Assembly: GCA_036504055.1 (NCBI GenBank)
Contig: DASXVU010000042.1
Coordinates: 1-33,869 of the forward strand
Direction of reading: 5' to 3'
DNA from: Methanomassiliicoccales archaeon
Lineage (GTDB): Archaea > Thermoplasmatota > Thermoplasmata > Methanomassiliicoccales > UBA472
DNA length: 33,869 nt
Shown here piece by piece: positions 1 through 33,869 of this stretch (the stretch's first letter is position 1; each line of letters begins with the position of its first letter). A model generated the notes under the pieces. It was not told the origin of the DNA and made no database searches. It saw nothing but the letters and a program-made list of their open reading frames with translations. Both the position numbers and the translations under genes were made by a program.

Positions 1-465
1 AAGCACCTGTTCTCGGACGTGATGTCGTCGGTCGGGGTGGTGCTGGGCCTGTTCGTCGCCAGCGTGACCAACGTGCTCATCCTCGATCCCCTCATCGCGA
101 TGGTCGTGGCCATCCTTCTGATAAAGATGGGCATCAGCGTCTTCCGGACGACCACCCACGATCTCATGGACTCGGCCTGTGAGGAGGAGGAGCAGGTGAT
201 CGAAAGGATACTGAATGATACCGGCGGTTTCCTGGAATATCATGACCTCAAGACCAGACGGTCAGGGGACACTGTCTACCTGGACATCCATATCTGCATG
301 AGCGGTCAGGTCACGCTCTCGCAGGCCCATGCTTTCTCGGTGCGGCTCGAGAAGGATATCGAGGCTGCCATCCCGGGAATAGTGTCCAACATCCATATCG
401 AGGACGAGCAATGGTGCAAGAAGGCCCAGGTCGAACGGCCGAAGAGCGACCGATCGGACCGCTGA
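1..465 (+). CDS. Cation diffusion facilitator (CDF) transporter, C-terminal part
   Basis: The reading frame is open from the first base, so the gene begins outside the window. The first residues (KHLFSDVMSSVGVV) match the H-x3-D metal-site helix of CDF/ZnT-type exporters. Two hydrophobic segments follow, about residues 8-45 of the visible part. The cytoplasmic C-terminal domain comes next, with the D-x-H-I-C type strand (YLDIHICM) and a closing NIHIEDE motif typical of the family's ferredoxin-like domain. CDF proteins export Zn, Mn, Fe or Co by proton antiport; the substrate cannot be read from this fragment. The next gene is convergent, with its stop directly adjacent at 466. Confidence 0.85.
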   Translation, partial: KHLFSDVMSSVGVVLGLFVASVTNVLILDPLIAMVVAILLIKMGISVFRTTTHDLMDSACEEEEQVIERILNDTGGFLEYHDLKTRRSGDTVYLDIHICMSGQVTLSQAHAFSVRLEKDIEAAIPGIVSNIHIEDEQWCKKAQVERPKSDRSDR

Positions 466-1110
466 TCAATGCAGCCCGATCATCGCCCCGTATTTCGAAT
501 AGACCTCGGTGACCAGCTCACCGGCCTTGGGATTGTTCCAGTCATGCATCCACTCCGAGACCAGGCACTCGAGGGTGGTCGGCACCACCCCGACCTGGAC
601 CATGCGTTCGACCCCGTATCTGTGGGCGTCGGCCGTCGAATCCCCGGCGGCGTCGATCAGCCCATATACCTCGTATCCAGCCTTCAGGGCATGGATGGCG
701 GTATACGCAAAGCACATGCTGGTCCAAAGGCCTGAGAGCACGATCTTCTTCCTTCCCGTGGCCTTGAAGGCATTCCAGGTGGCCTCATCCTCAAAGGCGT
801 CGAAGCTGGGCATCTTTCGGGCGAACACCTCTTGGCCAGGGAAGAGACCCGAGATCTCCGTGATGAAATTGCCATTCATCTTGGGATTGATCGATGACAG
901 GACCACCGGGATGTTCAGGATCCTGGCGGCCGTGGCGGCCCCTATGGCGGCATTCTTGATGACCACCTTGTCACCGGAGCTGATGCTCCTGAACATCGAG
1001 GGCTGATAGTCCACCAGGACCAAGGCGCTGTTCTTATCGGACAACAATTCCAATTTTCCGTTTCCATTGATATCCATGTACGTGTCCCCATCGTTCGTGG
1101 GAGCAGCCAT
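466..1110 (-). CDS. Isochorismatase-family cysteine hydrolase (YcaC-like)
   Basis: 214 aa, the usual size for the family. The catalytic triad can be placed: Asp34 in ALVLVDYQ, Lys99 in ARKMPSFDAF, and Cys133 in GLWTSMCFAYTA, followed by the family's AGY-V-x-L-x-D-A strand. The long hydrophobic GLWTSMC variant of the nucleophile loop resembles the YcaC subgroup rather than true isochorismatases, so isochorismate is probably not the substrate. The sequence AAAAGGT lies about 7 nt before the ATG at 1110, which supports this start. The gene is 27 nt downstream of the receiver gene on the same strand and may be cotranscribed. The substrate is unknown. Confidence 0.85.
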   Translation of the reverse strand: MAAPTNDGDTYMDINGNGKLELLSDKNSALVLVDYQPSMFRSISSGDKVVIKNAAIGAATAARILNIPVVLSSINPKMNGNFITEISGLFPGQEVFARKMPSFDAFEDEATWNAFKATGRKKIVLSGLWTSMCFAYTAIHALKAGYEVYGLIDAAGDSTADAHRYGVERMVQVGVVPTTLECLVSEWMHDWNNPKAGELVTEVYSKYGAMIGLH

Positions 1111-1137
1111 AAGATAAACCTTTTCAGAAATGCAATT

Positions 1138-1527
1138 CTACTTGATTCCCTGAATGATGTTCTTGATCTGCAAAACTGTGCGATCTATCTCATCCATGCT
1201 CATGGGCTTGATGATGTAATGGAGAAGGTGGTCTCCCCCAGCGATCGACCTGTCGGCCGGGGAGAGCGAGCCGGTCATGATGACGACCGGGGTTTTGCTA
1301 AATCGTCCCATCCTCCGCAGAGCGGCGACCACCTCAAGGCCGCTGGCCTTCGGCAGGTTCAGGTCGATTATGAACAGGCCGAAGTCCTGGTCCGTCCTGA
1401 GGTGATCGAGAGCCTTGTCCCCCTCGTTGAACCAGACCAGCTCGTGCTCTATACCGGTTTCCTTGAGGATCTCACCGGTCAACCTGGCGTCGGCGCCATT
1501 ATCCTCCACGAGCAGTATTCGCAACAA
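1138..1527 (-). CDS. Stand-alone response-regulator receiver protein (Rcp1-like)
   Basis: A single CheY-like receiver domain of about 129 aa with no output domain. It has the acidic pair in VEDN, the phosphoacceptor Asp in LFIIDLNLP, Thr in VVIMTGS and Lys in YIIKP. The LNLPKASGLEVV pattern is typical of Rcp1-type receivers paired with PAS or phytochrome-like histidine kinases. A frame extends to a TTG at 1542, but GGAGGA (1540-1535) lies 7 nt before an in-frame TTG at 1527, so the start at 1527 is preferred. No partner kinase is adjacent. The hybrid kinase at 5942 is the only one in the window and pairing is unproven. Confidence 0.85.
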   Translation of the reverse strand: MLRILLVEDNGADARLTGEILKETGIEHELVWFNEGDKALDHLRTDQDFGLFIIDLNLPKASGLEVVAALRRMGRFSKTPVVIMTGSLSPADRSIAGGDHLLHYIIKPMSMDEIDRTVLQIKNIIQGIK

Positions 1528-1720
1528 GGGATGTTCCTCCAACTACTGATCGGTCATGACACATAACGCGATGTTCATGATTGAATCTTTCCCCTTTAGG
1601 GTTGAAAACTATAGAACGTATCACGCAAGGACAATCTCAAGGCTCTGTAATTACCGTTCCATGTCGTCGCTTAGATGAATAGTGGATGAAAGGATTTGGA
1701 AAAGGTTTCGAAGGGTTTCT

Positions 1721-3181
1721 TCACTTCCCCTGCATCTCCATCGCGGAAACGGCAAGCTTGGCCTCTTCCTTGTCCGCCTTCTTCTGGGCCTCGTGCTGAG
1801 AATAGATCCATAGAGGGAAGAACACCGCCAGTACTCCGAACCCTACGAAGTTCGCCATCAGACCGTACTCGAGGTTATTGATGTAGATCGCGCCGATTAT
1901 CAGGAACGGGACCTGCAGCACGGCCAACACCGCTGCGATGTATATCCATCCCCTGGGAGCCTTGTACGGACGCTCCAGGTTCTTGAGCTCGATGTCCCTT
2001 TTCGCTTTCACATACGCCGCCAGGCCGATCGCGAACGCGAACACGTAGGCGATCGCTGAAGCCGCCAGGATGGACACTGGACTTCCCATGAAGACCAGTC
2101 CGAGGTTGAACAGGGCGACCACTATGACCGCCCTCATCGGTTCGCCCTTGGAGTTGGTCTTGGCGAAGAAGCGGGGCAGGTTGCCCTGGATGGACATCGA
2201 GTGCATCGCCCTGGCGGCCGCCGAATAGCCGATCTGGATCAGGACGATCATGGTCGCTATCAGCAATAGGATCATGAGGGTGGCGCCAAGGCTGCCGAAC
2301 GCGGCATCCGCCACCATCTGCAACGGGACCGCGTATGGATCGTTGGCCCAGGCCACGCCAAGCGTTCCGACGACGGATATCTGGATCAGGACATACATGA
2401 CCAAGCAGAAGATCCCGCTGACGAACAAAGCCTTGGGAAGGTCCTTGCTCGGCTTCTTGTACTCCGGCCCATAGACGGCCACGACCTCCCAGCAGCAGGC
2501 GCTCCATTGGGCGATGACTATCAGGCCCAGTATGAGCATGATGTGATCCCCATCCCATGTCCAGGTGTCCGGGACCAATGACGACGTTATGTTCTCCAGG
2601 TGGAAGTTGCCGGTGAGGAACGGGGCGATGACGATGATCATCATCGGCACGATGGTGAAGATCGCAACGGCCAGTCCGAGCCTGGCGCTGGCTTTCAGGC
2701 CCCTTGATGCAATGAAAGCCAGGCCTCCGAGGATGACCAGGCTGAGGATGATATTCAGCGTAAGAGGATCCATGGCGGCTATCGAGGGGAAGAGGCCTCC
2801 CAGGTAGATGCCTATGACCATGATGAATATCGCCAGGCCAGGAGCCCAGACGAACCAATAGGCCCATGCGCAGAACCCTCCGATCATTTTGCCACGATCA
2901 TACTTTCGTTTCTTTCCGTCCTTCGACTTGAATATCTCCTGAGCAAATCCGGGAATGCCGGAGGCGTTGGGGAAGGTCGTTGCCAGTTCTCCGAATGCCA
3001 TGTTCTGTAGGAAACCTTGCAGAACTGACATTCCCCAAAGTAGGATGGATGCCCCCCACAGCAGGCCCGTGGTCAATCCTATGCTCGGTATGATCGCAAG
3101 AGGGATGCCTATGGCGATAAGGAATCCCTGTTTCCAGTCGATGCAGCGGTGCAGTCCGCAGTTGTCTTTGTCATCAGCCAT
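1721..3181 (-). CDS. APC-superfamily amino acid permease
   Basis: 486 aa with about twelve hydrophobic segments spread over the whole length, and the amino-terminal pattern of amino acid/polyamine/organocation transporters (IGIPLAIIPSIG... then FGELATTFPNASGIPGFAQE, the helix-2 region of APC porters). A charged cytosolic loop (KSKDGKKRKYDRGK) sits near residue 90 and the C-terminus is lysine-rich. The family imports amino acids or related amines by cation symport or exchange; the exact substrate is unknown. The ATG at 3181 has a strong Shine-Dalgarno, GGTAGGGGGA. An inverted repeat lies 107-127 nt upstream. Located in the cytoplasmic membrane. Confidence 0.9.
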   Translation of the reverse strand: MADDKDNCGLHRCIDWKQGFLIAIGIPLAIIPSIGLTTGLLWGASILLWGMSVLQGFLQNMAFGELATTFPNASGIPGFAQEIFKSKDGKKRKYDRGKMIGGFCAWAYWFVWAPGLAIFIMVIGIYLGGLFPSIAAMDPLTLNIILSLVILGGLAFIASRGLKASARLGLAVAIFTIVPMMIIVIAPFLTGNFHLENITSSLVPDTWTWDGDHIMLILGLIVIAQWSACCWEVVAVYGPEYKKPSKDLPKALFVSGIFCLVMYVLIQISVVGTLGVAWANDPYAVPLQMVADAAFGSLGATLMILLLIATMIVLIQIGYSAAARAMHSMSIQGNLPRFFAKTNSKGEPMRAVIVVALFNLGLVFMGSPVSILAASAIAYVFAFAIGLAAYVKAKRDIELKNLERPYKAPRGWIYIAAVLAVLQVPFLIIGAIYINNLEYGLMANFVGFGVLAVFFPLWIYSQHEAQKKADKEEAKLAVSAMEMQGK

Positions 3182-3287
3182 TCTAAATTCCCCCTACCGT
3201 GGTAAATTGAGGCATCGGGATGCTTGTGTGAGGCCTTCCACGTGGTTATCCGTGAGGGCCTTAGGCTTCCCGTGCCGTCCCCTAAGT

Positions 3288-3308
3288 AGTTGGATGTATA
3301 ATCCAACT
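3288..3308. promoter_or_regulatory. Perfect inverted repeat upstream of the permease (candidate operator)
   Basis: Arms AGTTGGAT and ATCCAACT, 8 bp each, are separated by GTATA. The site is about 107 nt before the permease start and is the only strong dyad in this 360-nt upstream region (3182-3541). The spacer and arms are AT-containing and on the minus strand include a TATA-like ATTATAC, so a bound regulator could block or position the basal machinery. No gene was seen in the rest of 3182-3541. Confidence 0.45.
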
Positions 3309-3541
3309 CAAAATGTTCAACGCTGCATGATATATGATGATTATCTTGGATTCATTGGATGTAGGTTTTGTTTCATATTTCTTAAAAAGATGAAACGAAT
3401 CGGAACGTGCCCGATTAGCGAAGCGGTCACTCCCAAGCGAAATGGATCACGCTCCCAACATATCCAGGTAACATTATTATTATGATGGTTAGATGATGTT
3501 CACTTTGTTGCAGGGAAGGGAATGCAGGAACGGCGCATCCT

Positions 3542-4333
3542 TCAGATGTTCGCCTTGAGTATGCGAAGTAGGGGTTCCCTCTCCTCAGGGATCCCTTCCC
3601 CTAACCGGGCAGCCGCCACCGGTGCCATCCAGACCAGAAGCTCTTCATCTCCTTTGCCGCACATCTTCAGGTATTCCTTTATGTAATTGTCGAGGAATCG
3701 CCCCATGGTGTTCTCCAATAGGCCTTCGCTGTCAAAGGCCATTCCGATGGGAAGGGTCCCGATATCGAACAGGACCGAGGTCATGGCAACGTCCGCCAGG
3801 TAGTTGCCCTTTCCAGCGTTGGCCCAATCGATGGTCAACGGACCGTCCAGGGACACAACGATATTCTCCGGATGGTAGTCCAAATGGCAGAGATGCTCCC
3901 CCTCCGGCAGCTTCCTCATCTTCTCCTGGAGGCGGTCCTTCCATCCCTGTTGTATCTCCCCGCACGTCCGGATCTTGTTCCAGAGGATATCCTTGATCGA
4001 GGGGAGTTCCGGCACCTTGTGCATGTGTATCTCGTGCTGTTCCTGAACGAAAAGGGCGATCAGTTTGTTCAGCGCGGTAGGATGCTGAAGTGTCCACTCC
4101 AGATAGTTCGGTCCAAGGACCCGGTCGACAAGGATGCCGTATCGCCCCCCCTCTTCGAAGAGATCACGGGCCGTGGGGCACTCCACGCCGTACTCCTTGA
4201 CCAGCATGCTCTTTTTCAGCTCCTCCTCGGCTGTCTGTCTCGTGGCACCCACCGGATACATCTTCAGGACCTGGTTGTCCTTATATTCGTAGACCGTGGA
4301 ATGCCTGCCCTGCGCAATTATCTTCATTTCCAT
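3542..4333 (-). CDS. Aminoglycoside phosphotransferase/choline kinase-like protein kinase fold
   Basis: 263 aa from the preferred ATG at 4333. The catalytic-loop motif HLDYHPEN (H150, D152, N157) and the metal-binding Asp in TIDWANA (D169) are those of the APH/choline-kinase/fructosamine-kinase superfamily. The N-terminal lobe has a glycine-poor loop (AQGRHSTVYEY) and a lysine in VLKMYP that could bind ATP. It is therefore expected to phosphorylate a small molecule; the substrate cannot be read, and antibiotic resistance should not be assumed. The frame is open to a codon at 4462, but the extra 43 residues are basic, low in family similarity and lack a ribosome site. Isolated on its strand. 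Confidence 0.8.
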   Translation of the reverse strand: MEMKIIAQGRHSTVYEYKDNQVLKMYPVGATRQTAEEELKKSMLVKEYGVECPTARDLFEEGGRYGILVDRVLGPNYLEWTLQHPTALNKLIALFVQEQHEIHMHKVPELPSIKDILWNKIRTCGEIQQGWKDRLQEKMRKLPEGEHLCHLDYHPENIVVSLDGPLTIDWANAGKGNYLADVAMTSVLFDIGTLPIGMAFDSEGLLENTMGRFLDNYIKEYLKMCGKGDEELLVWMAPVAAARLGEGIPEEREPLLRILKANI

Positions 4334-4511
4334 GTGCTTCCAACCCGGGACCCACTGAACGATGTTCGGATGAGCTGAGGCACAATAACGATTCTGCCAT
4401 CTAGACTTTTTGCCTTTGCGTTCGAAGAAATGCAGACAGAATTGTTGTCCAACGATGGTCAAATGAGATCAGAAAAAATCAAGAGGACATCCCTTTTATT
4501 GCCCGTTTGGA

Positions 4512-4555
4512 GAAAAACAACAACAGAGATGCCCGCATCGAATAGTCTTATGCGG
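4512..4555 (-). terminator. Hairpin plus T-rich tract after the rubredoxin gene
   Basis: Arms CCGCAT (4533-4538) and ATGCGG (4550-4555) are followed, on the minus strand, by a T-rich stretch (complement of 4512-4525). It lies about 135 nt downstream of the rubredoxin stop. This is a plausible end for the hemerythrin-rubredoxin transcript, since archaeal termination depends mainly on T-rich tracts. The region 4334-4690 otherwise holds only the presumed kinase promoter and no convincing gene. Confidence 0.35.
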
Positions 4556-4690
4556 TACATAAAGGAAACGGAACACAGAGTTGCCTAACGACGGTTATTC
4601 TCCGATTGACCATGTAGCCAGATGCCATGAGTTGCCCTAGCAAGCGGTAGGATTGGTGTCAGGCTGAAAGGGATTCGGAGTTCAGCTTGT

Positions 4691-4855
4691 TCAGCCGCTA
4701 TACTTCTCGAACATGCTCTTTGCGGCACCGCAGACCGGGCATACCCAGTCATCGGGAATCTTCTCAAAGGGCGTTCCCGGGGGGATGCCGCCATCTGGGT
4801 CTCCCTTCTCCGGATCATAAATGAACCCACACACTGTGCATTGGTACTTGTCCAT
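4691..4855 (-). CDS. Rubredoxin
   Basis: A 54-aa protein with the two Fe-binding loops CTVCG (C6, C9) and CPVCG (C39, C42) and the conserved [25 protein letters not shown] framework. It is a classical one-iron rubredoxin, a cytosolic low-potential electron carrier commonly used in anaerobes for reductive removal of oxygen, superoxide or peroxide. It starts 35 nt after the hemerythrin-like gene, so the two are probably one operon. That pairing fits an oxidative-stress role, as hemerythrin-like and diiron proteins often receive electrons from rubredoxin. Short length makes it easy to miss, but every conserved position is present. Confidence 0.97.
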
Positions 4856-4890
4856 GCTGAACTCCTCGGGATGGTAGGTGGCTCATAAGG

Positions 4891-5448
4891 TTAAATCGTT
4901 TCGTTCCCGATCGCCCTCGATTCCATTCTCTCGACCACCGAACGGTAGTGCTCATGGATCACGGTCTCATCGAACTCATGGAACCGCTGGATCATCGCAT
5001 CCTTCTCCTCCTTTGTAAAGTAGTCCATCACCGGGATGAAGAACTCCTGGTCCTCCTTGCGGATATGAGGGGGATAGAAATCGACCAATCCGACCGCAAT
5101 TGCCATCATCTGATCGAATGCGGCAGCGTCGCCCTTCCCATATCGTTCCCGAACCGAGACCAGCTCCGCCACCATCTTTCGGGCCTTTACATGGTCCTCT
5201 ATCAAACCGTCCATCATCAGCTTGAGGGCAGGAGACAATGGCCGGTCGGCAAGGTCGTGGAACAGTATCTGTTCCTCCTTCCCATGATGGGCTTGGTCCG
5301 CATAGGTGCGAATGAAGTCGACCCAAGAATCGATGAAACCTACATCGAACCTCCCCTGGGTCTTTGCCCGGTCGATCTCCACAGCCATCTGTTTGATCGC
5401 TCTCTCGATGAGGCGATGCTCGATCATCAACGGTCCGATGGGCATCAT
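4891..5448 (-). CDS. Hemerythrin HHE cation-binding domain protein
   Basis: 185 aa, predicted all-helical four-helix bundle. Candidate diiron ligands occur in order: H in MIEHRLIE, H and E in HHGKEEQILF, H in LIEDHVKAR, and H with downstream acids in YPPHIRKEDQEFF. This spacing is that of HHE proteins, which bind O2 or sense or repair oxidative and nitrosative damage. The C-terminal tail (about residues 150-185) is an extra helix. It is the first gene of the hemerythrin-rubredoxin pair. Two ATGs are in tandem at the start, and neither has a strong Shine-Dalgarno. Confidence 0.9.
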   Translation of the reverse strand: MMPIGPLMIEHRLIERAIKQMAVEIDRAKTQGRFDVGFIDSWVDFIRTYADQAHHGKEEQILFHDLADRPLSPALKLMMDGLIEDHVKARKMVAELVSVRERYGKGDAAAFDQMMAIAVGLVDFYPPHIRKEDQEFFIPVMDYFTKEEKDAMIQRFHEFDETVIHEHYRSVVERMESRAIGNETI

Positions 5449-5499
5449 TGGTAAACCACAACATCCACTGTGTTTGACTAGTTAATCACCTTTTTCATG

Positions 5500-5688
5500 G
5501 GTGACCGTGGACCTACGGTTTTCCTACGTTGATCTTGTCGAATTGGCCGCCAAAGCAAAGGCGAAAATGTCATGGCCAAGGAGCATGACTGCTATCAAGG
5601 AATCGACGTCGGTCAATATTCGTCCACGGTCACCGCTGGGTTGTTCTCTTTGCGGGAAGAGGTGTTCCTACCACCTCCTAACCTCTTC
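5500..5688 (+). other. Nested inverted repeats in a gene-poor gap (candidate structured RNA or element remnant)
   Basis: Between the hemerythrin start and the kinase at 5942 there are about 490 nt without a convincing gene. A perfect 13-bp inverted repeat (GGTGACCGTGGAC at 5500-5512, its complement at 5622-5634) encloses a second dyad (TTGGCC 5543-5548 with GGCCAA 5574-5579, plus GCC/GGC inside). A further hairpin, GAAGAGGT/ACCTCTTC at 5656-5688, is followed by T-rich sequence. The layout fits a folded transcript of about 190 nt, but it could equally be a small mobile-element remnant. A short frame from 5572 reads like a transposase N-terminus (QGIDVGQYSSTVTA). The rest (5690-5941) is AT-rich with no clear gene. 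Confidence 0.35.
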
Positions 5689-5941
5689 TTTATGACCTTG
5701 TTATTTTTCTTGATAATCATTAAATATCAAATTGACCGATTATCGTTCCAAGTTCTATCTCCGTTCGTAAAGCGGTCAAGGATGGCTGACATCATCTTTG
5801 ACCGCAATATGAACAAATATTCATTTTTTGAAACGATAATTACCTGGATCAGGATGGCTCGATTTCAGTTCGGATAATTGATAGCGGGCCCTCGGGTTTT
5901 GAAATACTCAGATGCCTTTGATTCTCGTAGCAATGCTCTCC

Positions 5942-7411
5942 ATGGACGATAACATAAAGGCACTCTTCGTCACCGATGAAGGTTATTGGGGACTGTTGCA
6001 GTCTTCAAAGGATATCGGTATCGAATACGAACTGGATCTGGCCAAGACGGACTCAGAAGCCCTCAACAAGCTTTGGAAACAAGAATATGACGCGGTGATA
6101 TCCGATGCCAGCATCAAGGATCTCGATAGCATAATGCTTCTGAAGGAAATGAGAGCCAAGGGAATGACGACCCCTTTCATACTCCTTACCGGCAAAGAGG
6201 ATGAGGAGATCGCCGTGGAGGCGCTTGAGAATGGCGCCAACTTCTATATGACCAGAACGGAAAATCCGCATCTTCACTTTGCGGAATTGGCCAGCATGAT
6301 CTATCAATCGGTCCTCAGGGCCAGGATAGAAGTGCAGCTCAGGGAGAGCAGGGCCGATCTTTTAGCGATATTCGAGAACTCACCCACTATGATCACCCTC
6401 GTCAACGAAGGACTGGACGTTATCATGGTGAACAGTGCGATGGCCCAGTTCATCGGGGACGATACCACGGTCATCGTTGGTAAGAGGATGGGAGAGGCTG
6501 TCCACTGCATCCATTCCTTTGAGGAGCCCGAAGGTTGCGGTCACGCGATCTTCTGCAAGGACTGCTCAGTACGGAAGGCCCTGGAATCGACCTTTAGGAC
6601 CGAGATCGGTATCAAGAATGCCGAGGTGGAACAGGATGAGATAAGGGGCGAGACGAAGATAAGATTCAATCTGCGTGTCACCACCGCTCCCCTTGTCATA
6701 CTGGGCAAGCATATGGTCGCGGTATACATCGAGGACGTGACCGACCAGAAAAGGATGCAGACAGCGATCTTGATGGCGAACAAGAAATTGAACCTTCTCG
6801 GGACGGTCACCCGGCACGATGCCGTAAACCAGCTCTCGGTGCTGATGGGAAACCTGGAGATAGCCTCCATGAAGGATCCTCGGTCGCCCCTGACCCGGTA
6901 TCTTAGGAAAGCGATCGAATCTGGGGAGAATATCGCCACCATCATTAATTTTTCCAAGGACTATCAGCTCATGGGGACGCATGCTCCGTCCATGGTGAAC
7001 GTCAAAGATTCATGCACCCGAGGGAACTCCACCATCGATGCCAAGGAAGTGAATGTCCACATCGAGACCGGAGATCTCCAGATATTCGCCGACAGAATGC
7101 TGGAAAAGGTGTTCCTCAACCTTATGGACAATTCGATACGCCACGGAGAGAAGGTGAGGAACATTTGGGTACGTTCGAGACCTTCGGAGAATGGTATTTC
7201 TGTCACCTTCGAGGACGACGGGGTCGGCGTGCCTTCGTCGGAGAAGGAAAGGATATTCGATCTGGGCTATGGGAAGCATACCGGCCTCGGCCTCTATCTG
7301 GTACGGGAGATCCTCAGCATAACGGGTATCTCGATCACGGAATCGGGTGAGGAGGGCAAGGGCGTGCAATTCGTCATGCTTGTGCCGAATGGGTCCTTCA
7401 TCGGCTCCTGA
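5942..7411 (+). CDS. Hybrid sensor: receiver-PAS-histidine kinase
   Basis: 489 aa from ATG 5942 (in-frame starts also at 5933 and 5912). Domain order: an N-terminal receiver (about 1-120, phosphoacceptor Asp55 in VISDAS, with FILLTGK); a PAS domain (about 135-275) with the cysteine set C189, C199, C205, C208; a dimerisation helix with H292 in VTRHDAVNQL, the archaeal-type H-box; and a HATPase domain with N-box NLMDNSIRHG, DDGVGVP and HTGLGLYLV. There is no membrane segment, so this is a cytosolic sensor. The PAS cysteines could hold a metal or Fe-S centre and sense redox state. Its receiver replaces the usual transmembrane input, so it probably takes a signal from another kinase. No regulator gene is adjacent. 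Confidence 0.9.
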   Translation: MDDNIKALFVTDEGYWGLLQSSKDIGIEYELDLAKTDSEALNKLWKQEYDAVISDASIKDLDSIMLLKEMRAKGMTTPFILLTGKEDEEIAVEALENGANFYMTRTENPHLHFAELASMIYQSVLRARIEVQLRESRADLLAIFENSPTMITLVNEGLDVIMVNSAMAQFIGDDTTVIVGKRMGEAVHCIHSFEEPEGCGHAIFCKDCSVRKALESTFRTEIGIKNAEVEQDEIRGETKIRFNLRVTTAPLVILGKHMVAVYIEDVTDQKRMQTAILMANKKLNLLGTVTRHDAVNQLSVLMGNLEIASMKDPRSPLTRYLRKAIESGENIATIINFSKDYQLMGTHAPSMVNVKDSCTRGNSTIDAKEVNVHIETGDLQIFADRMLEKVFLNLMDNSIRHGEKVRNIWVRSRPSENGISVTFEDDGVGVPSSEKERIFDLGYGKHTGLGLYLVREILSITGISITESGEEGKGVQFVMLVPNGSFIGS

Positions 7412-7480
7412 CGATGGACTTGATGCTCCACATCCTTGACCTGTTTCCCCTTTCCGGGTGGTCGCCCCGAACGGAGAGAA

Positions 7481-7488
7481 TTAAATAC
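7481..7488 (+). promoter_or_regulatory. TATA box for the gene at 7514
   Basis: TTAAATAC preceded by purine-rich GGAGAGAA (a BRE-like element) lies 26 nt before the ATG at 7514, so the transcript would be essentially leaderless. This decides the start at 7514 over an open-frame extension to 7436. Confidence 0.55.
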
Positions 7489-7513
7489 GCTCCAGGTCAT
7501 TGATATTTCCTGC

Positions 7514-8815
7514 ATGGAATCAACGGTCAAGTTCTCGCACGCTGGGCTCGACGGAAAGGTAGACCTGATGGGGGAGGGAAAGGTAACCGTCGGAAAGGAT
7601 GGAGTGTCCGTTCAGGGGACTTCCTCCGCAGCATTTTCGTTGTCCGTGAGGGACATTAGATGGCTGAAGGCTGGCGATTACCGGATCGAGATCGGCACTG
7701 CATCCGGTTCGCTGATGCTGTTCAACATGGGATACCGCTACGAAGACGTGCTTCGGGAGGTCCATGGAGCAAGGAACGAGACCCTGATATCAGATTCACT
7801 GGTCTATGAGAGCCCGAAATGGCAGCCGGTCAAGGCAGAGGTCGTTCTTCGGGACGGCGGTGCGGTGCCGTCATATGAGGGCAGGGCGGAGGTCCGACTC
7901 TATGAGACCGCTTTGATCATCGTTCCGGAGATGTCCACGATGGTAAGGTTCCGTTATTCCGACATCGGGTCGGTATCCTCGAACGATTGGATCTTGGATA
8001 TCGCGGAGGAGAACGGCAGGAAGGTCTCTATCCGCATGCTTGGAAAGGAGCACGATCCGCTACAGAAGGCGATCTCGGAGCAAGTGGCGGAGATGAAGCT
8101 TCGAGCCCGGAGCATCATAAAGACGATGCATCCTGGCATATCGGAACAGGAACTTTCCCAGCTTTCGCTGATGATGAGAGAGGGCAAGTCCGCCGGCCTG
8201 GCCGAGCTGACGTTCGTGGCCCCGGATTTCCTGGAACTACTGGAGAGGCGGTTGGAAACCGAGTTACCGGATTCCTACCGGATATTGATGGGCAAAGGGA
8301 GGAGGGAGATGGTCCGGTTCGGTTTCAAGCACGGACTGATGGAAGGGGTCACCGGCGACTACATCTGGTTCCTGATCCCCATCTTCTCCGACGATCCTGC
8401 TGCTCCAGGGAACGCCATCGCCTTCGAGGCGAGCGGCAGCGACAGCGCCAAAGCGACCTATTTCTTCCGGATCGCCGGCCGGTCCGAGTACGGGGGGCTT
8501 TTGGCTCAGGACCGAAGGAAGATGGCGGAGTCGGTCATGGGACTGACAGCGGATGCCCTCACCGAGATCAACTTCCGCCGCGAACCGATCTACCTGGATG
8601 AGTCCACATTGACGGACGGGATGCATGACAATTATCGGTACGCACTGCTTGCCCTTCCCGGACTCGAGGACCTGCGTGACAGGTTCATCGGACGGGTCAG
8701 CCACGTCTCTGCGGAAAAGTACTCCCAGGACATCGATGACCTTCTGAGGTTCAATGTAAGCTCAAGATCTGATCTTGAAAGATGGAAAGATCCCGGTACT
8801 GACGGTTCAGGATGA
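7514..8815 (+). CDS. Protein of unknown function, possibly two PH-like domains plus an alpha/beta C-terminal part
   Basis: 433 aa, not recognised. No signal peptide, membrane segment or cysteine motif is seen. Residues about 5-95 and 100-200 look like two beta-rich modules, each ending in a helix (first: IRWLKAGDYRIEIGT... then YEDVLREVHG; second: FRYSDIGSVSS... then DPLQKAISEQVAEMK), a layout resembling PH/GRAM-like domains. Residues about 205-235 form a helix-rich linker (SEQELSQLSLMMREGKSAGLAEL). The remainder is mixed, with a hydrophobic strand YIWFLIPIFSDD. It precedes two zinc-ribbon genes on the same strand. The fold assignment is inference only. Confidence 0.7.
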   Translation: MESTVKFSHAGLDGKVDLMGEGKVTVGKDGVSVQGTSSAAFSLSVRDIRWLKAGDYRIEIGTASGSLMLFNMGYRYEDVLREVHGARNETLISDSLVYESPKWQPVKAEVVLRDGGAVPSYEGRAEVRLYETALIIVPEMSTMVRFRYSDIGSVSSNDWILDIAEENGRKVSIRMLGKEHDPLQKAISEQVAEMKLRARSIIKTMHPGISEQELSQLSLMMREGKSAGLAELTFVAPDFLELLERRLETELPDSYRILMGKGRREMVRFGFKHGLMEGVTGDYIWFLIPIFSDDPAAPGNAIAFEASGSDSAKATYFFRIAGRSEYGGLLAQDRRKMAESVMGLTADALTEINFRREPIYLDESTLTDGMHDNYRYALLALPGLEDLRDRFIGRVSHVSAEKYSQDIDDLLRFNVSSRSDLERWKDPGTDGSG

Positions 8816-8894
8816 TCGGAGACCAGCATAAGTATAATATTTCCAGAACGGGTAGTGTCTCCAGCTAGGAAGAAAGGGAAGAGACCGATCGAAC

Positions 8895-9230
8895 ATGCCT
8901 GGATATTCGATACCATGCAAATATTGCAGCGAGATAATCCCTCCGGAATCGACAATGTGCCCCAAATGCGGGAGGGTGAATCCGCTGGACAAAGAGCGGT
9001 GTGCCAAGTGCAGGTCACCCATAGAACATGGATGGGCAGCCTGCCCGCACTGTGGCCAATCGTTGCGGGCTACGTGCCCTAGATGCCGCAAACCAACATT
9101 CCTGGGCGATTACTGCGATTCCTGTGGCCAGAGGCTCACGGTCGCCTGCCCTAAGTGCGGGGCGGAACAATCCTTTATCAATAAGAATTGCATAAAATGC
9201 AAGAAACCACTCTCGGGGGGAAAGACATGA
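8895..9230 (+). CDS. Multi-zinc-ribbon protein (DZANK-like)
   Basis: 111 aa composed almost wholly of zinc-ribbon knuckles: CKYC, CPKC, CAKC, CPHC, CPRC, CDSC, CPKC, CIKC. These form about four treble or double zinc-ribbon units in tandem. Such double-zinc-ribbon proteins are usually scaffolds or adaptors; the partner is unknown. A TATA-like element (ATAAGTATAATATT, about 8828-8841) precedes it. Its TGA overlaps the ATG of the next gene (ATGA at 9227-9230), indicating translational coupling and joint function. Confidence 0.85.
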   Translation: MPGYSIPCKYCSEIIPPESTMCPKCGRVNPLDKERCAKCRSPIEHGWAACPHCGQSLRATCPRCRKPTFLGDYCDSCGQRLTVACPKCGAEQSFINKNCIKCKKPLSGGKT

Positions 9231-9901
9231 CCAACGGAAAGATGATCGCGTTCGTAAGCAACTACGATGACAACAGCACAGAGGCCGGGTTCGAATTCAC
9301 CTTCCATTGCGATATCTGCAATGAGGGATACAAGTCCCGGTTCGTGGAATCCCAGACCCACAAGAAGAAAGGGCTCCTCCGCGGCTTGGGCCAGGCCGCC
9401 GGAGCGGTCGGTTCGATCACCGGACATTACCGCGTCGGATCTGCCATGCAGTCCGGTAGCAACGCGCTCGGGGAAAGGTTCCAGGGAATGTCCCCCGAGT
9501 GGCACAAGGAGCATCAGGCGGCTCTCGAGCTGACCATGAACGAAGCTCAGGGGCAGTTCAAGCGATGTCCCAAGTGTCACAAATGGGTCTGCGACAACGA
9601 CTGGAACGAGGAGGCCCAGCTGTGCGTTGGGGATGCTCCGCGCGAATCCGTGGAAGTGGCCGCCGCCCGGGCCGCCAAGATGAAATCGGACATCGAGATG
9701 AAGGCCCAGAACACACAGGTGTTCACCGGAGAGATCGATCAGCGGCAGACCATGTGTCCGAAGTGCGGGAAACCGGCCGGCTCCGGCAAGTTCTGCAACA
9801 ATTGCGGGCAGCCGTTGGGAATGGCAGTATGCCAGAAATGCGGCGCCAAGAACGCCATGGGGACCAGGTTCTGCGGGGAGTGCGGGAACAAGCTGATGTA
9901 A
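9227..9901 (+). CDS. Zinc-ribbon protein with glycine-rich central helix
   Basis: 224 aa. An N-terminal CDIC pair (FHCDICNEGYKSRF) probably pairs with the central CPKCHKWVC knuckle. Between them lies a glycine/alanine-rich stretch (LLRGLGQAAGAVGSITG) that could lie against a membrane or pack as a hairpin. After a charged Ala-rich helix (about residues 145-170) come two C-terminal ribbons (CPKC/CNNC and CQKC/CGEC). The ATG at 9227 is chosen because it overlaps the previous stop and follows CGGGGGGAAAG; an upstream in-frame codon at 9188 lies inside the preceding gene. Function unknown; probably works with the adjacent zinc-ribbon protein. Confidence 0.85.
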   Translation: MTNGKMIAFVSNYDDNSTEAGFEFTFHCDICNEGYKSRFVESQTHKKKGLLRGLGQAAGAVGSITGHYRVGSAMQSGSNALGERFQGMSPEWHKEHQAALELTMNEAQGQFKRCPKCHKWVCDNDWNEEAQLCVGDAPRESVEVAAARAAKMKSDIEMKAQNTQVFTGEIDQRQTMCPKCGKPAGSGKFCNNCGQPLGMAVCQKCGAKNAMGTRFCGECGNKLM

Positions 9902-10380
9902 GCCCGAAAGCCTCCGATCTTCCTTTTTACCCTTTCTTTTGATCTAATTATTCCTGATGACATATAATACATCATTTCTATCGATCGGGTCACCTGATCA
10001 AAGTTCATTGCAAAAGGGCGAACCATGAGCCGTTTTCATTCACCTCGGTGGGCCGATAGGTGATGCAGCGTTCACCACTGAAAGAAAATATCAACAGATC
10101 ATGAACGGCCGTCCTTGAGCTCGGATGGAATCGGAAAGGAATAAATGGCCACATCGACGCAGATCATTTCGAGGGAAAGGACAGAGCAGGAACAACGCCC
10201 CAAGCTCTTGACGCTGGGTGGATGAACAGATGTCGTACCAGCGCTCGATCTTGTTCATTCCTGATTAAATAGATTGGAAAGGGACCGACCAGCCAGGCGA
10301 CTGGAACGAACCAAGGCTGACCGATCGGTTCAGGCCATGACCGCCGATCCAGATGGATCGACGGAAGGCCTTGGGTGTCT
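9902..10380. other. Intergenic region without a recognised gene
   Basis: About 480 nt between two convergent genes. No convincing coding frame, tRNA or repeat array is seen. A T-rich stretch just after 9920 could end the plus-strand zinc-ribbon transcript. Near the other side a short hairpin lies after the Ig-repeat gene (see separate entry). Confidence 0.6.
10345..10360 (-). terminator. Short hairpin downstream of the Ig-repeat gene
   Basis: CGATCCA-GA-TGGATCG, 7-bp arms with a 2-nt loop, 21 nt past the stop of the giant surface protein. No T-run follows directly; a T-rich stretch on the minus strand appears only about 80 nt further on, so this may be RNA 3'-end structure rather than a terminator. 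Confidence 0.25.
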
Positions 10381-13300
10381 CTAACCAGACGGGTTGGCGT
10401 ACATCTGCAATGCGACGGCCGCCTGCGGGTTGCTGCCATAGTTCCGATCACCGTTGTAGACAGCCCTGAAGATGTACCTGCCGGTTTCCGTCGGAGTGAA
10501 CCATCCCGATATGGCCGCCCCGTTCACCAAGGTCACGTTCTTGGTAATGTTGGTCCATCCGCCGACACCGTTCAGCTGCCACTGGAAGGTGACATTTCCA
10601 GTCAACCTAGGATATGATCCGCCCAGACCGGTGACGGTGGTGTTCACGGTGTAGGCCTGGCCAAGGTGGCCAGTGGTCGCTCCGCCGATGTCGATCGTGG
10701 TCGTTACCCTGGAGACCAGGACGTTCAGGGGCTCAGACCAGGGGCAGCTGTGCGAAGCGTTGTAGTTCTCGTCGCCATTGTATATGGCCTGGAACTTGAA
10801 GTCGCCGGCAACATGCATCGGAGTGTACCACTTGGAGGTTGCCACCCTGTTCACCAGCGGTACGTTCGCATCATACACCACCCATGGTCCAGTACCGTTC
10901 TTCACCTGGAAGGTGACGGTACCGGTCGGCATCACCGATGAACCGTTGATCCCGTACACGGTCACATTGTCCCTGACAGACTGGCCCAAATTGATGCTGG
11001 TGACCCCCAGCTTGGTCTCGGTGTACGTGTTGACCTTGACCACGGTCAAACCGGCACTTACGGCGCTCTGGCCGGCGGTATAGTTATAGTCCCCATGGTA
11101 AAGCACCCTGAAGGTGTATGTACCGACCTTCAAAGGAACGTAGGGGTTCGCATATGCAGTGCCGTTCGGACCCCTTGGGACCAGGTTCTTGGTCTCGTAG
11201 GTGGTCCATTCCCCAGTGCCCAGCCTGTACTGGAACTCGACGGTTCCGGTCGGTACCGGGAAGGTGGCCGAGGATGTGCTTTGACGGAGTATGGTCACGG
11301 TGTTGGAGACGTTGTGACCGAACAGCATGGCCGTCTTCGGCACCACGAGGACCGGTGTCTTCGACGCAAGCTGGTTGATGGTCAGCGGGGTTGCGCTGTC
11401 ATCGCTCTGCGCCGCCGCATAATGCGTGTCACCCAGGTACATTGCCCGGAAGTGGTACACGCCTCCGCTTGGCGGTTGGAAAGCTCTGGAGGTCGCTACT
11501 CCGTTGGGTCCGCTCATGGAGATTACCTTGGTATCGTAGGTGGTCCAATCTCCAATGTTCGATTTGTACTGGAACCTGACCGAGCCGGTGGGCGTCGGGA
11601 AGCTTCCCCCCATGCTTGGAACGGTCGCGGTGCAGGTGATCGAGTCACCTAGGTTTATCGTCGTGGAAGAGAGGACATCGGTGATTGAGCCTGTTCCTTG
11701 TCCCGGACTCACGGTCAGGACTGCTGCATCGTCGGCCGTCTGTGAAGCCAGATAGCTGGCATCCCCGGTGTATAACGCCCGGAAGCTATAGGTTCCGACG
11801 TACCCTGGAATGTAGGGGGCCGATGTCGCGCTGCCGTTATAACCTATGACGGACAGCGTCTTGGTATCGTATGTCTCCCACAACCCGGAACCGGTCCTCA
11901 CCTGGAACGTTATCGTGCCGGATGGTATGGGCGAGGACAAGCTCAGCCCAGGGACCGTCACGGTGTCGGTGACCGAGTTGCTCAGAACGATCGTCGAATG
12001 GGATAAAGAGTTGGTCATCGGACCGGAGCCTTGGCCGGGATTGACGGTCAGTTGGTCCGAACCGTCTGCGCTCTGTGAGGCGAGGTAGTTGCTGTCACCG
12101 CCATACTGGGCCCGGAAGCTGTAGGAGCCGAGGTTCAGCGGCAGGTAGGCGATCGAGGTCGCCACCCCGTTGGAACCACTGGCGGACAGTGTCTGGGTGT
12201 GGAAGGTGGTCCATGTCCCCGAACCGACCCTCACCTGGAAGATGACCGTGCCGGACGGAGCAGGAAAGTTGACCCCTAGGCTGGGAACGGTGACTGAGTC
12301 GGTCACCGATTCGCCGAGTTCGGCCGTTGTCTTGGACAATGTGGTGGTGGGTGCGGGTCCTTGTGCCTGGTTGACCGTCAGCGGTTCAGCGCTATCAGCG
12401 GTTTGTCCGGACATGTAGTAGGCATCACCCAGGTAGACCGCCCGGAAATAATGCGCTCCCGCCATCGGTGGCGCGTAGACCGAGGTCGCCACGGCGTTGG
12501 AACCGCTGGTGGACAGCATCTTGGTGTCATAGGTGGTCCATTGTCCGGTGCCTGCCTTTTCCTCGAACCTGATCAGGCCAGTGGCCATCTGGGAACCTGC
12601 GCCCACACCGTGGACGGTCACTGAAGCGGTGACCGAGTCTCCAAGGGTTATGACCATCTTGTCGAGGGTCGATGCGATCTGCACCGGGTTGCTGCCAGGG
12701 TTGACGGTCAAGATCGCATCGTCATCGCCGCTCTGCGAATGGGAATAATTACCGTCTCCCGAGTAGACAGCGCGGAAGCTGTACGAATCGACGTACAGTG
12801 GAGCATAGGCCGCCGAGGTCGCCACTCCGTTGCTTCCGCTGATGGACAGGGTCGCGGTGTCATAGGTGGTCCAAATGCCTGGACTGCCCTTCACTTGGAA
12901 CTCCGCCGTGCCGGTCGGCAGAGGGAAGTTGGTCCCTATGCCTGGGACTGTCACCGAAGCGGTGACCGAGCCGCCCAGGGACATGGAGGTCTGCGAGAGG
13001 ACCATGGTGACCGGACCGCCATGGCCTGGGATGACCGTCAGTATCGCGGCTCCGTCCCCGGTCTGCGAGGCCAGGTTGTTGCTGTCGCCGCTGTAGATCA
13101 CCCGGAAGCTGAATGAACCGATCACCATCGGCAGATAGGCGGTGGAGTTCGCCACTCCATTGGTGCCGTTTGCGGTCAGGGTCTTGGTGTCGAAGGTCGT
13201 CCATTCCTCCATGCCCGCCTTCACCTGGAAAGTGACCGTGCCGGTCGGGGCCGGGAAGTTGGTGCCCGGGCCGGGGACGGTCACTGAGTCGATGACGGAG

Positions 13301-14142
13301 TTGCCCAGAGTGATCGTAGACTCCGAGAGGACGTTGTTGATAGCACCAGACCCCATGTTGACGGTCAGGGACGAGGCGCTGTCGCCGCTTTGGGCGGCCA
13401 TGTAGCTGCCGTCGCCCGAATAGAGCGCTCTGAAATAATACGAGGCCATGGATGATGGAACGAACGGATTCGAGGTGGCGACTCCGTCGGTGCCGCTCGC
13501 GGTAAGACTCTGGTTGTCGAAGGTCGTCCATGCTCCCGTGCCGACCTTATATTGAAAAGCAACCGAGCCAGAAGGCACTGGGAAGACCTGCCCCAGACCG
13601 GGGACGGTCACTGAGTTCGTGACCGATTCGCCAAGGTTGATGGTGGCTTTTGATAGTGTATCGGAGACAGTGGTCACGTACAGTCCCGTCAGGATGGTCA
13701 GTGACAATTCTGCGCTTTGTGAGCCAGCATAGTTGTTGTCCCCGCCGTAGACCGCACGGAGACTGTATGAATCCACAGAATATGGGGTGTAGGCAGAGGA
13801 ATTCGCATTTCCATCCGTTCCGTTGGCAATAAGCATCTCGGTATCATAGGATGTCCATTGTCCGGACCCGATGCGCACCTGGAACGTTACCGTTCCGGCC
13901 GGAACGGCCGAACCGTTGCCCAGTCCGGGGACCGTCGCCGACTGGGTCACCGATTCGCCCAGGTTGATGGTGGTCTTGGAAAGAACGGACCTGATCGCGT
14001 TCGTTCCCGGATTCTGTTTCAGAGTGTCCGTTGTCTTGCCTGGTAAAAGCATGAACGCTCCGGCCACAACTAGCCCTGCGACAATCACGACAGCTATCAC
14101 GACAAGCAGTTTGTGACCTGTATCTAATGGACTGATGCCCAC
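10381..14142 (-). CDS. Giant membrane-anchored Ig-like repeat surface protein
   Basis: 1253 aa from GTG 14142, chosen because AGGTGG lies 5 nt upstream; a GTG at 14151 is in frame but badly spaced. A short N-terminal tail (GISPLDTGHK) precedes one hydrophobic helix (about residues 12-34), acting as an uncleaved anchor or signal. About eleven Ig-like repeats of roughly 105-115 aa follow to the end (bacterial Ig-like family style: T-x-LG-SVT-x-S-VTVPG, then P-x-P-TGTVTFQ, W-TTYDT, NGVATS, YSFRA-YSGD-NY-ASQS). It ends with the last repeat, with no second anchor. It is probably an extracellular stalk or adhesin. Serine and threonine richness suggests glycosylation. A TATA-like CTATATATT lies at 14177-14186. 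Confidence 0.9.
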   Translation of the reverse strand: MGISPLDTGHKLLVVIAVVIVAGLVVAGAFMLLPGKTTDTLKQNPGTNAIRSVLSKTTINLGESVTQSATVPGLGNGSAVPAGTVTFQVRIGSGQWTSYDTEMLIANGTDGNANSSAYTPYSVDSYSLRAVYGGDNNYAGSQSAELSLTILTGLYVTTVSDTLSKATINLGESVTNSVTVPGLGQVFPVPSGSVAFQYKVGTGAWTTFDNQSLTASGTDGVATSNPFVPSSMASYYFRALYSGDGSYMAAQSGDSASSLTVNMGSGAINNVLSESTITLGNSVIDSVTVPGPGTNFPAPTGTVTFQVKAGMEEWTTFDTKTLTANGTNGVANSTAYLPMVIGSFSFRVIYSGDSNNLASQTGDGAAILTVIPGHGGPVTMVLSQTSMSLGGSVTASVTVPGIGTNFPLPTGTAEFQVKGSPGIWTTYDTATLSISGSNGVATSAAYAPLYVDSYSFRAVYSGDGNYSHSQSGDDDAILTVNPGSNPVQIASTLDKMVITLGDSVTASVTVHGVGAGSQMATGLIRFEEKAGTGQWTTYDTKMLSTSGSNAVATSVYAPPMAGAHYFRAVYLGDAYYMSGQTADSAEPLTVNQAQGPAPTTTLSKTTAELGESVTDSVTVPSLGVNFPAPSGTVIFQVRVGSGTWTTFHTQTLSASGSNGVATSIAYLPLNLGSYSFRAQYGGDSNYLASQSADGSDQLTVNPGQGSGPMTNSLSHSTIVLSNSVTDTVTVPGLSLSSPIPSGTITFQVRTGSGLWETYDTKTLSVIGYNGSATSAPYIPGYVGTYSFRALYTGDASYLASQTADDAAVLTVSPGQGTGSITDVLSSTTINLGDSITCTATVPSMGGSFPTPTGSVRFQYKSNIGDWTTYDTKVISMSGPNGVATSRAFQPPSGGVYHFRAMYLGDTHYAAAQSDDSATPLTINQLASKTPVLVVPKTAMLFGHNVSNTVTILRQSTSSATFPVPTGTVEFQYRLGTGEWTTYETKNLVPRGPNGTAYANPYVPLKVGTYTFRVLYHGDYNYTAGQSAVSAGLTVVKVNTYTETKLGVTSINLGQSVRDNVTVYGINGSSVMPTGTVTFQVKNGTGPWVVYDANVPLVNRVATSKWYTPMHVAGDFKFQAIYNGDENYNASHSCPWSEPLNVLVSRVTTTIDIGGATTGHLGQAYTVNTTVTGLGGSYPRLTGNVTFQWQLNGVGGWTNITKNVTLVNGAAISGWFTPTETGRYIFRAVYNGDRNYGSNPQAAVALQMYANPSG
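10384..14007 (-). repeat. Eleven tandem Ig-like domain repeats
   Basis: Protein-level repeats with a period of about 330 nt. Repeats 1-8 (higher coordinates, N-terminal) are closely similar; repeats 9-11 (near 10384-11400) are more divergent, with different linkers (for example KTPVLVVPKTAMLFGH and VTTTIDIGGATTGHLG). The similarity of the inner copies suggests expansion by internal duplication, with divergent older copies at the C-terminal end. Confidence 0.85.
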
Positions 14143-14283
14143 ACATACCACCTAGAATTGTGTCATATGAAGATGGAATATATAGAAACCTAACGTGATA
14201 CAAAACATGATCATTACGATATTTCGGCATCGGGAAAGTACATTAAACGGTCGAGCATTTCGGGTTCATTCGGGGGTTTTGGA

Positions 14284-15030
14284 TTGATAAAAGTGGTGCT
14301 GCTCAGGCATGGGGAAAGCGTCTGGAACAAAGAGAACAAGTTCACCGGTTGGACCGACGTCGATCTCTCGGAGAAAGGCATCCTCGAAGCGCACCGGGCC
14401 GCGAAACTCCTGACCGAGAACGGATACGTCTTCAACATGGCATACACTTCGGTCCTGACCCGGGCCATACGGACCCTGTGGATCGTGCTCGATGATATGA
14501 AGCTGATGTGGATACCGCAGCAGAAATCCTGGCGCCTGAACGAGAGGCATTACGGGGCACTCCAAGGGCTGAACAAGGCGGAGATGGCCGAGAAGTTCGG
14601 GGAAAAGCAGGTGCTGGTGTGGCGCCGCAGCTATGATGTCTGCCCTCCAGCCCTGGAGCCTGGAGATGTTCGCAGTTCTTTCAACGATCCCCGATATGCG
14701 GACATTGACGGTGAGATCCCGCTCACCGAGTGCCTCAAGGACACCGTTGCCCGATTCGTTCCTTACTGGGAAGGAACCATATCCCCACAGCTTCGCAACG
14801 GCAAGAAGATTATCATTGCTGCCCACGGCAATAGCATTCGTGCCTTGGTGAAATACCTGGACCAGGTCCCTGACGAGGAGATCGTCAATCTGAACATACC
14901 GACCGGAGTACCTCTGGTGTATGAGCTGGATGATGACCTGAGACCGCTGAGGCATTACTACCTTGGTGACCGGGAAGAGGTGGAAAAGGCAATGGCCAGC
15001 GTAGCCTCCCAGGGAAAGGCGAAGAAGTAG
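14284..15030 (+). CDS. gpmA: 2,3-bisphosphoglycerate-dependent phosphoglycerate mutase
   Basis: 248 aa, the standard length of the dPGM family. It has the phosphohistidine motif [10 protein letters not shown] (H9), [22 protein letters not shown], the [12 protein letters not shown] substrate loop and the second catalytic histidine in [10 protein letters not shown]. It interconverts 3- and 2-phosphoglycerate in glycolysis and gluconeogenesis. The start is a TTG at 14284 preceded by GGGGG; no in-frame ATG fits the family N-terminus. Many archaea use the cofactor-independent enzyme, so this bacterial-type enzyme may have been gained by transfer. It is divergent from the Ig-repeat gene and convergent with cbiA. 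Confidence 0.95.
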
Positions 15031-15085
15031 GCCATGCCATCCCCTGGATAGACACGGGCGTTCTCACCCGTTCTATGACCGCCAT

Positions 15086-16453
15086 TCACCGACGTCGGTA
15101 TCCGGCACAGGCCCTCACAAAGTTGTCGGCGAAACCGGGACACGAACCGAAGTGCAGATGGGTGTAGGATGCCAGCGAATTGTCCCGGACGAAGCCGTCC
15201 AGGCTCTTCGATATCCCTTTCTGCTTGTCCAGATCGTATGCGAACTCGTTCTCCGAGGTCTCGGAAACGTGCGAATAATGGAACACATGTCCCCTGGCGC
15301 TGCCGCCCTTGGGAGAAAGGACGCAATCCTTGATCACCTTCGCCTCCACATATCCCAGGGCCTGGAGCTTGCCGGTCATCTCCACCTTTGCGTCGAACAT
15401 GCCGGTCATGCGGTGCTCCTTCCCGTCCATGGTCCGGAGCGTCTTGCAGGCATACATCATCCCCCCGCACTCGGCATAGACGGCCATTCCGTCGTCCGAT
15501 AGCCGTTTCACCTTCTCACGCACGCCTGCGCTTGACGCCAGCCCTTGGGCGAACACCTCCGGGTAGCCGCCGCCGAAGTAGAGTCCGTCCACGTCCGGGA
15601 CCTCCCCTGACATAGGGGAGAAGAACTCGATCCTTGCACCGTGCGAGCGCAGTATATCCAGGTTGTCCTCGTAATAGAAATTGAAGGCCGAATCCTTGGC
15701 CACCCCGATGGTGGCGACCTCTTTTTTGTTGGGGAAAAGATCCCCGGTCGGCGCTTCCACCGGCCCAGCGGTCCTGGCGATCTCCATCAACCGATCGATA
15801 TCGATGCGCGCCTCCACCATCTTCCGAATCTCATCGTAGCGGGCGGGATCGAAATCCTCCTCGGCCGGCACCAGTCCCAGATGCCTGCTGCCCAGGGCCG
15901 CCTTCTCCACGGTGAAAATGCCGCCGAGGGATTCCACCCCCCTGAGGGACGATTCCAGCATATGCAGGTGCCGTTCCCCGGCCACATTGTTGAAGATGAC
16001 CGCGGCCACGTTCACTTTTCGATCGTATTCCTGGAAACCGAGGGCGACCGCCCCGAGGCTGCGTGCCGAGGCATGGGCATCCAACACCAGGATGACCGGC
16101 GAATCGAGAGTCTTTGCCAGGTGGGCGGTGCTTCCCTCATCGGAGGTCCCATCGAACCCGTCGTACATTCCCATGACCCCCTCGATGACCGCGATGTCCG
16201 CTTTCTGGCTGCTGCGGACGAACAGCTCTTTCACCGCGCCGGGGAACATCCAGGTGTCCAGGTTCCGGGATTTCCGGTCCATCAGGATGGAGTGGTGCAT
16301 CGGATCTAGGAAGTCCGGGCCCACCTTGAACGGCTGGGCGGCCAAGCCCCTGGCTTTGAGCGCCAGAAGTATCCCCACCGTGATCGTCGATTTGCCTACG
16401 CCGCTCCGTTCACCGGCCATCACTATCCGGGGGACATTGCTTATCAAGACCAT
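15086..16453 (-). CDS. cbiA: Cobyrinate a,c-diamide synthase
   Basis: 455 aa with an N-terminal P-loop-like nucleotide site (AGERSGVGKST, about residues 13-23), the EGVMGMYDGF motif, and a C-terminal class I glutaminase-like domain with FGGGYPEV, nucleophile C329 in YAECGGMMY and the histidine region THLHFGS. It amidates the a and c side chains using ATP and glutamine. The related CfbB acts on Ni-sirohydrochlorin for F430, but placement behind cbiD and cbiE favours the corrin role. Its start overlaps the end of cbiE by 10 nt, so it is the third gene of the operon. Confidence 0.92.
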   Translation of the reverse strand: MVLISNVPRIVMAGERSGVGKSTITVGILLALKARGLAAQPFKVGPDFLDPMHHSILMDRKSRNLDTWMFPGAVKELFVRSSQKADIAVIEGVMGMYDGFDGTSDEGSTAHLAKTLDSPVILVLDAHASARSLGAVALGFQEYDRKVNVAAVIFNNVAGERHLHMLESSLRGVESLGGIFTVEKAALGSRHLGLVPAEEDFDPARYDEIRKMVEARIDIDRLMEIARTAGPVEAPTGDLFPNKKEVATIGVAKDSAFNFYYEDNLDILRSHGARIEFFSPMSGEVPDVDGLYFGGGYPEVFAQGLASSAGVREKVKRLSDDGMAVYAECGGMMYACKTLRTMDGKEHRMTGMFDAKVEMTGKLQALGYVEAKVIKDCVLSPKGGSARGHVFHYSHVSETSENEFAYDLDKQKGISKSLDGFVRDNSLASYTHLHFGSCPGFADNFVRACAGYRRR

Positions 16454-17028
16454 TCCCCCACAACGACCACGAACAGGTTGGTCTTTGTCTCTGGAGGATT
16501 AAGTGCCGTCCCTATCTGCACCCTCTCGTCAGGATAACCCAGTCTTTCGCAAACCGCGATGCGGCACTCCGAATTGGCGGATGCGAGCTTCGAGGCCAGT
16601 TCGCTGACCGAGAAGGTAGGGTCGGCGAGAAGGAAGACATTCCTTCCCCGGAGCACTTCCTCCGCTGCGTTCCTCAATGCCATCGGATGATACTTGCCGT
16701 GGGCGCTCATGATCACCGTGTTCTCCAGCGGAGCACCCAGCCTGGCATAGGCGACCTGCATCGAGGATATGCCGGGAATGACCCTTTCCGCCCTGCGCCC
16801 CAAGCCGGCCAGCATGGGATCGCCGGTGGATAGCAGGACGGCATTTTCCGGCACCTCGTCCAGAGCGGCGTAGTCGTCCACCTGGATGACCTTGGCCCCT
16901 TTTCTCAGATGTGACTTGGCCAGTTCCAATGATCGTTTCGAACCACAGACTGTCCGCGCCTTGGCCAGTTGCCGAATGGCCTCTTCCGTCATCATGCCCG
17001 GCCCACAGCCCACTCCTATCACGATCAT
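16444..17028 (-). CDS. cbiE: Cobalt-precorrin-7 C5-methyltransferase
   Basis: 194 aa, matching the size of stand-alone CbiE. It has the tetrapyrrole-methylase signatures IGVGCGPG near the N-terminus, VLLSTGDPMLAGLG for S-adenosylmethionine binding, and VIPGISSMQVAYARLG. It methylates C5 of the corrin ring in the anaerobic pathway. The partner CbiT (C15 methylation and decarboxylation) is not adjacent and must lie elsewhere. The start ATG overlaps the cbiD stop in ATGA (17028-17025), indicating translational coupling. Confidence 0.93.
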   Translation of the reverse strand: MIVIGVGCGPGMMTEEAIRQLAKARTVCGSKRSLELAKSHLRKGAKVIQVDDYAALDEVPENAVLLSTGDPMLAGLGRRAERVIPGISSMQVAYARLGAPLENTVIMSAHGKYHPMALRNAAEEVLRGRNVFLLADPTFSVSELASKLASANSECRIAVCERLGYPDERVQIGTALNPPETKTNLFVVVVGEWS

Positions 17029-18026
17029 AATAGTTCACCCAACGCTTTCCCTGATCGGTCGAGCAAAAGTATCCTGACCTTAGGGTTCACCGCCCGATAG
17101 AGCTGGAACACTCGATCCAGGACCTCCTTCCATCTGTCGGACGCGGCGAGATCGTCGAACGATGACCGATCGTACTCCTCCAGCACATGCGGGACGACCG
17201 CCCTGATTATGTTGCCGGGAAGTCCGCACACCACCACCTCGTTCTGCGCACCCTTCACCGCTTCCAGCATCATACGACCAACCATTATCACCTCGTGGTC
17301 CGGGAAGAACAGACGGGACATGCGGAGACCCATCTTCCCGGTTGTGAGGACGACCTTATCGGCGGTCAGCTTGTCGAACCGCCCTTCCTCGATGTGATCG
17401 TCCCAGGGATCCACCAGGCCGGTGGTGCCAAGGACTGATATGCCCCCATCGATGCCGAAACGAGGATTGACCGTCCGGATGGCGATCTTCTCCCCATCCA
17501 CCACGTGAAGCTCGACACGCACCCCCCTTATACCGATCTCCTCCTTTGCCTGGGAGATCGCCAGCACTATCGACCCCAATGCGCTGGCGCTGATCGCTGG
17601 GGAGCCAGCGACCTTCGATCCTTCTGGCAGGGCGTACTCCCCGATCCCTTCGCAAGGGAGCAGGTGCACCCCCTCGCCCTCGGAGAATGCCTCGGCGACG
17701 AACTCAGCCCTTGCCGTAGGGTCATCCAAGTAGTCTCCGGCGAACTTAAGGCAGGATGCAGCGCCCTCGTTCCCTACGACTGGGACATCGATGCGTATCC
17801 CGCTAGGCAGTGTTATCGTGACCGTTTCCACCGGTCCGTCCAGCGACAGGACCGCCCCCTTACAGGCGGCCGCCGCGGTAGTTCCAGTGCTGAAACCCCT
17901 CCGGAGCACCTCTCCCTTCGAGTTGAGGACGGCCAGGCCCTGTTCGACCAATTTCGACCACGCCTTGTCCCTTATCAGTTCCGACCATTTTGCCGGATAT
18001 TCAAAACCTGTGACCGGATCCTTCAT
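17025..18026 (-). CDS. cbiD: Cobalt-precorrin-5B C1-methyltransferase
   Basis: About 333 aa. It has the CbiD N-terminal signature LRRGFSTGTTAAAACKGA, VTITLPSGIRIDVPV, the SVLGTTGLVDPW segment, and a GMRMSR-like motif (GKMGLRMSRLFFPDHEV). It methylates C1 during anaerobic (cobalt-early) cobalamin synthesis. Several in-frame starts exist (18059, 18032, 18026); GGAAGGT lies about 9 nt before the ATG at 18026, giving the best spacing and the sequence MKDPVTGFEYP. It is the first gene of the cbiD-cbiE-cbiA operon. Confidence 0.93.
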   Translation of the reverse strand: MKDPVTGFEYPAKWSELIRDKAWSKLVEQGLAVLNSKGEVLRRGFSTGTTAAAACKGAVLSLDGPVETVTITLPSGIRIDVPVVGNEGAASCLKFAGDYLDDPTARAEFVAEAFSEGEGVHLLPCEGIGEYALPEGSKVAGSPAISASALGSIVLAISQAKEEIGIRGVRVELHVVDGEKIAIRTVNPRFGIDGGISVLGTTGLVDPWDDHIEEGRFDKLTADKVVLTTGKMGLRMSRLFFPDHEVIMVGRMMLEAVKGAQNEVVVCGLPGNIIRAVVPHVLEEYDRSSFDDLAASDRWKEVLDRVFQLYRAVNPKVRILLLDRSGKALGELL

Positions 18027-18132
18027 GCACATCGACCTTCCGGGTTGGCCCCTGGACATGGACGGTATGGTTACATAGGTTTTCTAACTTGCCCATGGGC
18101 CTTGGCCTTAACGCCATTTCATCGGACAACAG

Positions 18133-18140
18133 TTATTTAA
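18133..18140 (+). promoter_or_regulatory. TATA box for the PEBP gene
   Basis: TTATTTAA lies 33 nt before the ATG at 18173, giving a very short or no leader and ruling out an in-frame extension to 18089. Confidence 0.5.
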
Positions 18141-18172
18141 GGACGCAATTCCAACTGAAATCCGGTGCGAGC

Positions 18173-18622
18173 ATGGAAGAGCTAAAGGTCAAACTGGAGT
18201 TCAGCAAATTCCCGTCACAGTTCACTTGCGACGGGGCGAACACGTCGCCTAAGGTGGAGATCACCGGAGGCAAGGGGATGTGTCTGGCCATGATTCTTGA
18301 CGATCCCGATGCACCGATGGGGACGTTCACCCACTGGGTCATCTGGAATGTGGTCCCGGTCGGCACCATTCCGGAGAACATGCCCAAGGAAAAGATCATC
18401 TCACATCCGATCGCGGCAGTCCAAGGCAAGAACTCGGGGAACCGTGTAGGCTATACCGGCCCCTGCCCGCCGGGTGAAAAACCGCACCGGTACTTCTTTA
18501 AGGTCTATGTTCTGGACAAGATGCTAAACCTGCCCCCCGGTTCCATCAAGGCAGAGCTGGAAGGGGCAATGGAAGGCCATGTGGTGCAAAAAGGCGAGAC
18601 CATGGCCACCTATGTCCGCTGA
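18173..18622 (+). CDS. YbhB/YbcL family PEBP-like (Raf-kinase-inhibitor-like) protein
   Basis: 149 aa, the compact prokaryotic PEBP length. It shows FTCDGANTSPKVEI, the anion-site DDPDAPMGTFTHWVIWNV, and GYTGPCPPGEKPHRYFFKVYVLD, all family hallmarks. PEBP proteins bind phosphate-bearing or other small ligands; the archaeal role is unknown. It is cytosolic, with no signal peptide. Its last 13 nt overlap the end of the convergent site-2 protease gene. Confidence 0.93.
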   Translation: MEELKVKLEFSKFPSQFTCDGANTSPKVEITGGKGMCLAMILDDPDAPMGTFTHWVIWNVVPVGTIPENMPKEKIISHPIAAVQGKNSGNRVGYTGPCPPGEKPHRYFFKVYVLDKMLNLPPGSIKAELEGAMEGHVVQKGETMATYVR

Positions 18623-19758
18623 GCCGTCTCGGAGGTGGGGCGGAGCCCTGCGGCCAGCATGTCCATCGCCCGGACCATGTCGGTGCGGGACAGGATGCCT
18701 ATGAGCTTACCGTCGACCAACACCACGACCCGCCCGATGGACAACTCGTTGAACACCTTCAGTGCGTCCACCGCCTCCATATAAGGAGGCACATGGATCA
18801 CCTGCTTGCTCATTATGTCCTGAACTCTGGTCGTGTCACGTTTCGCGTCTGGGACCAGGGTCACATCCTGGAAGGTCACCATCCCGACGACCTTGTCCCC
18901 CTCGATCACCGGGTAGCCCATGTGTTTCTCCCTCATCATTCTGGCCAGCAATTCATGCGCGGTCTCCTCCGGGGTCACGGTCGACACCTCCCGGGTCATG
19001 ATCTCTCCGACCTTGATGCCGGTGAGCAAAGAGGTCACTTTGGTCTGCTGGTACTCCCCCTCCGCCCCGGTATAGAGGAACAGAGCGATGAGGATAAGGA
19101 TGAAGTTCAACGTGAGCAGCCCGAATATGCCCATGCCCACAGCGAACACCTTCCCGATGTCGACGGCATATTTGGTGGCCTTCAGGAAACTGACCCTCCG
19201 GGCGAGCAGCGCCCGCAACACTCTTCCTCCGTCCATGGGGAAGGCTGGGAGCAGGTTGAACGCGCCTAGCAGAAGGTTGTAGAAACCGATCAAACTGAAC
19301 ATGAGGACGGCTGCCTGCAGTTCGACCCCTCCGCTCAGGTCCTTGGTGAGGAAGTACATCAAAGAGACGACCGCACCGATGACCAGGCTCGACCCCGGTC
19401 CCACGAAGGCCATCCAGGCCTCGCCTTTGGCCTCTCCGGGCTGCTCCTCGATCTCAGAAACGCCACCAAATATCAACAGCGTTATGCCTGAGATCTTGTA
19501 ATGGTTCCGTAAGGCAACATAGGAATGGCACAGTTCATGGATAAGTATCGAGGCGAAGAATATGACCGCGGCCACGGTGCCGAGCAACGCCTTGCCCACA
19601 TCGTCCACTGCCAGATTGTCGAATCCGATCTTGAATCCAAAGAACTCGGAGAACGAGAAACCGAAGACCAGGGCGAAGAACGGCAGTATGATCAGGAAGG
19701 TATAGTGAAGGTAGATCGGAATGCCGAGGATACGCCCGATACGGAGAGACCATCTCAT
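18610..19758 (-). CDS. Site-2-type M50 metalloprotease with paired CBS domains
   Basis: 382 aa. Membrane segments lie at about residues 15-35, 58-80, 115-137, 148-172 and 205-230. The zinc motif HELCH (H74, E75, H78) lies in the second, and NLLPAFPMDGGRVLRALL supplies the third ligand, D176. Two CBS domains follow (about 250-310 and 315-375), e.g. VGEIMTREVSTVTPEETA and VQDIMSKQVIHVPPYMEA, and would bind adenine nucleotides to regulate proteolysis. It is an intramembrane protease; the substrate is unknown. It ends 13 nt inside the convergent PEBP gene. Confidence 0.93.
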   Translation of the reverse strand: MRWSLRIGRILGIPIYLHYTFLIILPFFALVFGFSFSEFFGFKIGFDNLAVDDVGKALLGTVAAVIFFASILIHELCHSYVALRNHYKISGITLLIFGGVSEIEEQPGEAKGEAWMAFVGPGSSLVIGAVVSLMYFLTKDLSGGVELQAAVLMFSLIGFYNLLLGAFNLLPAFPMDGGRVLRALLARRVSFLKATKYAVDIGKVFAVGMGIFGLLTLNFILILIALFLYTGAEGEYQQTKVTSLLTGIKVGEIMTREVSTVTPEETAHELLARMMREKHMGYPVIEGDKVVGMVTFQDVTLVPDAKRDTTRVQDIMSKQVIHVPPYMEAVDALKVFNELSIGRVVVLVDGKLIGILSRTDMVRAMDMLAAGLRPTSETAQRT

Positions 19759-19976
19759 GGCGTGCTATTCAGAGCAGGCAGTTGATATTTCTTGTCATCT
19801 CTCAGCTCTTGGATCCCCATGGTTTTCATCGATGGACAAACACAATCCTTTCTGGGAAAATTCGACCGATGGAGATATTATTCTTTGGTAAAGAAGCGTT
19901 AGGACACTGGGAAATCGATCAGGCCAGGAGGACCGCGGGAATTGATTGATGACTTGATGTGCAACTTAGCCCGTTT

Positions 19977-20366
19977 TCATGCTCTCAAGGCAAGAGCGTC
20001 GAACTTTGCATCTGCGCGCCTGAGACACTCATAGATCATGTGAGCTATCTCAGCATAGGCGATCTTTGCATTGGGCTCGAATGCATCCTTGATGAGATGA
20101 ACGATGTCTTCTTTGTATTCGCTGTATGGTGAATCGTCAAGAGACCTGGATATGATCTCGAACAATCGATTCACCGCCAGTTCCGACATGTTCTCAATGA
20201 TCTCGAGGTAACGATCCGACTTTGGTTCTATCTCGATCACATCCACCAATATCGAAATCTCCTCTTCGACCGCCCCATGACAGTAGGGGCAGGTTGGATG
20301 GTCATTCTCCTTGCTAGGGACGGAAACCTCACCTAGATTCATGTTGCATAGGCTGCAGTACCACAT
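19977..20366 (-). CDS. Small protein with N-terminal zinc ribbon and helical C-terminus
   Basis: 129 aa from ATG 20366, which puts the first zinc knuckle at the N-terminus (MWYCSLC; second knuckle CPYC). A frame continues to 20402 but adds nothing recognisable. Residues about 50-129 are predicted helical, rich in Glu, Ile and Ala (SELAVNRLFEIISRSL, KIAYAEIAHMIYECLRRA). Not recognised beyond the ribbon. It stands alone between the protease gene and a gene-poor stretch. Confidence 0.6.
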   Translation of the reverse strand: MWYCSLCNMNLGEVSVPSKENDHPTCPYCHGAVEEEISILVDVIEIEPKSDRYLEIIENMSELAVNRLFEIISRSLDDSPYSEYKEDIVHLIKDAFEPNAKIAYAEIAHMIYECLRRADAKFDALALRA

Positions 20367-20402
20367 ACGATTTGTATCAGTCCACCCGGGGCCATATATC
20401 AT

Positions 20403-20716
20403 TAATCAACATAGAAAATGAGGGGAAATGGGCAATCCTTCGTTAACCTTGTCCAACATATCAAAAGTGTTCGAAAGGACAGATATTTTCCAATTTCTAC
20501 CGATGATGCACAGCAACAACCATAAGTCGGTCCATATCAAGAGCCGTATCAATACTGACCAGATTTGGTAATTGCTCGTACATATCTCGAAGCATAGTAT
20601 TGTTTCGAACGCTGTCTATTTGTATCCCATGACGATAAACTATTAACCGGACCAAGATTTGAATCCTGGCCGCATCTTGACAGCTTTCCACGACCGGGAA
20701 AGAAGGTGAAATGATC
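20403..20716. other. Intergenic region with no supported gene
   Basis: About 310 nt, AT-rich. The minus strand has only short frames; one 32-codon frame (20516-20611) looks vaguely protein-like (MLRDMYEQLPNLVSIDTA...) but has no ribosome site. Around 20655-20680 a tRNA T-arm-like string (GGATTCAAATC on the minus strand) occurs without the rest of a tRNA. Confidence 0.5.
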
Positions 20717-21046
20717 ATGACGGGTGGATATACTGGAAGAAGGATAGAGGGGGTTTTGATGCGTATCCGCACAAAGCTCGATACCGATGATCTTAGCCAG
20801 AAAGCGAATCCTGAGGAAGTGCACAGGTCCGTGGGTAAGATGATCAATTCCCTCGACAAACTGATCTACGATTCGAACTATTTTGGAAAGAACATACCGG
20901 AGATCAATCAGCTGACCGAAGTAAAGAGAATGCTGAAGGATGTTGGTTCTGTCAATGAACATCCAGATATTGAACGTATAAAATATGCCATTGATGGGAT
21001 ACTGTACACCAAGCGAGCAATGCTGAGAAGGTCACTGGGGGAATGA
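20717..21046 (+). CDS. Small helical protein of unknown function
   Basis: 109 aa. The ATG at 20717 is chosen because AGGTGA lies 7 nt upstream; the ATG at 20711 is too close to it. A basic N-terminus (TGRRIEGVLMRIRTK) is followed by helices (VHRSVGKMINSLDKLIYDS, INQLTEVKRMLKDVG, DIERIKYAIDGILYTKRAML). No cysteines, membrane segments or known motif. Not recognised. The next gene downstream (21294) is also small and helical, but no clear sequence similarity was seen. Confidence 0.55.
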   Translation: MTGGYTGRRIEGVLMRIRTKLDTDDLSQKANPEEVHRSVGKMINSLDKLIYDSNYFGKNIPEINQLTEVKRMLKDVGSVNEHPDIERIKYAIDGILYTKRAMLRRSLGE

Positions 21047-21155
21047 GCCTTCCTACAGTGCCTTATAAATCCTCATCGGATGGCCGTTATTTCGGTGGCT
21101 AAAGAACAATAATCGGTCTGAGTCGAGACCGTGTACCTTCACCCGCGATAATTCG

Positions 21156-21173
21156 GTATTGTCAAGACAATAC
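21156..21173. promoter_or_regulatory. Perfect 18-bp palindrome, same core as in the pst intergenic region
   Basis: GTATTGTC-AA-GACAATAC, 8-bp arms with a 2-nt centre, lies just upstream of a run of TATA-like sequences (21185-21213) that precede the gene at 21294. The core TATTGT-N4-ACAATACC recurs at 29753-29770 in front of the phosphate regulator. It is a likely operator of a dimeric transcription factor, placed upstream of the TATA as an activator site would be. Confidence 0.6.
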
Positions 21174-21184
21174 CCAATAATTGT

Positions 21185-21213
21185 GTAAATATTCTATATA
21201 TAGTATATATAAT
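21185..21213 (+). promoter_or_regulatory. Very AT-rich TATA region of the gene at 21294
   Basis: Three overlapping TATA-like strings (TAAATATT, CTATATATAG, TATATATAA) lie 12-40 nt downstream of the palindrome. Transcription would start near 21215-21240, leaving a 55-80 nt leader with GTGAGGAG before the ATG at 21294. Confidence 0.5.
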
Positions 21214-21293
21214 TCGAAATTCACATTCTCCGATATGGATAGAATCAAATATGCTCTTCTCCACTCTTTTCTTAGGCGAAGGAAGTGAGGAGC

Positions 21294-21602
21294 ATGTATG
21301 TTCAATCGAACATGGACCCGCCGTTGGCCTCGATGACGATGAAGATCGAAGATCGGTTGAGAGCTCTAGCTAAAAAGGAGTATATCGATCTTGGATCCGA
21401 CAACAAAGTACCAGAACTGGTGGAAAGGTTGTGCGATGCAGATGCCATTTAACCGACGGAATCAAGGGCTATCAGATACCTTTGGGAGGTCTGCGATAAG
21501 GTGGCGTATGCGTGTAGGATCGATCCTGAATTGATCGAGGATGCCGCGGATATGGGCGAACGAGTTCTTCGGATCATCGACAACAGGCTCGCCTGTGAGT
21601 GA
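21294..21602 (+). pseudogene. Small gene interrupted by an in-frame TAA
   Basis: From ATG 21294 a 52-codon frame runs to TAA at 21450-21452. The same frame then stays open for 49 more codons to TGA at 21600-21602. A strong Shine-Dalgarno (GTGAGGAG) and a promoter precede it. The first part (IEDRLRALAKKEYIDLG, VPELVERLCDADAI) and the second (RAIRYLWEVCDKVAYACRID, LIEDAADMGERVLRIID) are both helical and look like one protein of about 102 aa. TAA is not decoded by pyrrolysine, so this is either a recent nonsense mutation, a sequencing error, or a genuine 52-aa protein with a decaying tail. Function unknown. The rest of 21047-21824 has no other gene; a 13-bp dyad (TCGACT-G-AGTCGA, 21771-21783) sits before the next gene. 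Confidence 0.5.
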
Positions 21603-21824
21603 TCTCTGTATTCTCCGGATCATTTAGAAAGAGAGTTTGATTCCGGTATCAGGACTCCAAACCTTCCAGATTTGATACTGCCCCGGATTCAATGAACCTT
21701 CTGTATCATTAATGACGAAAACTGGGCGGGTAACTTGATCTTGAGATGGTTGTTTTTACATTCAGTATGTTCGACTGAGTCGACCTAAAATATCACCTCT
21801 CCCGTACCGAGTGGCGGGATAGAA

Positions 21825-23024
21825 ATGGTCGATGCGAAACTTATCGAGAAGTCCAAGGAGCATTTCGCCAAGATTGTGATCGAGCAACTGGAAAGGATCG
21901 AGAAGATGAAAGCGTCCGAGCAATGGACGGACTACTCCAAGCTGGACACCATTCGCATCGGCATCGTCGGGGGAGACGGCATCGGACCATACATCTGCGG
22001 TCATGCCAGGACTGTCCTGGAAAGGCTCCTGAAGGACGAGATCGCCTCGGGCAAGGTGGAGCTCGTCACCATCGAGGGGCTGACCATCGAGAACCGCGCC
22101 AAGGTCCTCAAGGCAATACCGGACGACGTTCTGGATGAGATCAAGAAATGTCACGTGGTCCTGAAGGGACCGACGACCACTCCGAAGAAGGGCGATCCAT
22201 GGCCGAACATCGAATCTGCGAACGTGGCGATGAGAAGAGAGCTGGACCTCTTCGCCAATGTCAGGCCGGTCCGGGTGCCGGAGCAGGGTGTGGACTGGAT
22301 GTTCTTCAGGGAGAACACCGAGGGAAGCTATGTCCTGGGCAGCAGGGGCATCAATGTGAACGACGAGCTGGCCATCGATTTCTGCGTGGCCACCAAGCAG
22401 GGAACGGACCGGATCATCCAGCTCGCGTTCGAGCACGCCAAGAAGAACGGCATCAAGAAGGTGACCGCCGTCACCAAGGCCAACGTCATCAAGGCCACGG
22501 ACGGCAAGTTCCTGGCTACCATGGAGCGCATCGCCAAGGAATATCCGGGCATCGCCTGGGATGACTGGTTCATCGATATCATGACGGCGAAGCTGATCGA
22601 CCCATACCGCAGGAAGGACTTCCGGGTGATGGTCATGCCGAACCTTTACGGCGACATCCTGACAGATGAGGCCGCACAGATCCAGGGCGGCGTCGGAACG
22701 GCCGGCAGCGCCAACATCGGCAAGCAGTACGCCATGTTCGAGGCCATCCACGGTTCGGCCCCGAGAATGGTGGAGGAGGGCCGCGGTCAGTTTGCGGACC
22801 CATCGAGCATCATCAAAGGTGCCTCGATGCTGCTGAACCACATCGGCTTCGTCGACAAGGCTATCAGGCTCGAGATGGCACTGGACGTCTGCTGCCAATA
22901 CGAGAAATGGATAAAGATGACCGGCCGCTCGGACGGAGCGACCGGAGAAGAGTTCTCGAGATATCTGCTCGAGACCCTGGCCGATCCCGGCCTGGAAAAG
23001 AAATGGAATGGGTTCCAGGCCTGA
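21825..23024 (+). CDS. Isocitrate/isopropylmalate dehydrogenase family enzyme, probably isocitrate dehydrogenase
   Basis: 399 aa. Family motifs: GIVGGDGIGP (about 46-55), the substrate loop with S131, N133 and R137 in IESANVAMRRELDLFANVRP, FRENTEGSY (161-169), TKANVIKATDG (217-227), the metal-binding NLYGDILTDEAAQIQGG (273-289) and the coenzyme segment AIHGSAPRM. The S-x-N-x3-R loop favours isocitrate over isopropylmalate, which lacks that Ser/Asn pair. After HGSAP the residues are Arg-Met, neither the classical NAD nor the classical NADP pair, so the cofactor is undecided. It would give 2-oxoglutarate for biosynthesis. A TATA-like CTAAAATATC (21785-21794) gives a short leader. It ends directly against the convergent sulfurtransferase stop. 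Confidence 0.85.
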   Translation: MVDAKLIEKSKEHFAKIVIEQLERIEKMKASEQWTDYSKLDTIRIGIVGGDGIGPYICGHARTVLERLLKDEIASGKVELVTIEGLTIENRAKVLKAIPDDVLDEIKKCHVVLKGPTTTPKKGDPWPNIESANVAMRRELDLFANVRPVRVPEQGVDWMFFRENTEGSYVLGSRGINVNDELAIDFCVATKQGTDRIIQLAFEHAKKNGIKKVTAVTKANVIKATDGKFLATMERIAKEYPGIAWDDWFIDIMTAKLIDPYRRKDFRVMVMPNLYGDILTDEAAQIQGGVGTAGSANIGKQYAMFEAIHGSAPRMVEEGRGQFADPSSIIKGASMLLNHIGFVDKAIRLEMALDVCCQYEKWIKMTGRSDGATGEEFSRYLLETLADPGLEKKWNGFQA

Positions 23025-23903
23025 TCACCGGGGTGACTTTCCGGTCACCGTCGGATTCTCCGGATAGGAGACCCACTCCGAGAATCCGCCCTCGTGCAGC
23101 TTCACACGCGGATACTGGAAGTAGAACCTGAACAGGTTGAACTCGTTGGTCGCCTCCCGGCCAGTGCCGCAGGAGCATATCACCAACTTGTCTTTGGTGA
23201 TACCCGCTTTTTCTATCATGTCCAGCAGCACATCGTCGGGCTTGAGCTGTCTCGGGTTATCGTCTGCCATTAATTTCCGCCATGGGAAGCTGATGGCTCC
23301 AGGTATGTGGCCTGGCTTTATCCACGGTCCCTGCCCCTCATAGGTCGCTGCAGGTCTGGCGTCCAGAACGACCACATCGTCGTTATCCTTGATCTCGTTC
23401 ATTTCCTGATATTCCAGGAAATATTCGTCCCGCACCTCCGCCAGGAAGTCCGTTTCATTTCGTTCGGGGAAGACCTTGGTCACTTCACGCTTCTCGTTCC
23501 GCCACTTGTCGATACCCCCGTCCAGGATCATCACGTTGTCGTGGCCATATCGTACCAGAGAGTACGCTGCCATGGTCTGTTCCAGACCGTCTCCCCAGTG
23601 CTTATACTGGCCCTCCCCGGTGTATACCACGACTGGCAGCTCCGGCTTGATCCCTGTCCGGCCGAATGCCGCCTCGATCTGCTCCGGAGGAGACCATACC
23701 CCGGGCCTCCTCTTGAAATAGGTGCGGAGGCACCCCTCCTCCAGATAGACGGCTCCGGGAATATGCTCCTGGATGTAATCGTGGATGTTAGGCTGGATGT
23801 CGACGATCATCATCTTATTGTCGTCTAAATGATCCTGTAGCCATTCGGTCGAGACCCACTTGATCCGGCATTTGCCTTTCGGGTATGGACATTCCGTCAT
23901 CAT
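23025..23903 (-). CDS. Two-domain rhodanese-type sulfurtransferase
   Basis: 292 aa with two rhodanese domains. The N-terminal one (about 15-140) has DIQPNIHDYIQEHIPGAVYL and a loop VVYTGEGQ without cysteine, so it is inactive. The C-terminal one (about 170-285) has VVVLDARPAATYEG, KPGHIPGAISFPWRKL and the active loop CSCGTGREAT with nucleophile C245. This is the thiosulfate or 3-mercaptopyruvate sulfurtransferase layout; the substrate cannot be told from the loop. Its stop abuts the dehydrogenase stop with no spacer. An N-terminal pair C5/C12 (ECPYPKGKC) is an unusual addition. Confidence 0.9.
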   Translation of the reverse strand: MMTECPYPKGKCRIKWVSTEWLQDHLDDNKMMIVDIQPNIHDYIQEHIPGAVYLEEGCLRTYFKRRPGVWSPPEQIEAAFGRTGIKPELPVVVYTGEGQYKHWGDGLEQTMAAYSLVRYGHDNVMILDGGIDKWRNEKREVTKVFPERNETDFLAEVRDEYFLEYQEMNEIKDNDDVVVLDARPAATYEGQGPWIKPGHIPGAISFPWRKLMADDNPRQLKPDDVLLDMIEKAGITKDKLVICSCGTGREATNEFNLFRFYFQYPRVKLHEGGFSEWVSYPENPTVTGKSPR

Positions 23904-24041
23904 GTTCCCACAATCCTGTGCGGAAATAATTGGAGCAATTCACTAATAAAACTGATTGCACGGGCAGGTCAATGCCTATACCCGTTAAGTTCAGCATTGA
24001 TGCTGGCAGCTCAGATTGACTTTACGAAAACCGAAGGCATC

Positions 24042-24389
24042 TCAGACGATCTGAGATTGGTATTTTGTGTACCGGTCCAAAAGATAGCAGACGTGGTCGC
24101 CTACTTCCTTGCTGATATACCCCTCATGCTCCGTCTGCCGCACGAAATCCTTGGCGTCGTGGATGCCCTGGCGGGAGCCTTTCGCTATGACACTGGCTAG
24201 GAATGTGGTCATCAAAGCTGGGTCGAGCCCCTTGGAGTTCATCGCTTCTCTCATGTCAAACTTGAAAGCCAGCAATTTCCTCTGGTTCAACATCGCGGTC
24301 CTGGTAAAATCGGAACTGCGCTTGTTGTGATCGTTCACGGTGCTTCGCCCTTTGTACTTTGACTTTCCTGAGTATCCTGCCAAAATCAT
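24042..24389 (-). CDS. Conserved-looking small protein of unknown function
   Basis: 115 aa. ATG 24389 is preceded by CGGAGAA, and a TATA-like TTTATATAC lies about 30 nt further up, so the start is well supported. Basic N-terminus (SGKSKYKGRSTVNDHNKRSS), then helices (TAMLNQRKLLAFKFDMREAM; ALMTTFLASVIAKGSRQG; EVGDHVCYLLDRYTKYQ). No metal motif or membrane segment. Not recognised. Could be nucleic-acid-binding from its charge; that is inference. Confidence 0.6.
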   Translation of the reverse strand: MILAGYSGKSKYKGRSTVNDHNKRSSDFTRTAMLNQRKLLAFKFDMREAMNSKGLDPALMTTFLASVIAKGSRQGIHDAKDFVRQTEHEGYISKEVGDHVCYLLDRYTKYQSQIV

Positions 24390-24538
24390 TTCTCCGATGA
24401 AACTCTGACAAATAAAGTAGTATATAAATCATTGGAATATAGCGAAATCGAACTAATGCATTAAAATGGAAGTAACAATCATGATCAATAAAGCATCTGG
24501 AGGGCAATGAAAATGACGCCTTGTGGCGTCTGATATGT

Positions 24539-25012
24539 TTACTTCCCCTTCTTTTTGGGTGCCGCTTTCTTGACCTTGGGAGCTGGTTTGGATTTCTCCT
24601 CTTCCATCTTTGCATCCTCTTCGTCCCACTCCGCCATCAGTTTGGAGATGCCATGCTTCGCATTGGACCAGGTCGGGACGCCACCGGTGAGGACGGCTAT
24701 CGACAGCGCTTCCATGATCTCCTCGCGCATCGCACCGAAGTTCTTGGCCACCTTGGCCTGGGGATAGATGCAGTCGTCGCACATGCGGACGGAGACGCAG
24801 GCCAGAGCGATCAGGCGCTTGGTCTTCTTGTCCAGTGCACCCTTGTACTCCATTATCTCATCCATGTCCTTGATCAGGATGGCCAGGTCAGGGTGGTGCT
24901 TCTGGATATGGCTCAGGGTGAGCGGCACGAAATTGCCCATCCTTGCCGAGAGCTCGTCGACCGCCGCGTCAGCCTTCATGCATTTCCCTTTATCTTTTGA
25001 ACATGCATCCAT
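24539..25012 (-). CDS. AhpD/carboxymuconolactone decarboxylase-like protein
   Basis: 157 aa from ATG 25012, which follows AGGTGA with 8-nt spacing. The core (about 30-115) has the CMD/AhpD pattern FVPLTLSHIQKHHPDLA, TKRLIALACVSVRMCDDCIYPQAKVAKNFGA with the redox pair CDDC, and EIMEALSIAVLTGG. AhpD-like proteins act as thiol reductants or peroxide-defence factors. Unusual parts are a Cys-containing N-terminal tail (MDACSKDKGKCMKAD) and a lysine/proline-rich C-terminal tail (KPAPKVKKAAPKKKGK) resembling DNA- or RNA-binding tails. Alone on its strand, next to the pst operon. Confidence 0.9.
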   Translation of the reverse strand: MDACSKDKGKCMKADAAVDELSARMGNFVPLTLSHIQKHHPDLAILIKDMDEIMEYKGALDKKTKRLIALACVSVRMCDDCIYPQAKVAKNFGAMREEIMEALSIAVLTGGVPTWSNAKHGISKLMAEWDEEDAKMEEEKSKPAPKVKKAAPKKKGK

Positions 25013-25074
25013 ATTTATCGTCACCTTGCCTGAGGTATTATTCGAGGTGCCGTATTATGTTTGCCGTTTGGGGC

Positions 25075-25836
25075 TTACTTTTCCGACAGTTCGTGCCAGT
25101 TGGAACCGGGTTCTTCAATGTCCCCTTCGTCCTTTTCCTTATTGGGCGCGATCAGGTTGTTGTTCAGGACCTTCTTCCTCTCCGCCGGGTCCATGCGCTC
25201 TCCGGTCACCATGTAGACGACGCGTTCGCCTATGTTGCATGAATGGTCCGCAATACGCTCCAGATACCTGGCGACCAGGACGTAGTTGATCCCTGCCGTG
25301 ATCTTCTTCGAGTCCTCCATCATGTATGTCAGCATCTCCCGGAAGATCGTGTCATAAAGGCTGTCCACCTCATCGTCCCGTTCGAACAATTCCCTGGCCA
25401 TGACCGAGTCACGCTTGGTGAAGCTTTCGATGGAATCGTGGACCATTTCGACGACCAGCTCTGCCATGTGCTGGATGTTGACCATCCTGGTGAAATGGCC
25501 CTGGGCCTCGAACACCTCGGACACTTCGGCGATGTCGTGGGCATAACGCCCTATCCGGTTCAGATCCTCGATGATCTTCAAACAGGCGGAGACCGTCCTC
25601 AGGTCCCCTGCCACCGGACTGTAGAGGGCGATCAGGTCAAGGCAGTGTTTCTCGATCAGATTGTCGTAATGGTAGAGCTCCTTGTCCAGTCTGTTCACGT
25701 CCTTCATAAGGACGTCGTCACCGGTGGCGATCAGCTTGACCGCCTTCTCGATCGCCTCATTTGCCCGGTCCGACATCTCCCGGACCTCCCGGTTCAGCCC
25801 ATCCATCTCCTGCAAGAACGATATGTTCGAAGTCAT
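25075..25836 (-). CDS. phoU: Phosphate transport regulator PhoU
   Basis: 253 aa, two repeated three-helix PhoU domains. The first has ISFLQEMDGLNREVREMSDRANEAIEKAV and LDKELYHYDNLIEKHCLDLIALYSPVAGDLRTVSACLKIIEDLNRIGRYAHDIAE. The second has FERDDEVDSLYDTIFREML and VARYLERIADHSCNIGERVVYMVTGER. The E/D-x3-D metal-cluster patterns are present. The start at 25836 is one nt after the pstB stop, with GGAGGATGGG upstream. It downregulates the Pst transporter and signals phosphate status. Last gene of the pst operon. Confidence 0.95.
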   Translation of the reverse strand: MTSNISFLQEMDGLNREVREMSDRANEAIEKAVKLIATGDDVLMKDVNRLDKELYHYDNLIEKHCLDLIALYSPVAGDLRTVSACLKIIEDLNRIGRYAHDIAEVSEVFEAQGHFTRMVNIQHMAELVVEMVHDSIESFTKRDSVMARELFERDDEVDSLYDTIFREMLTYMMEDSKKITAGINYVLVARYLERIADHSCNIGERVVYMVTGERMDPAERKKVLNNNLIAPNKEKDEGDIEEPGSNWHELSEK

Positions 25837-25837
25837 T

Positions 25838-26647
25838 TCAACCCATCCTCCCGGTGATATACTGCTCTGTGAGATCCTTCTGCGGATTCTCGAAGATCTG
25901 CTTGGTGTCCCCCATCTCGATAAGTTCGCCAAGATAGAAGTAGGCGGTCTTGTCCGCGACCCTGGCCGCCTGCTGCATGTTGTGCGTGACGATCAGAACG
26001 GTGAAATCTTTCTTCACGTCGATCAGCAGGTCTTCGATCTTGGACGTGGCGATCGGGTCGAGCGCGGAGCAGGGCTCGTCGAACAGAATGATCTCCGGCT
26101 TTACAGCCAGCGCTCTGGCGATGCAGAGTCTTTGTTGCTGCCCGCCCGATAACCCATAGGCCGATTTGTCCAGCCGGTCCTTTACCTCTTCCCACAGTGC
26201 CGCCCGCTTCAGGCTCCATTCGACATTGTCCTTGAGCTCTTCCTTGGTGATCTTGCGGTTCTTCTTGCGCTTCTTGGGATCCTTCTCGTTCTCGTCGATG
26301 GTGTCGATGCCGTGAAGTCGTGGAGCATAAGCGATGTTCTCAAATATCGATTTCGGGAACGGGTTGGGTTTCTGGAACACCATGCCAATGTGCCTTCGGA
26401 CGTCGACCACGTCCACACCCTTGGCGTATATGTCGGTGTCGTCCACCTTGACGCACCCTTTGACCGTGCAGGACGGGATCAGGTCGTTCATGCGATTGAT
26501 GCATCGTATGAACGTAGACTTGCCGCATCCGGAAGGGCCGATGATGGCAGTTATCTCGTTCGCGTTGATGTCCATGTTGACGCCCCGTAGGGCATGGTTC
26601 TTGTCGAAGAAGACGTTGAGATCTTTGACGCTGATCTTGACTGGCAT
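25838..26647 (-). CDS. pstB: Phosphate ABC transporter ATP-binding protein
   Basis: 269 aa. Walker [11 protein letters not shown]-loop VFQKPNPFP (the PstB-specific form), signature [15 protein letters not shown], Walker [14 protein letters not shown] and the H-loop VTHNMQQA are all present. A lysine-rich insertion (about residues 110-135, [19 protein letters not shown]) makes it slightly longer than typical. The ATG at 26647 is chosen because GGTGG lies just upstream; a GTG at 26656 inside pstA is not needed. It powers phosphate uptake through PstC and PstA. Confidence 0.97.
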
Positions 26648-26649
26648 GG

Positions 26650-27510
26650 TTACCACCTGTATTTATCCCGATATTTCTTTCTCAGATAGATCGCGAAGAG
26701 GTTCATCCCGATGACGATGGCGAGGAGGACAATTGCCGATGCATACTGTATCGGCGCCGTCAGCGCCGAGTTCGTCGATTGAGAGGACATGATGTAGATG
26801 TGATAGGGCAAGGCCATGTACGGGCCGAACAGCGATGGGAGGCCTGGCGCCAGCGCCGTGGCTCCCAATGCTAATATGGGCGCCGTCTCGCCGGCGGCAC
26901 GCGACAGGGAAAGGATCGTCCCAGTAAGTATTCCGGGCATGGCATATGGTATGACATGATGCCGCACCGTTTGCCATTTGGTCGCACCAACTGCCAGTGA
27001 CGCCTCGCGGACCGTGGACGGGACGGCGATCAGGGCCTCCCTGGTGGTGACGATGACGACCGGGAGCACCAGCAGGCCCAATGTCACACCAGCGACCAAT
27101 ATGCCCAGGTCGAGCTGGAGGTAGGCGACCAAAAGTCCCAGGCCCAGCAGACCATACACGATCGAAGGGACCCCGGCAAGGTTGTGGACGATGATCCACA
27201 CGAACTTAGCGAAGCGGCTCTTTCCCTGATATTCGACCAGATAGACCGCCCCAAGCACGCCAATGGGGACGGCGAACGCCAGGACGACCAGCATCAGATA
27301 GACCGTTCCCACAATGGCTGGGAATATACCTCCCTGGGTCATTGACCCGCGAGTATCGATCTTGGGCGCCTGCGTCAGGAAATCCAGGCTCAGCTTGCCT
27401 ATGCCTCCGATCAGGATAAAACCGATCAGGATGGCCAGTATCCCGACCACTAACCAGGCGCAGCCGCGGAAGGCCATGAAGTAGAGCTCTTCCTTCTCCT
27501 TGCGGTTCAC
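26650..27510 (-). CDS. pstA: Phosphate ABC transporter permease PstA
   Basis: 286 aa with six hydrophobic segments and the permease coupling-loop motif ([46 protein letters not shown]). Forms the membrane channel with PstC. It overlaps the pstC stop by 4 nt (ATGA at 27510-27507), implying coupled translation. Confidence 0.96.
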
Positions 27511-28412
27511 TCGTAGGCCTCCCTGAACTTCTTAAGGATTACTTCCGCGGCCAGGTTGATGACGAACGTCAGAATGAACAATAGCAGGCCAACGGCAAAG
27601 AGCGCGTTGTAATGTATCTCGGTCCTGGCCACCTCTTGTATGTCCAGGGCGATGGCCGATGTCATGGTCTCCATCGGATTGAAGATGTTGGTGGTTAGCT
27701 GCCGGGCACTTCCGGTGGCCATGAGCACGGTCATGGTCTCGCCTATCGCCCGTCCAAACGATAAGATGATGGCGGCCACTATCCCGGACAATGACGCCGG
27801 GATCACCACTCCCTTGATGGTCTCCCATTTGGTGGCGCCTAAAGCCAACGACGCCTCCCTCAGGCTTCCAGGAACGGAGTTCATGGCGTCCTCTGATATG
27901 CTGACCATAATCGGGATCATCATGATCGATAAGGCTATCGCCCCGACCATGCCGTTGAGGGTCGTCCCGGTGTTGAATACGGCTTGGACAAAATGGGATA
28001 GCACCAGCATGGCGAACAGACCGAAGACTATGGACGGAATACCAGCCAGAAGCTCGATGACCGGTTTGAGATATCTCTTGATGGTGGGGTGGGCCACTTC
28101 GGCCAGATAGATGGTGCAGCCGATGCCGATGGGGATGGCAATGAGCGCCGCCACTGCGCTCGTCAGAAGGGTTCCCACTAAGAGCGGCAGCACGCCAAAG
28201 AAACCGGCGGCGGGGGCCCATTGGGTCCCGGTCAGGAAATCCAATGTGGAGACCTGAGCAAAAAACGGGTAGGCCTGTGTTAATAGGAAAACGAAGACCG
28301 CACCCAAGGTGAAAATGGATATCGAGGCGAAAACCAGAAGTCCCTTCTCTATCAGGAACTCGGTGATCCTCGAAGTGCGGCTGCGGCTACTGGTGGTAAG
28401 ATCCAGGCTCAT
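27507..28412 (-). CDS. pstC: Phosphate ABC transporter permease PstC
   Basis: 301 aa, six hydrophobic segments, and the coupling loop REASLALGATKWETIKGVVIPASLSGIVAAIILSFGRAIGETMTVLMATG. The long loop after the first segment (YPFFAQVSTLDFLTGTQWAP) is typical of PstC. A Shine-Dalgarno GAGGT precedes the start. It follows pstS after a 75-nt gap. Confidence 0.96.
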   Translation of the reverse strand: MSLDLTTSSRSRTSRITEFLIEKGLLVFASISIFTLGAVFVFLLTQAYPFFAQVSTLDFLTGTQWAPAAGFFGVLPLLVGTLLTSAVAALIAIPIGIGCTIYLAEVAHPTIKRYLKPVIELLAGIPSIVFGLFAMLVLSHFVQAVFNTGTTLNGMVGAIALSIMMIPIMVSISEDAMNSVPGSLREASLALGATKWETIKGVVIPASLSGIVAAIILSFGRAIGETMTVLMATGSARQLTTNIFNPMETMTSAIALDIQEVARTEIHYNALFAVGLLLFILTFVINLAAEVILKKFREAYE

Positions 28413-28487
28413 TAGGAGACCTCAAATGATAGCATAGGAAAGATGATGAAAAGGTTTGATGGGTTTGCTGCGTTCGGCAGGTCTGAT

Positions 28488-29534
28488 TTAATCCCTGGAA
28501 AGCCTAATCTCCGCTGCTTGGATCAGAGAGATTATGCTGTTCCCGCCTTCCATGACTGTCTGGGAAGCGGTTGTGGCCTCCTTGGCATAACCGATTCCGA
28601 CATACCCGATCGCTCCTTTGTTGTCCTTGCATTGCTGGACGATCGGAGCGGTCGAGGAGAACTGCTGCATCGTGGCGCTCGGCAGCTGCCCCATGGTGGT
28701 GTTGTGGAAGTAGTCGTACGTGCCTGACGATGAGTCACGGCCGTAGAGGACTATTGCCTGGTCCTTTCCTCCGACCTGGTTCCAGTTGGTGTAGTTCCCG
28801 TTGTAGATCTGCCTCAGCTGGTCAATGGTCAGCGAGGTGATGCTGTTGTCGCTGTTGACGATGATGGCGATCCCGTCGACCGCGACCTTGAACTCCATCG
28901 GCTGGTAGCTAGGGTCGGTGGTGTTGACAAGCTCGGAGGCCTTTATGGCCCTGGACGCTTGTGCTATGTCGCACTTGCCTTCTTTCAGGTTCTGTATGCC
29001 CGTTCCACTTCCCGGGAAGTTCAGAGAGATGGTTATGCCAGGGTAGTCCTTGGCAAACGACGCCTGCCAAAGGTTCGCCATCTCCAACATGGTGGTCGAA
29101 CCGGACTGCACTATGGAGCCGGTCGATGTTCCGGTAGTACCGGCAAGCTTGGCCTGCATGGCCGCTTGTATGTCAGAGGGCAGTGAGTAGAACCCAGCGT
29201 CACTGGCGTTCTTCTGACCTTTGCTAGTTGTCAGGATCCAGTTCAGCCAGGAGATCTCAGCGCCGGTGAGGGTGGTGACGTTTCCATGGGTGTACAGGTA
29301 CAGGTACCTGGAAATCGGATAGCCTCCGTTCGCGCTGTTATTGGCGTACTCTAATACGGCAGCCTGGTCCAACGGGGAATAGGCGGTCGAGCTCGAGGTC
29401 GCTTTGATCGTGACAATCTTAATGCTTGGCGTTGAATTGCTGCTGTTGTTCGAGAGCAACAGGGCGGCCCCTATTCCCGCGACCAACAGAATGGCAATCA
29501 CCGCCACTGATATGTACATGACTTTTTTTTCCAT
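28488..29534 (-). CDS. pstS: Phosphate-binding protein PstS, apparently circularly permuted
   Basis: 348 aa. An N-terminal hydrophobic helix (about 6-28) without a lipobox cysteine anchors it outside the membrane. The phosphate-binding motifs are present: SGSTTMLEMANLWQ (144 on), FPGSGTGIQNL, DIAQASRAIK, VDGIAIIVN, QLRQIYNGNYTNW, GRDSSSGTYDYF and GAIGYVGIGYAKEA. The order is odd: the segment YPISRYLYLYTHG...GQKNASDAGFYSLP (72-119), which closes ordinary PstS proteins, stands before the SGSTT motif. A Gly/Thr/Ser linker (131-142) joins the two parts. The protein ends soon after GYAKEA. Start supported by GGTGA 7 nt upstream. First gene of the pst operon. Confidence 0.95.
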   Translation of the reverse strand: MEKKVMYISVAVIAILLVAGIGAALLLSNNSSNSTPSIKIVTIKATSSSTAYSPLDQAAVLEYANNSANGGYPISRYLYLYTHGNVTTLTGAEISWLNWILTTSKGQKNASDAGFYSLPSDIQAAMQAKLAGTTGTSTGSIVQSGSTTMLEMANLWQASFAKDYPGITISLNFPGSGTGIQNLKEGKCDIAQASRAIKASELVNTTDPSYQPMEFKVAVDGIAIIVNSDNSITSLTIDQLRQIYNGNYTNWNQVGGKDQAIVLYGRDSSSGTYDYFHNTTMGQLPSATMQQFSSTAPIVQQCKDNKGAIGYVGIGYAKEATTASQTVMEGGNSIISLIQAAEIRLSRD

Positions 29535-29686
29535 ATTGACTCACCATTACTGGTTCATGAAATGGGATGCCTGATCCTTGTTTCGCGGAAGATACGTCTT
29601 GCTCGTGATACCGACCGACGTGATGTACATAGACACCTTATTCTCCACTCAGACACCATTCCGGGAAATAAAACAAAGAGAGTGTG

Positions 29687-29694
29687 TTTATATA
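29687..29694 (-). promoter_or_regulatory. TATA box of the pst operon
   Basis: On the minus strand TATATAAA, with transcription expected near 29662 and a leader of about 130 nt before pstS. The palindromes at 29720-29768 lie upstream of it. Confidence 0.5.
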
Positions 29695-29719
29695 CATTCT
29701 CGAAGTAGAACATATACTG

Positions 29720-29768
29720 CTATATTGTATATAGTCAAGTCAATATCGTATATATTGTAAGTACAATA
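29720..29768. promoter_or_regulatory. Cluster of dyads between pstS and the AbrB-PhoU regulator
   Basis: Three overlapping or adjacent dyads: CTATAT-TGT-ATATAG (29720-29734), CAATAT-N5-ATATTG (29741-29757) and TATTGTA-AG-TACAATA (29753-29768). The last shares its core TATTGT-N4-ACAATACC with the palindrome at 21156. A weaker copy (TAGTCAAGTCAATA, 29732-29745) is centred 23 bp, about two helical turns, away. The cluster would control the divergent pst operon and the regulator gene. The regulator itself is a natural candidate to bind here. Confidence 0.55.
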
Positions 29769-29803
29769 CCTAGATAACATATTCTTCGACTTGCAACAGG
29801 TGA

Positions 29804-30817
29804 ATGTCCGTGGATATACGTAGGATACAAAAGACCGGTGCTTCAACGATGACGGTATCGTTGCCTAAGGACTGGATAGACTCGCAAGGTCTCAAGGCCG
29901 GAGATCCGGTCGGGATGCAGTTGATGCCGGATGGCACTGTCTGTGTTGACCCAAGGAGCGATCGAAAAAGGGAACCGACCAGGAAGACCATCCGAATTGA
30001 GAAAGAGGAGTCGGAAGAACATCTCACGAGAAAGCTGATCGGGGCTTATCTAGCCGGTTATAATATCATAGAGGTAAGGTCCAAGGATCGTATAGACCAC
30101 GACATCAAACACGCCATCAAGGACTTTGCGAGGCTCGTCATCGGACCGGAGGTGATCGAGGAGACCAGCAACAGTGTCGTCCTTCACGACCTTTCAGACC
30201 CGGTCGAACTGCCTCAGGAAAAGTGCGTCCGCAGGATGCATCTGATCGTCAGCTCGATGCACAAGGACGCTATGGAGGCGTTCAAAGACGGAGATGTGGA
30301 CATGGCCCACGACATCATGGACCGTGATGCGGACGTGGACCGTCTTTACTGGATGACGGTGAAGCAATACAATCTCATTATCAAGGACCGGAAGCTTGGA
30401 GAGCGGATCGGTGTGGATATCTATGAAGGGATGAACCTCATGCTCGTGGCAAGGGGCATTGAGCGCATCGGCGACCACGCTGAGAAGATCGCCAAGAATG
30501 TGATCATGGCGTCCGATTCCAAGGTGAAAATGGACGGACTGGGAACGATCCAGGAGCTTTCTACAAAAGCGTTGGAAGTGCTTGATAGGTCGATACAAGC
30601 TTTCTTCCTGAAGGACATCGGGTCGGCCAATGCGGCCATAGATGCCGGAAACATCCTCGTCCAGAACCTAGAAAAATTGAGCACCCAAATACGCATGCCC
30701 ACCGACAAGGCGGCGGTGGTGGCAACCAATGTCATCGATTCGATCATCAGGACCACAATGTACTCGATGGACGTTTCGGAGGTTGCGATCAATGGGGCAA
30801 TGAACAAGAAGGACTGA
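29804..30817 (+). CDS. AbrB-PhoU phosphate uptake regulator
   Basis: 337 aa. The N-terminal AbrB/SpoVT-type swapped-hairpin DNA-binding domain (about 1-50: IRRIQKTGASTMTVSLPKDWIDSQGLKAGDPVGMQ) is followed by two PhoU domains (for example SSMHKDAMEAFKDGDVDMAHDIMDRDADVDRLYWMTVKQY and IERIGDHAEKIAKNVI). This fusion is a common archaeal transcriptional regulator of phosphate transport. It is divergent from pstS. The start is ATG 29804 if leaderless; a GTG at 29810 has better spacing to AGGTGA and gives the family N-terminus DIRRIQKTG, so either is possible. Confidence 0.93.
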   Translation: MSVDIRRIQKTGASTMTVSLPKDWIDSQGLKAGDPVGMQLMPDGTVCVDPRSDRKREPTRKTIRIEKEESEEHLTRKLIGAYLAGYNIIEVRSKDRIDHDIKHAIKDFARLVIGPEVIEETSNSVVLHDLSDPVELPQEKCVRRMHLIVSSMHKDAMEAFKDGDVDMAHDIMDRDADVDRLYWMTVKQYNLIIKDRKLGERIGVDIYEGMNLMLVARGIERIGDHAEKIAKNVIMASDSKVKMDGLGTIQELSTKALEVLDRSIQAFFLKDIGSANAAIDAGNILVQNLEKLSTQIRMPTDKAAVVATNVIDSIIRTTMYSMDVSEVAINGAMNKKD

Positions 30818-31019
30818 ACGCCGGCAATAAGATCCATCAATTGTTCGGTCATCCCCAGATTTCGAACCTCGCCATATCTCGAATGGTCGAGTCATTGGAA
30901 GAATAGAATCTCGAATCTGACGAACGATTGCTGCCAGACTTCCGCAAAGGTGTGGGGAAGAATGGGCTTGGTCCGGTAAGATATTTATCTATTGATCGCT
31001 GACGATCCGCTCATCGCTC

Positions 31020-31574
31020 TTATATGGAGTCAGAATACACCATGCTTTTCATGTATTCCGCCAGCTTGACCTTGTCTTCATGGGTCATGTTATTGATGTC
31101 CCGACCCACGAAGGTGCGGAATCTCCTGATTCGGTCCACCCCGTATCGGTAGTGGTCGATATCGCGAAGCACATGTTCCAGTTCGATGATCACTGCCTGG
31201 ATGTCCAAAAGGCACTTTACTTCGCCTTTCACATCGGGATGATCGCATCCTTCCAACCGGGCGATCAGGTCGAGGACCTCCTTTTTCCATTCCTCATAAT
31301 GAACTTCAATCCCCCAATACAGCTCGATGTCCCCCACCATCCATTCTTCAACGAGCTTGGACTCATCAGCGGACACCGGTTCATTCAGGTTCAGTTTCCC
31401 GATTATTGTCAGGGCTTGTTCTCGGTAGATCTCCTGATAACCTTCCCGTGCCCAATTCTTGAGCCGGTCCAGGGGCAATGGCCTTGGAACATGCGATCCA
31501 GAGTCCATATCCTGGATCATCAGCTTAAGGTTACCAGATACTTCGGCGACGGTGTCCTCGATGTTCATTTTCAT
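31020..31574 (-). CDS. Helical protein of unknown function
   Basis: 184 aa from ATG 31574 (ATG 31568 also possible; the frame reaches a TTG at 31601 which would add CSKC). Predicted largely helical, acidic, no membrane segment. Segments include LKNWAREGYQEIYREQALTI, LVEEWMVGDIELYWGIEVH, ECLL-like ALIEL helices and VDRIRRFRTFVGRD near the C-terminus. Not recognised. Isolated on its strand, between the phosphate regulator and the HhH-M20 gene. Confidence 0.6.
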   Translation of the reverse strand: MKMNIEDTVAEVSGNLKLMIQDMDSGSHVPRPLPLDRLKNWAREGYQEIYREQALTIIGKLNLNEPVSADESKLVEEWMVGDIELYWGIEVHYEEWKKEVLDLIARLEGCDHPDVKGEVKCLLDIQAVIIELEHVLRDIDHYRYGVDRIRRFRTFVGRDINNMTHEDKVKLAEYMKSMVYSDSI

Positions 31575-31601
31575 GGAACATTTTGAACAACCATGAAGCA
31601 A

Positions 31602-31913
31602 TCATAATGGTTCCCCTCCGTATTCATTATGTGAAAATAGAATACTTACAGCGATGACTTGGTACTGAACGGTACCCACGAATCCAAAGCCAGATGTTTA
31701 GAATCAAATTGCATTGAAAACAGATACTTTGTGACGACGTTTGTTCCTTGACCGTCAGTGGACTCGTTTACCAAATCCGCATTGTCTTCTGCAACCAGCA
31801 TTATCAGAAATGATCGCAAAAAAGAAGGGTGAGAATTCAAAGGGGAACGGTTCAGTACGAAGAATAGTTGCCTGGCTTTGTATTTATTTTATATAGATAA
31901 TTTGTAAGGAATA
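31602..31913. other. Intergenic region with no supported gene
   Basis: About 310 nt, AT-rich. A minus-strand frame (31646-31840; from its inner ATG at 31801 it reads MLVAEDNADLVNEST...) has plausible codon use but no ribosome site or promoter and is not called. Confidence 0.45.
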
Positions 31914-31943
31914 TACCTCATTCGGAGGTAAGGCTATATAAGG
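31914..31943 (+). promoter_or_regulatory. Dyad and TATA box of the HhH-M20 gene
   Basis: TACCTC-ATTCG-GAGGTA (31914-31930, 6-bp arms) directly abuts the TATA element CTATATAAGG (31934-31943). The transcript would start near 31965, with AGAGGGG (31974-31980) 7 nt before the ATG at 31988. The dyad overlaps the position of the BRE, so it may be an operator. Confidence 0.5.
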
Positions 31944-31987
31944 AACGCTCAATCTATTTTTTTATCCGTTGACAGAGGGGAAAGCAG

Positions 31988-33409
31988 ATGGAGTACTCGA
32001 AGAGAATTATTGAAGAGCTCTCGAATTTACCGAACTACAAGGACAATTTCACAGAATCATTGGCGGAATTTGGGGTGACGAGCATCGAAGACCTAAGGCA
32101 GGTTCTGTCGGACACCGAACGGACGTCATCCATGATCTCGGCCGTAAAAGGATTGGGACCGAGAACCGTCCAACTTTGGGAGAAAGCCCTTTCGTCGACA
32201 GAGGAAGCATCCGAGAATATTTCCGAGGAGCAGCCTGAAGCACCAGAGGAAACCCAGGAAAACGTCGAACCCATGGAGGAAGAGGCAGCGATTCCGGCCA
32301 CAGAAGAAGAGACCCCCCATGACGAAGTCGTCGAAGGACCTGGCATCCATAGGCCCGAGCGAAACCTATCTTGCACCATGGCGGACCTCAAGGAGATCCA
32401 GCAGACCACCGTCGACCTACTGCAGATGAATGGTTCCAAGAAGAAGGGAAGAATGGCATCGGTCGAGTATGCGGTCAAAAAGTTGACCGGAGCGGGAATG
32501 GAGGTCACCATAAGCAAGGAAGGAGGCGCTCCGGTGGTCGTGGCCAACAAGGGAGAGGGCGGAATCGTCCTCTGGGGACATCTGGATACAGAACGCCTTG
32601 CAGGAATGAAACGGAAGAAACAAGGCAATATTCAGGGTGACATGGTCAATGGTCGCGGAGCGGCCAACATGAAAGGGGCGGTGGCGACAATGATCTGCGT
32701 ATCCAACAGATTGGTCTCCTGGCAGGTGCCATTCTCCATCGTACTTACCACGGATTCGCTGGGAGAGCAGAAAGGAGCGGAATCGCTGGCCGATGACTCC
32801 CTGATCCGGCGAAGCAAAGGGATCTTGATGCTCGCGCCCACCAGTATGAGATCGGTCGTCGGTCAGTACGGATATGCGGCGATTCTCGTCACAACTTATG
32901 GGGACGGGGCCGTGATGAAGATGGCGTCCTTCCTGAAGGGGCTCACTAATGAGATCGAGAGTTCGCCAGAAAGGTTGTCGGTGAAAACTGGACTGATACG
33001 CGGCGGAAAGAAGAGGATGCCGTATGCACCTGCATTATCCTGCGGGGTCGTTCTGGAAATAGAGACCAGGGAGACCACCGATTTCGCGATATCTATTATC
33101 GAGGGCATACTTGATCAAACTGAACACAACGTCGAGATCCTCTGCAGAAGCGAAATGGCGGAGTTCGACCGGACCAATGATCTCGTTGCATCGGTGACCG
33201 AGCTGACAAAGACTGAGCCGGTCTTTGAGATGATCCATTCCGAGGCGGGCAAGATAGTCTCTGCCAACCCAAAGATCGTGCTCTGTGGGCCAGGAAATAT
33301 CGCCAACTCGCAATCTGATCAGGAATACGTGACCCTGAACGATCTGGAAAAGACCTTTGAGACCATATTGACCTTGATCGATGGTGCAGAGCCGCTGGAG
33401 GGTGCGTAG
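31988..33409 (+). CDS. Helix-hairpin-helix domain fused to a degenerate M20 peptidase fold
   Basis: 473 aa. Residues about 1-70 form a small helical domain with a helix-hairpin-helix motif (VKGLGPRTVQLWEKAL). A Glu-rich linker follows (about 71-125). The rest has the M20 (ArgE/DapE-type) peptidase layout: GHLDTE (H198, D200), GRGAANMKGA, TTDSLGEQKGAESL, LAPTS, and near the end GPGNIANSQSDQEYV. The family norm is DMKGG, DEE, EPT and a late His before DEY. Here the bridging Asp is Asn227, the Glu pair is Ser257-Leu258, the EPT Glu is Ala283 and the late His is probably Gln442. Catalysis is therefore unlikely. No signal peptide. Strong ribosome site. Confidence 0.85.
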   Translation: MEYSKRIIEELSNLPNYKDNFTESLAEFGVTSIEDLRQVLSDTERTSSMISAVKGLGPRTVQLWEKALSSTEEASENISEEQPEAPEETQENVEPMEEEAAIPATEEETPHDEVVEGPGIHRPERNLSCTMADLKEIQQTTVDLLQMNGSKKKGRMASVEYAVKKLTGAGMEVTISKEGGAPVVVANKGEGGIVLWGHLDTERLAGMKRKKQGNIQGDMVNGRGAANMKGAVATMICVSNRLVSWQVPFSIVLTTDSLGEQKGAESLADDSLIRRSKGILMLAPTSMRSVVGQYGYAAILVTTYGDGAVMKMASFLKGLTNEIESSPERLSVKTGLIRGGKKRMPYAPALSCGVVLEIETRETTDFAISIIEGILDQTEHNVEILCRSEMAEFDRTNDLVASVTELTKTEPVFEMIHSEAGKIVSANPKIVLCGPGNIANSQSDQEYVTLNDLEKTFETILTLIDGAEPLEGA

Positions 33410-33583
33410 GACCCAACCTTATTCACCATACGAATTGAATTCTTTGATATACCATATGTGTCGAACAGATGAATCATGAGGGGCTGGTTGGTCATATTCA
33501 GACCACCGAGGACGGGCCATGTGGTCAGGGCAGATAGACTGCATAAAAGACCTGGTCGTTCATTTGCGAGGATCTCTCAAAGA

Positions 33584-33789
33584 TTACAAGTTCCGCCAAC
33601 TTGACTTATTGCTTCCAGCACCCTTGCAACCATTACACAAGCCAGAGCGTTATATCGAGCGCAACTACCGGTGCTGGGATGAGTGTGATCTATTCTTTTT
33701 CCATAACCTTTGCACCAGTGGCATTTGCCTAATCCCCTACAGTCTGGACATATGCTGTTGTCTGCTGGAAATGGGAGCATAACAATCAT
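33584..33789 (-). pseudogene. Frameshifted small DnaJ-type zinc-finger protein
   Basis: From ATG 33789 the frame encodes ICPDCRGLGKCHWCKGYGKR, two CxxC-x-G-x-G knuckles like those of DnaJ-type zinc fingers. It then loses sense after about residue 47. A second frame further on encodes LCNGCKGAGSNKSSWRNL up to a stop at 33584-33586, supplying the missing knuckle. One missing base near 33660-33665 would join them into a protein of about 68 aa. Either a real frameshift mutation or a sequencing error. GGAG precedes the start. Confidence 0.55.
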
Positions 33790-33869
33790 TCTCCAAAGTC
33801 CCGATCCTTAGCGTTTAAGGATGTTGACATTGAACCCTATTTCAAGAGGCAGGAGTTTTTTTATTGAGC

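Follow-up and report, generated by a model that had tools for sequence, protein, structure and literature searches.

The DNA analysed here (the window) is a stretch of 33,869 nucleotides from a Methanomassiliicoccales archaeon (assembly GCA_036504055.1, contig DASXVU010000042.1). The genome carries the methanogen gene mcrA, and its sole match to the profile PF12849 is a pstS gene on the minus strand (28488..29534), an intact open reading frame of 348 residues. On the same strand, it is encoded with the permease genes pstC (27507..28412) and pstA (26650..27510), the ATPase gene pstB (25838..26656) and phoU (25075..25932 as the open reading frame is listed; the real start may be internal), so that the complete pst operon described in an earlier note on this DNA is indeed present. 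Divergent from pstS, on the plus strand, lies a gene for a protein with AbrB-like and PhoU parts (29804..30817), which is likely a phosphate regulator. A protein of this type adjoins pstS in most of the related pst loci examined.

The PstS protein is built in the order anchor-B-linker-A-tail, where A denotes the body that normally forms the N-terminal part of PstS and B the segment that is normally C-terminal; we write AB for the ordinary order and BA for the order found here. All parts are encoded on the minus strand. An N-terminal membrane anchor helix (residues 2-29; 29448..29531), recognised from a helix at 2-29 in the structure model, the alignment and the N-termini, is followed by segment B (residues ~36-131; 29142..29429), a flexible Gly/Thr/Ser linker that joins the old C-terminus to the old N-terminus (residues 132-139; 29118..29141), segment A with all phosphate-coordinating motifs (residues ~140-322; 28569..29117), and a tail past the new C-terminus that has low model confidence and is without homology to B (residues 323-348; 28491..28568). 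The anchor is of the type MEKKxMxIAVGVVAI, which is also found in AB and ABAB relatives, and the A body runs from SGSTT to GYVGIGYA. The phosphate-coordinating motifs are GST (145-147), GSG (175-177), SR (194-195) and RxxxSGT (266-272). The GSTT motif (residues 145-148; 29091..29102) contains G145 and S146, and the RDSSSGT motif (residues 266-272; 28719..28739) contains R266, S270 and G271, all of which are invariant in the BA set; ligand motifs are kept across the BA proteins, and most are invariant. The open reading frame, its coordinates and the motifs quoted in the earlier note were all as described, including the intactness of the binding motifs. The note had also recognised that a segment had moved, with an extent (residues 72-119) that has to be revised to ~36-131; the protein, which by the note ends ~28 residues past GYVGIGYAKEA, ends ~26 residues after A.

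The best stretch of PF12849 aligned residues 134-326 with profile positions 3-198 of 267 (142 bits, cut-off 27), and that of TIGR02136 aligned residues 126-329 with positions 28-234 of 295 (209 bits, cut-off 206.6). Both matches stop about three quarters of the way along the profile, so the C-terminal profile part is absent after A. The best PstS chains in the PDB matched residues 129-324, and several of them matched residues ~53-123 again with their own C-terminus (residues 53-123 with 219-290 of the 4pqj chain; residues 54-123 with 255-325 of the 4omb chain). When a profile of 22 BA-ordered proteins of the order was compared with the PDB, A (profile positions 114-293) aligned with residues 3-180 of 4q8r (independent E 1e-52) and B (positions 33-103) with residues 179-249 (independent E 6.4e-12). 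The two matches adjoin in 4q8r. In the window protein their positions are exchanged: B comes before A, against the canonical A-B order, and a linker of about ten profile positions lies between them. This bears out the proposal that the order is B-A, with the breakpoint after GYAKEA. A tblastn search of the window with the A and B pieces found B solely at 29133-29438, with no decayed A upstream and no decayed B downstream of pstS. These comparisons indicate a full circular permutation with no part missing. The window protein appears as a permuted variant of PstS, whose orthology holds through synteny and the tree (see below). Profile-based annotation labels such proteins ordinary PstS, and the rearrangement stays hidden.

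Since the window genome is a draft of 49 contigs, the gene might be an ordinary AB pstS that was rearranged during sequencing or assembly. We regard this as practically excluded, because BA proteins are found in many relatives, some of them with single-contig genomes. The search for it in related archaea that the earlier note had suggested found BA in no fewer than 20 further genomes of the order, among them the single-contig genomes G006 and G042; the G006 protein is 54% identical to that of the window. Further examples come from G002, G009, G010, G014, G043 and G026, and a survey of 147 genomes of the order added BA proteins from another family (f2). Wherever the surroundings of a BA gene were read, it occupies the same pst locus, and the order is kept down to ~28% identity between BA proteins.

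Ordinary PstS (PDB 4q8r, 4gd5; PF12849, TIGR02136; pstSCAB-phoU) has the same segments, binding motifs, operon and presumed role; the window protein differs from it in the BA order, in the anchor being joined to B, and in new termini that would lie in lobe II. In the homologous PhoX, residues 101-251 make up domain II and all others domain I; its seven phosphate ligands run from Ser34 to Asn201 (PMC5439949). The window breakpoint maps to residue ~201 of E. coli PstS, and the correspondence of T10 to Ser34 would put it at ~225 in PhoX numbering, past the last ligand and inside domain II. With this position, A would keep every ligand without a change of order, and the anchor, which is normally on domain I, should join domain II. 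The chain would fold as an ordinary two-lobed PstS with the old ends bridged by the short linker and the new ends placed in the loop of lobe II that follows GYAKEA. Phosphate binding and delivery to PstC/PstA would work as usual with all ligands in A, and the membrane tether would attach to lobe II instead of lobe I. The shift of the tether to another face, which the earlier note had foreseen, is thus supported by homology through the breakpoint inside lobe II, and the structure model is consistent with it.

The AlphaFold2 model of the window PstS, calculated from a shallow alignment of nine rows, had a pLDDT of 74 and a pTM of 0.67; pLDDT was 85-95 over most of A, ~80-92 for residues 81-130 of B and below 50 for residues 48-73. 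B was modelled as strand-strand-helix-helix-helix. The top Foldseek match of the model in the PDB was 4h1x, which is itself permuted (223 columns, TM 0.57 by target; Foldseek is order-dependent). The window protein appears to be a real, functional-looking and naturally permuted PstS. The permuted protein could instead have lost phosphate binding and now serve as a sensor or persist as a relic. This would be consistent with the long branch of the window protein (0.58 changes per column) and the narrow passing of the TIGR02136 cut-off (209 against 206.6 bits), but it is very improbable in view of the conserved ligand motifs of the BA proteins, the intact pst operon and the lack of a second PF12849 match in the genome.

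Using purpose-built A and B profiles, we distinguished four architectures of PstS in the order: AB, BA and the fused forms ABAB (579-594 aa; L009-L011, L013, L014) and BABA (554-563 aa; L033-L037). The ABAB proteins come from the window's own family and the BABA proteins from a different family of the order. At the f1/f6-type loci examined, pstS lies between the divergent AbrB-PhoU regulator and pstC-pstA-pstB-phoU (one locus is cut by a contig end), and it is AB in L179, L180, L189 and L190, ABAB in L178 and BA in L175-L177. At the f2 loci, pstS has the same position, before a long PstC-matching gene, and is BABA in L181, BA in L182-L184 and AB in L185, L186 and L188. The AB, ABAB, BA and BABA genes are syntenic orthologues, not unrelated paralogues. 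The AB, ABAB and BA proteins of f1 have similar anchor sequences, and most f2 BA proteins end right at the breakpoint (e.g. ...YVSIGALKDL*). In f2, pstC and pstA are apparently fused into one gene of ~660 aa (L181-L186, L188), which accompanies AB, BA and BABA alike.

The tandem repeats in these genes were measured by script because their periods exceed the limit of Tandem Repeats Finder (500), which misses them. All five ABAB genes had a period of 819 bp, with ~70-80% identity between the repeats; in BABA genes the period was 786-801 bp. The BABA pstS of the single-contig genome G052 (L037:1315-2976) has a 786-bp repeat in which 760 consecutive bases are identical, the product of a very recent duplication or conversion. 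Two other contigs (L166, L167; genomes G124, G125) both break off within B of a BA-type pstS, at one and the same codon; an assembly broken by an identical tandem repeat would look like this.

A maximum-likelihood tree of A+B (88 units, 282 columns; a smaller set, after MAFFT had put B fragments onto A) needed at least six changes of order, which fits four BA groups and the AB genes L015 and L070 inside BA. The groups for AU tests were picked by architecture without use of the tree, except for the f1/f6 BA clade without the AB unit of L015. Monophyly of all BA units was rejected (A+B, p=0.0045), as was that of the f1/f6 BA clade without L015 (p=4e-4; A alone 6.6e-5, B alone 0.004). A single clade of the f2 BA units was rejected with A+B (p=7e-5) and with A (p=3e-8) but not with the short B part (p=0.10), which leaves room for recombination inside f2. 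A long, well supported branch separates f1/f6 from f2, with AB members on either side. Two or more origins of BA, in f1/f6 and in f2, are well supported by these results; more than two are likely, as is a minimum of one reversal or additional origin around L015. The alternative of one ancient change from AB to BA, later spread over the tree as AB and BA genes recombined, draws on the B part of f2; it appears improbable against the rejection of one clade for all BA units and for those of f2, and against the long split between f1/f6 and f2 with AB members on both sides.

ABAB units branched with AB genes and not with the BA clade, and BABA units grouped with BA, as expected from a later duplication of BA. 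The pattern is that expected from permutation by duplication, seen more than once. A membrane-anchored AB gene would have duplicated in frame to ABAB, and loss of the first A (the stretch from the anchor to B) and of the last B would then have left anchor-B-A. The grouping of the ABAB units with AB genes speaks against this path, as does the lack of any trace of the lost A or B in the window. Fission and fusion, or cut-and-paste of the B segment, could have led to BA without a tandem double-gene intermediate. This would agree with the position of the ABAB units among AB genes and with the result for the window clade, for which no direct ABAB ancestor was found among the tree units; we nevertheless consider it unlikely, as separate A-only or B-only genes were absent from the complete loci and fused tandem forms are common in this order and beyond. 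With permutation by duplication as the preferred route, the gene very probably encodes a naturally permuted (BA) phosphate-binding subunit of a Pst importer, for which we infer the route from ABAB to BA, the fold, the binding and the tether position. We also lean slightly towards the view that the PstS locus of this order is a reversible hotspot, at which AB and BA were interconverted several times via fused tandem intermediates, one being recent enough for its two copies to share the run of 760 bases.

Most natural circular permutations are known from isolated pairs of old age. The presence of AB, ABAB, BA and BABA at one syntenic gene, repeated and apparently reversed, makes the rate, direction, intermediates and folding cost of permutation testable. 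If the hotspot reading is true, the locus would offer a natural experiment in circular permutation with replicates, and a true shift of the tether between lobes would raise the question of whether tether geometry matters for transport by an ABC importer. Permutation by duplication is the textbook model for saposin/swaposin and the DNA methyltransferases (PMC3320104). These share the evolutionary model and tandem intermediates with the window PstS and differ from it in fold, whereas PstS shows several orders at one orthologous locus in one archaeal order.

The window gene is not the first permuted PstS. PDB 4h1x is PstS2 of Streptococcus pneumoniae (SP_2084), whose residues 10-78 aligned with positions 230-293 of the BA profile and residues 78-264 with positions 34-224; it is also permuted, with a cut elsewhere and the order A2-B-A1. 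Like the window protein, 4h1x and its Bacillota relatives are natural PstS permutations in which the two old termini are joined to each other, and the B-A junction of the window type is already present in the 4h1x crystal structure. Unlike the window protein, they are bacterial, and the cut that gives their new termini falls within A, ahead of the RExGSGTR strand. The order A2-B-A1 was also found in the pstS of Monoglobus pectinilyticus (L193:2566-3522, plus strand), which belongs to a complete pst operon, and on gut contigs labelled phage (L194, L196). A search of the open-access literature yielded no paper on a permuted PstS, whether 4h1x or the gut Bacillota proteins.

No single-domain PstS cut exactly between A and B was found among the stronger matches, as listed, from 247 genomes of the phylum of Methanolinea and from 400 genomes of other families of the class, or among the listed hits in plasmid, phage and viral collections. 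PstS proteins on viral contigs had looked permuted by their tblastn ranges (e.g. 38-318) because tblastn joined separate pieces, and profiles gave AB or A only. A search of genome contigs with the window protein alone gave one match, an AB protein of Methanolinea.

Tandem PstS proteins are ABAB or BABA in this order; other families of the class have ABABAB, and relatives of Methanolinea have ABAB. They share their segments with the window protein, adjoin pst genes at the loci whose surroundings were read, and have the form expected by the duplication model; they differ in that each chain has two or three binding domains and is not a permuted singleton. Outside the order, among other families of the class and relatives of Methanolinea, triple (ABABAB) and double (ABAB or repeated A) proteins were observed (L155, L156 with 1017 aa, L157-L159, L209-L212), and the A repeats of L159 are 99.8% identical in DNA. 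Two genomes with BABA pstS (G122, G123) also encode a PstS-like domain in the order A2-B-A1, cut before the hinge strand (L089/L207, L092/L208), and these proteins have hydrophobic stretches after the domain that resemble membrane helices.
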